From: Microcaldota archaeon
Lineage (GTDB): Archaea; Micrarchaeota; Micrarchaeia; Micrarchaeales; Micrarchaeaceae
Direction: 5' to 3'
Assembly: GCA_030040895.1 (NCBI GenBank)
Contig: JASHSJ010000013.1
Location: 1-57,413, forward strand
Length of the DNA stretch: 57,413 nucleotides
The notes below the pieces were generated by a model that was given only the letters and a program-made list of their open reading frames with translations, ran no database searches and was not told where the DNA came from. Positions 1 through 57,413 of this stretch are shown here, piece by piece; the first letter of the stretch is position 1, and each line of letters begins with the position of its first letter. A program made the position numbers and the translations under genes.

Positions 1-111
1 CAGAACATAATAACAAAGGGCACCATAATAAACACTGAGGCTGGCAGGGCTGTAGTCACAAACAGGCCCGGAAGAGAGGGGGGCGTTAACGCTAAGCTCA
101 TAGAGGATTAA
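1..111 (+). CDS. rps8e: 30S ribosomal protein S8e (C-terminal end, partial)
   Basis: Only the last 36 codons are in the window; the gene enters from the left edge in frame 1 and stops with TAA at 109-111. The tail contains [19 protein letters not shown] and the preceding [10 protein letters not shown], which match the conserved C-terminus of archaeal/eukaryotic S8e (ITKGA.IET...VTSRPGQDG.VNA.L). S8e binds 16S rRNA in the small subunit. The next gene starts one base after the stop, so the two are probably co-transcribed. The call rests on a short segment, but the pattern is distinctive. Confidence 0.85.
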
Positions 112-112
112 A

Positions 113-577
113 ATGGGGCAGAGAGTATACGAGTGCGATCAAAGCGAGGCCAAGGAGCTAAAGAAAATATTGGCATACGACCCGTATCTCGATCCCAATA
201 TAATACCAAAGTCAAGGGAAGTCGACGATAAGCAAATGGCGCAGATGAGCGAGGATGAGAAAAAGGCTTACAAGGAGCAAGAAGAAAAGGTCCAGGCAGC
301 CATAAAGAAACTAAAGTCAGACAAGTTTCTAAATGTAATATTCGCAAGACAGGAATGCGAGCTGCGTGAAGGCAAGGCGATAGGACAGGATAATGGAAAA
401 CTCTATCTTTATGTAAAAGCGCCAGATGAATTCTTCCCAACTGCAGAAGAGAGATTTGCCCATGAGTTCAAGACAGTAAAACGGGCACCTGCTGAAGTGG
501 AGAAAAAGTTCATAGAGATAAAAGAGGATGAGGATTCCAGAGCAAACGCCGGATTCGGCGCAATATTCGGTGGATAA
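113..577 (+). CDS. Conserved-looking hypothetical protein, 154 aa
   Basis: I do not recognise this family. It is a soluble, strongly charged protein with no membrane segment and no signal peptide. Residues 35-75 are Lys/Glu-rich and probably helical. A compact block follows at about 75-125 (NVIFARQECELREGKAIG, then YLYVKAPDEFFP), which looks like a small alpha/beta domain. The tail is acidic and ends in a Gly-rich stretch. It starts one base after S8e stops and its own stop abuts the next ATG (578), so it sits inside an operon from S8e to the transcarbamylase. A translation-related role is only a guess from position. Confidence 0.7.
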   Translation: MGQRVYECDQSEAKELKKILAYDPYLDPNIIPKSREVDDKQMAQMSEDEKKAYKEQEEKVQAAIKKLKSDKFLNVIFARQECELREGKAIGQDNGKLYLYVKAPDEFFPTAEERFAHEFKTVKRAPAEVEKKFIEIKEDEDSRANAGFGAIFGG

Positions 578-1477
578 ATGCACCTTCTGAGTTCTGATGA
601 TCTTTCCAAGGAGGCAATAAACAAAATATTCTCAATAGCAGATGGAATAAGAACTGGAACAGGGATGACATCGCTCCGTGAGCACTCTATAATGGCCTTA
701 TATTTTGAAAAGCCATCTACAAGAACAAGAATGTCACTCCAGGTTGCTATGATGCAACTAGGTGGCGATTCTATCTATATAGACCCGGCGACAAGCCAAA
801 GGTCAAGGGGAGAAACCCTTGAAGACACAGCAAAGATGATGAGCTCATATTGTGACTTCATTGCTGCCAGAATGTACAAGCAGAGTGATATAGAAAAGCT
901 TGCAGCGAACTCTAGGGTTCCCGTAATAAATGCACTTACAGACCTTGAACATCCTACTCAAGCACTTGCTGATGTATATACTATAAGGAATAGAAAGAGT
1001 TCTCTGAAAGGGGCAAGGCTTGCCTTCATTGGCGACATAGCACAGAACACTGCTAATTCATTGATGCTAACCGCAGCAAAGACCGGCATGCAGATATCTC
1101 TGGTCGGGCCTAAGAGCTACGGACCGAACCACAAGTACCTCAACCAAGCTAGAGAGTATTCAGAGGTCTTTGTAACAGATTCAATTGAAGAGGGAATAGA
1201 AGAAGCCGACGTAATATATACTGACACTTTTGTTAGCATGGGAGAAGAGGCTGAAGCAGATAAGAGAAGGGCACTGTTCGCCCCGTATCAGCTAAATCAG
1301 GAGGCAATGCAGTTTGCAAAGGAAACGGCCATTGTAATGCACCCACTGCCTGCACACAGGGGAGAAGAGATAACCGCAGATGTTCTTGAGGGGCCGAGGA
1401 GCGTAGTATGGGAGCAAGCTAAGAACAAGCTGCTACTTAACAAGGCGGTAGTTATTTATCTCTCGGAGCGAGAGTGA
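578..1477 (+). CDS. Carbamoyltransferase, ornithine carbamoyltransferase-like
   Basis: This is a 299-aa transcarbamylase. The carbamoyl-phosphate loop STRTR lies at residues 47-51. The second-half motif DTFVSMGEE (216-224) is the ornithine-type SMG signature and would bind the amino-acid substrate. Two key positions look aspartate-type: HPTQ at 125-128, where ornithine enzymes usually have HPCQ, and HPLPAHRG at 255-262, where they have HCLP with a substrate-binding Cys. The flanking AHRGEEIT and GPRSVVWEQA are again ornithine-type. I favour an OTC-family enzyme of uncertain substrate. ArgF/ArcB-type function fits the carbamate kinase encoded at 34.8 kb; PyrB is less likely because no regulatory subunit gene is adjacent. 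Confidence 0.85.
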   Translation: MHLLSSDDLSKEAINKIFSIADGIRTGTGMTSLREHSIMALYFEKPSTRTRMSLQVAMMQLGGDSIYIDPATSQRSRGETLEDTAKMMSSYCDFIAARMYKQSDIEKLAANSRVPVINALTDLEHPTQALADVYTIRNRKSSLKGARLAFIGDIAQNTANSLMLTAAKTGMQISLVGPKSYGPNHKYLNQAREYSEVFVTDSIEEGIEEADVIYTDTFVSMGEEAEADKRRALFAPYQLNQEAMQFAKETAIVMHPLPAHRGEEITADVLEGPRSVVWEQAKNKLLLNKAVVIYLSERE

Positions 1478-1523
1478 AAGAACCTATTTATTTCTTATCA
1501 GAGATAGAGATTGAAGTGCGATC

Positions 1524-2153
1524 ATGGACTTGATAATGAAGGTTCTGGTGCTAGTAATTGTAATAGCAGTAGTAGCTGGGCTTCTATTCATTGTATTCAA
1601 CAGGCAGGTAACAACTGGCCCGGTGACTGAAGCGCAGGCAGAACAGCTAGTTCTAAGTGATGTGAACGCTACAAACCCAGGCGCACTGGTCACTATAATC
1701 AATGCCTCACCATCAACACTTGAGAGTGGAAGCTGGAACATTGTTCTATCAGTAGTATATAATGCAACTAGGGCTTGCCCAACGCTTTCAATAGAAGACT
1801 TTGACTATCCTGCCACTGGGCTATCAGGAGCCACAATCAATAATTACACGAGTAATTGTATAATATACGGCATTTCATCAGCTCCTTCATATGTGATAAG
1901 CTCACCATACATTGCAATAGCGCGCTCGTATAACAGCACGATCGCAAAGAACTACGTTACTACATACGGGTATTCAAACACACAGGTTCATGCAAGGTTC
2001 TACAGCAGCCTGAATTCGACGTCAACTCCACTCAACCAAACTCTCGCATCTGTTTGGATAATAAACTATAGCGCAACTCCCGCAAGCTTCAACCAGTACT
2101 TTGTGCTGAGCCTTTCTGGCGCAGTTCTTGGCAACTACACAGCACAAAAATGA
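1524..2153 (+). CDS. Membrane-anchored, sequon-rich surface protein
   Basis: The protein has one N-terminal hydrophobic helix (residues 5-25, rich in Val/Ile/Leu) and a roughly 180-residue Ser/Thr/Asn/Tyr-rich domain, so it is most likely anchored in the membrane with the domain outside. I count nine N-X-S/T sequons, which makes it a plausible AglB glycosylation substrate. Two cysteines (in RACPTLS and TSNCIIY) could form an extracellular disulfide. An internal ATG at 1536 is an alternative start. A short N-terminus followed by a helix also resembles pilin-like proteins, but I see no convincing processing site. Family unknown. Confidence 0.7.
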   Translation: MDLIMKVLVLVIVIAVVAGLLFIVFNRQVTTGPVTEAQAEQLVLSDVNATNPGALVTIINASPSTLESGSWNIVLSVVYNATRACPTLSIEDFDYPATGLSGATINNYTSNCIIYGISSAPSYVISSPYIAIARSYNSTIAKNYVTTYGYSNTQVHARFYSSLNSTSTPLNQTLASVWIINYSATPASFNQYFVLSLSGAVLGNYTAQK

Positions 2154-2183
2154 GGATTTTTAGCTTTTACAATGCATTTGATT

Positions 2184-2236
2184 CTTTTACTTAAGTAAAA
2201 GTGCAAACTTTTTGCTTCTTATTTTTTCTTTTTGTA
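2184..2236 (+). terminator. Palindrome followed by T-rich tract, probable transcription terminator
   Basis: A perfect 18-bp palindrome CTTTTACTTAAGTAAAAG lies at 2184-2201. It is followed within 10 bases by a T-rich stretch (2208-2236, several runs of T4-T6). It sits 30 bases downstream of the surface-protein stop and well upstream of ftsZ. T-tracts terminate archaeal transcription, and the palindrome might add a hairpin or be a protein site. The rest of the 2154-2407 gap holds an AGTAG-TCA-CTACT inverted repeat near 2256-2268 and TATA-like boxes for ftsZ. Confidence 0.5.
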
Positions 2237-2407
2237 TACTAATTAAACCTTTTGTAGTAGTCACTACTTTAATTCTCATCGGGAGCATAAGGCTTTTAAA
2301 GCTTATTAGTAATAATAGTTTCAGCGACACAGTTGAAATTAAATTTTAGAACTTTGGCGAGATCTAAAATTTATTCAAGATTCACATTCACGTTAATAGG
2401 CGATAAG

Positions 2408-3469
2408 ATGAGCGACCTTGTAAATGAAGTACTAGGAAGAGGATCCTCGACCGGATCCGTAGACGACGCATTCAGCAGCACACAGATCAAGATAGTGACC
2501 GCAGGATTTGGCGGGGCTGGCAACAACATAGTCAACCGATTGCTGAAGGCCGGAGTCAAGGGCACAGAATTTGTTGCGGTCAACACCGACGCGCAGCACT
2601 TCAAGATAATCGACGACAGGATAAAGAAAGTCTTGATAGGGAAGACGATAACAAGAGGGCTTGGTGCAGGAGGAGATCCGACAATCGGCATGAAGGCTGC
2701 AGAAGTAGACAGGCATCTGATTGAAGAGACGTTCGCTGGCACTCAGCTAGTGTTCCTGTGCGCTGGTATGGGAGGAGGGACTGGAACTGGATCAATAAGG
2801 GTAGCTGCTCAGATCGCAAAGGAGCAGGGAGCCATAGTAGTTGCGATGGTAACGTATCCGTTCGACCTGGAGAGAATCAGGAAGGCAAAGGCTGAGGACG
2901 GGATCCAGCAGCTGAGGAAGTACTGCGACAGCGTGATAATACTTGACAACAACGCGCTGGTAAGACTTGTACCAAACCTTCCGATGAACGATGCGTTCGC
3001 GCTTGCTGACGAAGTACTTGCAAAGGCGATAGGAGGCCTTGTCTGGACAATAACCCAGCCAAGTCTCATTAACATAGACTTCGCAGACGTGAGGGCAATC
3101 CTGGGCGGAGGAGATGTGGGATTCATAGCAGTAGGGATGGGCAAGGGCACAGACAAGGTCAGCTCAGCTGCAGAGGGAGTGCTCAAGAACAAACTCCTTG
3201 ATGTTGACTTCGAAGGTGCAAAGGGAGCAATAGTCCACATATCCGGCGGAGCATCTCTTACAATAGGAGACGCGATAAAGGCAGGAGAGATCATAACGGA
3301 CCGTATGGATCCGAGCGCAAACGTGAAGTGGGGCGCTAGACTGATTCCTGGATATGATGAGCAACTAGAAATAGTGGCAATAGTAACAGGAGTCAAGGGT
3401 TCGAGCATAGTGGGCAAGCTCGAGGAGAGAAAGGAGAGCGCCTTCGGCGGAATTGAAATGATAGGCTAA
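2408..3469 (+). CDS. ftsZ: Cell division protein FtsZ (first of two tandem copies)
   Basis: Tubulin-like GTPase that polymerises at the division site. The nucleotide loop FGGAGNN lies at 34-40, the tubulin signature GGGTGTGS at about 122-129 and the T7 catalytic loop NIDFADV at about 222-228, so both GTP binding and inter-subunit hydrolysis look intact. I choose ATG 2408 (353 aa, MSDLVNEV). An in-frame TTG at 2333 would add 25 residues of untypical sequence, and a TATA-like AAAATTTAT near 2367-2375 would place transcription start close to 2400. The N-terminus before residue 25 is flexible, and the C-terminus is short with no obvious long linker. A second ftsZ follows after 47 bases and sepF lies at 7 kb. 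Confidence 0.95.
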   Translation: MSDLVNEVLGRGSSTGSVDDAFSSTQIKIVTAGFGGAGNNIVNRLLKAGVKGTEFVAVNTDAQHFKIIDDRIKKVLIGKTITRGLGAGGDPTIGMKAAEVDRHLIEETFAGTQLVFLCAGMGGGTGTGSIRVAAQIAKEQGAIVVAMVTYPFDLERIRKAKAEDGIQQLRKYCDSVIILDNNALVRLVPNLPMNDAFALADEVLAKAIGGLVWTITQPSLINIDFADVRAILGGGDVGFIAVGMGKGTDKVSSAAEGVLKNKLLDVDFEGAKGAIVHISGGASLTIGDAIKAGEIITDRMDPSANVKWGARLIPGYDEQLEIVAIVTGVKGSSIVGKLEERKESAFGGIEMIG

Positions 3470-3516
3470 TACCTATCCTTTTAATTTTTTGTTTTTATTA
3501 CATTTAAGTGATTTGG

Positions 3517-4533
3517 ATGGCAGAAACTGGCGACGAGTACACTGCGAGGCTTGCGGTGGTTGGTTTGGGAGGCGCGGGGTCTAACCTCGTGAACAGATTG
3601 TACAACAGCGGGATTAAGAGCGCGACGACAATAGCCCTTAACACCGATGCAAAGCACCTAAACATGATAGGGGCTCATAAGAAAATCCTTATGGGAAGGG
3701 AGATAACCAGGGGACTCGGAGCGGGAGGCTTTCCAGAGGTAGGAGCAAAGTGCGCAGAGGCCAGCAAGAACGAAATCCTAGACGCAATAGACGGATGCCA
3801 CATGGTATTCCTTGCAGCTGGTATGGGTGGGGGGACAGGAGGAGGAAGCGCGCCGATTGTAGCGCAGATGGCAAGGGAGGCAGGAGCACTGGTTGTCGCA
3901 TTTGTAACATATCCATTCTCGCTGGAAAGGAGCAGAAAGCAGAAGGCTGACTGGGGCCTTGAGCAGCTGACAAAGAACGCTGACACTACTATAGTGATCG
4001 AGAACGACAGGCTGCTCAGTTATTCTCCAAATCTGCAGATAGAGAAGGCGTTCGAGCTTGTTGACAACATACTCCTAAACGCAGTTAGGGGCATATCTGA
4101 CACTATAATGCTTCCGAGCCTGATAAACCTTGATTTCGCTGATCTGAGGTCGATCATGGGCAACACAGGAACTGCTGTCATCAATATAGGAGCTGGATAT
4201 GGCCCAGACAGGGTTGAGAGGGCAATAAACTCGACATTGAGCCATCCGCTCATGGACGTTGACCTTGAAGGGGCAAAGAGCGCGATGGTTCACGTTACAG
4301 GGGGCACTTCATTGACCATAGGAGAGGCAACAAGGATAGGAGAAGGAGTTACAGCTGCGCTAGACCCTAAGGCGAACGTCATATTCGGGGCAAGATTGGT
4401 GCCAGAGCTTGCAGACCAAGTCAAGGTAATGTCAATAGTAACGGGAGTCAAGCCAAGGTTCAACAGCGCGAAGATGCCTGAGATGAGCGCAAGAACCCAG
4501 AACTCATTCGAGAGCCTTGAGAACCTGATCTGA
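3517..4533 (+). CDS. ftsZ: Cell division protein FtsZ, divergent second copy
   Basis: Second tubulin-like GTPase, 338 aa from ATG 3517. An upstream GTG at 3508 is in frame, but GTGAT at 3507-3512 looks like the ribosome binding site for ATG 3517. Nucleotide loop LGGAGSN at about 17-23; T7 loop LINLDFADL at 202-210 is intact. The tubulin signature reads GGGTGGGS (about 104-111) instead of GGGTGTGS, so the residue next to the phosphates differs from the consensus and from the first copy. The two copies are clearly different paralogues rather than a recent duplication. The C-terminal 30 residues (PRFNSAKMPEMSARTQNSF onward) form an unstructured tail that could bind SepF. Expected to co-assemble with, or act after, the first FtsZ. 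Confidence 0.93.
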   Translation: MAETGDEYTARLAVVGLGGAGSNLVNRLYNSGIKSATTIALNTDAKHLNMIGAHKKILMGREITRGLGAGGFPEVGAKCAEASKNEILDAIDGCHMVFLAAGMGGGTGGGSAPIVAQMAREAGALVVAFVTYPFSLERSRKQKADWGLEQLTKNADTTIVIENDRLLSYSPNLQIEKAFELVDNILLNAVRGISDTIMLPSLINLDFADLRSIMGNTGTAVINIGAGYGPDRVERAINSTLSHPLMDVDLEGAKSAMVHVTGGTSLTIGEATRIGEGVTAALDPKANVIFGARLVPELADQVKVMSIVTGVKPRFNSAKMPEMSARTQNSFESLENLI

Positions 4534-4582
4534 TAAGTTTATCTTGTCATTTGGGCTTTAACGACTAGGGCTTATGCTCAAC

Positions 4583-4590
4583 CTTTTATA
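4583..4590 (+). promoter_or_regulatory. TATA box for eIF5A operon
   Basis: CTTTTATA is centred 23 bases upstream of the ATG at 4610 and 35 bases upstream of the ATG at 4622. Archaeal transcription starts about 22-27 bases after the TATA centre, so the mRNA would begin at or just beyond 4610. The message is therefore leaderless or nearly so. It would drive eIF5A, S24e, S27ae and probably the CPBP and TrmJ genes, which follow with only a few bases between them. Confidence 0.55.
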
Positions 4591-4609
4591 GATTGTCGTT
4601 CAAACCATT

Positions 4610-5026
4610 ATGACTGGTTTTATGGCAGATGATGAAGGATACCAGCGGGAATCAGTAAAAGACGTTCGTATCGGCAGATATGTGCTGATAGACGGGATTC
4701 CTTGCAGAGTAGTTGATATAGAAACAAGCTCTCCTGGCAAGCACGGATCCGCTAAGGTGAGAATTACCGCTATGGGCATGTTTGACGGCCAGAAGAAGAG
4801 CATAATCAAGCCAAGCCATGATGACATAGAGGTTCCAATAATAACGAAGAGGAAGGCTCAGGTTGTTTCTATAACCGGCAGCACTGCACAGGTCATGGAC
4901 TCTGAAACGTATGAAGTTTATGATCTGCCTGTGGCTGACGAGCTTAAGGGCAAGCTCGAACCTGGAAAAGAGGTTGAGGTAATGGAGGCGATGGGTAGGA
5001 AGGCGCTTTCAAGGATATGGCAGTGA
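4610..5026 (+). CDS. eif5a: Translation initiation factor 5A (aIF5A)
   Basis: Binds the ribosome and promotes peptide bond formation at difficult sequences such as polyproline. The hypusination loop SSPGKHGSAK is present, with the lysine to be modified at residue 44 (40 from ATG 4622). An SH3-like N-domain (about 15-80) and an OB-fold C-domain (about 85-138) are both complete, so length is normal for the family. ATG 4622 (MADDEGYQ) is an alternative start and may be the true one. Followed after 4 bases by S24e. No hypusine-forming enzyme lies in the window. Confidence 0.95.
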   Translation: MTGFMADDEGYQRESVKDVRIGRYVLIDGIPCRVVDIETSSPGKHGSAKVRITAMGMFDGQKKSIIKPSHDDIEVPIITKRKAQVVSITGSTAQVMDSETYEVYDLPVADELKGKLEPGKEVEVMEAMGRKALSRIWQ

Positions 5027-5030
5027 TTTA

Positions 5031-5387
5031 GTGGAGCTAAAGATTCTAAGCGATTCAGAGAACGAGTCAGTAGGAAGGCGCGAGATAAGGTTCTCGATTA
5101 TGGAAGATTCGTCTACTCCATCAAAGGATGCTGTGAAGACAGAACTCTGCAAGAAGCTCAACATCCACCCAGACTCAACGGCGATAGTGAAGATAAGCCA
5201 GGCATTCGGGGCAAGGCAGGCAACAGGAGTTGCCCATTCATATCCTACATTTGAGGCAATGAGGCACTACGAGCATCTCCATCTATTTGAAAGAGATGAG
5301 AAGAGGAAGAAAAAGAGGGAAGCCAAGGCGGCCGGAGGAGAGCCAGAGAAGAAGGAAGATGCGAAGCCTGAGGAAAAGAAGGAGTGA
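5031..5387 (+). CDS. rps24e: 30S ribosomal protein S24e
   Basis: Small-subunit protein of archaeal/eukaryotic type. Residues 1-95 carry the S24e fold, with GRREIRFSI, PSKDAVKTELCKKLN and FGARQATGVAHSYPTFE typical of the family. The C-terminal 25 residues are a Lys/Glu-rich tail. Start is GTG at 5031, four bases after the eIF5A stop; a GTGAT element overlaps the eIF5A stop region and can serve as ribosome binding site. S27ae follows directly, the usual archaeal S24e-S27ae pairing. Confidence 0.93.
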   Translation: MELKILSDSENESVGRREIRFSIMEDSSTPSKDAVKTELCKKLNIHPDSTAIVKISQAFGARQATGVAHSYPTFEAMRHYEHLHLFERDEKRKKKREAKAAGGEPEKKEDAKPEEKKE

Positions 5388-5393
5388 TAATAA

Positions 5394-5540
5394 ATGGTGG
5401 AAGCTAAACCAAAGAAGAAAACGTTCAAGCCCTACAAGCCAGGCAAGATGTGTCCAAAATGTGGAGCAAGGCTTGCGGACCATTCCGATAGACTATCTTG
5501 CGGCAAGTGCGGATACGCAGAGTTCAAGGCTAAGAAATAG
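5394..5540 (+). CDS. rps27ae: 30S ribosomal protein S27ae (48 aa)
   Basis: A short zinc-ribbon ribosomal protein. The N-terminal 18 residues are basic ([15 protein letters not shown]). Four cysteines in CPKCG and CGKCG (about residues 20, 23, 36 and 39) form the zinc site. The length is typical of archaeal S27ae, which lacks the ubiquitin moiety fused to the eukaryotic form. It lies six bases after the S24e stop, its standard neighbour, and five bases before the CPBP gene. Confidence 0.95.
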
Positions 5541-5545
5541 GTGCC

Positions 5546-6262
5546 GTGTTGGCAGCAAAAAGAAGGACTAGAAAGCAAGTTCGTCATCATGTAATGCCAA
5601 AGAGAGAGCCATTCGGGGTAAGATGGAGCATATACATAATATTCTTCGCGCTTCTCGCGGCGACTTTCTACTTCTCAGCCGAATATGGATTTGCAATGCA
5701 ATCCAACAACGCAGCTGCACAGCAGGCAGCACTGATGTATTCATCGATTTTTACATCTTTTACTTTTCCTGCAGGCGCAATATCGTACATGATGTTTAGG
5801 GGCAGGAAGATAAGGAATCTTCCGAAGGAACTCGGATTGTCTAGAGATAAGCTCACTGGGGCTGCAATATCATACGGAATAATCCTGGCCGGTATCATAG
5901 TAATGCTTGAGCTGGGTTTGGCTGCTTATTCACAGCTCACGAATACGCCGATTCCATCAACCAATACCCAAATCATACTCGGAGGAATGCCTATAACGTT
6001 CCTGCTCTTCAGTGCATTCATAGCACCAATAAACGAAGAGATATTCTTCAGGGCATTTCTGGTGCCAAGGATAGGAATCATACTCAGCGCAATAATTTTT
6101 ATGCTCTTTCACCTTGGATACGGCTCAGTAACAGAACTTGGAGGGGTTGTTTTGTACGGGCTCGCTGCTGGATACTTGTACAAGAGGAAGGGGTCGCTTT
6201 ATTCAACTATACTAGGGCACATGTTAGTGAATGTTTTGGCTGTTGCGTCGTTCGTAATGTGA
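5546..6262 (+). CDS. CPBP-family intramembrane metalloprotease
   Basis: Membrane protein of 238 aa with about seven hydrophobic segments. The CPBP (Rce1/Abi-type) catalytic motifs are present: EE(164-165)xxxR(169) in NEEIFFR, FxxxH with H189, and H225/N229 in GHMLVN. These proteases cleave substrates within the membrane or trim prenylated proteins; bacterial members act in bacteriocin immunity or protein maturation. Start is GTG 5546; ATG 5594 (MPKREPFG) is an alternative that drops a basic leader. It is wedged between S27ae and trmJ, so it is probably expressed constitutively. Substrate unknown. Confidence 0.88.
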   Translation: MLAAKRRTRKQVRHHVMPKREPFGVRWSIYIIFFALLAATFYFSAEYGFAMQSNNAAAQQAALMYSSIFTSFTFPAGAISYMMFRGRKIRNLPKELGLSRDKLTGAAISYGIILAGIIVMLELGLAAYSQLTNTPIPSTNTQIILGGMPITFLLFSAFIAPINEEIFFRAFLVPRIGIILSAIIFMLFHLGYGSVTELGGVVLYGLAAGYLYKRKGSLYSTILGHMLVNVLAVASFVM

Positions 6263-6266
6263 GCTG

Positions 6267-6962
6267 ATGGCTGTCCGAAGGATAAGAGTCATTGCCGTGT
6301 CTCCTGAGTACCAGATAAATCTTGGATATATAGCAAGGGTCATGAAGAACTTTGGGGTAACAGACCTGAGAATAGTGAATCCAAAGTGCAAGCCGTTGGG
6401 CAAGGATGCGATAAAGTATGCAAAGCATGCCCATGAGATACTAAGGAAGGCAAAATTCTCGAAAAGCATAAGGGAGGCGGGAAGGGGCTGTGGAATATTG
6501 ATAGGCACAACAGCAATATGGCACAAGACAGAAGCATCGTTCTTCAATGTCTATGGAATAGGCGCAGTGGATGAGATGGCCGCAAAGGCCCACACAATAG
6601 GATTGGTACTTGGAAGGGAAGGAACCGGCCTCACGAAGGAAGAACTTGCTGAGTGTGATGCAAATGTCGTAATACCAACAGACAAGGGCTATCCTGTAAT
6701 GAACATATCACATGCACTTGCTGTGCTACTGTTTTCACTTAGTGGAAAACGGAGCGTAAATCCTGACATCAAACTTGGTGGCGCGGCTGATAGAGAAGCG
6801 ATAGTCAAACTATTCGAAAAAGAGCTGGGCAGAAGGGCAAACATAAGGGACAAGAAGGCAGTTGTTTCAGCCTTTCGCCACATACTGAGCCGCTCATATG
6901 CAACAAAGAAAGAGCTTGGCGCCCTCGCGGTTGCGTTCTCTCCAAAGTTCAGGACAAGATAA
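6267..6962 (+). CDS. trmJ: tRNA (cytidine/uridine-2'-O-)-methyltransferase, TrmJ-like SPOUT enzyme
   Basis: SPOUT-fold RNA methyltransferase predicted to methylate the ribose of tRNA residue 32. Motif 1 (NLGYIARVMKNFGV, about residues 18-31), motif 2 (LVLGREGTGLTKEEL, about 110-124) and motif 3 (YPVMNISHALAVLL, about 139-152) form the trefoil-knot SAM site. The C-terminal extension of about 60 residues is helical, as in TrmJ proteins. Starts four bases after the CPBP stop. Substrate position is inferred from family; other SpoU enzymes modify different tRNA sites. Confidence 0.88.
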   Translation: MAVRRIRVIAVSPEYQINLGYIARVMKNFGVTDLRIVNPKCKPLGKDAIKYAKHAHEILRKAKFSKSIREAGRGCGILIGTTAIWHKTEASFFNVYGIGAVDEMAAKAHTIGLVLGREGTGLTKEELAECDANVVIPTDKGYPVMNISHALAVLLFSLSGKRSVNPDIKLGGAADREAIVKLFEKELGRRANIRDKKAVVSAFRHILSRSYATKKELGALAVAFSPKFRTR

Positions 6963-7343
6963 TTACATCTTCTTCTGTGCCGGCTTCTTGCTCTTTATTA
7001 TCTTTACTTTTGCCGGTGTTATAAGGATCTTATTATCTGCTATGACAGCTATGTCCCCGTTTATCTTGTCGACATAGGTCTTCAGGGTGTTAACCAAGCC
7101 TGTCAAGGTGTTCTGCCTTGCCTTCATTGGCTCAGTGTTTAGAAGTATGATATTCCTCTTCTGCAGCTCTGCCTGTATCACAGTCAGGTCGCTCTCCTGC
7201 TGCAGTGCAACAGGCTTTACATAGAAGTCCGCTGGCTCATTCATCATGTCAACGTTCTCCATCTCCTCCGAATTCATGTACTCTTCAACATCGAGCCCTT
7301 TGTTGCTGCCCAACGCGCCTCCTAGTTTGTCGAAAATTCCCAT
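6963..7343 (-). CDS. sepF: SepF (DUF552), archaeal FtsZ membrane anchor
   Basis: SepF tethers FtsZ to the membrane in archaea that lack FtsA. The N-terminus MGIFDKLGGALG has the amphipathic membrane-targeting helix. A disordered acidic/Met-rich linker spans about 15-45, and the SepF core fold about 46-125 (PVALQQESDLTVIQAELQ, then GDIAVIADNKILITP). I choose ATG 7343; an in-frame GTG at 7352 is disfavoured because GGTGAC just upstream of the ATG is a good ribosome binding site. It converges on trmJ with no spacer and lies 2.4 kb from the two ftsZ genes. A TATA-like TTTAAAAT at about 7394-7401 fits as its promoter. Confidence 0.9.
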   Translation of the reverse strand: MGIFDKLGGALGSNKGLDVEEYMNSEEMENVDMMNEPADFYVKPVALQQESDLTVIQAELQKRNIILLNTEPMKARQNTLTGLVNTLKTYVDKINGDIAVIADNKILITPAKVKIIKSKKPAQKKM

Positions 7344-7528
7344 TTTTGTCACCGATTTACAGTCGCCATTCGATTTAGTATGATATGAACTACTTTAAAA
7401 TACTTTCTATAAATTTTAGATTTAGTGGAATCCTCGGAACGGTTTTCTGAACTGCATTCTCATGCTGAATACAAAACTGTATTTAAACATATTTGTGCAT
7501 TTAATTATGGCTGGGACTAGGTGCTATC

Positions 7529-7897
7529 ATGATCAGGATAAAGAGAATCTATGAAAGACCTGAATTCATAGACGGGACAAGGGTTCTTGTTGACAGGCTT
7601 TGGCCCAGAGGAGTAAGAAGGAGCACGGCCTATGTTGATATATGGATGAAGAATGTGGGACCTAGCAACGAACTAAGGAAGTGGTACGCCCATCAGGACA
7701 CCAGATGGGTTAGATTCAAGGCAAGATACATAAAGGAACTGGAAACCAATCCCACGCTCTTCCATCTTGTCAAACTTGCCCTTCATACTGACCCAATTAC
7801 GCTGCTTTTCGCTTCACAGAATGCCAAGCACAACAATGCTATTGTGCTACTGCAGGTTTTGAACAGGGAGCTCAAGAAGGCAAAGAAAAGGATGTGA
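7529..7897 (+). CDS. DUF488 family protein (YeaO-like)
   Basis: A 122-aa soluble protein with the family block VLVDRLWPRGV at about residues 20-30 and the ELRKWYAHQ...W..F...YIKEL pattern at about 49-72. Members of this family are widespread, small and functionally uncharacterised. A TATA-like TATTTAAAC near 7480-7490 gives a short leader before ATG 7529. MoxR follows after 13 bases and could share the transcript. Confidence 0.88.
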   Translation: MIRIKRIYERPEFIDGTRVLVDRLWPRGVRRSTAYVDIWMKNVGPSNELRKWYAHQDTRWVRFKARYIKELETNPTLFHLVKLALHTDPITLLFASQNAKHNNAIVLLQVLNRELKKAKKRM

Positions 7898-7910
7898 AGC
7901 TGGTCATAGA

Positions 7911-8831
7911 ATGCCGATAAACGCAAAAGAGACCTACGACAAAATATACGCGGAGGTCAAGAAGCACATAGCTGGAAATGAGAATACTATAAAGCTAATG
8001 CTAATGGCCATAATAGCAGATGGGCATGTGCTGCTTGAGGGAGTGCCGGGCGTGGCAAAAACCACAATGACAAAGACAATAGCCAGCACGCTTGATGCAA
8101 AGTTCGGAAGAATAGAAGGAACCGCAGACCTTCAGATAAAGGACGTAATCGGATACACATACATAGATGAAAACCATAATGTGCAGTTAAAGAAGGGTCC
8201 AATATTCACGAATATATTGCTGATCGACGAGCTGAACAGAACCCAGCCGACCGTTGCGACTGCATTCCTTGAGGCCTTGGAAGAGAAAAGAGTGACGATC
8301 GGAAACAATGACATAATACTGGACAAGCCGTTCATAACATTTGCAACGCAAAACCCACTGAATATTGAAGGGACATTGCCGCTCCCGAAAGTTCTTGCAG
8401 ATCGTTTCATAATGAGGATAGAAGTCAAGTATGCATCAGAAGAGCAAGAGCAGGAAATGCTCAGGCTCAAGGAAAAGGAAGAACTGGGCACAGAGCCAGT
8501 AAAGAAGATAATAGGGGTAAAAGAAATATTGGAGATGCAGAGCCTGGCTGACCGCATAGCAATGCCTGATGACGTTGTACAAGCTATAGTAAAGATGGTA
8601 GATGCAACAAGGAAAGAAATTCATGTTGTGATGGGAGGAAGTCCCAGGGCAGAGATAAGCTTCATGAGAGCAGCCAAGGCAAAGGCCCTCATAGAAGGAA
8701 GATCTTCAACATCTGTTGATGACATAATATTCCTGGCAAGGCCCGTACTCAGCCACAGGATAGCCGTAAAGGCATCAGGAGGCCTTGGGGTAAACGGCAT
8801 AATAGACGGAATAGTGGCCATGCAGAAGTAG
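7911..8831 (+). CDS. MoxR-type AAA+ ATPase
   Basis: MoxR proteins are AAA+ chaperones that help mature or activate partner complexes, often with VWA-domain proteins. Walker A GVPGVAKT is at 44-51, Walker B LLIDELNR at about 103-110, sensor 1 ATQNPLN at about 145-151, and the C-terminal lid with sensor 2 (GGSPRAEISF) at about 243-252. Length (306 aa) is normal. No VWA or DUF58 partner is next to it, which is unusual. The nucleoside phosphorylase starts five bases after its stop. The first nine Ile codons are all ATA, showing the codon bias of this genome. Confidence 0.93.
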   Translation: MPINAKETYDKIYAEVKKHIAGNENTIKLMLMAIIADGHVLLEGVPGVAKTTMTKTIASTLDAKFGRIEGTADLQIKDVIGYTYIDENHNVQLKKGPIFTNILLIDELNRTQPTVATAFLEALEEKRVTIGNNDIILDKPFITFATQNPLNIEGTLPLPKVLADRFIMRIEVKYASEEQEQEMLRLKEKEELGTEPVKKIIGVKEILEMQSLADRIAMPDDVVQAIVKMVDATRKEIHVVMGGSPRAEISFMRAAKAKALIEGRSSTSVDDIIFLARPVLSHRIAVKASGGLGVNGIIDGIVAMQK

Positions 8832-8836
8832 ATTCG

Positions 8837-9556
8837 ATGAAACCCATATTCATCCAGGCAAAAGATGGAGAGGTATCAGAAAAGGTAGTGGTGGGAGGAG
8901 ACCCTGGGAAGATAAAAGCGCTATCAAAACTGCTAGAGAAGCCTCGCCTTATAAATGAAAACAGGGGTTATCTGGTATACACGGGAAATTACAAAGAGCA
9001 TATGATAACACTTGCCGCACATGGGATAGGAGGTCCTTCGATGGCAATAGCAATGGAGGAACTAGGAATGTTAGGCGCAAGAACAATAGTTAGATATGGC
9101 AGCGCAGGCTCTTTGTCGGCAAATTTGAAAGTTGGCGATCTCCTGGTTGTCGAAGCTGCAGATCATGATAACGGGGGATTTTATTCACAATATTTTGGAA
9201 GCAAGAACATTGATTCGTCACCAGACCCAAAGCTAAGAATGGCGCTTGAAGAGCAGCTAAAGGCATCAGGTCTGAGCTATCATAAGGGTCGGGTATTTAC
9301 CACTGAAACATTCTATGCGGAAGACGAGAACTTCCTTGAGAGACATTCAAAGGCAGGCAGAGTTGCAGTAGAGATGGAATGTGCGCCTTTATTCACTCTC
9401 AGCAAGCACAGAGGATGGAAGAGTGCTGCGGTTGTACTGATAAGCGATAGTCTTGTTGAAAAGGACAATGCTTTACTCAGCAATCCAGCTGAATTCAACA
9501 AGATATCTGAGAAGGGCGCGATTGCGATATTCGATACATTGATAGGATTCGAATGA
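8837..9556 (+). CDS. Nucleoside phosphorylase (PNP/UDP family)
   Basis: Cleaves a purine or pyrimidine nucleoside with phosphate to base plus (deoxy)ribose-1-phosphate. The phosphate loop VVGGDPGKI lies at about 18-26. The AAHGIGGPSMAIAMEEL segment at about 60-76 and RYGSAGSL at about 87-94 are typical of hexameric PNP/UP enzymes, and VEMECAPLF at about 177-185 is the substrate-binding Met-Glu region. ISDS.V near the C-terminus supplies the usual catalytic Asp. Base specificity cannot be told from sequence alone. Salvage fits an organism with reduced de novo synthesis. Confidence 0.9.
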   Translation: MKPIFIQAKDGEVSEKVVVGGDPGKIKALSKLLEKPRLINENRGYLVYTGNYKEHMITLAAHGIGGPSMAIAMEELGMLGARTIVRYGSAGSLSANLKVGDLLVVEAADHDNGGFYSQYFGSKNIDSSPDPKLRMALEEQLKASGLSYHKGRVFTTETFYAEDENFLERHSKAGRVAVEMECAPLFTLSKHRGWKSAAVVLISDSLVEKDNALLSNPAEFNKISEKGAIAIFDTLIGFE

Positions 9557-10978
9557 TCATACGTAGCCCCATCTGTGGAGCTTTGGATAGTCCTTTATCC
9601 ACCTGTCAGAAATGTCGATTCTGTATATTGCATTCGGCACCAGTATCTGCTTCAGGTTCTTATAGGCCGATGTCTTTGCATCGAATATTGTATCTCCGCT
9701 ACCGGTAACAACAAATCCATAACCTAGAGACCCGGCAGTTACCCACGTGCCACCATCCATCTTGAGGTCACCGAGATGGAAATGTTCTTTTGCACGTTCG
9801 TCGAATATCATGACAGGCATGCCTTTTCCATATCTCTCAAACCCGTCTTCATAGGGATAAGTAGGAACGCAAACCACTACCCCTATTTGGTATCCGTCGT
9901 CGGCCTCTATGAAATCAAGTGTCTTGTCGACCAATCCTACCAATAGGTCTGTTACTCTTGTATGGCCCTGCAGTCCCTCAAAGACAAGATCTATGAGCGG
10001 ATAACCAAAACGTGATGTGAATTCAAGCGGCCATATCCCATCCTGATTGACTATGCAATTGACGTCTATCGTGCCAACGTATCCGTCTTTCTTCAGGTCA
10101 TCCTCTATCTTCTTGAGCGTGCTCTTGAAAAGCTTGAGCTTGTCGAATGTGAAGAATCCGTGTGTTCCCATCTCACCAGTAAATACTCCTAGGTCGCCAG
10201 TCAGCAGGCGTTTGTTCTCGAAGTTCATATACACTGGCATGATGAATTTCTCGCCGTTGAAGAATGCGGTAACAGCCACCTCGACTCCTTCTATGACCTC
10301 CTGTAGGACGAACTTTGGCTCCCCCCATGCAGTATTCCAGTTCCTGTTGTAGTGCTCCATTAGCTGTATGAGATCTGCGTTGTCCTTTGACTGTGCAACG
10401 TAGAGCAGGCTCTTCTCATCGCCAGCCTTGCCCACGAACTTTATGACAAATCTCATGTTCTGATCTCTAAGAAACCGTTTTGCCGAAACGAAACTGTCGA
10501 ACTCAAACGTCTGCGGAACTCTTACGCTCATCTTTGCGAAATAATCAAGCGCGAACTTCCTATCCAGTTCTAGCTGGTCTCCAAGATAACTTCCGCCTAT
10601 GACTTTGAACCCGCTCTGCCTGAGTTCGTTCTGCCTGAACCCAAATCCTATGTCATCAAACAAGATTATGTCCGCCCAGCTCTTCTCGCTCTCCCAGTCC
10701 GTGGTCTTTTCTACTACATCGTCAACAACATCATGAGAACTTTGATCCTGGATGAACATCTTGACGCTGTTTCCTTCTTTCTTGAGCTGGTATGCTATGT
10801 CGGTGCCGCATCCTTCGCCTGAAACAATTAGGAACTTGTATTTCTTCTTCTCCTCTTTCTTTTCTTCCTTCTTTTCCTCTTTCTTCTCTTCTTTCTTCTC
10901 CTCAGACTTCTTTTCTTCGGTTTTCTTCTCTTCTAGTTTCTTTTCATCTGATTTTTTCTCGTCGTTATTTGATGGCAT
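9557..10978 (-). CDS. PurD-like ATP-grasp ligase with Lys/Glu-repeat N-terminus
   Basis: Residues 47-473 resemble phosphoribosylamine-glycine ligase: an N-terminal Rossmann-like part (FLIVSGEGCGTDIAYQL), the ATP-grasp core (QEVIEGVEVAVTAFFNGE, then GVFTGEMGTHG) and the metal/ATP segment WPLEFTSRFGYP. The usual Gly-rich ATP loop is altered (IKFVGKAGDEKS), so substrate is uncertain. Residues 6-46 are a repeat of KK/EE units that normal PurD lacks, encoded by a pyrimidine-rich stretch at about 10843-10965. No other purine biosynthesis gene is nearby. It may be a divergent GAR synthetase or another carboxylate-amine ligase. Its stop is immediately adjacent to the convergent phosphorylase stop. 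Confidence 0.75.
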   Translation of the reverse strand: MPSNNDEKKSDEKKLEEKKTEEKKSEEKKEEKKEEKKEEKKEEKKKYKFLIVSGEGCGTDIAYQLKKEGNSVKMFIQDQSSHDVVDDVVEKTTDWESEKSWADIILFDDIGFGFRQNELRQSGFKVIGGSYLGDQLELDRKFALDYFAKMSVRVPQTFEFDSFVSAKRFLRDQNMRFVIKFVGKAGDEKSLLYVAQSKDNADLIQLMEHYNRNWNTAWGEPKFVLQEVIEGVEVAVTAFFNGEKFIMPVYMNFENKRLLTGDLGVFTGEMGTHGFFTFDKLKLFKSTLKKIEDDLKKDGYVGTIDVNCIVNQDGIWPLEFTSRFGYPLIDLVFEGLQGHTRVTDLLVGLVDKTLDFIEADDGYQIGVVVCVPTYPYEDGFERYGKGMPVMIFDERAKEHFHLGDLKMDGGTWVTAGSLGYGFVVTGSGDTIFDAKTSAYKNLKQILVPNAIYRIDISDRWIKDYPKLHRWGYV

Positions 10979-11012
10979 TCTATTTCACTTGCAAATTATT
11001 GTTTGAATAAAA

Positions 11013-11021
11013 ATATAAATA
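11013..11021. promoter_or_regulatory. A/T box shared by divergent genes
   Basis: ATATAAATA lies 39 bases from the ATG of the minus-strand PurD-like gene (10978) and 26 bases from the ATG of a 21-codon ORF on the plus strand (11043). No other TATA-like sequence is closer to either start. One box may therefore position TBP for both directions. Confidence 0.4.
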
Positions 11022-11042
11022 CAAGATGATATCTTTGTAACT

Positions 11043-11108
11043 ATGAATAAAATTGTGCTTGGGCTTTGCCTCGCTTTCGTTTGCCTGCTTTTGGTCTCAA
11101 TATCTTGA
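11043..11108 (+). CDS. Possible 21-aa hydrophobic peptide
   Basis: Open frame MNKIVLGLCLAFVCLLLVSIS ending in TGA. It has a charged start followed by 16 hydrophobic residues, like a minimal single-span membrane peptide, with two cysteines. The ATG is 26 bases from the centre of a TATA-like box (11013-11021), ideal for a leaderless mRNA. An ORF this short can arise by chance, and I have no homology to rely on. Confidence 0.25.
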   Translation: MNKIVLGLCLAFVCLLLVSIS

Positions 11109-11151
11109 GCGCTTTAGATAAAAATAAATACACGTACTTTGTTTTAGTCCT

Positions 11152-11382
11152 ATGGTGGGTGCATACAGAGGTCATATTGATCTGAGGTGGAACCCGGAGA
11201 GGCAGGATATAGGAAGGAGGTTACCGTATCTCGTTAGGGAACTCGAAGGTGTGCGCTACGAAGTGACCACAAATGATGTTGAAAAAGGCCCTGCGCTTCA
11301 GCTCAAAATGGGGGAAAAAACAGTTACTGGGGAAAAGGAGGTAAGAGAGTTCGTAGAGGAGCTGCTTAGGGTAAGAGGCTGA
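11152..11382 (+). CDS. Small hypothetical protein, 76 aa
   Basis: Not recognised. A soluble alternating-charge protein with likely alpha/beta structure: DLRWNPERQDIGRRL, then VRYEVTTNDVEKG, then KTVTGEKEVREFVEELLRV, which looks like a C-terminal helix. It has no Cys and no membrane segment. A TATA-like AAAATAAATAC around 11124-11134 is 22-25 bases upstream of the ATG, so the mRNA is probably leaderless. It converges on the membrane protein gene to its right. Confidence 0.6.
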   Translation: MVGAYRGHIDLRWNPERQDIGRRLPYLVRELEGVRYEVTTNDVEKGPALQLKMGEKTVTGEKEVREFVEELLRVRG

Positions 11383-11392
11383 AGTATTTCCT

Positions 11393-11914
11393 CTATGAAT
11401 TATACCTTGCGCTTTTCTTGAACCTTGCTGCGTATTGCTCGTAGCTGCTATTTATGTGGTGGGCTTCGCCGATTATCATTCCGGTGGTCCCCGCAAGCAC
11501 TATCTCTACTACAACAGCAAGTATTACAGATTCTGGATACGCGTATGCTATTCCAAATCTGGCTATATAGGAAACAAGCCAGATAACCATTATGAAGGGA
11601 GACCTTGTGTAGAACGTGGTGCCGTTCTTGTCAAAGAACTTGACGCCACCCGCAAGCCTCCTGCCTATAATGTACCCGGCTATCAATGTGGCTAATGATG
11701 CAGTTGCATCGATGTAAGATGGGTTCAGCACTGCGAGCCCAAACAGCGTAACAACAAAATACATGATCGGGCGCCTGTAAACATTCGTCTTGGTGTACTT
11801 CATGCCCTTTAATCCACGATATATTCCAAGCGAGAGTACTACGGCTATGATTATCAGCACTCCGCCTAGATACTGTGCAGGTATGCTGCTTATGCTTGGT
11901 ATTTGGAGTAGCAC
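11393..11914 (-). CDS. Integral membrane protein (DUF1453/CcdC-like)
   Basis: 173 aa with about five hydrophobic helices (roughly residues 15-32, 47-65, 70-88, 104-122, 127-150) and a short basic C-terminus. The central IIGRRLAGG...FFDKNGTTFYTRSP segment followed by a helix resembles the conserved middle of DUF1453/CcdC-type proteins, but I hold that assignment loosely. No catalytic motif is visible. Probably on its own transcript. Confidence 0.55.
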   Translation of the reverse strand: MLLQIPSISSIPAQYLGGVLIIIAVVLSLGIYRGLKGMKYTKTNVYRRPIMYFVVTLFGLAVLNPSYIDATASLATLIAGYIIGRRLAGGVKFFDKNGTTFYTRSPFIMVIWLVSYIARFGIAYAYPESVILAVVVEIVLAGTTGMIIGEAHHINSSYEQYAARFKKSARYNS

Positions 11915-12025
11915 TTAATCACGAGTGGACTCTGCGTTCTACCCACGTGAAGTGATGTGGACTTTGCATATATATAGTTTATTACCCATGATAAGATGTA
12001 AATTAGCTAACGTAATGCTATAGTG

Positions 12026-12559
12026 ATGCACGTGCTCAAAAATAAGAACACTCTGATCTTATTAATAATCATAGTAGTCATTATTATCGCGGCTGTGGCG
12101 TTTTTACTATCATGGAAACAAAGCACATTTGTAGTTCCTATAGTTCCTAAATCTTACTTTACCATCCCGCCAGGACAAGCTGTGCAGTATAATCTGACTA
12201 ACCTAACAGTACCACAAGGCTATAATGTTACTTTGAAAGGAGAATTTGTAGCAAACAACAACCTAAAAGTTGCGGTTCTAAATAACGCACAGATGGCTGC
12301 TTTCACTAATTTTAGAATAGCTACGGATTTTAATAAAACATATAACAACCTAAGCTCAGCTGTAAGCTATACTTTTAATGCTACTGATACTGCTGATAAT
12401 TCAAAGGTGGTGGTTGTAGATGTAGTAAATTTAAGGCTTTCACCTGGCAATTATCATATATTATTTTACAACATCAATCCCAAATATCTAGCACAGAATT
12501 CAACTTACTGGGCCAATGTGAGTATGGCAACTCCGATGGTTCTGAACTATACTCGTTGA
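12026..12559 (+). CDS. Membrane-anchored, sequon-rich extracellular protein
   Basis: One N-terminal transmembrane helix (about residues 9-29, very Ile/Val-rich) precedes an extracellular domain of about 145 residues with probable beta structure. I count nine N-X-S/T sequons (for example NLT, NVT, NKT, NST, NYT), so it is a likely target of AglB. No cysteines occur outside the helix. ATG 12026 is preferred over the GTG directly before it. The gene is visibly more A/T-rich than its neighbours. Family unknown; a role in the cell envelope is inferred. Confidence 0.65.
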   Translation: MHVLKNKNTLILLIIIVVIIIAAVAFLLSWKQSTFVVPIVPKSYFTIPPGQAVQYNLTNLTVPQGYNVTLKGEFVANNNLKVAVLNNAQMAAFTNFRIATDFNKTYNNLSSAVSYTFNATDTADNSKVVVVDVVNLRLSPGNYHILFYNINPKYLAQNSTYWANVSMATPMVLNYTR

Positions 12560-12597
12560 GTCCGGTGGACTTTTGGTCCCCTCGACTACAAGTTAAA

Positions 12598-12669
12598 TGG
12601 ACTCTGCGGGAATCGAACCCGCAACCTTCCGCTTGCAAAGCGGACGCTCTACCATTGAGCCAAGAGCCC
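12598..12669 (-). tRNA. tRNA-Ala (UGC)
   Basis: 72 nt on the minus strand. The acceptor stem GGGCTCT pairs with AGAGTCC and contains the G3-U70 wobble that identifies tRNA-Ala. The anticodon stem TCCGC/GCGGA encloses loop TTTGCAA with anticodon TGC. The T arm GCGGG-TTCGATT-CCCGC is perfect. Discriminator is A; CCA is not encoded. No intron. Confidence 0.97.
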
Positions 12670-12697
12670 ATGTCATGAACTTTGATGATAAGCATAT

Positions 12698-13573
12698 TTA
12701 TGGATTTCTCTGCCTAGGGCTTTCATTCTCCTCCCAGAGCATGCAGAAAGGGGATTTATGAGTTCTTGATGGCTGGTCGCTCATCACCCATTCTGGGTTT
12801 CCATAAAGCTGCCTTGAAAGGCGCTCTGCGCTTGCTAGTATCGATGCGCTTGTGCTTTGTTGTGCATGCTCGAAACTCCCCCCAGTAAGAGCTTGTGTCA
12901 TGGTATCCATTAGCTGGTCCTTTATATCCTGCGTTGTGCCCAGTTTTCTCCTTGCTATGCTCCGTATGCTAGGCAGCTGGCCTATCCTGTCAAGGTCTTC
13001 CTTTTCCAGCCTCCACAGTTTGTCTATGGCTCCTACATCGTATGGCTCGACAACAACCAATCCCTCGTATAGCAGGAACTGTCCTGGCGTAAGTCTCTGC
13101 GCATGGCCTGCCAAAGACCTTCCATTGAAGCGTATGCTGGATGTTCTCGGCAGTGATAGCTCTTCTCTTCCTATTCCTGCTACGCTTGCTATTGCATCAG
13201 CAGCCAGTCCGCCAAATCTTGTGTGCACATCATGGAGGGATCCTGCCCAGCCGTCCTTTTCGCTGATCGGTATTGCTACCGCATATTCAAGCGAATTGTC
13301 TGTCACGTAGAGCGGTCTTCCACCGGTCTTTCTCCTCGTTATATCTACTCCATCTAGATTGTCAAGCTTCAAGCATTCCTTGCTGTCATGCTCACACAGT
13401 ATTATGGACGGCTTTGTGAAATCATAAAACCTTAGAAAAATTCTTCCAGACTGGGCGCTTTCTAAGCTCATGGCTTCATCTATAGCCATATTCATCGCTG
13501 CTCCGTATCTCCCATATCCGAGAGATGTAGTCGCGGTGGTCTGCCTGCCCTGGGGTGGCATAGATTTCATCAT
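12698..13573 (-). CDS. Lipoate-protein ligase A-like protein
   Basis: Biotin/lipoate ligase fold that transfers lipoyl or octanoyl groups to carrier proteins. The signature RRKTGGRPLYV is at about 80-90, and NGRSLAGHAQR at about 150-160 corresponds to the family's GRK(I/V).GSAQR motif. In that second motif the conserved Lys that contacts the lipoyl-AMP is Ser here, so activity is in doubt. No lipoylated carrier or dehydrogenase complex genes are in the window. Two adjacent ATGs (13573 and 13570) are possible starts. Length of 291 aa is normal for the larger type. Confidence 0.78.
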   Translation of the reverse strand: MMKSMPPQGRQTTATTSLGYGRYGAAMNMAIDEAMSLESAQSGRIFLRFYDFTKPSIILCEHDSKECLKLDNLDGVDITRRKTGGRPLYVTDNSLEYAVAIPISEKDGWAGSLHDVHTRFGGLAADAIASVAGIGREELSLPRTSSIRFNGRSLAGHAQRLTPGQFLLYEGLVVVEPYDVGAIDKLWRLEKEDLDRIGQLPSIRSIARRKLGTTQDIKDQLMDTMTQALTGGSFEHAQQSTSASILASAERLSRQLYGNPEWVMSDQPSRTHKSPFCMLWEENESPRQRNP

Positions 13574-13653
13574 AAATCCTATCTCTTTTAACTGATTATT
13601 AATGCTTTTGAGATTCGGATCGCACAGCTGATCTTAGGACAAGCGCTGCACGA

Positions 13654-13986
13654 TTACCTACGTTTTCCTCCTTTCTTGGTGCCCTTTGAAGACTTCATCC
13701 TCGTCTTCCTCTCTCTTATGACTCTCCTGCCTGCCGATCCTGTTGCGGTGAGTTTTTCTATGACCTGGAGGCCTTTTGATCCCTCCCTTGCCTCCTTTCC
13801 TGCCTGCTCCAACAACGAGTCCATAACGTTCTCGCTCATCGACTCCGAGTCGCTTGACGAGCTTGCCAGGAGCGCATTTTCCAAGTCACCGGCCTTCAGG
13901 ATCTTGTTGAGATCGTGCAGTCTCCTTATCTCCTCTATCTCCTTGCTGTACTTTGACTTTTTGCTCTCTTTCCTTGGGCCAGCCAT
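13654..13986 (-). CDS. Basic hypothetical protein, 110 aa
   Basis: Not recognised. The N-terminal half is charged and helical (SKEIEEIRRLHDLNKILKAG, residues 14-33), followed by a Ser-rich linker and a further helix. The last 25 residues are strongly basic (ERKTRMKSSKGTKKGGKRR), suggesting nucleic-acid or ribosome contact. It has no cysteines and no membrane segment. It is divergent from the CDC48-N-like gene, with about 130 bases between. Confidence 0.6.
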   Translation of the reverse strand: MAGPRKESKKSKYSKEIEEIRRLHDLNKILKAGDLENALLASSSSDSESMSENVMDSLLEQAGKEAREGSKGLQVIEKLTATGSAGRRVIRERKTRMKSSKGTKKGGKRR

Positions 13987-14115
13987 ATTGCGCCTTTTCT
14001 CATCTCGCTTAGGTTTCTAAAAGAAGGATATATATTGCTTTTGTTGATATTTCGGCTGCTGCCTTTCTATTCATGGAAAACCTTTATATCTTGACCTTCA
14101 TATGCTATTGATCTG

Positions 14116-14607
14116 ATGGCGAAGGCTGCGAAGCTCCCGGTTTCACACACGAACATCATAAGCGATGGAAGAGAGTCCTGGATAGACAAAAGGTTGAAGA
14201 AGAAGCTGGGCCTTTCCTATGGGGACGTGATACAGATAAAGTCAAAGAAGAAGACTACTGTTGCAGTTGTATGGGAAGCGGCAATGGGAGATGACAAAGA
14301 ATCCATCCGGCTTGATGACCTCATGCGCCATAACCTTGGTATAAAGGTTGGGGACATGGTTTCTGTGCGAAAAGTGCCGGTCCGGTCGGCCAGGTCAATA
14401 CGCCTGAGACCGCCTCGTGGGCAGAAGTTTGCTGCAAGCGAGAACTTTCCCCTTTATGTCAAGGGAAGGCTGAAGGAACGCCCGGTCATAAAAGGCGACG
14501 TCATACCAGTCTCTGTTTCTGGCGTCATGCTGAATCTTACAGTATCAAAAGTAGAGCCACTCGGGGTTGTCAGGATAGCAGACAAGACAGAAGTAGTGGT
14601 GGGATAG
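14116..14607 (+). CDS. Stand-alone CDC48 N-terminal domain (no ATPase)
   Basis: The 163 residues match only the substrate- and adaptor-binding N region of CDC48/VCP/VAT. A double-psi beta-barrel covers about 1-95 (LGLSYGDVIQIKS, then LDDLMRHNLGIKVGDMVSV), and the four-stranded CDC48 domain 2 about 100-163 (FPLYVKGRLKERPVIKGDVI, then VVRIADKTEVVV). The AAA modules that should follow are absent; the frame ends in TAG five bases before the next gene on the other strand. It could be a free adaptor that competes with or loads a separate CDC48. A TATA box (CTTTATATC, about 14089-14097) makes the mRNA nearly leaderless. Confidence 0.85.
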   Translation: MAKAAKLPVSHTNIISDGRESWIDKRLKKKLGLSYGDVIQIKSKKKTTVAVVWEAAMGDDKESIRLDDLMRHNLGIKVGDMVSVRKVPVRSARSIRLRPPRGQKFAASENFPLYVKGRLKERPVIKGDVIPVSVSGVMLNLTVSKVEPLGVVRIADKTEVVVG

Positions 14608-14611
14608 AAGA

Positions 14612-15919
14612 TTATATCTCGTGCTCGTCCCCTATCTTTGGGACCGTTACCTTGTAGCCCCTTTTCAGCCATTCCATTAACGATATGGACTTGCTCTTTT
14701 CTCCATGTACCAGGAATATTTCCCTAAGGCCCCTTATCTTCTTCGGTATCTGCTCTAGCTGCCGCCTGTCTGCATGAGCGCTCATGTGGTAAAGCTCCAC
14801 GGCCATCTCGACATTTAACTTCGAATCGTGGAAACTTATTTCCCTCTGGCCGTCGATAAGCGCCCTTCCGGGTGTTCCCTCTGCCTGGTAGCCTATCAAT
14901 ATGAGCTTGTTCATTGAGCTTCTTGCCAGTTTCTTTAGGTAATAGACAACCGGGCCGCCTGTCAGCATTCCGCTCGTTGTCACTATTATCGCGCTCTCGT
15001 CGCTCTCAACTATCTTCGCTCTGTTCGGCTTCTCGACTATGGTGAAGTTGGGGCTCTTGAAAGGATCGTAGTCACTCATCAGGATTCTGCTCTGCACCTC
15101 CTTTTTGCAGTATATAACATTGTGCCTGTGTATCCTAAGGACCTTCCCTATCATGCCATCCACGTAAATTGGCACCTTTGGCAGCTTGCCTGAATTCATG
15201 AAGTCATCAAGGAACAGGAGGACTTCTTGCGCCCTTCCCACTCCGAAGCTCGGTATCAGCACCTTTCCACCCTGCAGTATCGTGTCATTTATGCTCTTAA
15301 CCATGCCCCTTGCCATGTCCTTCTCGCTCATGAATATGTCATCCTTGCCCCCATAGGTGCTTTCCATTATGAGGGTTTGGGCCTGGAGATTGTTTAGGTC
15401 CGCTCCTTCCAGCAGCTTGGTGCTCTGGAGGTTGATATCTCCAGTGTATATCATGCTCTTGCCATTGTGCGTTACCTTTATCAGGCAGCTACCGAGCAGA
15501 TGCCCCGCGTTTATGAGCTCGATTTTCACGTCCTTTATTGTAAATGGCTCTCTGTATTCTATGACCTTGAAACTTTTTGCCATCCTGGCCAGCACGTCCT
15601 TTGTTATCTCCTTCGGCTCAGACAGCCTCATGTAATCTGCTACCTGTATGTTAAGCAGCTCCATTGTGGGTTTAGTCGAATATATTTTCCCTTTGTACCC
15701 TCTTGCGAATAGGTGTGGCGTAAAACAGCAGTGATCGAGATGTGCGTGTGTTATCACTACTGCGTCTGCGTCCTTTATGTCGCTGTTTGGTATTTCTGGA
15801 AACGCCAGATCCTCGCTTGGATTTAGTCCTGCATCCAGTATTATCTTTGCCTGTGGCGTGGTAATCAGTATACAGCTCCTACCCACCTCTCCCGCTCCTC
15901 CGAAAAATCTTACTTTCAT
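14612..15919 (-). CDS. Beta-CASP metallo-beta-lactamase ribonuclease (CPSF-like)
   Basis: Zinc-dependent RNA nuclease of the archaeal aCPSF2/RNase J superfamily. Motif 2 THAHLDH is at 57-63, NAGHLLGSC and YTGDIN supply further metal ligands, and the beta-CASP part includes ESTYGG (motif A region), TSGMLTGGP and the C-terminal HMSAHADR...VHGE. It lacks the N-terminal KH domains of aCPSF1, so it is the shorter 435-aa class. Expected to act in 3'-end processing or decay of RNA. It converges on the CDC48-N gene. Confidence 0.92.
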   Translation of the reverse strand: MKVRFFGGAGEVGRSCILITTPQAKIILDAGLNPSEDLAFPEIPNSDIKDADAVVITHAHLDHCCFTPHLFARGYKGKIYSTKPTMELLNIQVADYMRLSEPKEITKDVLARMAKSFKVIEYREPFTIKDVKIELINAGHLLGSCLIKVTHNGKSMIYTGDINLQSTKLLEGADLNNLQAQTLIMESTYGGKDDIFMSEKDMARGMVKSINDTILQGGKVLIPSFGVGRAQEVLLFLDDFMNSGKLPKVPIYVDGMIGKVLRIHRHNVIYCKKEVQSRILMSDYDPFKSPNFTIVEKPNRAKIVESDESAIIVTTSGMLTGGPVVYYLKKLARSSMNKLILIGYQAEGTPGRALIDGQREISFHDSKLNVEMAVELYHMSAHADRRQLEQIPKKIRGLREIFLVHGEKSKSISLMEWLKRGYKVTVPKIGDEHEI

Positions 15920-15972
15920 TATATCACTTCTGTTGACTTTGCAAGGGGCAGCCTAAGCCGCCGATTGCACCG

Positions 15973-16701
15973 TCATTCTTCTTCTTTGCTTTCCTGCTTC
16001 TTTTCCTTCTTCTTTATTACCGCAATGTCCTCTAGGTTTATTTCCTGGATTTGCGGCTTCGGCTGCATCCTCTTGCGTTGCCTTTCTTCCTTCCTTTCGC
16101 GCCTTATTCCAAGGATCTTCCTAAGCCTTTCGTAAAGCCCGTCAAGAACCTTGTCTGTTTCTGCTATCTTGGCCTCCAGCTCTGTAAGCCTTTTCCTGTA
16201 TTCCTCGATATCCCCTTTTACGAACTCGCCCTTCCTCTCCAGTCTTATTGACTTGTATGCTTCGCTTAGCTCCTTGTTTATTTCGTCTATCTTCCTTATG
16301 AGATCCTTTTCCTCCGATAGTGACGAAGCTTCCGTTGCAATCTTGAACTCAAGCCTGTTCTTGAGCCTCTTGAGCTGGCCTATCTTCCTCCTCTTCTCGT
16401 TGTTCTTGTCCCTCTCATGCTCCATTGTCAAGAGCTTCGATATTGCCTGGGACTCTGCCTCCTTGTAGCCCAATCTTCTTCTAGTTTCCTTTATCTGGAC
16501 TATGACCGTGCCCCTGCCCTTTCTTATTCCATCGATTTCCTCCTTTATCTTCGCTGCCTCAGGATTGTTTGAATTCTTTATGACTTCGTTCAGGACTTGA
16601 TTGTAAGGAACTGGCTTCTTTCCTTGGTCTGGTCTCTGCGGTGCGTGAGGACGGGCTATCTCCTGCTGTTTGCTTCCTGCTGCATTGCTTTCATTTATCA
16701 G
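15973..16701 (-). CDS. Coiled-coil protein (COG1340-like), probable non-ATG start
   Basis: A long charged coiled coil. The core around LKRLKNRLEFKIATEASSLS and EEKDLIRKIDEINKELSEA matches archaeal COG1340 proteins, whose eukaryotic relative BFR1 binds RNA and ribosomes. The first ATG/GTG/TTG-type start in frame is TTG 16473, giving 166 aa. The same frame, however, stays open for 76 more codons with protein-like sequence (VPYNQVLNEVIK, EAAKIKEEIDGIRKGRG) up to CTG 16699-16701, which directly follows an in-frame TAA. A GGGGAT element lies just upstream of that CTG. I therefore annotate the long form (242 aa), start uncertain. The C-terminus is Lys/Glu-rich. Confidence 0.65.
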   Translation of the reverse strand: MINESNAAGSKQQEIARPHAPQRPDQGKKPVPYNQVLNEVIKNSNNPEAAKIKEEIDGIRKGRGTVIVQIKETRRRLGYKEAESQAISKLLTMEHERDKNNEKRRKIGQLKRLKNRLEFKIATEASSLSEEKDLIRKIDEINKELSEAYKSIRLERKGEFVKGDIEEYRKRLTELEAKIAETDKVLDGLYERLRKILGIRRERKEERQRKRMQPKPQIQEINLEDIAVIKKKEKKQESKEEE

Positions 16702-16760
16702 TTAATCCCCTTATGGAATATCAAAATTAAATGGACATTTTGCCCCGGTCGTTAAGAACC

Positions 16761-16777
16761 ATGCGCAACCTGCGCAT
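16761..16777. promoter_or_regulatory. Inverted repeat ATGCGCA-ACC-TGCGCAT
   Basis: Perfect 7-bp arms with a 3-bp spacer in the 98-bp gap between L15 and the coiled-coil gene. On the minus strand it lies about 20 bases after a TATA-like GTTTAAATA (about 16797-16805), so it would sit at the transcription start. It could be an operator or an early hairpin for the coiled-coil gene. Confidence 0.4.
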
Positions 16778-16799
16778 TTCATTATCATTGCGATGTTAT

Positions 16800-17252
16800 T
16801 TAAACCCTTTTTGAATTTGCTTCACGTTCGATACTAGGAGCCTGCTGCTTAGATATTACTACTGCCTTGCCGCCCATGCCTTCTATCTTCTCTACCGCTG
16901 CCTTTGAAAACGCAGATGCCTTGATCGTCGCTGGCTTGTCAAGCGCTCCGTTGCTCAAGACCTTGTATCCTTCGAGGTTTATCTCGCCTGGCTTCTTCTG
17001 AGCCATGATGTTGATCCTGTCAAGTGTTATTTCATTGAGCCTGTTCCTTCCTCTCCTCCATGGAGCGAATCCTTTCTTCCTTATGAGTTCAGGTGCCTTT
17101 GCCGTATAGTATGTCCAGTCGTGCTTCCTTAGCCTTGCCAGTGCTCCAACTCCTCCTCTTCCTCCTGCTCCCCTTGCATTCTTTATGTTTCCTACCCCCC
17201 ATCTCCTTGATCCCAGAAACTTTCTGTTCTTCTTTGCTCTTCTCACTACCAT
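16800..17252 (-). CDS. rpl15: 50S ribosomal protein L15 (uL15)
   Basis: Large-subunit assembly protein. The Gly/Arg-rich N-terminus ([21 protein letters not shown], about 11-31) that threads into 23S rRNA and the C-terminal globular part with [17 protein letters not shown] and KAVEKIEG-type sequence are typical of archaeal L15. It starts on the last base of the L30 stop, the standard L30-L15 order. SecY, which normally follows L15, is not present here; the coiled-coil gene takes its place. Confidence 0.95.
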
Positions 17253-17674
17253 CAGACCATCCTGCTCAATAGTGCGTTGATTCTTGCTCCTGAATAGCCA
17301 AGATCTCCGCCCTGATTTATGTGCCTTCTTACGCTGCTGAATCCATGCTTTGGCGGATGCAATCTCATTGGCATCTTCTCGCTTATGTCTTTGAGTGCCG
17401 CCTTCCCGTTTATCAAAGCCTTCGGGTCCACATTCAGACCGAACTTCGTCACCATTTTCTGAAGCGTTGGCTCGTCAACTTCTCCATATGCTATGTGCTC
17501 GGTGCACTTCTTCAGCATTCCTAGATACGGAGCATTTACCTTTATCAGCACGCAGTTATTGACTCTCTTTAGATTGAGCCTTTTCATAGTTTCCTCTGTC
17601 GAGGACCTGACATTCACTCTGCCTCTTATCCTAACTGCGGCGATGAGCTTTCCGGTTAACTCTTGCTGTTTCAT
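17252..17674 (-). CDS. rpl30: 50S ribosomal protein L30 (uL30)
   Basis: Large-subunit protein of the long archaeal L30/L7e type (140 aa). The conserved [12 protein letters not shown] and [13 protein letters not shown] are at about 11-22 and 32-44. The archaeal C-terminal extension with [10 protein letters not shown] at about 102-111 and [18 protein letters not shown] at the end is complete. Overlaps L15 by one base, so the two are translationally coupled. Confidence 0.95.
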
Positions 17675-17733
17675 AAAAACACAAACAGACTGCTGACTTA
17701 CAAAGTAGCTTCGTCTTTTACATATTTATAGGT

Positions 17734-19389
17734 TTATTCCATCTCTGGCATGCCTCCGTGGCCATGGCCACCCATAGGTCCAGCTGGCGGCCTGCTCTTG
17801 GCGCTGATCATGTCATCAATTCTGAGAATGATCTCTGCTGCCTCGCTTGCACTTAGGATTGCCTGCTGTTTGACTCTCAGTGGCTCGAACACCCCGTTCC
17901 TGTCCATGTTGCCAATATTGTTCTTGAATATGTCAACGCCAAACTGGCTTCCCTCCTTGCTCTTGTGCTTGCTCCTGAGCTGAACTAGAGTGTCTATTGC
18001 ATCCATGCCTGCGCTCTCCGCCAAAGTCTTTGGAACTGCTTCTACTGAATCAGCGAACTTCTGTATTGCAAGTTGTTCTCTTCCTCCGACTTCTCCAGAA
18101 TATTCCCTCAGCGCGTTTGCAAGGTCGATCTCTATTGCACCGCCCCCAAGCACGTACTTTCCTGTTTCTATCGCGCTTGATATTGCGCCAATTACATCGG
18201 TTATGGCTCTCTCTGCCTCATCAACTGCCTGCTGAGTTCCTCCCCTTACGAATATAGTGACGCTCTTTGGATCTTTGCACTTTTCTACGAACGTCATCTG
18301 TTCTCCGCTTATCTTGCGCTCTTCCACAAGTCCTGCGTATCCGAGGTCCTTGTCAGTCAAATCGTCAAGGCTTGTCACCAATCTTGCCCCTGTCGCCCTT
18401 GCGAGCTTCTCCATGTCGCTCTTCTTGACTCTCCTTATTGCAATGATTCCTGCCTTTGCAAGATAGTGCTGGGCTACATCATCAATGCCCTTTTGCGTGA
18501 ATATGACATTTGCCTTGCTCTTTCTGATCTTGTCTACCATGTCCTTGAGCATCTGTTCTTCCTGCTGGAGGAATGCTTGCATCTGCTCCGGGCTCGTTAT
18601 CTCGATCTTTGCATCAGTCTCTGTTTTCTCTATCTCTAGTGCAACGTCGAGTAGTGCTACCTTTGCGTCTTTCACGCTCTTCGGCATACCAGGATGAGAT
18701 ATTTCCTTGTCTATTAGGACACCGTTTATGAACTCTGTGTCTCCTATTCCCTTTCCTGCCTTCTTCTCCAGTTTGATGAAGTCGTGGTCAATGACTACCT
18801 TGCCTGCTGCGTTCTTCTCAACTACCTGCCTTACTGCCTTTATTACTAGCTTGCACAGGTATTCTTTTGTTGAATCATCTCCTACGTTCTTTGATCCCAT
18901 TGAGACCATTGCGATCTTCTGAAGTGTTGCTTCATCTCCTGCGGCTACTTCCTTTGCCCTCTCTGATAGGATTTGGGCTGCCTTCTCCGCACCCATCTTG
19001 TATCCTCTTATTATAGTGGTCGGATGGATTCCTTGTTCGATCAGATCCCCTGCTCCCTTGAGAAGTTCCCCTGCCATTATTACTACGGTTGTCGTTCCAT
19101 CTCCAACTTCCTTGTCCTGAGTCTTTGCTATATCTACCATGATCTTTGCTACTGGATGTTCAACATTCATTTCCTGCAATATCGTGGCTCCATCATTCGT
19201 TATTATTATGTCTCCAAGCTCGCTGACAAGCATCTTGTCCATGCCCTTTGGCCCAAGCGTGGTCTTTATTGCATTTGCAACCGCCACTCCGACCGCTATA
19301 TTTGTCCTCTGCGCATCCCTTCCCAGGACTCTTGATGCCCCTTCCGGAAGCAATAGAATCTGCTGTCCACCTAATTGATTTTCTGCCAT
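17734..19389 (-). CDS. Thermosome subunit (group II chaperonin)
   Basis: ATP-driven protein-folding ring related to eukaryotic CCT. The nucleotide loop [13 protein letters not shown] is at about 42-54, [15 protein letters not shown] at about 97-111 provides the catalytic Asp, and the helical protrusion closing the cage is present in the apical domain. The C-terminus [15 protein letters not shown] has the Gly/Met-rich tail that projects into the cavity. Length 551 aa is normal. GGTGA five bases before ATG 19389 is the ribosome binding site. A TATA-like TATATAAGC lies about 120 bases upstream, so a long leader is possible. Only one subunit gene is in the window. Confidence 0.97.
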
Positions 19390-19518
19390 TGTTTCACCTG
19401 ACTAGAATATGAAATAACATCTGTGAGAATTACTTCTGACCGAATAAAACTGCATACGTGAAAGCTCATGTACGCGTAAAATTTGACGATAATATTGCTG
19501 CGTAAAAGCTTATATAGT

Positions 19519-20673
19519 TTATGCTGTAGCCCTCGACTTGATGCGATGTTCCTCCCGCAGGTAGTGCTTTGCGCCCAACTCCGATATGCTTACGAACTTC
19601 GGGGCTTCGAATCCCTGGTTCTGGAATGCGGTTGCCAGGATTATGGGCTGCTTTGTAACGACCACGGCCCAGCCTCCACCTCCGCTGCCGCTCAACTTTG
19701 CCCCTATGGCCCCTGTCTTGCGTGCCAGCTCCACTGCCTGGTCAAGTCTTGGCGTTGCAATCTCTACACCTACTACTACGCCAAGACTTCTCAGCGCATT
19801 GTGTGTTTCGAACATCGCCCTTCCCACCTCCTGCACGTCTCTTTGCGCAAATGCCCTCAGCATATTTAGCGAAACCGTGCCTATAGTGTCCAACACCAAA
19901 AGTGTGGGCTTTCCTCTATCCGGATCTTTCATTGCATCCAGAACCTTGTCAACGTATCCTCCGGTGTCTCCCTTCTGGCCAGAATATACGAGCATTATTG
20001 TTATGTCGCTTGGCATCCTGAAGCTCTCCTGCCTGACAACGTCATTGCTGACGCTTATAACTCCGCCATGATATGAGGCGCCTACATCCATGCGCCCAGC
20101 TGTTGGCGACCCATGTATTATCCTGTCGCCTATCCTTGCCGCGTTTATCATCTCGTCGTCGCTTAGCCTTGCTGCACCATATTCCTTGACCATGGCAACG
20201 GTGAATGCTGTTGAAACTGCTGCGCTGCTTGCCATCCCGCTCCTTATCCTCCCCTCCTCTGTGCCAAATCCTATAGTTGCCTGCGTGCCAATGACCTGCA
20301 CCTTGTGCTCACCGGACAGCCACGCGGCTATTGCTGCAAATGGCAATATCCTTTCGTCAATGTCACTGTTCTCTGACTTGAACCTCTTTATGCCCTCCTT
20401 TCCTTCCCTTGGATCCATGCATTTGTTAGCATTGAAACTCTGGTATAAGCTGTTCAATCTATCCTCTGTAAACTTCTGGCTTATCGACATCCCACTTCCC
20501 TCCTTGATGTCAGGCAACACTATTGCCAAATCCTTAGTAACAGATCCTATGACCCTTGCCTCTGCAAACGTATCCGCTGCTGCCGCCATTCCTATTCCGC
20601 CTGTAAGCACGCTGTATTCGCCACCCAGCTTGAATACCAGCGGCGCCCTTGCAACTGTCTCGTCTCCCTGCAC
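19519..20673 (-). CDS. GHMP kinase, mevalonate kinase-like
   Basis: GHMP-fold small-molecule kinase. Motif 1 APLVFKLGGEYSVLTGG is at about 10-26, motif 2 (phosphate loop) RSGMASSAAVSTA at about 138-150 and motif 3 AKLSGSGGGGWAVVV at about 333-347. The isoprenoid pathway is the natural context because archaeal lipids need mevalonate phosphorylation. GEYSV in motif 1, rather than GEHAV, leans toward phosphomevalonate-type or the atypical mevalonate kinases, so the exact substrate is open. It is on the minus strand between mrp and thermosome. Confidence 0.8.
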   Translation of the reverse strand: MQGDETVARAPLVFKLGGEYSVLTGGIGMAAAADTFAEARVIGSVTKDLAIVLPDIKEGSGMSISQKFTEDRLNSLYQSFNANKCMDPREGKEGIKRFKSENSDIDERILPFAAIAAWLSGEHKVQVIGTQATIGFGTEEGRIRSGMASSAAVSTAFTVAMVKEYGAARLSDDEMINAARIGDRIIHGSPTAGRMDVGASYHGGVISVSNDVVRQESFRMPSDITIMLVYSGQKGDTGGYVDKVLDAMKDPDRGKPTLLVLDTIGTVSLNMLRAFAQRDVQEVGRAMFETHNALRSLGVVVGVEIATPRLDQAVELARKTGAIGAKLSGSGGGGWAVVVTKQPIILATAFQNQGFEAPKFVSISELGAKHYLREEHRIKSRATA

Positions 20674-20727
20674 AAAATCCCCTTATCATCATTTTTTCAG
20701 ATATAAATAACTTGTCTGCACGCCTTC

Positions 20728-21540
20728 TCATTCCTGCAGTTTATCGACTATTGCCTGGAACTGCACCTTTATCGCGGTGTTTTCCAGCACGTGGATCCTG
20801 CCTTTGTCGCTCATCTCTGAGATTAACTTATCGTTTTTTACTGTTCCGAGCATCTGTGTGCCTAGCGCGGCTACTACATCTTCGGTGCTCTCGCTGGGCT
20901 TTCCATCTGACATGTTCTCAACCACTCCAAGCACTGGAACTCCGAGCCTTTTTGCCATCATTCCAGATCTTGTTGCGTTTATTCCGGCTATCCTCTGCGG
21001 CGTAGTCACTATTACGAATCCATCTAGGTCCAATACTTGCATGATAGTAAGCGGTGCGTCGCTTGTTCCTGGATTGAGGTCACAGATCAGATAATCGAGT
21101 TCTCCCCAATCCGTATTCTCGAAGAAGTCTCCTAGCATCTTCACGATTATTGGGCCTCTCCATATGATTGGCCTCTTCATCTCGTCTACAAGCATTGCAG
21201 TTGATGCCACCTTTACTCCGTTCTTCTCGACTGGCACCAGTGGCAACCTTGGCTCCATTTTCTCGTTTTCCATGCCCAAAAACATAGTCACGTTCGGGCA
21301 GTCTATGTCAGCATCGAGAAGCCCTACCTTGAATCCCTTCTCCTTTAGCGCGAAAGCCAGGTTTATGGCTATTGTAGTCTTTCCTACTCCTCCCTTTGCA
21401 CTATATACTCCTATCTTGTGCTTTATGTTTGAGAGTTTTTGCTTGACCCTCTGCTTCTGTTGTATTACTCTCATGAAAGATGGGTGCATGCCCTGGTGCT
21501 CGTGTTCATGCTCATGAGTGTGCTGCTGCTCTTCCCCCAT
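20728..21540 (-). CDS. Mrp/NBP35-type P-loop ATPase
   Basis: Deviant Walker A ATPase related to Fe-S cluster carriers. Walker A VYSAKGGVGKTT, DADIDCPNVTMFLG (switch I) and DLNPGTSD (switch II) are present. The CxxC pair that normally follows the VVENMS motif and holds the bridging cluster is missing: here it reads ENMSDGKPSEST. The N-terminus carries a His-rich segment (HTHEHEHEHQGMH). ATG 21540 is chosen because GGTGAT sits four bases upstream; an ATG at 21552 would lie before that site. Cluster transfer is therefore uncertain; a scaffold or metal-handling role is possible. Confidence 0.85.
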   Translation of the reverse strand: MGEEQQHTHEHEHEHQGMHPSFMRVIQQKQRVKQKLSNIKHKIGVYSAKGGVGKTTIAINLAFALKEKGFKVGLLDADIDCPNVTMFLGMENEKMEPRLPLVPVEKNGVKVASTAMLVDEMKRPIIWRGPIIVKMLGDFFENTDWGELDYLICDLNPGTSDAPLTIMQVLDLDGFVIVTTPQRIAGINATRSGMMAKRLGVPVLGVVENMSDGKPSESTEDVVAALGTQMLGTVKNDKLISEMSDKGRIHVLENTAIKVQFQAIVDKLQE

Positions 21541-21717
21541 TATTATCACCATCTTTTTGATGTCAAAATATATTATACCGTCAGATTATCGTTCCATTTA
21601 TATGACTTTTAGATTAGCGGAAGTGTCCAAACCTTAAAATAGCTTGTGCTCTATAACTTTAGATATAACAATCTCGGACTTGTTTTGAGTAGAGACTGTA
21701 GTACCAATGGTGTAAAA

Positions 21718-22101
21718 ATGAAAATAAGCGAGCTAAAGGCAGGAGCGAACAACGTAACAGTACAGGGAGTTGTATCGAGGAAAGACGAGACAAGAGAAGT
21801 TGTCACGAAGTATGGAAAGAGGCTTAATGTAGCCAACATAACGCTCAAGGACGACAGCGGAGAGATAGCAATGTCACTCTGGGGCAAGGACATAGAAACC
21901 GTTAACCAGGGAGACACAATTGAGGTGGCAAACGGCTACGTCAACGAGTTCAGAGGCAACCCTCAGCTATCCTCAGGAAAGTTCGGCAAGATAAGCGTAG
22001 TAAAGAAGGGAGCCGGAGGAAAGGGCAAGTCCGCGGCAAAGGCTGAGGACGAGCCAGAAGACTTCGGCGTAGAAGAGTCATCCGACGACGAAGAGATGTG
22101 A
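21718..22101 (+). CDS. Single OB-fold ssDNA-binding protein (archaeal SSB/RPA-like)
   Basis: 127 aa with one OB fold (about residues 1-98: ISELKAGANNVTVQGVV, then NVANITLKDDSGEIAMSLWG, then GYVNEFRGNPQLSSG) of the RPA/SOSS-B type, which binds single-stranded DNA. A Gly/Lys linker and an acidic C-tail (EDEPEDFGVEESSDDEEM) follow, resembling SSB tails that recruit repair and replication partners. ATG 21718 is preceded by GGTG at a suitable spacing; an upstream in-frame start at 21646 adds implausible sequence. Works with the MCM and PCNA encoded at 39-43 kb. Confidence 0.88.
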   Translation: MKISELKAGANNVTVQGVVSRKDETREVVTKYGKRLNVANITLKDDSGEIAMSLWGKDIETVNQGDTIEVANGYVNEFRGNPQLSSGKFGKISVVKKGAGGKGKSAAKAEDEPEDFGVEESSDDEEM

Positions 22102-22207
22102 TAATCTCTTCTTTTTCTTTGTTTATTGATATGTAGCTGTGCCAATAAAAAACTTTTAAATACCCAAGATGGCAAACTCCATAATCCAAGACAATAGCTA
22201 TGATGAT

Positions 22208-22906
22208 ATGCCGAAGATAAGTGTGATAATACCGGCTCTCAACGAAGAGAAGTACATAAGATACTCGATGGAAGGACTAAGGCACCAGACATTCAAGGAC
22301 TTCGAGACTATTGTTGTTGACAGCAACAGCACAGACAACACTAGGAAGATAGCAAGGAAGTACGCAAAGGTTGTGCTTGCAGACAGGATGGGGGCTGGCG
22401 CAGCAAGGAATGTAGGCGCAAAGGCAGCAAAGGGAGAAATTCTCGTGTTCCTTGACGCGGATACAAAACCGTCAAAGAACCTCCTGATGATATACAGCAA
22501 CACGCTGAAGAAGGGTTTTGTTGCTGCGACTGGTCCGATATATCCACTCGAGAAGGCAAAGAGGGAAGTAAAGCTTGCATATCGTGTTGCAAGCGTTGAC
22601 CTGATAAAACTGTCTATAAAGATTGGCATGCCGTCGCTTATCGGATCAAACATCGCAGTGCGCAAAGATGTATTTGATTCCGTTCATGGATTCAACAACG
22701 ACTACATAACCTGTGAGGACTGGGATCTGGCTAGAAGGGTCATGAAGAAAGGCAAAATCAAGTTCATAGACGATGCATTCGTCCACACGAGCATAAGGAG
22801 GGCAGCTGCATGGGGCATACGCGAATATGCGCTTTTCACCTTCGAAAACATGATTAGATACTACTTGTTCAAGAAACCGAACAAGTCGTACGAGAAGATC
22901 GGATAG
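22208..22906 (+). CDS. Family 2 glycosyltransferase
   Basis: GT-A fold sugar transferase. The N-terminal KISVIIPALNEEKYI (about 3-17), the nucleotide-sugar DSNSTDNT segment, the DxD metal motif FLDADTKPS (about 83-91) and the acceptor-side CEDWDLARRV (about 167-176) are all present. There is no transmembrane domain, so it acts on the cytoplasmic face. I choose ATG 22208: a TATA box ACTTTTAAATA at 22152-22162 would start the mRNA near 22182, beyond the earlier ATG 22169. The flippase-like gene starts one base after its stop, suggesting assembly of a lipid-linked glycan. Confidence 0.88.
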   Translation: MPKISVIIPALNEEKYIRYSMEGLRHQTFKDFETIVVDSNSTDNTRKIARKYAKVVLADRMGAGAARNVGAKAAKGEILVFLDADTKPSKNLLMIYSNTLKKGFVAATGPIYPLEKAKREVKLAYRVASVDLIKLSIKIGMPSLIGSNIAVRKDVFDSVHGFNNDYITCEDWDLARRVMKKGKIKFIDDAFVHTSIRRAAAWGIREYALFTFENMIRYYLFKKPNKSYEKIG

Positions 22907-22907
22907 A

Positions 22908-23942
22908 ATGGCTAATTTATCCATCTGGGCCGCGCTCAAGAATCCTAGAAGCATAACGTCAGAGAACTACATGAAGCTCATACGGAGGGCTAGGATAATT
23001 GTTGGTGTTGGGCTCGTCGGCAGTATAATAGTATTCCTTGTTCTTGCTTGGCTTGGCGGAATAAGCAACGTTGTCAATACGATACTATCATCAAACCTCA
23101 TGCTGTTTGCACTCGCATTCATTGCAGTATTCCTTGGCATGGCGATACGTTTCGTGAAGTGGAGATACTATCTGGGTGTTTATGGGCTCAGACCTGTGCT
23201 GAGCAAAAGCATGGCAGTATATTTTTCGCTCTATGCTATGGACATAACACCCGCTCAGATAGGAAGAATGCTGGCTGCATACTCGCTTAGTAGAATATCT
23301 AAGGCCAAAACCATACAGGTTCTGCCTGTGGTGACAATGGACATATTCACGGATTCTCTCGGTTTTGCGGCCCTTACATTTGTAACTGCGCTTTACTTCA
23401 ATCAATATCTAATATATGTAATCGCAGCTGACCTTGTGCTAGTCCTACCTCCATTCCTGTTCTTCATCAACGGATGGTTCTATAGAAGGACAAAAGCTTT
23501 CATGGGCAAGCACAAATTCTTCAGGATATTCACAATATATGGAGATGAATACTTTGCTGCGCAGAGCGCGCTGAATAGATGGGACGTCTATGTGGTATCA
23601 TTGCTCATAACAATACCGGCTGCCTTGTTGTGGACTTCTGCGCTCTACTTCACTCTTGCTTCCATAGGTGTTCATGCGCCACTGATGCAGAGCATCTTTG
23701 TCTTCTCCACATCGCAACTGTTTGGAATGATATCAACAATTCCTGGAAGCCTTGGGATAACTGATGGGTCTCTTGTAGCTCTTATGCAAGCCTCGTTAGG
23801 AGTTAACGCTGCCGCAAGTTACGCAGCTGCAATAATGGTAAGACTTTCCACTCTGTGGTTTGGAATCGTATTCGGATCCGTGTTCCTGTTCTACACTATG
23901 AAGTACTGGAGGATGAAAAGAAAGGGTAGCAAGATCTCCTGA
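22908..23942 (+). CDS. Flippase-like / LPG-synthase transmembrane domain protein
   Basis: Polytopic membrane protein of 344 aa with about eight helices. The conserved MTPAQ-like segment appears as MDITPAQIGRMLAAY (about 108-122) and the C-terminal signature as IPGSLGITDGSLVALM (about 282-297), both typical of the UPF0104/lysylphosphatidylglycerol-synthase TM family. Members are linked to lipid or lipid-linked sugar transport. It pairs with the preceding glycosyltransferase (spacer of one base), which supports a role in glycolipid or glycan precursor handling. Confidence 0.82.
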   Translation: MANLSIWAALKNPRSITSENYMKLIRRARIIVGVGLVGSIIVFLVLAWLGGISNVVNTILSSNLMLFALAFIAVFLGMAIRFVKWRYYLGVYGLRPVLSKSMAVYFSLYAMDITPAQIGRMLAAYSLSRISKAKTIQVLPVVTMDIFTDSLGFAALTFVTALYFNQYLIYVIAADLVLVLPPFLFFINGWFYRRTKAFMGKHKFFRIFTIYGDEYFAAQSALNRWDVYVVSLLITIPAALLWTSALYFTLASIGVHAPLMQSIFVFSTSQLFGMISTIPGSLGITDGSLVALMQASLGVNAAASYAAAIMVRLSTLWFGIVFGSVFLFYTMKYWRMKRKGSKIS

Positions 23943-24737
23943 TCACTGTATTTGCTTGAGTATCTTGCTAATATATGGTGCGCTGCATACATTTGATGGA
24001 GTATAGTTGTCTATGGCACATATCTGAGCAGTAAATACATCGGCGCTACCTATTATTGACTGAGTGACAGTCGAGTTTGGATTATTGAGCTGAGCAATTA
24101 TCTGCCACCAGCTGAGCTTGTATATCAGGCCAGGCGAATAGCTTGAGCCGCTCTGCACAGAAACATTAGCAAAGTCTATGAATGGTATTCCTGCAGTGTC
24201 ATAGGTTGTGAAGGTTGCGTTCGAAATCCCAGTAAGCGTTTGAAGTGGCTGCTCAGCATTTGTCGTAGTTTCTGTGGATAAGAACGTTATGTAGCTGCTA
24301 GTGTATGTAGAGTTGTAGAACGTGAATGTGGGTGTACTAGGATAAACGTCACTTGAACTTGATGTCATGTAGTGTAATGTGGAAAAATCTCCAAATCTCA
24401 TCAGCGCAAGTATCATTGCCCATCTTGTTGCCCCGCAGAATGGACAGTATTCAGCCCCTACGTATACTACAGTTGGCTTCCCATCTACTGTTATGAATGT
24501 CCTGTTTGTCAGTTTTGTTGGAAGATTGCCAGCTGCTCCTATTCCAATCTGATTTGCAAGTGTTTGGTTAGTCGCTATTGCCTGGAGTTGCAGGTACGTT
24601 GAAACGTTAAGTGGAACATTATCATAGGCTATGAGGTTTTGGTTGTTTCCTATACCGGACGAATATACATATGCAAGAAGCAGTCCAACAGCGACAACTG
24701 CAATAATCACTATGTAAATCTTGGTTCGCTTATTCAT
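23943..24737 (-). CDS. DUF929 membrane-anchored thioredoxin-like protein
   Basis: An N-terminal membrane helix (about 7-26) anchors an extracellular domain. [17 protein letters not shown] carries a CxxC pair (C98 and C101 from this start) in a thioredoxin-like context, and the following [19 protein letters not shown] is characteristic of archaeal DUF929. It also has many sequons. Two further cysteines near the C-terminus ([15 protein letters not shown]) may form a disulfide. It could be an extracytoplasmic disulfide oxidoreductase. ATG 24737 is preferred over GTG 24752 because a TATAAAG at 24764-24770 gives a start near it. Convergent with the flippase gene with no spacer. Confidence 0.85.
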
Positions 24738-24808
24738 GAAATCATCAAGCACTAGATATTTCCTATAAAGTAATAAAAAGGTTGGTTACGAATGCCACTG
24801 GTGCCCCT

Positions 24809-25660
24809 ATGTTAACGATAACTACTCTGATATATTCAATAATAATAGGCATAGTCCAAGGGATATCAGAGTGGCTGCCGATCAGCAGCAAGACCCAAGT
24901 TTTAGTTGTATCTCAGTATCTCCTTGGCCTTACTTTTTCGCAGGCGTACACGTTCGGCCTGTTCATGGAAATAGGAACAATAATAGCTGCCATAACATAT
25001 TTCAGGAAGGAATTGGTCACGCTAGTAAGAGCGCTACTTGGTTCAAAGAACCATGCGGATAGGAAACTGCTCATATACGTGGTTGTGGCTACTGTAGTTA
25101 CAGGAATAATTGGAGCTCCGCTTTACCTGATTGCTGATTCGCTGACTGGAGTTACGATTGGAATACCAATGCTTATCATCGGCATTGTGCTGATAGCAGA
25201 TGCGTTGATAATAAGATATTCGAGAAAGAAGAAGGAGCAAGGTGGCAGAATCAGAAAGTTCAATGACCTTAAAATGAAAGATTATCTACTAATAGGGATA
25301 GCGCAGGGAATATCTGCTCTTCCTGGAGTTAGCAGGTCTGGAATAACCACAAGCACCATGCTGCTGCTCAATGTTGAGCCAGATGAGGCCTTCAGGCTTT
25401 CTTTCCTGATTGGCATATTTGCTGCAATAGCTGCGTTTGGCCTTACCATAGTTGCATCGCATGCTAACGTTGCAGCAGGATTGGCTAGCATAGGAATATC
25501 TGGCCTCGTTATCGCAATAGCAACAGCCACAATCGTGAGCCTCTTCATGATAGACTTCCTGATAAAGATTGCTGGCAAGTCAAAAATAGTATATGTTACG
25601 GCTGCACTTGGACTGATAGCGTTGGCCAGTGGATCATTGTACCTTATCTTTGGTTTGTAA
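24809..25660 (+). CDS. uppP: Undecaprenyl/dolichyl-diphosphatase (UppP/BacA family)
   Basis: Integral membrane phosphatase that recycles polyprenyl diphosphate to the monophosphate carrier. The family motifs GIVQGISEWLPISS (about 10-23) and GISALPGVSRSGIT (about 167-180) hold the catalytic Glu/Ser/Arg. Eight helices and a length near 285 aa are normal. In archaea the carrier is dolichol-type and feeds AglB. An in-frame TTG at 24782 would extend it by nine residues; the shared TATAAAG at 24764-24770 favours the ATG at 24809. It is divergent from the DUF929 gene. Confidence 0.93.
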   Translation: MLTITTLIYSIIIGIVQGISEWLPISSKTQVLVVSQYLLGLTFSQAYTFGLFMEIGTIIAAITYFRKELVTLVRALLGSKNHADRKLLIYVVVATVVTGIIGAPLYLIADSLTGVTIGIPMLIIGIVLIADALIIRYSRKKKEQGGRIRKFNDLKMKDYLLIGIAQGISALPGVSRSGITTSTMLLLNVEPDEAFRLSFLIGIFAAIAAFGLTIVASHANVAAGLASIGISGLVIAIATATIVSLFMIDFLIKIAGKSKIVYVTAALGLIALASGSLYLIFGL

Positions 25661-25874
25661 TAAGACTGGCGGTACGCGGATTTACTCCTGTTGACTCAAG
25701 TCTGATAAGCACCTTCACGCTATATCCTGATGTGCCGAGACCAGCCATGATTAGTGACCATCCGTCTACTACTTCCCCCCTGAGTAGAGCGTATATTCCA
25801 GCCGACACTGCGATGGTTCCTGCTACGAAAGTGGATGTTGCTAAATTGTGCTTCGTTGTCTTGTGCAGCTCCAT
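25644..25874 (-). CDS. Small membrane protein, 76 aa
   Basis: Not recognised. Two hydrophobic segments (about 11-30 and 38-58) form a hairpin with a basic N-terminus and a polar C-terminus. Its 3' end overlaps the end of uppP by 17 bases on the opposite strand. A TATA-like stretch near 25890-25900 could serve as promoter. Function unknown. Confidence 0.5.
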   Translation of the reverse strand: MELHKTTKHNLATSTFVAGTIAVSAGIYALLRGEVVDGWSLIMAGLGTSGYSVKVLIRLESTGVNPRTASLITNQR

Positions 25875-25966
25875 CGCTAATCGTTTAACATTATGATATT
25901 TAACTTTTCGTGAACTCTTTCCAAAAGCTATTAATATTACTCAATTGAATTCCTTATGCAGTCATT

Positions 25967-26104
25967 GGGGCTGTAGCGTAACCTGGCAGCGCAGTTGGCT
26001 CCAGATGTTTATAGTTATTTTGAGCTAACGCGATGATGAGGATCTGGAAATCGATTATATCATGAAGTAACCAACTGGTCCGGGTTCAAATCCCGGCGGC
26101 CCCA
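25967..26104 (+). tRNA. tRNA-Trp (CCA) with 65-nt intron
   Basis: Exons 25967-26004 and 26070-26104 join to a normal tRNA. Acceptor GGGGCTG pairs with CGGCCCC, D stem GCGT/GCGC, anticodon stem GTTGG/CCAAC with loop CTCCAGA and anticodon CCA, T arm CCGGG-TTCAAAT-CCCGG, discriminator A. The intron is at the canonical 37/38 position. At the 3' site I can draw a three-base UAA bulge cut after its second base, next to a four-pair helix CUCC/GAAG with one C-A mismatch. The bulge-helix-bulge is thus relaxed rather than perfect, and the broad-specificity EndA at 55.5 kb could process it. Confidence 0.95.
26005..26069 (+). ncRNA. tRNA-Trp intron, possible box C/D guide RNA
   Basis: The intron contains ATGATGA (26033-26039), a match to the box C consensus. 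Three bases on, ATCTGGA (26042-26048) is complementary to TCCAGAT at 26000-26006, which covers the anticodon loop from U33 and C34. In several Euryarchaeota the tRNA-Trp intron is a C/D RNA that guides methylation of C34 and U39. Here position 39 is C, so only the C34 guide would be needed. I find no clean CTGA box D or D'; a degenerate box around 26051-26055 would be required. Confidence 0.5.
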
Positions 26105-26139
26105 AGCTGTTTAAATACTTTTATGGGCTGAATAACAGT

Positions 26140-26826
26140 ATGGCGTCGTTATCAAAGGATTCATCGCTTCCCGATTACTCGGAATTCATACAAAGGATAT
26201 ATGGAATGCCGAACGACAGGTTCTACACTCTCTGGGACATGCTGGATAACGTGCAACGGTTCTCTATGCGCTGCGTCAAAGGAATTAGGAAGAACAATGT
26301 GGAAAAGACGAAGCACAATGCCATGATAGCGTTTAGCTGGTACACCTCGCTAACAAACAGACTGCACATCAATGTTGATAACGCAGTTTGGAATAGATTC
26401 CCTTATCTTTGTTCATACTGTGGAGAAGCTCCATGCGTATGTCAGGCGGAAAAGGTGAAAGCAAGAAGGAAGGTTGTAGGCAAAAAATCCTTAAAACCAA
26501 GGAGCGTACACGATGTGCAGATAATGTTTGCTAGGATCTATCCTCCGGGGACGAGAACCAGCGAGCACGCGGCAATACATCTTGCTGAAGAAACAGGTGA
26601 GCTCTCAGAGGCAGTGCATCTCTATATGAGCGACAGGAGCAAAAAATATTTCAAGGAGGTGTCGATAGAAGCTGCTGATTATTTGTCTTGCATAATGGGC
26701 GTACTTAACTCCATAGGGATAGATGCCGGCGATGAGCTTTCAAGGATGTTCTACAACAATTGCCATGATTGCCACAAACTGCCTTGCGAGTGTACGTTCA
26801 GGCACGTATGCAATTACAGGTCATAA
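26140..26826 (+). CDS. MazG-like NTP pyrophosphohydrolase with two zinc knuckles
   Basis: The second half (about 143-205) has the all-alpha NTP-PPase signature EETGELSEAV (150-159) and EVSIEAADYLS (173-183), whose acidic residues bind Mg2+. It ends with a Cys knuckle C208-C211-C216-C218. The first half (about 30-101) has a similar helix pattern (AFSWYTSLTNRLHINVDNAV) and ends in the identically spaced knuckle C91-C94-C99-C101, but lacks the EExxE residues. So the protein looks like a tandem duplication of a MazG-plus-knuckle unit, with only the second active. A TATA-like TTTAAATAC (about 26109-26117) makes the mRNA leaderless. It may clean nucleotide pools or hydrolyse a modified nucleotide. 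Confidence 0.75.
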   Translation: MASLSKDSSLPDYSEFIQRIYGMPNDRFYTLWDMLDNVQRFSMRCVKGIRKNNVEKTKHNAMIAFSWYTSLTNRLHINVDNAVWNRFPYLCSYCGEAPCVCQAEKVKARRKVVGKKSLKPRSVHDVQIMFARIYPPGTRTSEHAAIHLAEETGELSEAVHLYMSDRSKKYFKEVSIEAADYLSCIMGVLNSIGIDAGDELSRMFYNNCHDCHKLPCECTFRHVCNYRS

Positions 26827-26880
26827 TTTATCGTAAACCTATTAAACTTATTTTACGCTAAAAACTTTTACTGATTTCTC

Positions 26881-28617
26881 ATGGCGGAGCCAGAATCAAA
26901 CTTGTCTTATGATCAGCAGGAACGTACAAAGGAGCGTAAGCTGGGGAAGAACTACAAGTGGATAGCACTTTCTAATACCACGCTTGGTGCACTCCTGGCT
27001 TCGATCGATGGCTCAATATTGATAATATCACTTCCGGCAATATTTAATGGTATAGGAGTGAATCCGATTGCTACCGGCAATGTTGACCTGCTCCTGTGGC
27101 TGCTGCTTGGATATACAATAGTATCATCAGTAACTGTGGTAACGATTGGAAGATTATCTGACATGTTCGGCAGAGTCAAGCTGTACAATGTGGGTTTTGC
27201 CATTTTCTCATTTGCAAGCATATTGATATACGCTGCATCGTATCTTCTGACCGGAGACACTGCTGTATTTGCGATAACAGGGCTCAGGCTGCTGCAGGGA
27301 CTTGGGGCCGGATTCCTTTTTGCCAACAGCGCTGCGATACTTACAGATGCGTTCCCATCAAACGAGCGTGGCAGGGCTCTTGGCTTTAACCAGATAGCTG
27401 CAATAGGGGGCAGCCTTGCCGGAATGCTTATTGGCGGATGGCTGGCATCCATAGACTGGCATCTGATATTCCTCATTAGTGTTCCTATTGGGGTAATAGG
27501 CACCATATGGGCGTACCTAGCTCTGCACGAACTTGCAACAATAAAGAAGAACCAGAGAATTGACGTGCTTGGCAATGTAACTTTTGCTGTGGCAATAGCC
27601 CTGATATTGATATCGCTTACGTATGGGCTTGTACCGTTTGGCAACAACACCACTGGATGGTCTAGCCCAATCGTCCAGGGAGGCACCATGCTTGGACTGA
27701 TATTGCTGGTTGTTTTCGGGTTTATTGAGCGGCGTGCCATATCGCCAATGTTCAACCTTGCGCTTTTCAAGATAAGAGCATTCGCGGCTGGAAACCTCAG
27801 TATGTTCCTTTCTGGAATAGCAAGAGGAGGGCTGCAGTTCATGCTGATTATATGGCTGCAGGGCATATGGCTCCCGCTGCATGGTATTAGCTTTGAGAAC
27901 ACGCCGCTACAGGCGGCGATATGCATGATGCCGCTGATAATAGGGTTTCTTGTCTCTGGTCCTGTATCTGGGTTCCTATCTGATAAATACGGGGCTAGGC
28001 TTTTCTCGACTACAGGCATGCTGCTGAACGTGGTTGGGTTCCTTGCGCTTTCAACCTTGTCAGCTAACTTTACTTACTGGATATTTGCACTGATAATCTT
28101 TGTGCTTGGTGTAGGCCAAGGAATGTTCGCAGCTCCAAACACATCTGCGGTTATGAGTTCAGTGCCCCCTGAATACCGTGGCGTTACCTCTGGAATGAGA
28201 GCCACGCTGTTCAACGTTTCATTCATGTTCAGCCTCGTAATATTCTTCAGTATACTGATTGCTGGAATATCGACAACCCTTCCTACTGCGCTCTACAAAG
28301 GACTCATAGCGCAGAATGTTTCTGCATCGACAGCCAATATGATATCTTCGCTGCCGCCTTCGTCCGCTCTGTTCGCCTCCCTGCTCGGCTATAATCCGAT
28401 GAAAGCCCTGATTCCGCAGAACGTTATAAGCTCGCTGCCCGTACAGAACGCAAACGTTATTCTTGGAAACTCGTTTCTTCCTACTCTGCTCGCCGTGCCA
28501 TTCATAAATGGCATGCACATAGTACTGTATACCGGTGCTGCCATGGCGCTGATAGCGGCAATAGCATCAGCGCTCAGGGGGAAAACGTATAGGTCTCCGG
28601 ATCCGGCCAAGCGTTAG
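26881..28617 (+). CDS. MFS multidrug exporter, DHA2 (14-TMS) type
   Basis: Proton-driven exporter of the EmrB/QacA group. It has about 14 hydrophobic helices in 578 aa. Motif A appears as GRLSDMFGRVKLYNVG (about 97-112), motif C-like glycines occur in helix 5 (IAAIGGSLAGMLIGGWLAS), and GLRLLQGLGAGFLFANS is typical. The N-terminal 35 residues are cytoplasmic and charged. The extracellular loop before the last helix is unusually long (about 460-535, polar and Asn/Ser-rich). Substrate cannot be predicted. Single gene with its own promoter region upstream. Confidence 0.9.
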   Translation: MAEPESNLSYDQQERTKERKLGKNYKWIALSNTTLGALLASIDGSILIISLPAIFNGIGVNPIATGNVDLLLWLLLGYTIVSSVTVVTIGRLSDMFGRVKLYNVGFAIFSFASILIYAASYLLTGDTAVFAITGLRLLQGLGAGFLFANSAAILTDAFPSNERGRALGFNQIAAIGGSLAGMLIGGWLASIDWHLIFLISVPIGVIGTIWAYLALHELATIKKNQRIDVLGNVTFAVAIALILISLTYGLVPFGNNTTGWSSPIVQGGTMLGLILLVVFGFIERRAISPMFNLALFKIRAFAAGNLSMFLSGIARGGLQFMLIIWLQGIWLPLHGISFENTPLQAAICMMPLIIGFLVSGPVSGFLSDKYGARLFSTTGMLLNVVGFLALSTLSANFTYWIFALIIFVLGVGQGMFAAPNTSAVMSSVPPEYRGVTSGMRATLFNVSFMFSLVIFFSILIAGISTTLPTALYKGLIAQNVSASTANMISSLPPSSALFASLLGYNPMKALIPQNVISSLPVQNANVILGNSFLPTLLAVPFINGMHIVLYTGAAMALIAAIASALRGKTYRSPDPAKR

Positions 28618-28622
28618 AAACC

Positions 28623-29132
28623 TCACTTTGTTTTCCTTGTAGCAAGAAGTTCGTCTAGCTGCGATCCTGGATCGTACTTGAACAACGCCAATCCGAGTAT
28701 CAGGACAAGTATCCAGCACACGATTATTATGTTGATTGAAGATAATCCAAACATTAGGTTGAACCTTCCAGGAAACGCGTTCATGGATATCCCTGGTATT
28801 GCTGTAACTCCAGACAAGAAGTATATACCCAGGTTGAATGCGTTGAAAATCATGGAAAGCGGGTACCAAGTCCTAAGGCCGAGGAGGAATACAACGGCTA
28901 TCAGTCCATAAGCTATGACCTCAACGTCAAACCAGAATCCTAGTTCATTGAATGACATCTGCATCGGGATAGTCTGGCCTGTGCTTATCTGATTTGAAGT
29001 GTGGGTGGGACTTGAAAACGCGCTCATTTGTGTTGCGTATGCAAGGTGTGCTGCTGCTATGAGCATTGCCAGGAATGCAACCGCTGCCCTAGTAAGATGC
29101 AGCACTTCGTACCTTCCCTTGCTTTTCTGCAT
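28623..29132 (-). CDS. Four-helix membrane protein
   Basis: Not recognised. 169 aa with helices at about 14-32, 68-86, 90-112 and 128-152. A polar extracellular loop of about 30 residues lies between helix 1 and 2. It is convergent with the MFS gene (five-base gap) and divergent from the membrane gene that precedes cydA. Placement next to the cytochrome bd genes suggests a membrane or respiratory accessory role, but that is inference. Confidence 0.55.
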   Translation of the reverse strand: MQKSKGRYEVLHLTRAAVAFLAMLIAAAHLAYATQMSAFSSPTHTSNQISTGQTIPMQMSFNELGFWFDVEVIAYGLIAVVFLLGLRTWYPLSMIFNAFNLGIYFLSGVTAIPGISMNAFPGRFNLMFGLSSINIIIVCWILVLILGLALFKYDPGSQLDELLATRKTK

Positions 29133-29216
29133 AAAGAACTCAATAATATGGTAGAAAGGCTTAATTATGGTTGTTTTTGCTTTGGTTTATAGATTTTGTT
29201 TGTTATAGACAATTCC

Positions 29217-29855
29217 ATGGCATTTGAGATACTGACATCGCAGTTCGCCGTTGAAGCCACTGTTATAATAACGCTATTGCTTACGCTTGGGCTTGCAGCG
29301 GTTATAAGTCAGAGATACCTAAAGAAAAGAAGCCTCAGCCTTCTTTTCTGGAGCTCTGGTATCTGGCTGTTTGTGATAGGAATGTTCCAGGAACTGCTTT
29401 TTGCAGTTGGAGTCTATTCTTCGCTCCTGATAAACAGCTATCTCTTCATCGTGGCTCTGCTGGTGGAGGCTCTAGCCCTTGGATCAATCCAGCTAGTCAA
29501 ATCAAATAACATTCGTAATGGATACTATGTGTTTGTTGTACTGAGTACTTTACTACTCGCTTATTCACTTGTTGCATCCCCAGTAGGGAACATTATAACA
29601 GACTGGATAGTTTATGGCAATCTCCCCCTCTTTGTCGCGCTAACTTCATCACTTGTTACATTTCCTGCTGCGATAGTCCTTGCTGGTGTTGCCATTAAGG
29701 GTTATCTGAAGACAAGGAGCAGAAAGCTATTGTCAATAATCACTGGTGTCATCATAGTAAGCATAGCCGGAACTCTTTACATAGTGCAGTACCCAGCCTT
29801 CCTTTATATCGCAGAATTCGTTGGTATACTAGCGCTTTGGTATGGATTCATATAG
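29217..29855 (+). CDS. Seven-helix membrane protein upstream of cydA
   Basis: Not recognised. About seven hydrophobic helices fill nearly the whole 212 residues, with short loops; the longest polar piece is KSNNIRNG near residue 100. No Cys or His cluster suggests heme or metal binding. I choose ATG 29217 over the in-frame TTG at 29196. cydA starts 26 bases after the stop, so this gene is probably the first in the cyd transcript and may assist assembly of the oxidase. Confidence 0.6.
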   Translation: MAFEILTSQFAVEATVIITLLLTLGLAAVISQRYLKKRSLSLLFWSSGIWLFVIGMFQELLFAVGVYSSLLINSYLFIVALLVEALALGSIQLVKSNNIRNGYYVFVVLSTLLLAYSLVASPVGNIITDWIVYGNLPLFVALTSSLVTFPAAIVLAGVAIKGYLKTRSRKLLSIITGVIIVSIAGTLYIVQYPAFLYIAEFVGILALWYGFI

Positions 29856-29881
29856 GTTTTTTGAGCAATTAGTGTGATTAC

Positions 29882-31216
29882 TTGCTTGATCCGACTTTCT
29901 TTGATAGATTCACTATGGGATTCTCGCTTGCGGTCCATATAGCGCTTGTGCTAGTGGGCATATTCCTGCCTCTCATAATAATGATTGCAGAATATCTTGG
30001 GATCCGCTACAAGGACAAATACTACCTTGTGCTTTCTAGGAGACTCTCCACCGCGTTCGTGATATTCTTTGCTGTTGGAACTGCATCTGGGCTGCTTGTC
30101 GCTGTTAACCTTCTTTTCCTGTGGCCTAGTTTCATGGCACTCGCAAGCCAGGTGGCAATACTGCCCGTCTTCCTTGAAGTATTCGCATTCTTTATGGAGT
30201 CGATATTCCTTGCAATATATATATTCTCGTACAAGACCATCGGCAACACCTACAAGCACGTAGCGATAATTGGTATTGTGGTCCTTGGTGCTGCGCTATC
30301 AGCAATATTCATAACAATGCTCAACAGCTGGATGAACACGCCAGTTGGATTCAACATTGCTGCCTATCTACAAACTGGCAATGTGATAGTAACGAATCCG
30401 CTGGCAGTATTCACTAGTCCATCAGGATCAATAGAGATACCTCATGTGTTAGCAACAACGTATTTTGCCGGATCCACTCTCTTCCTAGCGTATTTTGCAT
30501 ACATGTTCCAGAGGAGCAAGAGCAAGGACGAGAAACAGTATTACAAACGGGGAATGAAAATATCATTTGCAATTGCACTCATAGGAGTATTCTTTTCCAT
30601 AGTAACAGGAATTCTGTCAATACAATCGTTGTACTATCTCCAGCCTGAGAAGTATGCGGCCATTGAACTCAATCTTGTATCACAGCCTGACGCGCCGGAG
30701 TTGATAGGTGGAATATATTCGAATGTTACCAATTCGATCTCTGACGATATCTCAATACCTGGTCTCCAGAGCGTGCTTGCTACGGGCAGCGTGAATGGCA
30801 CAGTGCCTGGGCTCAATCAATATCCAACCTGGACATGGCCTCCCCTTATAGTCCATGATATGTTCGATCTTATGGTCATACTGGGATTTCTTATTGGCAT
30901 TGTAATGTTTGTTGCTCTGGCACGGCAATTACTTAGGAAGGACATGTTCGAAATGCCAATATTCTCAAAACTCTTCATGCTCTGCGGTGCTGGCGCAATA
31001 ATACTAATAGAAAACGGCTGGATGGTAGATGAATTTGGAAGACAGCCTTGGATAATCTACAACGTAATGACCGTGGCTTCTGCTGCAAACCAATCTCAGA
31101 CTATAATACCGCTGGCGATCTTGATAGTAATAGTCTATGCGCTTATCATACCGGTTTTATTCTTTGTGCTGAAGGGCGTGTTTTCAAAGAGGCCGCTCTT
31201 GGATGAGTTGAGATAA
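29882..31216 (+). CDS. cydA: Cytochrome bd quinol oxidase subunit I
   Basis: Oxidises quinol and reduces O2 to water without pumping. The N-terminus RFTMGFSLAVHIALV carries the heme ligand His19; FFMESIFLAIY holds the conserved Glu in helix 3. QPEKYAAIELN marks the start of the quinol-binding loop, and DEFGRQPWIIYN is the conserved GRQPW motif before the last helices. Start is TTG 29882; starting at ATG 29915 would remove conserved residues. 444 aa is in the normal range for the short-loop type. Overlaps cydB by one base. Confidence 0.95.
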   Translation: MLDPTFFDRFTMGFSLAVHIALVLVGIFLPLIIMIAEYLGIRYKDKYYLVLSRRLSTAFVIFFAVGTASGLLVAVNLLFLWPSFMALASQVAILPVFLEVFAFFMESIFLAIYIFSYKTIGNTYKHVAIIGIVVLGAALSAIFITMLNSWMNTPVGFNIAAYLQTGNVIVTNPLAVFTSPSGSIEIPHVLATTYFAGSTLFLAYFAYMFQRSKSKDEKQYYKRGMKISFAIALIGVFFSIVTGILSIQSLYYLQPEKYAAIELNLVSQPDAPELIGGIYSNVTNSISDDISIPGLQSVLATGSVNGTVPGLNQYPTWTWPPLIVHDMFDLMVILGFLIGIVMFVALARQLLRKDMFEMPIFSKLFMLCGAGAIILIENGWMVDEFGRQPWIIYNVMTVASAANQSQTIIPLAILIVIVYALIIPVLFFVLKGVFSKRPLLDELR

Positions 31217-32163
31217 TGGATGTCCTTAGCATAGTTAGTTCCGTCACGTTCGCTGGCTTGCTGTCGCTTTACATACTTGAACTCGGAGCAGCGGTATGGC
31301 TCCTTGTAGATTACAATAAATATAATGCCAGGCTGGCCGCGTACGTTGCACCTATATGGGAGATAACAGGAACCTTTTCCGTATTCTACCTAGTAAGCTT
31401 CGAAGCGTTTTATCCAAAGTTGCTTTTTTTGGTTGGAACGGTCTATATACTGCCAATAATCTTGGGCATGGTATTCTTGATACTCAGAGATTCGTTCTTG
31501 GCCTATAGCGAATACATAGATGATTCGGCAAAGGAGTTTGCCTATTCCAGAATATATGGAATCACTACCATTCTGGCCTTGTTTCTCTTGATAACTGTGC
31601 TCGATTCTTCAATAAGCGGATATGGTATCAATATCGCAATCCTAGCATCCAACTACTGGTTCATGCTATCGAATCCATTCAATATACTGATGTTCCTTGC
31701 TGTTTTCATGCTGGTCATCTTCACTTCAGGGATATTCTTTAACATAAGGAACATCGACCTTGTACTGGCAAGCTTCATAGCCTTCATGGGACTGTTCTTG
31801 TTCACAACCTACGAGTACCTGCCATCGCTGTACACGGCTATTGCATCAAACCTTTATCTTCTTGTCCCATCCGTGGCTCTCCTTCTGATAGTTCTGGGAA
31901 TGTTTATAAAGAATGACAAATACACCAGATTCTTTGTGTTGCCATTTCTCTTCATAAGCCTATTCTCGTTTGAATATTTTGCATATCCGTGGCTATTCGG
32001 AGGAAGCATAAACATAACCAGTTATCTTGCACCTTCAATAAACTCGCCATACTTGGCTGCAATTATAATATTTGGAGGTATTTTCCTTGCTGTGGCTCTC
32101 GGGTATTTTGTTTACATCCAGCACCTACACAGGGAGAACGCAGGAAATGATGACTATGACTGA
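31216..32163 (+). CDS. cydB: Cytochrome bd oxidase subunit II, divergent
   Basis: Membrane partner of CydA, required for oxidase stability. 315 aa with about eight or nine helices. APIWEITGTFSVFYLVSFEAFYP (first part, about 45-60) corresponds to the conserved W-x-x-E-T/G region of subunit II, and LRDSFLAYSEY to the following loop. Overall similarity is weak, so the assignment leans on gene order: ATG overlaps the cydA stop (TAATG). Ends overlap the alaX start. Confidence 0.8.
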   Translation: MDVLSIVSSVTFAGLLSLYILELGAAVWLLVDYNKYNARLAAYVAPIWEITGTFSVFYLVSFEAFYPKLLFLVGTVYILPIILGMVFLILRDSFLAYSEYIDDSAKEFAYSRIYGITTILALFLLITVLDSSISGYGINIAILASNYWFMLSNPFNILMFLAVFMLVIFTSGIFFNIRNIDLVLASFIAFMGLFLFTTYEYLPSLYTAIASNLYLLVPSVALLLIVLGMFIKNDKYTRFFVLPFLFISLFSFEYFAYPWLFGGSINITSYLAPSINSPYLAAIIIFGGIFLAVALGYFVYIQHLHRENAGNDDYD

Positions 32164-32872
32164 AAAACTGTATCTGACGGATTCGTACATGAAAGAAGTT
32201 GACGCGAAGGTATCCAAGACCGATGGCAACTCCATGATTCTTGATAAGACTATTTTCTATCCTGCCGGAGGAGGGCAGCCAAATGACACTGGAAAGATCC
32301 TGATAGGGCCCCAAGAATACAAAGTAGTTGATATAAAAAAGGAAGATAATGATGTCATACATGTTCTTGATCGACCTGCCCAGACCACGGTAGGTAGCAT
32401 GGCTCACTGTATAATAGACTGGGATCGTAGATACGCCTGCATGAAGTATCATACTGCGCTCCATCTGATTGACGGGATCATGGAAAAATTCTACAATTCT
32501 GGAATGATAACTGGCGGCCAGATATATCCAGATAGAGCCCATATGGATATGGACATGCCAGGCCTCACAAGGGAAAAAGTTTCAGAAATCCTTGAGAAAA
32601 CGAACGCAGTAGCAAAGGAAGGCCATGAAGTTCTAATAAAAGAGATAGGCGCAGATGAAGCCGCGGAGATACCAAGGCTTTCTAGGACTGAAACTGGAAG
32701 GAAACTTCTGCAGACGCTGAAAACCGTACGGGTAGTAGATATAGTAGGAGTTGACCTGCAAGCCGATGGGGGCACGCACGTGAGAAATACGGGCGAAATA
32801 GGCACAATAGAACTCAATGCCTATGAAAACAAAGGTTCTAGGAGGAAAAGGATAGACATCATACTGAAATAA
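32156..32872 (+). CDS. alaX: Alanyl-tRNA editing protein AlaX
   Basis: Free-standing editing domain that removes Ser or Gly mischarged on tRNA-Ala. The N-terminal beta-barrel with TIFYPAGGGQPNDTG (about 31-45) identifies the AlaX-M type, and YHTALHLIDG (about 101-110) gives the HxxxH zinc site. The later ADGGTHVRNTGEIG supplies another His; the residue before GGTH is Asp, whereas AlaRS editing domains have Cys there. ATGs at 32147, 32150 and 32156 are all possible; all overlap the cydB stop. Matches tRNA-Ala(UGC) at 12.6 kb. No AlaRS gene is in the window. Confidence 0.9.
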   Translation: MTEKLYLTDSYMKEVDAKVSKTDGNSMILDKTIFYPAGGGQPNDTGKILIGPQEYKVVDIKKEDNDVIHVLDRPAQTTVGSMAHCIIDWDRRYACMKYHTALHLIDGIMEKFYNSGMITGGQIYPDRAHMDMDMPGLTREKVSEILEKTNAVAKEGHEVLIKEIGADEAAEIPRLSRTETGRKLLQTLKTVRVVDIVGVDLQADGGTHVRNTGEIGTIELNAYENKGSRRKRIDIILK

Positions 32873-32873
32873 C

Positions 32874-33173
32874 TTAGGATTCCTGAAAAACATCGCCAAA
32901 GCATCTGCAGAAATATAAAGTTGCTCTCCTTACTTCTTTCCTTCCAGATTGGGTTAGTGCATAACTTACTTCCTTGCCCGATCTACTGCCCTCTATCAGT
33001 TCTTTTTCCCTAAGATCTTTTAGTGCCGGATATATGGTGCCAGCCTTTGGTTTCTCCCCCCTTCTTCTCCCAAGTTCACGAGCTAGCGCCTCACCTGTCA
33101 TGCGCTTCCTTGAAAGCAGCCAAAGAACCTGGAACGACAGAAACCCTCTCATGTCGCAGCCCTCTCTTTTCAT
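32874..33173 (-). CDS. PadR-family transcriptional regulator
   Basis: Winged-helix repressor. ATG 33173 gives about 99 aa: MRGFLSFQVLWLLSRKRMTGEALARELG is helix 1 and the HTH entry, KAGTIYPALKDLREKELIEG is the recognition helix and wing (TIYPAL is the PadR hallmark), and the C-terminal helix is short, as in PadR-s1 proteins. An in-frame upstream start at 33227 would read through the promoter and operator. Two cysteines near the C-terminus (FCRCF) might sense redox or metal. It is divergent from a 50-aa protein with a symmetrical inverted repeat between, so it probably represses itself and that gene. Confidence 0.9.
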   Translation of the reverse strand: MKREGCDMRGFLSFQVLWLLSRKRMTGEALARELGRRRGEKPKAGTIYPALKDLREKELIEGSRSGKEVSYALTQSGRKEVRRATLYFCRCFGDVFQES

Positions 33174-33259
33174 AACCACACCTGTTAATATAGGACAACC
33201 TATATATTTATATATTTTGTTAGGCATATATAGTATGTCCTATATTGGACGGCGAGAAA
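33174..33259. promoter_or_regulatory. Divergent promoter with symmetrical 11-bp PadR operator arms
   Basis: AATATAGGACA at 33187-33197 and its exact inverse TGTCCTATATT at 33236-33246 flank the A/T-rich core. Each arm is separated from the adjacent start codon (33173 on minus, 33260 on plus) by exactly 13 bases. TATA-like boxes lie inside the arms (about 33201-33210 for padR, 33225-33232 for the small gene), so each arm covers a transcription start. This is the layout expected for one repressor controlling both genes. Confidence 0.7.
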
Positions 33260-33412
33260 ATGAACTGCAATTGCGGAGAATACGAATATGGAATGAGGCG
33301 ATTCCTCACAAAGGAGGAGAAGATCGAGATGCTACAGGAATACAAGAAGTATCTCGAGGAAGAGGCAAAAGGCGTGGAGGAAAGAATAAAGGACCTGAAG
33401 AAGAACAACTAA
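33260..33412 (+). CDS. 50-aa charged helical protein linked to PadR
   Basis: MNCNCGEYEYGMRRFLTKEEK begins with a CxC pair, then RRFLTKEEKIEMLQEYKKYLEEE and EERIKDLKKNN form two amphipathic helices. Similar short archaeal proteins (RRFLT-EEK pattern, DUF5320-like) are often found next to PadR genes; I recall the pattern but cannot search. The gene lies behind the shared operator and ends 40 bases before the LUD gene. Probable function: a small partner or effector of the regulated system; the CNC motif may bind metal. Confidence 0.7.
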   Translation: MNCNCGEYEYGMRRFLTKEEKIEMLQEYKKYLEEEAKGVEERIKDLKKNN

Positions 33413-33452
33413 ACCTTAATTTAATTTTATTTTATTTTTATTTTGTGATAAT

Positions 33453-34061
33453 GTGAACTGGAATACTATAGCTGATGACAAAACCTTGACAGAAGCCGCT
33501 GATGCACTAAAGAAGAACGGATTTGAGGTAATAATTGTGGAAAACGGCGAAGCTGCCAAGGCAAAAGTGCTTGAGATTATACCAAAAGGCGCAGAAGTTT
33601 TCACAGCTACATCTACAACTGCAAATGTAATAGGCCTTACAAAAATTCTGGATGAATCCGGAGCCTACAATTCTATTCGAAGCAAAATGCTTGAGATGGA
33701 TAGATCAAAGGACCGCAATGAAATGGTGAGGCTTGGCGCTGCTCCTGACTGGATTGTGGGCAGTGTACACGCAATAACCAAGGACGGTATGGTGATTATT
33801 GCATCTGCATCTGGCAGCCAGCTGCCGGGATATGCTTACGGCGCGTCTCACGTGCTCTGGATAGTCGGCGCCCAAAAGATAGTCAAAAGTCTTGATGAAG
33901 GATTAAAGAGAATTTATGAGTATACTCTGCCCCTTGAGAGCGAACGTGTAAGGAAAGTGTACGGAATGCCGAGGAGCACGGTGAGCAAGCTGCTCATAAT
34001 GGGACCGCAAACCCCAGGAAGGATTACAGTGGTTCTTGTAAAGGAGGCGCTAGGATTTTAG
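33453..34061 (+). CDS. LUD-domain protein (LutC/YkgG family)
   Basis: The 202-aa LUD (DUF162) fold is found in lactate-utilisation protein LutC. Characteristic parts are FEVIIVENGEAAKAKVLEII (about 23-42), EVFTATSTTANVIGL and IIASASGSQLPGYAYGASHVLWIVG (about 114-138). LutA and LutB are absent here, so lactate oxidation cannot be inferred. It starts with GTG 33453 behind a T-rich stretch and may be read from the small-gene/PadR promoter 190 bases upstream. The 3' end overlaps the opposite-strand gene by 38 bases. Confidence 0.85.
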   Translation: MNWNTIADDKTLTEAADALKKNGFEVIIVENGEAAKAKVLEIIPKGAEVFTATSTTANVIGLTKILDESGAYNSIRSKMLEMDRSKDRNEMVRLGAAPDWIVGSVHAITKDGMVIIASASGSQLPGYAYGASHVLWIVGAQKIVKSLDEGLKRIYEYTLPLESERVRKVYGMPRSTVSKLLIMGPQTPGRITVVLVKEALGF

Positions 34062-34476
34062 AACTAAGTTTTGCCAGTGCCTTGGAAGGATTGGGCTTGT
34101 AGAGTGTCGTTGCGCCAACTTGCTGCTCTGCATATACGGTTAGACCTATCATTATTGTGCTTATCGCTGACGCCCCTTCGAGCATCTCCAATGGAATTTG
34201 TGAAAACGGCTCGGCAAGGCTTGGTCTGAAAAAATCAGGTAGAAGGTCTGCCTTTTCGTGCCTTGTAAGGAAAGTAGCGGCCGGACCAATGTTATTTGCT
34301 TTCTCCTTCAGTATGCCTTGCGTATACGTCTGAAGTACTGGGTTGCGCTGCGCAACATAATAAGGCCCGTCCGGTGTCTCTATTACTGGCCTGACCATAG
34401 CAGCAAGTCTCCTGACCTCCTGGTCTGGTATAGTTATTGTCTTCTCTATTGCACTTATGTTTAGGCACACTGTCAT
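34024..34476 (-). CDS. Hypothetical protein, 150 aa
   Basis: Not recognised. A soluble protein with mixed alpha/beta pattern; ETPDGPYYVAQRNP (about 33-46) and GLTVYAEQQVGATTLY (about 111-126) look like structured blocks. Its 3' end overlaps the LUD gene on the opposite strand by 38 bases. Good amino-acid composition and a well-placed TATA element (34503-34518) support it being real. Confidence 0.6.
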   Translation of the reverse strand: MTVCLNISAIEKTITIPDQEVRRLAAMVRPVIETPDGPYYVAQRNPVLQTYTQGILKEKANNIGPAATFLTRHEKADLLPDFFRPSLAEPFSQIPLEMLEGASAISTIMIGLTVYAEQQVGATTLYKPNPSKALAKLSSKILAPPLQEPL

Positions 34477-34502
34477 ACAATCAGGTCTATAGCGTCGGTT
34501 AT

Positions 34503-34518
34503 GATATTTATAGATATC
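34503..34518. promoter_or_regulatory. Near-palindromic TATA element between divergent genes
   Basis: GATATTTATAGATATC is centred 34.5 bases from the minus-strand ATG (34476) and 31.5 bases from the plus-strand GTG (34542). It can be read as a TATA box in either direction, so it likely drives both the hypothetical gene and the parvulin with very short leaders. Confidence 0.5.
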
Positions 34519-34541
34519 GGGACAAGAATTTGTGTGATTTT

Positions 34542-34817
34542 GTGGGAAACCAGATACGTTGCGCGCACATACTAGTCGAGAAACAATCTGTTGCGCTTGA
34601 GGTACAGAAGAAGCTGCAGGCTGGGGAGAGTTTTGCGAAGCTTGCCGAGCAATACTCCATGGATGGAACTAGAAAACGGGGCGGGGACCTGGGTTTCTTT
34701 GGCAGGGGAGAGATGGTGAAGGAGTTTGAGGATGCTGCCTTCAAGCTTCAGAAGGGGGAGGTATCTGGGCTGGTAAAAACGCAGTTCGGTTATCACATAA
34801 TAAAAAGGCTGGAATAG
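34542..34817 (+). CDS. Parvulin-type peptidyl-prolyl isomerase
   Basis: 91-aa single-domain rotamase of the PpiC/Pin1 core type. CAHILVE (about 6-12) starts the fold, KLAEQYSMDGTRKRGGDLGFFGRGEMVKEFEDAAF (split over about 32-66) carries the family blocks, and VKTQFGYHIIKRLE ends it with the conserved FGYHII. It has no signal peptide or membrane anchor, so it is cytoplasmic. GTG 34542 is chosen from homology and the TATA position; an upstream frame to 34437 runs antisense to the neighbouring gene and looks non-coding. Confidence 0.9.
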   Translation: MGNQIRCAHILVEKQSVALEVQKKLQAGESFAKLAEQYSMDGTRKRGGDLGFFGRGEMVKEFEDAAFKLQKGEVSGLVKTQFGYHIIKRLE

Positions 34818-35741
34818 CTAGCTTATCGTGGTGCCCGTTCTTCCAGATATGACGCCTTCGATGTCTTCAAGCATTCCAATCCTTGCTTCTTTGCCGCCGT
34901 TCATTATGAACCGCGCGGCGGCGGCCATTTTCGGGCGCCAGGTCCCTTCTTCATATGTGTTCAGGCTTCTTGCCACTTCTGCGGCCCTCATCTTCCTTAT
35001 TGGGCCTCTTAAATGCCCAAAATCCGAATAAACGTATTTTGTCTTCGTGAATATGTATAGTTTCTTAGCGCCTATGCTGCTGGCCAATAGTCCGCTGGTG
35101 CTGTCTTTGTCTATCACTGCATAGGCGCCCACGTACGATGCTCCTTGCCTAAAAACCGGGATACCGCCCCCACCACAGCATATGACTACAATCCCCTGAT
35201 CAACCAATTTTCTTATCGAATCTATCTCCAGTATCTTCTTTGGCTCTGGAGATCCTACTACTCTTCTATATTTTCCTTCTTCTTCCACGTATGGGAATCT
35301 TTGCTCCTTAAGGGCTTCGGCTAGCTCCTTCTTCGAATAGTAAGGGCCTATTGGCTTGCTTGGATGCCTGAATGCGGGGTCTTTCTTTTCCACAAGTGCA
35401 TGGGTAATAACTGTACAAACCTTTCTGTTGATATGTGCGGCGGCGAGCTCATTTGTCAATGCTCGTTCAAGCATAGATCCTATGAAAGCCTGTGTCTCGG
35501 CACCCAGCAAGTATAGAGGTAACTGTGGAACCACTGATCTGGCGTAGTGCCCCCTTAGCAGTTCATCCCCCACTTGGGGCCCATTCCCATGAGTTATCAC
35601 TATGCTCATGTCTTTTGCTATCATGCTGGCCATGCCTTTTGCCGCAGCTTTCACATTCTTGTATTGGACTTGAAAAGTTGGCTTCTCGCCTTTCTTCAGA
35701 AGCGCATTCCCGCCCAGCGCAACAACGACAGTCTCCATCAT
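34818..35741 (-). CDS. arcC: Carbamate kinase
   Basis: Makes ATP from carbamoyl phosphate and ADP, or the reverse. VVVALGGNALLKKGEKP (about 5-21), ITHGNGPQVGDELL and the Gly-rich VVICCGGGGIPV segment are hallmark motifs, and AVIDKDSTSGLLAS binds nucleotide. Length of about 307 aa is normal. Start is one of two adjacent ATGs (35741, 35738), both close to the transcription start predicted from AATAAATA at 35761-35768. With the transcarbamylase at 0.6 kb it could form the last two steps of arginine/citrulline fermentation; no arginine deiminase is in the window. Confidence 0.94.
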   Translation of the reverse strand: MMETVVVALGGNALLKKGEKPTFQVQYKNVKAAAKGMASMIAKDMSIVITHGNGPQVGDELLRGHYARSVVPQLPLYLLGAETQAFIGSMLERALTNELAAAHINRKVCTVITHALVEKKDPAFRHPSKPIGPYYSKKELAEALKEQRFPYVEEEGKYRRVVGSPEPKKILEIDSIRKLVDQGIVVICCGGGGIPVFRQGASYVGAYAVIDKDSTSGLLASSIGAKKLYIFTKTKYVYSDFGHLRGPIRKMRAAEVARSLNTYEEGTWRPKMAAAARFIMNGGKEARIGMLEDIEGVISGRTGTTIS

Positions 35742-35795
35742 TGATAGCTCACAAAATAGCAATAAATACCTTAAGTGATAGTATCTTGGGATTCA

Positions 35796-36407
35796 ATGAT
35801 AAAGATAATAATGTTTGATATAGGGGGAGTAATACTCAACTATACCGAAGATCGATACTATCGCTACATAACCAAGAAGTTAAAGATAAACTATGAAGAA
35901 TTCATAGAGCTGATGGGGCCGCTTATAGAACTAATGGAGCTTGGAAAACTCAGGCACTCCGAAGCAGAGGACATACTGGCAAGGAGATTTGGGATAAGGA
36001 GAGGACAGCTTGAATGGGCTTCTGCCTTCAACAAGCTGGCAAAGCCGGACAGAAAAGTCATGGCTCTGGTCAACAGGCTATCAGGGCGCTACAGGGTGTT
36101 AATACTAAGCGACATAAGCAAAAGCAGATTCAGTGAGATAGAGAAACCTGTTTTAAGCAAACTGAATATTGAGAAGGTGTTCGCATCGTTTGCCATAGGG
36201 AAGAGGAAGGGCAGCCTTGACCCGAAGGAGTGGCCTTATGCTTATGTGTTGAACAAAATGAAGGCAAAGGCGAACGAAATGCTGTTCATAGACAACATGA
36301 AATACAACATAAAAGGGGCAGAAAGAATTGGCATCAGGGGCATAGTTTTCAAGAATTATTCGCAGCTCTTAACAGAACTTAAGAAGAGAGGGATAAACAC
36401 TAGGTGA
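35796..36407 (+). CDS. HAD-superfamily hydrolase
   Basis: Phosphatase-type HAD fold, 203 aa. Motif I MFDIGGVIL has the nucleophile Asp (about residue 7) and motif II is VLILSD (about 102-107). Motif III has Lys in GKRKGSLDPKEW, and motif IV is MLFIDNMKYNIKGAERIG. The DxGxV form of motif I resembles YihX-type sugar phosphatases, but the substrate is unknown. ATG 35796 is chosen for the motif position and because a TATA-like AATAAATA at 35761-35768 places the mRNA start beside it. Followed after three bases by proline dehydrogenase. Confidence 0.82.
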   Translation: MIKIIMFDIGGVILNYTEDRYYRYITKKLKINYEEFIELMGPLIELMELGKLRHSEAEDILARRFGIRRGQLEWASAFNKLAKPDRKVMALVNRLSGRYRVLILSDISKSRFSEIEKPVLSKLNIEKVFASFAIGKRKGSLDPKEWPYAYVLNKMKAKANEMLFIDNMKYNIKGAERIGIRGIVFKNYSQLLTELKKRGINTR

Positions 36408-36410
36408 TCA

Positions 36411-37259
36411 GTGTTGCTCGGTGATGTGCTACAGCGCATAATTGCTAGGAGGTGGATAGCTGGCCCAGACATAAGTGATGCAATGATCAGGGCTAGGGCG
36501 CTCAACGGCAAAGGCATAATTGCAATAATAAACTATCTCGGAGAAGAGCTTGACAACATAAGGGATGTGGATTATACTGTAAAAGTTTATAAGCAATTGA
36601 TCCGGGCCGTAAAGAGCGAGCATGTCAAAGCAGATATCACCGTAAAGGCGTCGCAGCTGGGCCTCAGGATAAACAATCGTGTGGCAAGAAGGCACTATGG
36701 CGAACTGGCAAAACTTTGCAAGAAGAACAGATTGTTCCTTTGGCTTGATATGGAAGAATATGAGCTCGTTTCAAGGACCATAGATCTGTACTTATCTGCA
36801 GGAAGAACGTCGGGTCGTGGAATCTGCATACAGTCATATCTTAGGAGAAGTAGAAATGACCTGATAAAACTGGCCAAATGCAAAGCAGTTATAAGACTGG
36901 TTAAGGGCGCGCATGCAGCTGCAAATAACCCGGTATATGAGAGCAGGGATGCCGCAACGGAAAACTACTATGCTCTCATGGAATACCTGTTCAAAAACTG
37001 CAATTCTTTTACCATAGGCACGCATGATTCTGAAATAATAAATAATGCCTTTAAACTAAATAGAAAGTACAAAAGAGACGTCACTTATGCAATGCTGAAT
37101 GGAATAAGGGATCAGTATGCGGCTGGACTTGCAAAGCACAACAAAGTTGCAGTATACGTTCCATTTGGAAGGCGCTGGTTCGGGTATTCTTACAGGAGGA
37201 TAAAGGAACTCAACAACATGAAGCTCATACTAACATCTATAGCCAAGAGGGGCAACTGA
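36411..37259 (+). CDS. Proline dehydrogenase
   Basis: FAD enzyme that oxidises proline to pyrroline-5-carboxylate and passes electrons to quinone. Conserved parts: ITVKASQLGLRI (about 76-87), FLWLDMEEYE (about 104-113), ICIQSYLRRSRNDL (about 138-151), IRLVKGAHA (about 162-170), THDSEIIN (about 203-210), and the substrate region YVPFGRRWFGYSYRRIKEL near the end with the paired Arg that bind the proline carboxylate. Start GTG 36411. No P5C dehydrogenase is in the window. The electrons could reach the cytochrome bd encoded 5 kb away. Confidence 0.9.
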   Translation: MLLGDVLQRIIARRWIAGPDISDAMIRARALNGKGIIAIINYLGEELDNIRDVDYTVKVYKQLIRAVKSEHVKADITVKASQLGLRINNRVARRHYGELAKLCKKNRLFLWLDMEEYELVSRTIDLYLSAGRTSGRGICIQSYLRRSRNDLIKLAKCKAVIRLVKGAHAAANNPVYESRDAATENYYALMEYLFKNCNSFTIGTHDSEIINNAFKLNRKYKRDVTYAMLNGIRDQYAAGLAKHNKVAVYVPFGRRWFGYSYRRIKELNNMKLILTSIAKRGN

Positions 37260-37313
37260 GTTTTAGACGTTGGCTTAATAAACTTTTAATCTTATAAAAC
37301 TGGGAGTGAAACG

Positions 37314-38774
37314 ATGGCCAGCAAGCCGGGGAAGGAAACGCAGGAGGGCATTACCGTAAAAAAGTCGGAGAACTTCTCAGAATGGTATACACAGGCCGTA
37401 ATTAAATCAGGATTTGTTGACTACACCGCTGTATCAGGCTCGCTGGCCTTCAGGCCTGATGGGTATTTCGCCTGGGAGTGCGTGCAGCGCGCAACGGACG
37501 CTGCGTTCAAGAAAGATGGGATACAGAACGTTTACTTTCCTTTGCTCATACCTGAGAAGTTTCTAAACAAGGAGAAGGAGCATGTTGAGGGCTTCAGTCC
37601 CGAGGTTGCGTGGGTAACCCATACTGGCAAATCCGAACTTGACGAGAGGCTTGCTGTAAGGCCTACTTCTGAGACCATAATGTATGACAGCTATGCAAAA
37701 TGGATCAGATCTTGGAGGGACCTTCCGATGCGGTATAACCAGTGGAACAATGTAGTCCGATGGGAATTCAAGCACCCGACGCCGCTGCTGAGAAGCAGGG
37801 AGTTCTTGTGGAATGAAGGCCATACCGTATTTGCAACAGAAGAAGAAGCCAACGCGGAAAGGGACGCAATATTGAAACTTTATGCCAAGGTGCTCAAGGA
37901 CTATCTTGCACTGGCCGGAGTCGTTGGAAGGAAAACAGACTCCGAGAAGTTTGCTGGTGCGCAAGCCTCTTACAGTATAGAGCACCTATTGCCGGACGGC
38001 CTTTGTGTTCAGGGTCCAGATTGCCACAATGACGGGCAGAACTTTGCCAAGGCTTTTGGGATTAGTTTCATCGACAAGGATGGGAAAACAAAATATGCAT
38101 ATCAGAACACATTCGCGATATCCACAAGGGAACTGGGGGTAATGGCGGCCACACACGGCGATGACAAAGGCCTTGTTATTCCGCCCATGCTGGCGAGAAT
38201 ACAGGCTGTCATAGTGCCAATTTTCAATGAGGAGAACATGGAGGGGGTACTCACATACTGCAGTCTGATATCAAAAGAACTAGGTGGCAAGATAAGATCG
38301 CACGTTGACTCACGAGACTCGTATACTCCTGGATGGAAGTTCAATGAATGGGAAATGAAAGGCGTTCCTGTAAGAATCGAAGCAGGGATGCGCGATATAA
38401 GCACAGAGAAAGCGGTTGTTGTGAGAAGGGACACGGGACAAAAGGCACAGGTTGAATTGAAGAAGCTGGGTGCATTTGTTGAAAAGATGCTTGAAGAGAT
38501 ACAAACCAATCTGTATGAAAAGTCGAAAAAACAGCTCGAGGAAAATACCCACAGGGTTGAAAATTATGATGCCTTGAAGAGCGTGGTGAAGGGTAAGGGT
38601 GGATTTGCGCAGGGAGGATGGTGCGGGCTGGAAGACTGTGAGAAGAAGATACGCACAGAACTTGGTGCAAAAATATGTGGAATCCCGCTTGACCTCCAGA
38701 AGAACGTAAAGGGCAGGTGCATTGTCTGCGGCAAGCCAGCCAAGTACATTGTAAATATAGCAAGAGCATATTGA
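37314..38774 (+). CDS. proS: Prolyl-tRNA synthetase (archaeal/eukaryotic type)
   Basis: Class II aminoacyl-tRNA synthetase charging tRNA-Pro. Motif 1 lies around FRPDGYFAWECVQRATD, motif 2 around VVRWEFKHPTPLLRSREFLWNEGH and motif 3 around THGDDKGLVIPP; AVRPTSETIMYDSYAKW is the proline-specific region. The C-terminal zinc-binding domain has cysteines in GGWCGLEDCEKK and CIVCGKP. 486 aa is the typical archaeal length. A GGAGTGA ribosome binding site precedes ATG 37314. tRNA-Pro(CGG) is encoded at 42.4 kb. Confidence 0.96.
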   Translation: MASKPGKETQEGITVKKSENFSEWYTQAVIKSGFVDYTAVSGSLAFRPDGYFAWECVQRATDAAFKKDGIQNVYFPLLIPEKFLNKEKEHVEGFSPEVAWVTHTGKSELDERLAVRPTSETIMYDSYAKWIRSWRDLPMRYNQWNNVVRWEFKHPTPLLRSREFLWNEGHTVFATEEEANAERDAILKLYAKVLKDYLALAGVVGRKTDSEKFAGAQASYSIEHLLPDGLCVQGPDCHNDGQNFAKAFGISFIDKDGKTKYAYQNTFAISTRELGVMAATHGDDKGLVIPPMLARIQAVIVPIFNEENMEGVLTYCSLISKELGGKIRSHVDSRDSYTPGWKFNEWEMKGVPVRIEAGMRDISTEKAVVVRRDTGQKAQVELKKLGAFVEKMLEEIQTNLYEKSKKQLEENTHRVENYDALKSVVKGKGGFAQGGWCGLEDCEKKIRTELGAKICGIPLDLQKNVKGRCIVCGKPAKYIVNIARAY

Positions 38775-38783
38775 GGTGATTTA

Positions 38784-39254
38784 ATGGCAAGGAAAAGATC
38801 AATAGATGAGACGCTGATAGAAGAAACGCCAGAAGATATACTGGGAAAGCCACCGCGCGAGCAGCCCCCGGAACCGGTCGGCAGCATGCCAAGCGCAGAA
38901 CCGGAAATATCTAGCATTGATGGTGGCGACATAAGCCTTTCAGGATTCATGAAGGTAAATATAAGGGTAGGCAGGATTCTTGAAGTGAATGATGTCCCTG
39001 GCGCCAGAAAGCCCATGTACAAGCTGCGCGTAGACCTCGGCGAACTTGGAATAAGAGCCATAGTGGCCGGTATAGGCGCCTATTATACTAAGGATGAATT
39101 GATTGACAAGACGATTGCCGTGGTCGCCAACCTGCGGCCCAAGTCCATAGCCGGCGAGATGTCCCATGGAATGCTTCTTGCGGCGGAGGACGGCGAGATA
39201 ATATCGGTTCTGTCACCTGACAGGAGGGTTAGGGCAGGAAGTCCAGTAAGATAA
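38784..39254 (+). CDS. tRNA-binding OB-fold protein (MetRS C-domain/Arc1p type)
   Basis: Residues 50-156 are a tRNA-binding domain: FMKVNIRVGRILEVNDVPGARK (53-74), VAGIGAYYTKDELI and VVANLRPKSIAGEMSHGMLLAA carry the EMAP/CsaA/MetRS-C signature. The first 50 residues are Pro/Glu-rich and probably disordered. It lies nine bases after proS with a GGTGAT ribosome binding site. It may act in trans to deliver tRNA to a synthetase, ProS or a MetRS lacking this domain. Confidence 0.9.
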   Translation: MARKRSIDETLIEETPEDILGKPPREQPPEPVGSMPSAEPEISSIDGGDISLSGFMKVNIRVGRILEVNDVPGARKPMYKLRVDLGELGIRAIVAGIGAYYTKDELIDKTIAVVANLRPKSIAGEMSHGMLLAAEDGEIISVLSPDRRVRAGSPVR

Positions 39255-39406
39255 GGGCTGGTGCACTTCCGCATATCAACTTTTTGACAAGCAATAAAAG
39301 CCTTTCATATGTCATTACCTCGGGGAAACTGTTCCTTAGCATGGAATAGTCATTTATATCTGAAAGGGGCACTATATGCAGTTCAAACTATTTTTCTGGT
39401 GGATTT

Positions 39407-41476
39407 GTGGCTGATCCTGTCATAGAGGCAATAAAGGCGCGCTTTGACGATTTCTATGAAAGATACTGCAGGGAATCCATCGACGAACTTGCTGTATCTT
39501 TTCCAACAAGGAGAAGCGTAAGCGTTAACTTTGCCGATCTTGCCAAATTCGACCCTGACCTCGCAAAGGAATTGCTCGACAAGCCTGACATAGTGCTGGA
39601 AGCGGCACAGGAATCATTGAAGGGGAAACTTGGCGACCTTGAGTTCGGGGATAATGAAGTTCATCCAAGATTCTTCAACCAGAACATAAACACCCCGCTC
39701 GTTCAGGACGTGGGCTCAGCGTTCGTTGGAAAGCTGGTGCGCCTTGACAGCTTGATAGTGAAAAGATCGGAGATAAGCCCAAAGGCAAGGCTTGACACTT
39801 ACAAGTGCACGTACTGTGGGGAGGTGTACAAATGGCGGGCTGGAAAGGACGAGATAACCGACATTTGCCAGAGATGCAGGAGGAGGACACTGAAACACTC
39901 AACCGAAGACTCGATATTCGTTAACCTGCAGAAGATCGCTGTGCAGGATCCGCTGGAAAAGCTCAGGGGCAGCGTGCCTACGTGGCAGCTCGAGGCTTTG
40001 CTTGAAGACGATCTCGTGAACACGGTTGTTCCCGGAGAGCTCATAGAGCTTACCGGGGTGCTCAGGATAAGGCCCAGGCGCAACATAAGGGGCAAGGTGG
40101 AGAAGAACGTATATTCTATGTTCCTGGAATGCGTATCGATAAAGCAGAAGCAGAAAGAATTTGCTGAGTTATCGATAAATGACGAGGAGGAAAGAGAAAT
40201 ACGCGAACTTGCAAAGGACCCACAGATATTTGATAAGATATGGAAGTCGATAGCGCCGTCAATATACGGCCACAATGAGATAAAGCAGGCAATAGCTCTC
40301 CAGCTGTTCGGCGGGACTCCGGGAAAGACGCTAATAGACGGCGGACCTATCAGGAGCGATATGCATATACTGCTCATAGGGGATCCAGGAAGTGCAAAAA
40401 CCAGGATATTGCAATCCGTGCAAAGATTGGTACCGAAGGGCATATACGTAAGCGGGAAATCAGTAACCGGAGGAGGTATGACGGCTGTGGCAGAGCGCGA
40501 CGAATTCTCTGAGGGCGGATGGACACTTAGGGCAGGGGCAATGGTACTCGGCAGTGGCGGCACCATCTCCATTGACGAATTCGACAAGATAAGCGATGAG
40601 GACAGGGCATCGCTCCACGAGGCCCTTGAATCCCAGACCATAAGCGTGGCGAAGGCTGGAATAGTGGCCACCTTCAGTGCAAAAACGGCTGTACTCGCAG
40701 CCGCCAACCCGAAGTTCGGCAGATTTGACCCGAATCAATATCCTGCAAGCCAGTTTGACATACCGACAACGCTCTTGTCAAGGTTCGACCTGATATTCCC
40801 AATAAGAGACACGATGAGCGTAGAAGACGACAGAAAGATAGCAAAGCACATATTGTTGCAGCATGAGGCCGCCGGTGCGAAGATCACAGACGCAAAGGAA
40901 TATGAACAGGTGGAAGCGCCGCCGCTCAACCCAGAACTCCTAAGGAAATACATCGCCTTTGCAAAGAAGAGCATAACCCCGGTGCTAAAGGACGATGCTG
41001 CAAAGAAAGTCCAGGAATATTATATAGGGCTGAGGCAGCTTGGACTGAAGCAGGGAACTACTCCGATAACGCCAAGGGACATAGAAGGAATAATAAGAAT
41101 GGCTGAAGCCAGTGCAAAGACAAGGCTATCTGGTACGGTTGAGCTCGTTGACGCTGAGCTTGCCATACAGCTCAAGGAATATATGCTAAAGACCTTAGCA
41201 GTTGATACAAGCGGGAGAAGGGACATTGACATAATACTTACGGACATGCCAAAGGAGAAGGTCAACAAGATAAACTCTATCCTTTCGATTGTCAGGAAGC
41301 TCAATGAAGAGAACAGTGGAAACGGCGCGCAGTACAGGCTGGTTATGGAGGAGGCAATGAAGCAGGAAATGGATGAGAACACAGTAAAGCGCTACATAGA
41401 TGATCTGGTAAGGAGCGGTGATCTCTACGCTCCAAGACCCGGACTGCTAAAGATAGCAACCCATGAAAACGAATGA
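39407..41476 (+). CDS. mcm: Replicative helicase MCM
   Basis: Hexameric 3'-5' helicase that unwinds DNA at the fork. The N-terminal part has a zinc motif (CTYC at about 134-137 and CQRC about 20 residues on) and the beta-hairpin region. The AAA+ core has Walker A GDPGSAKT at about 325-332, Walker B TISIDEFDK at about 386-394, sensor 1 AAANPKFGRFD and the arginine finger LLSRFDLIF. The C-terminal winged helix is at about 600-689. Start GTG 39407. Length of 689 aa is standard for archaea. Single copy in the window. Confidence 0.97.
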   Translation: MADPVIEAIKARFDDFYERYCRESIDELAVSFPTRRSVSVNFADLAKFDPDLAKELLDKPDIVLEAAQESLKGKLGDLEFGDNEVHPRFFNQNINTPLVQDVGSAFVGKLVRLDSLIVKRSEISPKARLDTYKCTYCGEVYKWRAGKDEITDICQRCRRRTLKHSTEDSIFVNLQKIAVQDPLEKLRGSVPTWQLEALLEDDLVNTVVPGELIELTGVLRIRPRRNIRGKVEKNVYSMFLECVSIKQKQKEFAELSINDEEEREIRELAKDPQIFDKIWKSIAPSIYGHNEIKQAIALQLFGGTPGKTLIDGGPIRSDMHILLIGDPGSAKTRILQSVQRLVPKGIYVSGKSVTGGGMTAVAERDEFSEGGWTLRAGAMVLGSGGTISIDEFDKISDEDRASLHEALESQTISVAKAGIVATFSAKTAVLAAANPKFGRFDPNQYPASQFDIPTTLLSRFDLIFPIRDTMSVEDDRKIAKHILLQHEAAGAKITDAKEYEQVEAPPLNPELLRKYIAFAKKSITPVLKDDAAKKVQEYYIGLRQLGLKQGTTPITPRDIEGIIRMAEASAKTRLSGTVELVDAELAIQLKEYMLKTLAVDTSGRRDIDIILTDMPKEKVNKINSILSIVRKLNEENSGNGAQYRLVMEEAMKQEMDENTVKRYIDDLVRSGDLYAPRPGLLKIATHENE

Positions 41477-42286
41477 TCAGCCAGAATCCTTCAGGGCTTT
41501 ATAATCTGAGGCATTCATCTCCCATGAAAGAGTTCCGACTATTTCTTTCATGTGTTCCAGCCTGCTGGCCTTTGGTATTGGAATGGCCCTTTTCATTAGA
41601 TATTGGAGTGCAACCTGGATTGGAGGCTTTTTCCTCTGCTCAGATACTCTAACTACTTCACGAATTTCTGATACTCTCCCATTTTCAATTGGAGTGTAGG
41701 CTATAACGCCTATCTTGTTCTTATCGCAGAAATCAAGGATCCTATCTTCTGGACTTCTCTCAAGCAAACTATAGTGAATCTGATTGGCGACAATAGTGTG
41801 ACGCTTAGTCTCAGTCATTGCCTTCTCCATATCGCTTATGGAGAAGTTGCTAACTCCTATGTTGTTTATTATTCCAGAATCTGCAAGTGTTTCCATCGCA
41901 CCCATTATCTCGCCCATGTTCATACCCGGAGTAGGCCAGTGCAGAAGATAAAGATCTATGTACTGGCAATTGAGCCTCTTCAGGCTGTTCTTGGCTGAGT
42001 TTATCAGCTTATCCCTGGCAAAATGATACGGAGATACCTTCGTTATGATGAAAAGCTCGTCTCTGCCGAATTCCTTTATTGCATTCCCTACAAGCGTTTC
42101 GGCCCTTCCCATGCCATAAACCTCTGCAGTGTCGATCACGTTGATGTCATTCTCGATAGCATACTTGATGCACTTCATTTCCTCCTTTTCGGCACCGGAT
42201 CCACCAAAACCTAGCTTTCCTCCGCCCATCGACCATGTGCCTATTCCAATGGGGGAGACTTTCTTTCCCCCGATCGCAGTCATCAT
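41477..42286 (-). CDS. Aldo/keto reductase
   Basis: NADPH-dependent reductase with a TIM barrel. Starting at ATG 42286, the catalytic tetrad is D52 and Y57 (DVIDTAEVYG), K83 (ITKVSP) and H116 (LLHWPTP). The cofactor-binding C-terminal part IPIPKASRLEHMKEI is present. An upstream GTG at 42334 extends the frame by 16 residues but would lie before the transcription start expected from the CTTTAAAG box at 42317. Stop abuts the mcm stop. Substrate unknown; sugar or aldehyde reduction is likely. Confidence 0.9.
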   Translation of the reverse strand: MMTAIGGKKVSPIGIGTWSMGGGKLGFGGSGAEKEEMKCIKYAIENDINVIDTAEVYGMGRAETLVGNAIKEFGRDELFIITKVSPYHFARDKLINSAKNSLKRLNCQYIDLYLLHWPTPGMNMGEIMGAMETLADSGIINNIGVSNFSISDMEKAMTETKRHTIVANQIHYSLLERSPEDRILDFCDKNKIGVIAYTPIENGRVSEIREVVRVSEQRKKPPIQVALQYLMKRAIPIPKASRLEHMKEIVGTLSWEMNASDYKALKDSG

Positions 42287-42316
42287 ATCTACGCAATTTA
42301 TGAATTCAATAAACTC

Positions 42317-42324
42317 CTTTAAAG
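42317..42324. promoter_or_regulatory. Palindromic TATA box shared by AKR and tRNA-Pro
   Basis: CTTTAAAG is its own reverse complement. Its centre is 34.5 bases from the aldo/keto reductase ATG (42286, minus) and 33.5 bases from the first base of tRNA-Pro (42354, plus). No better TATA-like box lies on either side, so one box seems to serve both directions. Confidence 0.55.
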
Positions 42325-42353
42325 CTTGTTGCACAAATCTTATTGCAAATTTT

Positions 42354-42426
42354 GGGGCTGTAAGCTAACCTGGCAGACTTCCGGCTTCGGGAGTCGGATA
42401 TCCGAGTTCAAATCTCGGCAGCCCCA
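42354..42426 (+). tRNA. tRNA-Pro (CGG)
   Basis: 73 nt. Acceptor GGGGCTG pairs perfectly with CAGCCCC. The anticodon stem CCGGC/GTCGG has one G-U pair and encloses loop TTCGGGA with anticodon CGG. The T arm is CCGAG-TTCAAAT-CTCGG and the discriminator is A. The D stem is weak: A10-U25, G11-C24, C12 opposite A23, U13-G22. No intron and no encoded CCA. Confidence 0.95.
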
Positions 42427-42556
42427 CTGTTCTATGTTCATCTGATTCTAATCGGCATGTATGTAAAATTTTGCGACGTAACTTACCTTTATCGAGGATT
42501 CCTCACAACCTTTTTATTCCTTTAGAAACAACAAACTACTACCTATTTGTGGTAAT

Positions 42557-43300
42557 ATGTTCGAGATTAAGATAGACAATGCTAGATACTGGAAGAGCTG
42601 CGTGGATTCGATAGTCAGCCTGGTTGAGGAAGGAACCTTCAACATAACAAAAGAAGGAATTACCCTTAAGGCGCTTGATCCATCTGTAATCAGCATGGTC
42701 CTGTTCTCTATTCCAAATAAGGCTTTCTCGAAGTATGATGTTGACAAACCAACTTCTGTTGGTTTGGACCTGACAAACTTTGCCAAGATGCTCTCTAGCG
42801 CAAGGCTGGAGGAGCAGCTCATAATGAAAGACAGCGGTAATAAACTAGCCATAGAGTTCGTCGGACCGCTCGGCAAGAGGAGATTCAAGCTTCCAATCCT
42901 TGACATAAAGAAAGAACCTGAGAAGGAACCAAAGGTAACTTTTGAATCAACGATTGACATCAGGGGGGATACGCTTAAAGAAATCCTCAAAGACACGAAC
43001 TTCCTTTCAGAGAATGTGGGCTTTAGGACTGAAAAGAACTCTTTCATGGTGGTGGCGAAAGGGGACGGCGGCGAGCTTGAGGAGGAATACGCAGGAAACA
43101 GTGAATCGATAAGAAAGCTTGATGTCACAAAGCCTTCTTCTGTCACCTTCAAGCTTGACTACCTTCAGAGGATAATCAGTGCATGCCCGCAGGATTCACA
43201 GATAAAGATGTCTTTCAAGACTGAAGAGCCTATGAGGGTTGATTACAAGATAGGAGATGCTGATGTGTCTTACTATCTTGCTCCGTACATAGAGAGCTAA
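42557..43300 (+). CDS. pcn: Sliding clamp PCNA
   Basis: Trimeric ring that tethers polymerases and repair enzymes to DNA. 247 aa with the two-domain clamp fold: MFEIKIDNARYWKSCVDSI starts domain 1, ALDPSVISMVLFSIP (about 39-53) is the conserved H/D-P-x-H-V region, LDLTNFAKML follows, and DVSYYLAPYIES ends with the APYI motif near the partner-binding C-terminus. The interdomain linker KKEPEKEPKV is normal. The DJ-1-like gene starts eight bases after the stop. Confidence 0.97.
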   Translation: MFEIKIDNARYWKSCVDSIVSLVEEGTFNITKEGITLKALDPSVISMVLFSIPNKAFSKYDVDKPTSVGLDLTNFAKMLSSARLEEQLIMKDSGNKLAIEFVGPLGKRRFKLPILDIKKEPEKEPKVTFESTIDIRGDTLKEILKDTNFLSENVGFRTEKNSFMVVAKGDGGELEEEYAGNSESIRKLDVTKPSSVTFKLDYLQRIISACPQDSQIKMSFKTEEPMRVDYKIGDADVSYYLAPYIES

Positions 43301-43308
43301 TTGATTAG

Positions 43309-43830
43309 ATGAGATTCGCCATATTCATACCTCCAAAGGACTTCAAGGATGAAAGCCTGTCAGCAATAAAGCTGGTCTTTGACCGATGGGGTGTGAGATA
43401 CAGCGTGGCTTCCTATGCTGCCAATGAATGCGTAGGGTATCATGGTGCCGTTTGCAGACCAGACATTAGCGCTCACAAGATCGACACAAATGACTTTGAT
43501 GGCATAGTCCTGGTGGATGGCCCAGGAATAGATGAGATGAGGCTTTATGAGTATAGGCCGCTTCTTGATGTCCTGCTCATTTTTAATCAGAAGGGCAAGT
43601 ACATAGGGGGCATTAACAACGCGATAAAAATAATAGCCAGGGCCAACATAGTGAGAGACAAGAAGATCGCATTGCCAAAAGACGAAGAGGCTAGGCGCTT
43701 GGTGCTCCTTTTCCATGGTGCCATATCCGACAAAGGCACTGAACTCTCGAACAATATCTTCACTATAAGGGATTCTGCTGGCCTTGAACAGCAGCTGCAG
43801 GAAATACTTCAGCAGTTCGGGGCCATCTGA
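43309..43830 (+). CDS. DJ-1/PfpI-like protein lacking the catalytic cysteine
   Basis: Class I glutamine-amidotransferase-like fold, 173 aa: RFAIFIPPKDFKDESLSAI (about 2-20), FDGIVLVDGPG (63-73), and YIGGINNAIKIIARANIVRDKKI (98-120). In active family members the elbow reads A-I-C-H/N-G; here it is GGINNA, so the nucleophile Cys is Asn. The two remaining cysteines (41, 49) are elsewhere. It lies between PCNA and the RNase P subunit, in one operon with gaps of eight and zero bases. Probably a binding protein rather than an enzyme. Confidence 0.75.
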   Translation: MRFAIFIPPKDFKDESLSAIKLVFDRWGVRYSVASYAANECVGYHGAVCRPDISAHKIDTNDFDGIVLVDGPGIDEMRLYEYRPLLDVLLIFNQKGKYIGGINNAIKIIARANIVRDKKIALPKDEEARRLVLLFHGAISDKGTELSNNIFTIRDSAGLEQQLQEILQQFGAI

Positions 43831-44175
43831 TTGATTGGTGTTCTAGTGGTCATAAGAGACAAGGGACTAGAAAGAAGAATAGCAACGGAAAGGATAGAAA
43901 TTCTTTTCGGGCTTGCAAAGGAGCAAGCAGGAAAAAGAGGCGGGTTATCTAAGAGGTACGTATCTTTGATGAGAAAGATGAGCTCTCACTATAAGGTCAG
44001 CATACCAAAAGAGATGAAGCTGGCAATCTGCAAAAGCTGTAATGACATCATAGTGCCCGGAATAAATGGAACTGTTAGGCTTGCTAGCACTCCAAAAAGG
44101 ATATTGTATATTTGCAGCAGATGCGGCAGCTCCAATTCACTTATCTATTCAAAATCTGCTCAGCCTCGGGCTTAA
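43831..44175 (+). CDS. rnp4: RNase P protein component 4 (Rpr2/Rpp21)
   Basis: Zinc-ribbon protein of the archaeal RNase P holoenzyme, which removes tRNA 5' leaders. IATERIEILFGLAKEQAG (about 17-34) and RYVSLMRKMSSHYKVSIPKE are the helical RNA-binding part; CKSC (67-70) and CSRC (94-97) hold the zinc. 114 aa is normal. Start TTG 43831 directly follows the previous stop. The 3' end overlaps the opposite-strand tyw1 by 35 bases. Confidence 0.92.
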   Translation: MIGVLVVIRDKGLERRIATERIEILFGLAKEQAGKRGGLSKRYVSLMRKMSSHYKVSIPKEMKLAICKSCNDIIVPGINGTVRLASTPKRILYICSRCGSSNSLIYSKSAQPRA

Positions 44176-45160
44176 TCTTAGAAAAGTCGATGATCCTGTT
44201 CTTGAATGACTCTTGATCTCTGCATAGCAGCACAATCCTACTTGGCTTGTGTTCCACAGTGTACATGTAACCTGACAGCTCTGCTAGCTTTTTCGCAAAC
44301 TCCCTTATTTCCTCATGATTTGGCATGCTTGACATATCCAGGTTTCTTGCTGGATTCCTTGAACCTCCGACAAATGAGAACCCTTTTACCTCAACGTAGT
44401 TTGGCCTGCCCCTCTTTATGAGATCGGCGTATCCTTCTGGGTTGTGCATATTCAGGCCCTTAACTAGCGTCATCCTGAGCACGGTTCTTGTACTGAGGCC
44501 TTTTATCACGTCCATGCATCTCAGGAATCTTTCCCATGCATTTGGTATTTTGGCTCTCGTGGTTCTCACGTATGTTTCTTCGTCCGGAGCCTGCATAGAT
44601 ACGTATAGCTGTGTTGGTAGGGGATCTAACTTCTCTATCGCCTCTGGAAGCGTTCCGTTGTGAACCAGAAATGTGCTTATGCCACGCTTATGAAAGCCTT
44701 CTATAAGCTTCCCCATCTTTGGATAGAACATCGGCTCACCAGTAAGGCTGAGCGCAACGTGCATCGGTTCTCTTGCCTCCTTCCATCTTCGTTTCTTCAA
44801 TTCAGTATCTGCTATGGCATTAAATCCGCTGATTAGCCTCTCTTGCTCCCTTATCATTCCGTCAATTATCTTTTCTGGATCTTCCCATTCCTGGACTGCG
44901 TTGAGCTCGTTCCACTTGAAACCGTGTTCTTCTGGTATCAGTCTCCAGCAGAAACTGCATCCAAGATCGCATCCGATTGCCGGAGTGGCCTGCATGCACC
45001 TCCAACTCCTTATTCCATAGAAAGTATACTTGTAACAAAGCGTCTGCCCACGAAGGCCATTTGCTGTATATTCGCACGTCTTGACAGCGGAATGTTCTCC
45101 GACAAAATGATATCCTTGTTTCTCCATCTTGTACTTAAGCTCATCCGGCATATTGGCCAT
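44141..45160 (-). CDS. taw1: 4-demethylwyosine synthase TYW1 (radical SAM)
   Basis: Makes the tricyclic base precursor at G37 of tRNA-Phe from m1G and pyruvate. The radical-SAM cluster motif CDLGCSFCW (C64, C68, C71 from this start) and two further cysteines for the second cluster (KTCEY and TLCYKY/RCMQ) are present. GYHFVGEHSAVKTC and YGIRSWRCMQATP match archaeal TYW1. ATG 45160 avoids overlap with the upstream HIT gene; a TTG at 45178 is possible. It shares a minus-strand transcript with the HIT gene. Confidence 0.93.
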   Translation of the reverse strand: MANMPDELKYKMEKQGYHFVGEHSAVKTCEYTANGLRGQTLCYKYTFYGIRSWRCMQATPAIGCDLGCSFCWRLIPEEHGFKWNELNAVQEWEDPEKIIDGMIREQERLISGFNAIADTELKKRRWKEAREPMHVALSLTGEPMFYPKMGKLIEGFHKRGISTFLVHNGTLPEAIEKLDPLPTQLYVSMQAPDEETYVRTTRAKIPNAWERFLRCMDVIKGLSTRTVLRMTLVKGLNMHNPEGYADLIKRGRPNYVEVKGFSFVGGSRNPARNLDMSSMPNHEEIREFAKKLAELSGYMYTVEHKPSRIVLLCRDQESFKNRIIDFSKIKPEAEQILNR

Positions 45161-45161
45161 T

Positions 45162-45590
45162 TCAAAACCTGCTATCAAACTTCAACAGCTTGACTAGTTC
45201 ATCCCTGAGCTCATTAGTTATAAGATGTTCGTGGTCGAATTTGAAAGTATCCATAGGATTGTGCGCGTACTTGTATCTCGGTATTACATGAATGTGGAAG
45301 TGCATTATGAACTGCCCTGCTATCTTGCCTATGTTGGTAACTACGTTTATACCGCCGTCAGGGTCTAGTCGCTCCTTTACGATTTGCGCCGCCTTCTTGG
45401 CGACTTCATAGGTATCATCGATGACGTCTTTTGGCGTATCCAGCATGTCCTGGTAGTGCTTCTTTGGTATGACAAGGAGATGGCCTCTTGATATTGGATA
45501 CTTATCAACTACCACGCGGCACTTGCTGTCTTCGTATATTATCCCGTGCTCCGACAGGTTCTTGTCGCTGCAGAATGAACAATCTTGCAT
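45162..45590 (-). CDS. HIT-family nucleotide-binding protein
   Basis: Histidine-triad nucleotidyl hydrolase or transferase, 142 aa. The catalytic HFHIHVIPR is at 97-105 (H97, H99, H101). RGHLLVIPKKHYQD (about 35-48) is the conserved nucleotide-binding strand. N-terminal CSFC (4-7) likely binds zinc, as in many HIT proteins. It could remove adenylate by-products from aminoacyl-AMP or similar molecules. Directly upstream of tyw1. Confidence 0.93.
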   Translation of the reverse strand: MQDCSFCSDKNLSEHGIIYEDSKCRVVVDKYPISRGHLLVIPKKHYQDMLDTPKDVIDDTYEVAKKAAQIVKERLDPDGGINVVTNIGKIAGQFIMHFHIHVIPRYKYAHNPMDTFKFDHEHLITNELRDELVKLLKFDSRF

Positions 45591-45634
45591 GGGACTAACT
45601 TCTGCCGCGTTTTTTAAATATCTTCTGTCTCTAG

Positions 45635-46492
45635 TTATGAGAGATCCAGTTCTACTTTTGCCCAGCCCTTAGACACGATGTAGTTGTAGATGTAGGACAT
45701 GAGTATCCCAGCTATGAATCCGACTATCAAATTTACTATGAATTTCACTATTATGCCTACTATGAATGCAGCTACTCCTATGCCTACTGCAAGAAGTCCG
45801 GCGCTAGCAAGCATAGATGAGATAAGAGGCACGGTTGCAAAGCGCGTGAGCAATACGCTACCAAGTATCAGAACTATTATCCCAATAATTATTGACTGCA
45901 CAAGGCCTGATACGGCTGAAACAACGCCCAGGACCTTTCCGTATGTCATTACGTCTATGTCCTTTATCGCCTTGCCGCTATAGCTGAATCTATAGCCGCC
46001 TATCTTTGATGCCACGAAGTTGTATATTACCGCGCCTATTACTGCGGCTACAAATCCTATTATCGCTGCTAGTATGGCACCTGCCACTAGCCCTATTATT
46101 AACCCGGCGATGCTAAGCCCTCCCGAAATGAACCCCGCTATGGCTCCGAATATCGCACCAAACAGGGCACCGAATAGGGCGGTGATCTTCCCAAGGGATA
46201 CGGGGCCGATGGACTTGAGGACGTTGTTCCTGTAGTCCCACTGCACTCCGCCAACGTTATCCGCAAAATAATTGTACAATACTATCGCTATGGCTGCGAT
46301 TATAAAACCGAACGCAAAGAAAAGTATCGGGAATATTATTATCGAGAGTATGCCGAATGCCGCTCCGCCAGCCACAGTAGCCCCCAGTGCGGCGACCATG
46401 CCAAAAATAAAGCCCAGTATTCCAACCATTATTGCATAAACAAGGGCCGTATTCCTAACGTATATGCGTTTTATTGTTTTCATAGCCATCAT
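45635..46492 (-). CDS. Membrane protein built from three repeated units
   Basis: 285 aa, almost entirely hydrophobic and Gly/Ala/Ile-rich, with about nine helices. Three units each end in a similar element: YNYFADNVGGVQWDY (73-87), YNFVASKIGGYRFSY (157-171) and YNYIVSKGWAKVELD (269-283). The first two are followed by a polar K-x-I-x-x-V-x-x-GK segment. So the protein arose by internal triplication, and the repeat spacing (84 and 112 residues) differs. Resembles archaeal DUF3566-like membrane proteins only vaguely; function unknown. It lies next to tRNA-Ile. Confidence 0.65.
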   Translation of the reverse strand: MMAMKTIKRIYVRNTALVYAIMVGILGFIFGMVAALGATVAGGAAFGILSIIIFPILFFAFGFIIAAIAIVLYNYFADNVGGVQWDYRNNVLKSIGPVSLGKITALFGALFGAIFGAIAGFISGGLSIAGLIIGLVAGAILAAIIGFVAAVIGAVIYNFVASKIGGYRFSYSGKAIKDIDVMTYGKVLGVVSAVSGLVQSIIIGIIVLILGSVLLTRFATVPLISSMLASAGLLAVGIGVAAFIVGIIVKFIVNLIVGFIAGILMSYIYNYIVSKGWAKVELDLS

Positions 46493-46536
46493 GATTCAAT
46501 ATCTGGAAAGAGCTAAAAGACTCACCGTAAATAATG

Positions 46537-46611
46537 TGGGCCCGGTGAGATTTGAACTCACGACCTACGGCTTATAAGACCGTCGCTCTAACCAGGCTGA
46601 GCTACGAGCCC
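46537..46611 (-). tRNA. tRNA-Ile (UAU)
   Basis: 75 nt on the minus strand. Acceptor GGGCTCG pairs with CGGGCCC (with one G-U). The D stem GCTC/GAGC is perfect, the T arm is GTGAG-TTCAAAT-CTCAC and the discriminator is A. The anticodon stem ACGGT/GCCGT encloses loop CTTATAA, so the anticodon is TAT and reads AUA. Most archaea instead read AUA with a CAU tRNA carrying agmatidine. No intron and no encoded CCA. Confidence 0.95.
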
Positions 46612-46660
46612 ACCTCAATAATTTATGATAGCTCATTTATATTGCTTGAGGCGTGCAGGC

Positions 46661-49600
46661 CTATGGCATCGTGTAGTTGTTCTGGATCCACGAAGGCTTT
46701 TGGGGCACTCCCGGCAGCGTTCCAGTGAAGTTGTTGAGCGCGTATATCCTTATCGGATATGTTCCATTGACAAAATTTACGCCGGTGCCATTGTCTGGAT
46801 ATACCTGCGTGAATCCGGGAAGGTTGCCAAGTATGAATCCTTTGTAGTAATTCGATACGTAGAACTTGGTTGGGGCATCGGTGATCGTGTCATTCGGGCC
46901 GTTCGGCACGTAGATCATCATGTACTCTACGAACTGGACCCCTTGTACGTTTACGACTCCGATGTACTGGCTGGATTGTATATATGCGTTCATTTTGACT
47001 CCGTTCGACGAATATACGTTAAGGACTCCGTTGTTGTTTGGAATCACATCGACGCAAACGCTCTGGTTGGCGGCCGAGCTGCCCACGACTAGCAGGGTGC
47101 TGACCAGCAACGTTGTGCTGTTCGAATTGGCGCAATAGTAGTTTATATTCTGGGAGAGGCTGCTCTGGTTCTGAACAAGAGCTGGCAACGGTATGAGTGC
47201 AAACTGCGGGTCGTAGGTTATTTCGCACTGCGAAGTGCCAAGGAGATACGGCTCTGGCGGGTTTTGCGCCTGCCCCTGCGCTATAGCATATGTTTTTGAT
47301 GTTGCATTGACATTTACGCATGCCAGGAAGTCAAGCGCCTGCCACTTTGATATGAGGTCTTCGTCCATAAGCACATATTTCGACTGGTTGTTGTTCATGA
47401 AGTTTGCAAGAGACTGCGGGCTCACCCCGTAGTTCTGGTCCAGCACGTACTGTGCTGCTACCGCGTAGTCCTCAAGCGCATTGGCATTATCTCCCCTGAT
47501 GAAGGCATTGCTGTTGCCAAACCAGTTTATCCAGTCGCCGTAGTCCCACCAAGACAGCACTCTTGGTCCGCTAGGCCCAACATTCGCTTTTATCCATGCC
47601 ATGGCATTGAGCCAGTATCCCTGTATGACGTTGCAATAGAGCGTGTATCCGAGACTGTTGTTCTGGTCTGACAGTGTGTTGCACAGCTGCGTAGAGTTCG
47701 CGGCTGTTGCGGATTGTATCGCCGCGCCGAACGATTGGATGAACGATGAGCTCTCTCCGAACAATAGCGATTGGGTTCCATAGAACGAAAGCCCGATAAG
47801 TACCGCATATCCTACAGCTACGGCCCACAGCGCAGTGTTGTGTTCTTTGTACTTGCCATGTATTGCAAGGTATCCAAGCAGCAGTATTGCAAATATTCCA
47901 GCAAAGAAGAAAACGCCAAGCGACAGTATCAACGCTATTGCATATGCATTCTGTCCATACTGTTTTTCTTGGGGCGGTATGAGCTCTCCCGTACTTTCCT
48001 TCTGCTGGTCCTTCCTGCTAAAGCGGAATATATCGAAATTGTTCTCCGCATAGTAGCAAAGTTCGCCGAGCATAATGCAGAACAGTATGATGAGCGCAAC
48101 ACCGAAGTGTGGAAGATACTTGACTTCTGAAAAACCAGCGAAAGCCAGCGGAGCGGCTATCGCAAGATAGAGTATGCCGGTCCTACTGTTCCTGTATAGT
48201 ATGCTAAGTATAACTACAGCGAACCCTGCTGCACATATTAGCCATACAAGGACTGGCAGGGCTACTGTTCCGGAGCTTGTGCTCAAGTATATAGAAGCCC
48301 CTATTGGCCCGAAGCCCTGGGACCCGAAGTCAAAGAAAAATCCTGTTGGAATGTATTCCTCGACCGTCATGAAAAGCGGGATTGAAGGCGTTGTGAACTT
48401 TGCGCTCAGGTTAACATATTGCAGGACTGGCGCACCGAGGGGCGTCAATACAACAACAAGCACTCCGGCTACTGCAATTAGGGCTATCCATGAATATAGC
48501 ATCATGTCATTTATCGGCTCCTTGAATACTATGTTCCTCTTTGCGAGCAGCTTAGGGACATAATCCATGAAGGCTACAAGCAATATGGCTATTATCGGGC
48601 CTGCCAGGATTATGGGAACCCCGAGCACCGAAGGTATTCTGTTCTCAAGCGTAGAACCGTATGCGTTGAACAGGATGTAGAATATGGCTATTACGAGTAT
48701 CACAATTCCGTTCATTTTGTAGAAATCGGTGTTTGATGTCCTCTTTATTATGTCGATCAGGCCCTGAAGCATTATATAAACCACGAAAACCCCGACAGTT
48801 ACTGTATAGTAGTGGGCTCCGAGGAAGTTTGATGCGAACGCTATTCCCGCGAGTATGGCAAGCCTGGTGTTCTTCGGATTCTTGACAGCAAGCATGTATG
48901 TAGCAAGGAAGAAGAAAAGCGCAAATATGCCCCACGGCTCCAGAAGCTGCTCTCCGGCTATGAAGGTCGTGAATATGACAGGCATTGCTGCGGCTATGCC
49001 AGCCCCTATGATTCCGATGTATTCATTATATTCTTTGTACAAGAGCAGGAAAACTGTGAAAACAAGAAGCGCGGCGGTTATCGGAGGATATACGCTGCCT
49101 ATATAGCTCATCAGGGTTGTGTTGAAAGATGATGTGCCATAACCTCCTACGGTAGTTGCCATGTCATACCAGAATGCCTCAAGATATGGTATGATGGGCT
49201 CTACCCTGTGATCGCTGCCGCCCACGATAGCTGGCCATGCGGCTGGGTCTTGCAGCAGTTCCTGGCCGTACGTTACGATGTACTGGGTATCAACCATTGT
49301 GAAGTAAGGATCAAATTCGAAGAATGTGGGCGCTATTCCTATGCTGAGCATTCTGGTTACGAAGGTGAGCAGCATCAAGACAAGAAGCGCAATCCACATC
49401 GGGTTCTTGAATACCGGCATTGTTGAAAGGAACTCGCTCTTGAAATCCTTGAAAGCTCCTTCCCAGAAGCAGATAACTATCCCAATAACGGTAAGCAGCA
49501 GGCAGTTGGCCAAAAACAATCCAAGCGAGAATGAGAATGCATGTATGTAGTTGATAAGATATGCTTCAAGCCATGTTAGCGTAGCTGGGGCTATCATGCC

Positions 49601-49732
49601 AAAGATCACTGACATGACCAGCAATTCTATCATGTTCATGCCGGTTTTCTTAAGAAGCGCAAGTGAAAGGAAGAACCCGGGTATGATTATTGCTATGAAC
49701 CCTAAGATCAGTGCTAGAATCAATCCAAGCAT
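46661..49732 (-). CDS. aglB: Oligosaccharyltransferase AglB (STT3 family)
   Basis: Transfers a lipid-linked glycan to Asn in N-X-S/T outside the membrane. 1023 aa with about 13 transmembrane helices in the first 690 residues. The first-loop DxD-type motif is EFDPY at 139-143, and WWDYG at 728-732 is the sequon-recognition motif. The C-terminal extracellular domain (about 700-1023) is beta-rich with its own sequons. It starts five bases after the rps3 stop, so it is translated from the ribosomal-protein transcript. GT2, flippase-like and UppP genes at 22-25 kb may serve the same pathway. Confidence 0.95.
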   Translation of the reverse strand: MLGLILALILGFIAIIIPGFFLSLALLKKTGMNMIELLVMSVIFGMIAPATLTWLEAYLINYIHAFSFSLGLFLANCLLLTVIGIVICFWEGAFKDFKSEFLSTMPVFKNPMWIALLVLMLLTFVTRMLSIGIAPTFFEFDPYFTMVDTQYIVTYGQELLQDPAAWPAIVGGSDHRVEPIIPYLEAFWYDMATTVGGYGTSSFNTTLMSYIGSVYPPITAALLVFTVFLLLYKEYNEYIGIIGAGIAAAMPVIFTTFIAGEQLLEPWGIFALFFFLATYMLAVKNPKNTRLAILAGIAFASNFLGAHYYTVTVGVFVVYIMLQGLIDIIKRTSNTDFYKMNGIVILVIAIFYILFNAYGSTLENRIPSVLGVPIILAGPIIAILLVAFMDYVPKLLAKRNIVFKEPINDMMLYSWIALIAVAGVLVVVLTPLGAPVLQYVNLSAKFTTPSIPLFMTVEEYIPTGFFFDFGSQGFGPIGASIYLSTSSGTVALPVLVWLICAAGFAVVILSILYRNSRTGILYLAIAAPLAFAGFSEVKYLPHFGVALIILFCIMLGELCYYAENNFDIFRFSRKDQQKESTGELIPPQEKQYGQNAYAIALILSLGVFFFAGIFAILLLGYLAIHGKYKEHNTALWAVAVGYAVLIGLSFYGTQSLLFGESSSFIQSFGAAIQSATAANSTQLCNTLSDQNNSLGYTLYCNVIQGYWLNAMAWIKANVGPSGPRVLSWWDYGDWINWFGNSNAFIRGDNANALEDYAVAAQYVLDQNYGVSPQSLANFMNNNQSKYVLMDEDLISKWQALDFLACVNVNATSKTYAIAQGQAQNPPEPYLLGTSQCEITYDPQFALIPLPALVQNQSSLSQNINYYCANSNSTTLLVSTLLVVGSSAANQSVCVDVIPNNNGVLNVYSSNGVKMNAYIQSSQYIGVVNVQGVQFVEYMMIYVPNGPNDTITDAPTKFYVSNYYKGFILGNLPGFTQVYPDNGTGVNFVNGTYPIRIYALNNFTGTLPGVPQKPSWIQNNYTMP

Positions 49733-49737
49733 TTATA

Positions 49738-50361
49738 TCATGCGTTTAGAATGGACTTTGGAACTTCTATTGGCTTTATTTCTCTGTCTGGAAACACCGT
49801 TCCCGGAGGAACTATCCTGACCTTTACCCCTATGTTGCCGTATCTCGTATTTGCCACGGCCTCGGCCTCCCTCACCAGCTCAGTCACGTTTCCCGCCTTT
49901 GGTATATAACCTATGCTCTTTCTTATAGACTTTGCCCTGGCTCCCTTTGCAGCCAGCTTTCCCCCGGCTATTATCTCAGCACCCAGGGCGCCGTTCTCGA
50001 TTATTATTCTTAGGGCTGTCTGTATGACCTTTCTTGCATTTATTCCCCTTTCAAACTTCTCTGCTATGTCCCTAGCGACGAGCATAGGCTCAAGCATCTT
50101 GTTTTCTACCTCCATGACGTTGATCTGTGGATTCTCTACATTAAATCTCTTCTTTATTTCTTCGGTAAGGGTATCTATCGTGTGCCCCCCTCTTCCTATG
50201 ACTCTTCCGGGTTTGAGCACGAATACCGTTATTCTTGTGAGCACAGGCGTCTTTTGTATCTCAACTCTTGAGAATCCGGCTTTGACAAGCTCGTTCTGCA
50301 GGTATCTTGATACCTTGAGCTTTACCTCCGCGTTCTCTATGAACTTTCTCTCGATCGTCAT
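49738..50361 (-). CDS. rps3: 30S ribosomal protein S3 (uS3)
   Basis: Small-subunit head protein at the mRNA entry channel. The KH domain with GRVIGRGGHTID lies at about 52-63, and the C-terminal domain IAGGKLAAKGARAKSIRKS is typical. 207 aa is normal for archaea. It overlaps the L22 stop by four bases. In most archaea L29 follows S3; here aglB does. Confidence 0.96.
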   Translation of the reverse strand: MTIERKFIENAEVKLKVSRYLQNELVKAGFSRVEIQKTPVLTRITVFVLKPGRVIGRGGHTIDTLTEEIKKRFNVENPQINVMEVENKMLEPMLVARDIAEKFERGINARKVIQTALRIIIENGALGAEIIAGGKLAAKGARAKSIRKSIGYIPKAGNVTELVREAEAVANTRYGNIGVKVRIVPPGTVFPDREIKPIEVPKSILNA

Positions 50362-51056
50362 TGATTCACTGCTGGTGTTTTATCTGTCTGCTGTTGCTTC
50401 GCTGGTTCCTGCTGCTTCTGTTCCTTTGGCTTTTCCTTTTGTTGTTCTTGCGTAGTCTTCGTTATTATGGATTTCTTCGGTGGTTTTGGCTTTTCTTCTG
50501 CTTTCTTGGCTGGCTTTTTCTTCTCTTCCTTTGCAAGTTGCTTGATCCTGGATACTATGTTCTTGCTGAGCTTCTTTTCATCTAGCATTGAAAGCCCGAG
50601 CTCTACTCTTGCGAACTCAAGATCGCTTCTCCTTGATGACATGTATCCGGATGGCCCTCCAGATATCAGAAGGGCTCCCTTTGACGGCCTTCTCATCGCG
50701 ATAATTGTCTTGTTTGCTGAAGCATGGACAACGTAAAGCGCTTCCGGGTCTAATCCTTTTTGCTCTGCGTTGGCAGAAGCATTCACGAGAACCTTCTTTA
50801 CTAGCATGGCGCACTTTTTCGGTGTTCTTCCCTTCTTGCCTCCAAGCTCGTGCCTTGACCCCATGCTCGCATTGTGCTTCCTGTAAGGTATGGGGGTTGT
50901 TCCAGTAGATACCGCATCAAGCAGATCCATAGCGGCGCCAAGGCTCCTGTATCTTATCGAATCGCATACGGCGCCTAGATCCTTGAAGCTGGCGTTGATG
51001 TCTTTCATGTTGGCGAAGACGACGCCCTGCCTGTCCTGATTGTATGAGTATTTCAT
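50358..51056 (-). CDS. rpl22: 50S ribosomal protein L22 (uL22) with long tail
   Basis: Lines the peptide exit tunnel. Residues 1-165 carry the L22 fold: KDLGAVCDSIRYRSLGAAMD, PYRKHNASMGSRHELGGKKG and LYVVHASANKTIIAMRRPSKG. The last 65 residues are a Lys/Gln/Pro/Glu-rich extension that ordinary archaeal L22 (about 150-160 aa) lacks; it is probably disordered and on the ribosome surface. It overlaps S19 by one base and S3 by four. Confidence 0.93.
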   Translation of the reverse strand: MKYSYNQDRQGVVFANMKDINASFKDLGAVCDSIRYRSLGAAMDLLDAVSTGTTPIPYRKHNASMGSRHELGGKKGRTPKKCAMLVKKVLVNASANAEQKGLDPEALYVVHASANKTIIAMRRPSKGALLISGGPSGYMSSRRSDLEFARVELGLSMLDEKKLSKNIVSRIKQLAKEEKKKPAKKAEEKPKPPKKSIITKTTQEQQKEKPKEQKQQEPAKQQQTDKTPAVNQ

Positions 51057-51448
51057 TACTTCACCGCCAAGAACTTGCTGCCCTTCGTTGCCCTTATTCC
51101 GGGAGCTGAATGGAGAACTCTTTTCGTAGTGTAAGCGTATTCGCCAAGCCTATGACCAAGCATCATTGCGCTTATCTCGATTTCCTGGAACTCCTTTCCG
51201 TTGTGGACTTGGAACTTCATTCCTATCCATGAAGGAAGGATTACTGCTTCCCTTATGTGGGTCTTGATCGGCTTTGTTATGTTCTTCTTCTTGTGAGCGT
51301 CTACTTTCTCCATGAGCTTCCTGTAGCCAAGTCCTGCCCTCTTTATGCTCCTTCTCTGCCTCGACTTGACAAGCTTGGTGTAATCGCTATCGCTGAGCTT
51401 CAGGAGCTCCGTTGGCGTCATTCCTCTATAAGCTATTCTTTCTGCCAT
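51056..51448 (-). CDS. rps19: 30S ribosomal protein S19 (uS19)
   Basis: Small-subunit head protein near the decoding site and A-site t[35 protein letters not shown] and [22 protein letters not shown] (split across about 62-118) are the conserved archaeal/eukaryotic S15-type core, and [10 protein letters not shown] ends the protein. It begins seven bases after L2 stops and overlaps L22 by one base. Confidence 0.95.
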
Positions 51449-51454
51449 GAATTA

Positions 51455-52168
51455 TCATCTCTTCCTTCTTCCGACTCTTCTTGCTGCTATGTGTCCTACC
51501 TTTCTCCCTGGAGGCGCATTCCTTGCCGTCATGCTGCTCTTGCCCTTGTGGTGTTGCTTTCCTCCGAACGGATGATCAACTGGATTGAGCTTGACTCCAC
51601 GATATGTAGGCCACATCTTGTTTATTGCGTGCATTATGTAATGATTTTTCCCTGCCTTTACTAGTGGCTGCTCGCTCATACCGCCACCCGCTATCATGCC
51701 TAACTGTGCTCTACATTCATCATCAAGCGTTATGCTTGACTTTGAAGGAAGCGCTATTGTTGTAGTGCCACCTATGTGCGATGATATGTAAGCGGCACTG
51801 CCAGCCGCCCTGACGAGCTTGCCGCCGTCTCCAGGCATAGTCTCTATGTTATAGATTGGAATTCCTTCTGGAATGCTTCCTATCTTCATCACGCTTCCGA
51901 TTGTGAAATGCGCACTTGGACCTATGCTTATCCTATCTCCAACTCTTATTCCCTCCGGAGCAACAAGATATGAAATATGCATGTCCTCATAAAGTATCTT
52001 CATGAGTGGGGCCGTATGACCAGTATGGTTTATGAAGTCCACGACTTCTCCGACCAGCCCTGCCTTCCTGTCAGTAGTATACTTTGCGCTTATGTCAAAG
52101 GTTCCGGGTGCCTTCCTGTAGGCCACCGTTCCCTTGCCCCTTCTTTGCTGCTTCAATCTTTTTCCCAT
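51455..52168 (-). CDS. rpl2: 50S ribosomal protein L2 (uL2)
   Basis: Core large-subunit protein near the peptidyl-transferase centre. The OB and SH3 domains are complete, and the C-terminal NPVDHPFGGKQHHKGKSS segment with the conserved His region and the basic tail VGHIAARRVGRRKR are present. 237 aa is the usual archaeal length. It follows L23 after eight bases. Confidence 0.96.
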   Translation of the reverse strand: MGKRLKQQRRGKGTVAYRKAPGTFDISAKYTTDRKAGLVGEVVDFINHTGHTAPLMKILYEDMHISYLVAPEGIRVGDRISIGPSAHFTIGSVMKIGSIPEGIPIYNIETMPGDGGKLVRAAGSAAYISSHIGGTTTIALPSKSSITLDDECRAQLGMIAGGGMSEQPLVKAGKNHYIMHAINKMWPTYRGVKLNPVDHPFGGKQHHKGKSSMTARNAPPGRKVGHIAARRVGRRKR

Positions 52169-52176
52169 GTTGATAC

Positions 52177-52428
52177 CTATACTAGCTTCAGCTTGGCCGC
52201 GACGTCAGATGCCTTGTATCCCTTTCCTACCTTTATGAAGGCCTTCTTCTGGTTTGACATGGTGTTTGCGGTCCTTACTGCAACAACTTTAACCTTGAAC
52301 GTGTTCTCGAATTCCTTCTTTATGTCAGATTTCGATGCCCTGAAATCGACGACATAGACTACGACGTTGCTCTTGTCTATGAGTGATATTGCCCTTTCTG
52401 TTGATATTGGATATCTTAGAACTGTCAT
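52177..52428 (-). CDS. rpl23: 50S ribosomal protein L23 (uL23)
   Basis: 83-aa protein at the tunnel exit, where SRP and chaperones dock. RYPISTERAISLIDKSNVVVY (about 5-25) and the VKVVAVRTANTMSNQKKAFIK segment are typical of archaeal L23. Its start overlaps the L4 stop by four bases (ATGA), indicating coupling. Confidence 0.95.
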   Translation of the reverse strand: MTVLRYPISTERAISLIDKSNVVVYVVDFRASKSDIKKEFENTFKVKVVAVRTANTMSNQKKAFIKVGKGYKASDVAAKLKLV

Positions 52429-53225
52429 CTAACCATCAATTTTGTTATTTCACTCTGAACATTTGATATTGCATCGTGACTCCAGATCGTTATTCTGCCG
52501 GGAACTCCGCCAGGAGCCAGCAGTGTTGCACTTATGTCCTTGAGCGTGCATGCATCTACTCCAGGTATGTTTCTTGCTGCCTTTACCAGTCCTTTATCAT
52601 TATTAACCACGATCAAGACTGATTTCCTGTACTTTCTTTGTGTCGATGATCTGCGCTGACCCTTGCTTATCCTTGGTTTATCACTTCTTTCAAGATCCTC
52701 GTCGAGCTTGAGGAGATTAATAAGCTTGATAACATCTTTTGTTTTCTTCAGTGATTCGATGTCGTTTGATACAACAATAGGAAGCTTTCCTGAGAACGAG
52801 TGCTTTGCCGTTACAACGGAGGCATTTGCGGTCGCAGCTATTGAGCTTGCCACTGCCTTCCGGTACTCCTTTGTGTTTATGTTCTCGATTAGCGTCTTTT
52901 CTATCATGTGGGGGTGGGCTCTTTTTCCCTTTACGGATGATGGAATCCTTCTCACTTGCCCCTGGTGGCCTTCTGCCAGCTTCTGCCTTGGCCTTATTGC
53001 TATTCCCATGTGCCTTCCTGATCTGTATGAGTTCATTGCTCCGTAGTATCTCGCTGTTGTGTTCATTCCAGCAAGTGGAGAATGGCCTTTTGGCTGCAGT
53101 CTCCTGGTTGATTCTGCAATTACTGCCCTCCTTATGAGGTCTTCACGCACTTCTGTTGAGAAGACAGGAGGAAGTTCTACGCCACCTTTGTCTGCTCCGT
53201 TTACATCAAGCACGCTTGCGTTCAT
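52425..53225 (-). CDS. rpl4: 50S ribosomal protein L4 (uL4)
   Basis: Large-subunit assembly protein with a long internal loop toward the exit tunnel. LPPVFSTEVREDLIRRAV (about 18-35), GRHMGIAIRPRQKLAEGHQG and RRIPSSVKGKRAHPH are archaeal L4 hallmarks. The C-terminal part contains VLIVVNNDKGLVKAARNIPG. 266 aa is normal. It starts five bases after L3. Confidence 0.96.
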   Translation of the reverse strand: MNASVLDVNGADKGGVELPPVFSTEVREDLIRRAVIAESTRRLQPKGHSPLAGMNTTARYYGAMNSYRSGRHMGIAIRPRQKLAEGHQGQVRRIPSSVKGKRAHPHMIEKTLIENINTKEYRKAVASSIAATANASVVTAKHSFSGKLPIVVSNDIESLKKTKDVIKLINLLKLDEDLERSDKPRISKGQRRSSTQRKYRKSVLIVVNNDKGLVKAARNIPGVDACTLKDISATLLAPGGVPGRITIWSHDAISNVQSEITKLMVR

Positions 53226-53229
53226 AATA

Positions 53230-54192
53230 TCATCGTGATATGTAGGTGACCTTTGGCTCCTTGATTCCCGCCGAGTTCCTATCTCTGATGGACTTTCTTA
53301 TCCTGACCAGCCTCTTTGCAGTTCCTGGTATCGAACCATCGACAACTAGGTAATCGTTTGAAACAAGCCCGTAGTTCTTGAAGCCCGCCTTTGGATTGAC
53401 TTGCTGCGCATCGGCAGACGTTCCTATCTTGAGGATCTTCTTGTTGTGTTCAGTTCTGTAGTTGAATCCCATCTGTCCTGATCTTGGTATTGTATAGTAG
53501 ACCTTTCCTGGACTGAAAGCTCCAAGTGGGCCCCCGTGCCTTATTTTGTTTGTTGACTTGTGGAAGTTTCTCTTTACTCCGAATCTTTTGATCGGTCCTT
53601 GCCATCCTTTGCCCTTTGAAATAGAAATAAGGTCAATGTATTCTCCAGGCTTGAAGACTTCTGCCACTTTTATTTCCTTTCCTAGCTTGCCTGTTATGAA
53701 ATCAAACTTTTCTTCGATGCTCTTTCCCCCTACTCTGACTTCAAACCTCATCGGATGACTTTGTCCTGTTGCAGTCCCATCCGGATATGCAACGACTAGT
53801 GCGCTTACATCAGAGAATTCTGTTAGTTTTTGCTTTGTTGTGGGAACGCTTGTTTCATCATTCTTTGTCTTCTTTATTCCGGCCTTCTGTGCTGCTGCCT
53901 TGCTGTAAATTTCATGCTTTGATTCCTTGTACTTTGTGCTCTGATGAAGTTTGTAAAGCCTCATTCCATAGCATTCCATCTTTGGGAGCTCAAGAACCGT
54001 GCATGCCCTTGCCATTTCTATGTTCTTTGTGGCTCCTTCATTATCTCCTATTACTCCAATGTGTGTCATTCCCGCCTTGTATGCTACTAGGCTTCCCAAT
54101 GACAGATCCTTTATTTGTGGTCCGCTCCTCATTCTGGGCATGCGCTTCTGTGCGCGTTTGTGCGGCCAATATTGCAATGATCCATGAGCCAT
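53230..54192 (-). CDS. rpl3: 50S ribosomal protein L3 (uL3), first gene of the operon
   Basis: Binds near the peptidyl-transferase centre and starts 50S assembly. The N-terminal GSLQYWPHKRAQKRMPRMRS, the central SKGKGWQGPIKRFGVKRNFHK with the conserved W finger, and the HGGPLGAFSPGKVYYTIPRSGQMG segment identify archaeal L3. 320 aa is normal. It follows a structured leader of about 100 bases, so it is the first gene of L3-L4-L23-L2-S19-L22-S3-aglB. Confidence 0.96.
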   Translation of the reverse strand: MAHGSLQYWPHKRAQKRMPRMRSGPQIKDLSLGSLVAYKAGMTHIGVIGDNEGATKNIEMARACTVLELPKMECYGMRLYKLHQSTKYKESKHEIYSKAAAQKAGIKKTKNDETSVPTTKQKLTEFSDVSALVVAYPDGTATGQSHPMRFEVRVGGKSIEEKFDFITGKLGKEIKVAEVFKPGEYIDLISISKGKGWQGPIKRFGVKRNFHKSTNKIRHGGPLGAFSPGKVYYTIPRSGQMGFNYRTEHNKKILKIGTSADAQQVNPKAGFKNYGLVSNDYLVVDGSIPGTAKRLVRIRKSIRDRNSAGIKEPKVTYISR

Positions 54193-54293
54193 TTATGACA
54201 CTGTTGTTGGTTTCTGCTTAGCGCAGCTAATGTTTGGCAGTCTGAAAAAATTAGCAGAGAGAAAGCTCTGCGCTGCCTGTCGGGAACAGGTAG
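54193..54293 (-). promoter_or_regulatory. Structured 5' leader of the rpl3 operon with alternative hairpins
   Basis: CCTATAAAAA (54314-54322 read on the minus strand) predicts transcription start near 54293, leaving about 100 nt before the rpl3 ATG. In RNA order: hairpin A CCTGT/ACAGG (54276-54290), hairpin B GCAGAG/CTCTGC (54254-54271) and hairpin D CTGC/GCAG (54214-54226). A longer pairing, AGCGCAG/CTGCGCT (54268-54274 with 54220-54226), uses the same bases as B and D, so it excludes both. This suggests a switchable leader, such as autoregulation by a ribosomal protein. Confidence 0.4.
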
Positions 54294-54323
54294 AAGTATA
54301 TTGTGCGAGGGGGTTTTTATAGG

Positions 54324-54587
54324 TTATCTTGGTGGTTGTTTTGTGGAACTTTTACTGCCTATGCCATTTACTGCTTCGATTACCTGAATGTCGCGCGTTA
54401 CCGAGTTAAGGGTCGATCGTAGCGCAGTTATGTCGTCAGCCTCGGCGATTATTGTAACGCTGCTTTCTGTCTCCTTTATGCTTATTGTGCTTCGTTTGTG
54501 TTCTTTCTGGACTTTAAGAAGCATCTTATAGCTGGTCCTTGCTATCCTTGGTATGGTGAAAACTGCTTTGTAGCGTTTATTTGCCAC
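54324..54587 (-). CDS. pcc1: KEOPS subunit Pcc1
   Basis: Small dimerisation subunit of the KEOPS complex that makes t6A37 on ANN-decoding tRNAs. 87 aa with the CTAG/Pcc1 pattern: STISIKETESSVTIIAEADD, then ITALRSTLNSVTRDIQVIEAV. The last 15 residues are polar. Overlaps the Brix-like gene by 11 bases. Kae1, Bud32 and Cgi121 are not in the window. Confidence 0.82.
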   Translation of the reverse strand: MANKRYKAVFTIPRIARTSYKMLLKVQKEHKRSTISIKETESSVTIIAEADDITALRSTLNSVTRDIQVIEAVNGIGSKSSTKQPPR

Positions 54588-54864
54588 TTAGATCGACCGT
54601 TCTTGGTTTTTCTCCGTATTTCCAGCGCATCTCATCCTTGCTGCCAGACATCTTTAGCTCTCTGCACTTTAATGTCCTTCCCTTCATCTGCATGGCGAGC
54701 AATGCGCTCTTGAAACCTTGTTTTGATGCCCTATTTGCTATGTCCTTTATCGTCTTTGTGCCTCTTCTTTCCACCACTACATCATCAATGCCAGAAAGCA
54801 TCCTGTACGCCTTTGCCTCGTTTGCAAAGTTTCTAGAAAAAGTTATGTATGGCATCGCCATCAT
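54577..54864 (-). CDS. Short Brix-domain-like protein (Imp4 family)
   Basis: Brix proteins bind rRNA during ribosome assembly. YITFSRNFANEAKAYRML (about 6-23), VVERRGTKTIKDIANRASKQGFKSALL (29-55) and KGRTLKCRELK follow the pattern of the archaeal Brix N-half (ITTSR, RG.KS..DL, LI). With 95 aa it is clearly shorter than the usual 150-170. Position between L15e and Pcc1 agrees with a known archaeal neighbourhood (L37ae/Brix/Pcc1). Its ATG overlaps the L15e stop by four bases. Confidence 0.55.
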   Translation of the reverse strand: MMAMPYITFSRNFANEAKAYRMLSGIDDVVVERRGTKTIKDIANRASKQGFKSALLAMQMKGRTLKCRELKMSGSKDEMRWKYGEKPRTVDLSGK

Positions 54865-55430
54865 TGCTGGCGTATGTTGCTCCTGACGCTTGGCCTGCTA
54901 TCCAATGTTCCGAAGCCCTTCCTTGAAAGTCCTCTGTGCTTCCTTCCTGAGCTTGTAAGACCTCTGAAAGCCCTGTTCCTTTGTGACAATATCATCTTGT
55001 ACTGATTGTCTTTTGCTATTGATGGCCTTGATCTGTCGACCATTATTACTTCGAAGAACTTGTCTGTTCCGGACGAGCCTGCGAAATATGAACTGATTAC
55101 TTCGCAATTTGAGAACTTCCTAGCTGCCCTGTCTTCAGCTATTGATTGGAGCGACTTTCCTCTTGTAAAGAATCTTCCGCTCTTTGATGGCTTCCTTCCT
55201 CCTGCATTCTGTTCTCTCTTGCTTGAACCCCTCTTTACTCTTACTCTTGCTACAATGACACCTTCCTTCGCCTTGTATCCGAGTTCTCTTGCCCTTGCTA
55301 TGTTTATTGGCTTCTCTACTCTAACTATTGGGCCCTCTGAATTCCATTTTATTATTCGTTCCTTGTAGAGAGGAGCTCTCTCGCTCATCTCGGAGCGTAC
55401 CGTCTCTTTCATGTGTTGATAAAGACCCAT
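54861..55430 (-). CDS. rpl15e: 50S ribosomal protein L15e (eL15)
   Basis: Large-subunit protein without a bacterial equivalent. GLYQHMKETVRSEM at the start, the archaeal/eukaryotic core PINIARARELGYKAKEGVI, VRRG-like VRVKRGSSKREQNAGGRKPSKSG and ARKFSNCEVISSYFAG confirm it. The tail SGRKHRGLSRKGFG is basic and typical. 189 aa is normal. First gene of L15e-Brix-Pcc1. Confidence 0.94.
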   Translation of the reverse strand: MGLYQHMKETVRSEMSERAPLYKERIIKWNSEGPIVRVEKPINIARARELGYKAKEGVIVARVRVKRGSSKREQNAGGRKPSKSGRFFTRGKSLQSIAEDRAARKFSNCEVISSYFAGSSGTDKFFEVIMVDRSRPSIAKDNQYKMILSQRNRAFRGLTSSGRKHRGLSRKGFGTLDSRPSVRSNIRQQ

Positions 55431-55486
55431 AAACAGACCTTATAATCAGCAGAGAATATCTGTTCGTAAAGATATATTAAGGTTGG

Positions 55487-56638
55487 CTATGGCTGCATCC
55501 AGTCGATTTCATAATATTCGTATTCGCTGTGTGGAAGTTCTATTCTCCTGACTTTGTAGTAAGTCACTGCAGTCTCTCTGTCCGCTATCGCTATTATCAG
55601 CTCCAATCTTCTTGTTTTGGCCTCGTTTATTACTGCTGATAGCTCAGCTCCGCCTATCCTCTCATCCTCACTGAGTGACAGCATTGCATATCTTGGACTA
55701 TCCGTTCCTGGCACTTCTATGTTGCCGCCCTTTCTGTGGTAAAGGACAAAGTCTATCTCCATGTTCTTCTTCCTGCTCTTGCCAGGTATGGCCAGTATGA
55801 ATGTCTTCCTTACCGAATGCGCTACTCTGATTGCCCTGGCCCACTCCGATATGAGAAGTTTTGTGTCTCTCGGGAAGACATGAATAACGTGTTTTGAATG
55901 CGCCCATTCTCCGCCCTCGTTCTCTGGTTTTGCGCCTGGAAAGTATATTCTGAAGTGTGTTCCGAACTTGAATCCTGTTTTTATCACATATCCCTTACTC
56001 CTCCAGTCAGAATAAACATCATATAGCTTTTCAAAGTCTTGTCTGCGCTCTGTTGCAGTTCTTTCTATGTCTTTTCTTGTTGCATTGGCAACGCTTAGCA
56101 CTCCAGCATCAATCAGGAACAGCGTTTCGTATATGTCGAGCTTGTTAAGAATACCTCTTTCGCTCACTTTGTATGTGCCATACTGCCCAAACCAATGCTC
56201 GTTGTAAAGCTTCTTTCCCTTTTCTGGATCATCGACTATTGAAATTAGATTATCAGGAAAGAACATTGCCTCTATTTTCTGGTTGCCAAGTTTAAGTTGT
56301 CCGCCAGGATATTTCTTTGTTGGAGTCTTTCCTCCTTCTTTCTTGACAGAATCGGGATATTTTGCTATTAGCCCCCTGTCTCTCCAATCTCTGTACGTAA
56401 GATATCTTGGGACCAGATTTGCTACAAATGAGAAACGTGTTGTTATGTCGTTGAAATGCAGAGTCTTTTGTCCTTCCTTGCACTCTGCACTCCTTACATC
56501 AGCCAGATACATAACCTCTTCAGGATAAAGCTTAAGCTCACCTTGTTCTTCTATTCCGAAGTGCCCTTTTTTCAGTATATCTTTTGTAGACTGATCTGCA
56601 GGCACTGCGCTCCTGCCATTTATTTCAAGTGAAAGCAA
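55487..56638 (-). CDS. endA: tRNA-splicing endonuclease, three-unit ARMAN type
   Basis: Cuts introns out of tRNAs at bulge-helix-bulge sites. The 383 residues hold three endonuclease-like units: an N-terminal degenerate part (1-90), a catalytic unit (about 150-300) and a C-terminal structural unit (about 310-383). The catalytic triad is visible as Y232 (FRIYFPG), H247 (AHSKHVIHVF) and K278 (HSVRK). This layout matches the epsilon-2 homodimer described from ARMAN-2, which accepts non-canonical introns. Start is TTG 56638; no ATG is nearby. A TATATA box at about 56680-56688 gives a short leader. Confidence 0.92.
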   Translation of the reverse strand: MLSLEINGRSAVPADQSTKDILKKGHFGIEEQGELKLYPEEVMYLADVRSAECKEGQKTLHFNDITTRFSFVANLVPRYLTYRDWRDRGLIAKYPDSVKKEGGKTPTKKYPGGQLKLGNQKIEAMFFPDNLISIVDDPEKGKKLYNEHWFGQYGTYKVSERGILNKLDIYETLFLIDAGVLSVANATRKDIERTATERRQDFEKLYDVYSDWRSKGYVIKTGFKFGTHFRIYFPGAKPENEGGEWAHSKHVIHVFPRDTKLLISEWARAIRVAHSVRKTFILAIPGKSRKKNMEIDFVLYHRKGGNIEVPGTDSPRYAMLSLSEDERIGGAELSAVINEAKTRRLELIIAIADRETAVTYYKVRRIELPHSEYEYYEIDWMQP

Positions 56639-56695
56639 TCACTCACTTTCAATTCTTGTGATAGGGCTTTCTCTTGAAGATATATAATGATGCCG

Positions 56696-57413
56696 CTAGT
56701 ACATCGACTGCATTACCTCCTTCTCTATGTCAGTGATCTTTGCCGGATATACAAGCGCTGACGGACCTGGAGAAAGATCAAGGTGCGCTGCCTCCTTTAT
56801 CGTCAGGAATAATTTCTTCTGGTCTCCGAATGCCATCCTGTGTAGAACTACTACCTTCATGTCGTCATATACCAGCCATTTCTTATAATGTTTCTCTGCC
56901 TCGAACATTATCCTTACGGCTTCTGTGATGCTCATTGAAGATCTTTTCTGATTGTCATAATCAAGAAACACAACGGTGTGGAGATTGCCTTGGACGTTTC
57001 TCTGTATTGTTTCATAGAAAGACACTGGTTTGTAGTCCTGGCTCCACGATGCTATCGTGCATGGCGACCCAAATCTATAGAAATCCAGTCCGCTTTCTCC
57101 TATCAGAGTCGACAGGATTGATGCTGCATGATGCACGGCTATTGCGACATTCTTCTTCTTTGCCTCTATGAAAATGATCTTGTGTGTGGTTGCTATGAGC
57201 GGATCTCCAGCGACCAGCACCGCTATATCCCCACTCTTTGCCTTCTCAAGCAACATTCCAACTTCTTCTTCAAGCGAAGACCTCCCTATCATGTGCAAAT
57301 CCTTGCCCAGCTCTTTCTTCAACCACTCCTGGTACTCATCGCTGACAAGGCTGGTATAATTGTCTACGTATGTATCGCACTTCTTGCACAGCTTTAAAGA
57401 GCTCTCTGGTATG
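56696..57413 (-). CDS. dphB: Diphthine synthase (5' end outside the window)
   Basis: SAM-dependent methyltransferase in diphthamide synthesis on aEF-2. VAGDPLIATTHKI (the SAM-binding block), AIAVHHAASILSTLIGESGLDFYRFG, TIASWS and NLHTVVFLDYD are characteristic. The frame stays open through the right edge: codons up to 57412 read SLKLCKKCDTYVDNYTS, which matches the family's first helix and DxVY.E.YTS motif. So a TTG start at 57322 is not real, and about 15-20 residues lie beyond the window. Confidence 0.9.
   Translation of the reverse strand, partial: IPESSLKLCKKCDTYVDNYTSLVSDEYQEWLKKELGKDLHMIGRSSLEEEVGMLLEKAKSGDIAVLVAGDPLIATTHKIIFIEAKKKNVAIAVHHAASILSTLIGESGLDFYRFGSPCTIASWSQDYKPVSFYETIQRNVQGNLHTVVFLDYDNQKRSSMSITEAVRIMFEAEKHYKKWLVYDDMKVVVLHRMAFGDQKKLFLTIKEAAHLDLSPGPSALVYPAKITDIEKEVMQSMY

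Follow-up and report, generated by a model that had tools for sequence, protein, structure and literature searches.

In Archaea, the standard view of AUA decoding is that the codon is read by a tRNA-Ile2 with a CAU anticodon, in which C34 is modified to agmatidine (agm2C-A-U) by TiaS. According to a review, the UAU anticodon is not used, since a tRNA with cm5U34-UAU would misread AUG (PMC8879553), and the only archaea for which it has been reported are Nanoarchaeum and Korarchaeum (PMC6000648, PMC8450103), in keeping with the few lineages cited in the preliminary description of the DNA studied here. Both Nanoarchaeum equitans and Korarchaeum cryptofilum have a UAU anticodon and no tRNA-Ile2(CAU) (PMC6000648, PMC8450103), the Korarchaeum tRNA-Ile(UAU) being also intron-bearing. 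Similarly, the bacterium Mycoplasma mobile, which has no C34-modifying enzyme (tilS), decodes AUA with a tRNA-Ile UAU (PMC4810244). Eukaryotes likewise use a UAU-encoded tRNA-Ile as their AUA reader, and they pseudouridylate its positions 34 and 36 (Psi-A-Psi). As for Mycoplasma mobile, which represents an independent bacterial event, work by Taniguchi in 2013 is said to have found U34 unmodified in its tRNA-Ile UAU, and special properties of its IleRS and ribosome have reportedly been described.

The locus considered here, a tRNA-Ile(UAU) gene of a member of the Micrarchaeota, would serve the same codon and the same role as the agmatidine system, but neither a CAU Ile2 tRNA nor TiaS was found with it. 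Compared to N. equitans and K. cryptofilum, the trait marks nearly a whole phylum plus many other DPANN genomes, and the order of our genome is additionally devoid of detectable Elp3 and NcsA-like thiolase. In comparison with the eukaryotic tRNA-Ile, the present gene is intronless. In the literature searched (subscription papers lying outside the search), we found no description of a phylum-wide UAU trait or of an absence of Elp3 and NcsA in the order.

The gene lies at 46537–46611 on the minus strand of the window (i.e., the whole stretch of 57,413 nucleotides that was analysed), has a discriminator A73 and leaves the CCA end unencoded. ARAGORN reports a tRNA-Ile with anticodon TAT at 46536–46611 (minus strand), Rfam RF00005 scores 72.1 bits across 46537–46611 and the cloverleaf has a folding energy of −29 kcal/mol (z = −2.7), all of which bears out the initial reading of a tRNA-Ile with a UAU anticodon in the loop CTTATAA. 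This anticodon loop is C32-U33-U34-A35-U36-A37-A38, and the anticodon itself (positions 34–36) falls at 46574–46576 (minus strand), based on the loop CUUAUAA in the Rfam alignment and on the anticodon position given by ARAGORN (36). A tRNA-shaped pattern with a UAU anticodon has a single match in the window and none in 100 shuffled sequences. Moreover, the acceptor stem, A73 and the D-arm are similar to those of the tRNA-Ile(GAU) of the same genome, and the likeness of the acceptor arm and A73 supports the predicted isoleucine identity. The draft status of the genome, and nothing more, might suggest that we are dealing with a pseudogene or with an artefact of binning, a reading that has practically no chance of being right in view of the perfect cloverleaf (both in the RF00005 alignment and in the fold) and of the position of the tRNA within a contig of 151,661 bases; it was rejected because orthologues are kept across the phylum, in independent genomes.

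AUA is the main isoleucine codon of the window, with ATA accounting for 814 of the 1143 Ile codons (71%) of 42 genes. This had been proposed from the moxR-type AAA+ ATPase gene (7911–8831, plus strand), and our codon count agrees that ATA is used for each of its first nine Ile codons; ATC appears at the tenth, and ATA is found at 30 of the 35 overall. AUA being the main Ile codon, a single conserved UAU tRNA must carry a real load. The window also features two neighbouring FtsZ-like genes (2333–4533, plus strand), so named from sequence, as well as genes for subunit I of cytochrome bd oxidase, for its probable subunit II and for proline dehydrogenase (29882–32163 and 36411–37259, both plus strand), the genome being a reduced one.

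Our genome amounts to 763,789 bases in 34 contigs and yielded 42 tRNA hits, among which no tRNA-Ile2(CAU) was recognised. Genome-wide, the CAU anticodon is carried by just two tRNAs, one with initiator features (L016) and the other an elongator tRNA-Met with a 37/38 intron (L025), while the TiaS domain PF08489 (FLD) has no match, the four archaeal control genomes being all positive. Both absences had been predicted from the UAU anticodon. Regarding TilS, there is no PF01171 match in the genome. Because the assembly reaches 92% completeness and its tRNA set lacks at least six members that would be expected (Phe, Leu-UAA, Pro-UGG, Pro-GGG, Ser-GGA and Arg-CCG), these absences are convincing only jointly with those in relatives. 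Two tRNAs of the same genome, Leu CAA (L039) and Arg UCG (L041), have a T-arm that looks broken, and the default ARAGORN scan missed a tRNA at 25967–26104 (plus strand) with an intron of about 65 bases. The loop CUCCA of the latter suggests a tRNA-Trp(CCA), ARAGORN run with introns gives Arg(CCU), and its intron contains GATGATGA along with a segment showing complementarity to the anticodon loop, which would be expected of a box C/D guide intron.

Among relatives, a search allowing mismatches recovered no extra CAU tRNA in 35 genomes, and a third CAU tRNA is absent from the tRNA sets of our genome and of genome G054. TiaS was found in none of the 295 Micrarchaeota genomes sampled, including 96 that combine a completeness of at least 90% with low contamination, nor in any of 50 UAU-bearing genomes (mostly other DPANN) taken from named records among the matches listed; the latter were preselected for the UAU tRNA and thus speak to its mutual exclusion with TiaS, not to prevalence. 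In the genomes sampled, the UAU tRNA and TiaS are mutually exclusive. One could still imagine that the UAU tRNA is redundant and that AUA continues to be read by a hidden intron-bearing tRNA-Ile2(CAU), modified by an unrecognised agmatidine synthase, especially as introns break tRNA genes at unusual sites in these organisms and a few expected tRNAs are missing. We nevertheless rejected this scenario, which is very improbable given the absence of TiaS from the 295 plus 50 genomes, the lack of a third CAU tRNA and the load borne by the one conserved UAU tRNA. Hence, our reading, which we hold with high confidence, is that a genomically encoded UAU tRNA-Ile replaces both tRNA-Ile2(CAU) and TiaS (agmatidine-34), as the only AUA-reading isoacceptor found.

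The UAU tRNA combined with the absence of TiaS is nearly phylum-wide and not an isolated oddity. A pattern for the intronless gene had matches in 39 genomes of the phylum, and another, built on the 5' half of the gene and tolerant of a canonical intron, had matches in 57 of the 98 genomes at least 90% complete. With a tRNA survey and less stringent patterns, this count rose to 86 of 98 (47 of 51 in the order of our genome and 39 of 47 outside it). In the phylum, the gene is often interrupted by a 37/38 intron, while it is intronless in the window and in many relatives of the same order. The 12 genomes without a detected UAU tRNA are in line with incompleteness and with extra introns in the D- and T-arms. 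Genome G009 (100% complete) has no UAU tRNA by pattern but carries no weight in this respect, as its Gly and Lys-UUU tRNAs likewise escaped RF00005. T-arm introns, in some cases accompanied by D-arm introns, were observed in the tRNA-Ile(UAU) of other genomes (L080, L083, L142, L218, L319 and L327). One candidate (L320, in genome G135) was discarded: despite its match to the short pattern, it does not represent a tRNA.

In named records, the contigs with a UAU tRNA, among the matches listed, belong mostly to Micrarchaeota, Woesearchaeota, Pacearchaeota, Nanoarchaeota, Diapherotrites and Aenigmatarchaeota, along with three contigs labelled Thermoproteota, which have a Korarchaeota-like look, and a few bacterial ones. 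Bacterial labels are attached to contigs L117, L121, L178 and L179 (two Parcubacteria, Akkermansiaceae and WPS-2). In eight contigs (L113, L115, L129, L136, L139, L175, L188 and L211), five of which are labelled Diapherotrites, C38 replaces A38 (loop CUUAUAC).

The anticodon loop of the window tRNA is closed by a wobble pair between U31 (46579) and G39 (46571; pair spanning 46571–46579, minus strand), the sole U-G at 31–39 among the 35 intronless tRNA genes of our genome. This pair is conserved: although the patterns used in the phylum put no constraint on positions 31 and 39, U31 and G39 are present in every match to the intronless pattern within the order, and an automatic tabulation, in which a few genomes were counted twice, gave U31-G39 in all 46 loci of the order that could be resolved; two further loci, misread by the script, have it on inspection by eye. 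Elsewhere in the phylum, the pair is U-G in 29 cases and U-A in four, while the named contigs among the matches listed comprise 84 U-G, 13 U-A, five C-G and one A-U. The five contigs with C31-G39 are Korarchaeota-like and bacterial, so that the Korarchaeota-like copies differ from the DPANN copies, which mostly have U31-G39. Such conservation suggests that the pair may have a function in the anticodon loop.

Under the replacement hypothesis, a U instead of a C at position 34 would remove both problems that agmatidine solves, since MetRS should not recognise UAU, IleRS would charge the UAU tRNA directly and U34 would pair with the A3 of AUA with no need of modification. According to published work, reading G3 requires U34 modification (PMC7668247). 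As for the wobble-U enzymes, Elp3 (TIGR01211 above cut-off) was found in none of the 51 genomes of the order but in 47 of 47 good-quality genomes elsewhere in the class, and PF01171 matches of at least 45 bits (NcsA-like thiolase) in none of the 51 compared to 39 of 47 outside the order, two representative PF01171 proteins having NcsA as their best match. Since Elp3 (cm5U34) and the NcsA-type thiolase (s2U34) were not found in the order, U34 may well be bare there, a reading of gene content to which we give roughly even chances. The order has no need of U34 to read G, as suggested by the C34 tRNAs for split-box NNG codons present in our own genome, i.e., Lys CUU, Glu CUC, Gln CUG, Arg CCU and Leu CAA, which serve AAG, GAG, CAG, AGG and UUG. 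tRNA modification was not lost wholesale in our genome either, given that a TYW1 gene (4-demethylwyosine synthase; 44141–45178, minus strand) is kept about 1.4 kb from the tRNA-Ile(UAU). Based on rough ORFs from related genomes, ATA makes up 66% of Ile codons in loci of the order versus 42% in Elp3-bearing families of similar GC3, and the order favours AAG over AAA relative to these families, again at similar GC3. Yet, the enzyme losses at the level of the order may all go back to one evolutionary event, which makes their link with AUA use a correlation only. In the Elp3-bearing families, the UAU tRNA must escape Elp3 or tolerate it.

With the known archaeal U34-modifying enzymes missing from the order, and of the two options raised in the preliminary description for the avoidance of AUG, structure (or competition) seems likelier in the order than U34 modification. 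A bare U34 would be poor at pairing with G3, AUG would be left to the elongator tRNA-Met(CAU), which competes for it, and the U31-G39 pair might tune the loop against AUG; this account of AUA/AUG discrimination is our inference. Counting against a bare U34 is superwobbling, which in principle allows it to read any of the four bases (PMC8879553) and would do harm where a box is split between two amino acids. Alternatively, AUA specificity could stem from a pseudouridylated U34 (and perhaps U36), as in the eukaryotic Psi-A-Psi tRNA-Ile. Many relatives have a 37/38 intron in this tRNA, and in yeast, pseudouridylation of the corresponding tRNA-Ile depends on the intron. The eukaryotic tRNA provides a precedent (PMC6000648, PMC8879553). 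We consider this alternative rather unlikely, however, because the gene is intronless in the window and in many relatives of the same order, where an intron-dependent enzyme could not act. Another scenario is that U34 is modified by some other enzyme, whether a transferred bacterial-type MnmEG/MnmA, a C/D-guided 2'-O-methylation or a novel enzyme. DPANN genomes often carry transferred genes, and Um34, possibly C/D-guided, is known from Sulfolobus tRNA-Gln (PMC7668247), but the Elp3 and PF01171 searches were negative in the order, and this scenario appears doubtful, if conceivable. Returning to the bare U34, a broader version can be put forward only tentatively: the whole order would be without any U34 modification, the bare UAU would read AUA, AUG would be excluded by the U31-G39 architecture together with competition from tRNA-Met, and UAU decoding would be ancestral in DPANN instead of resulting from a few isolated gains.

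While agmatidine-modified tRNA-Ile(CAU) is the standard view for Archaea, Micrarchaeota as a phylum generally use the UAU tRNA. The distribution of Elp3 inside and outside the order offers a natural paired comparison for understanding how a U34 tRNA reads AUA and not AUG. Two further questions are touched on by these results, namely whether AUA decoding by UAU goes back to the DPANN ancestor and which tRNA modifications reduced genomes can dispense with.
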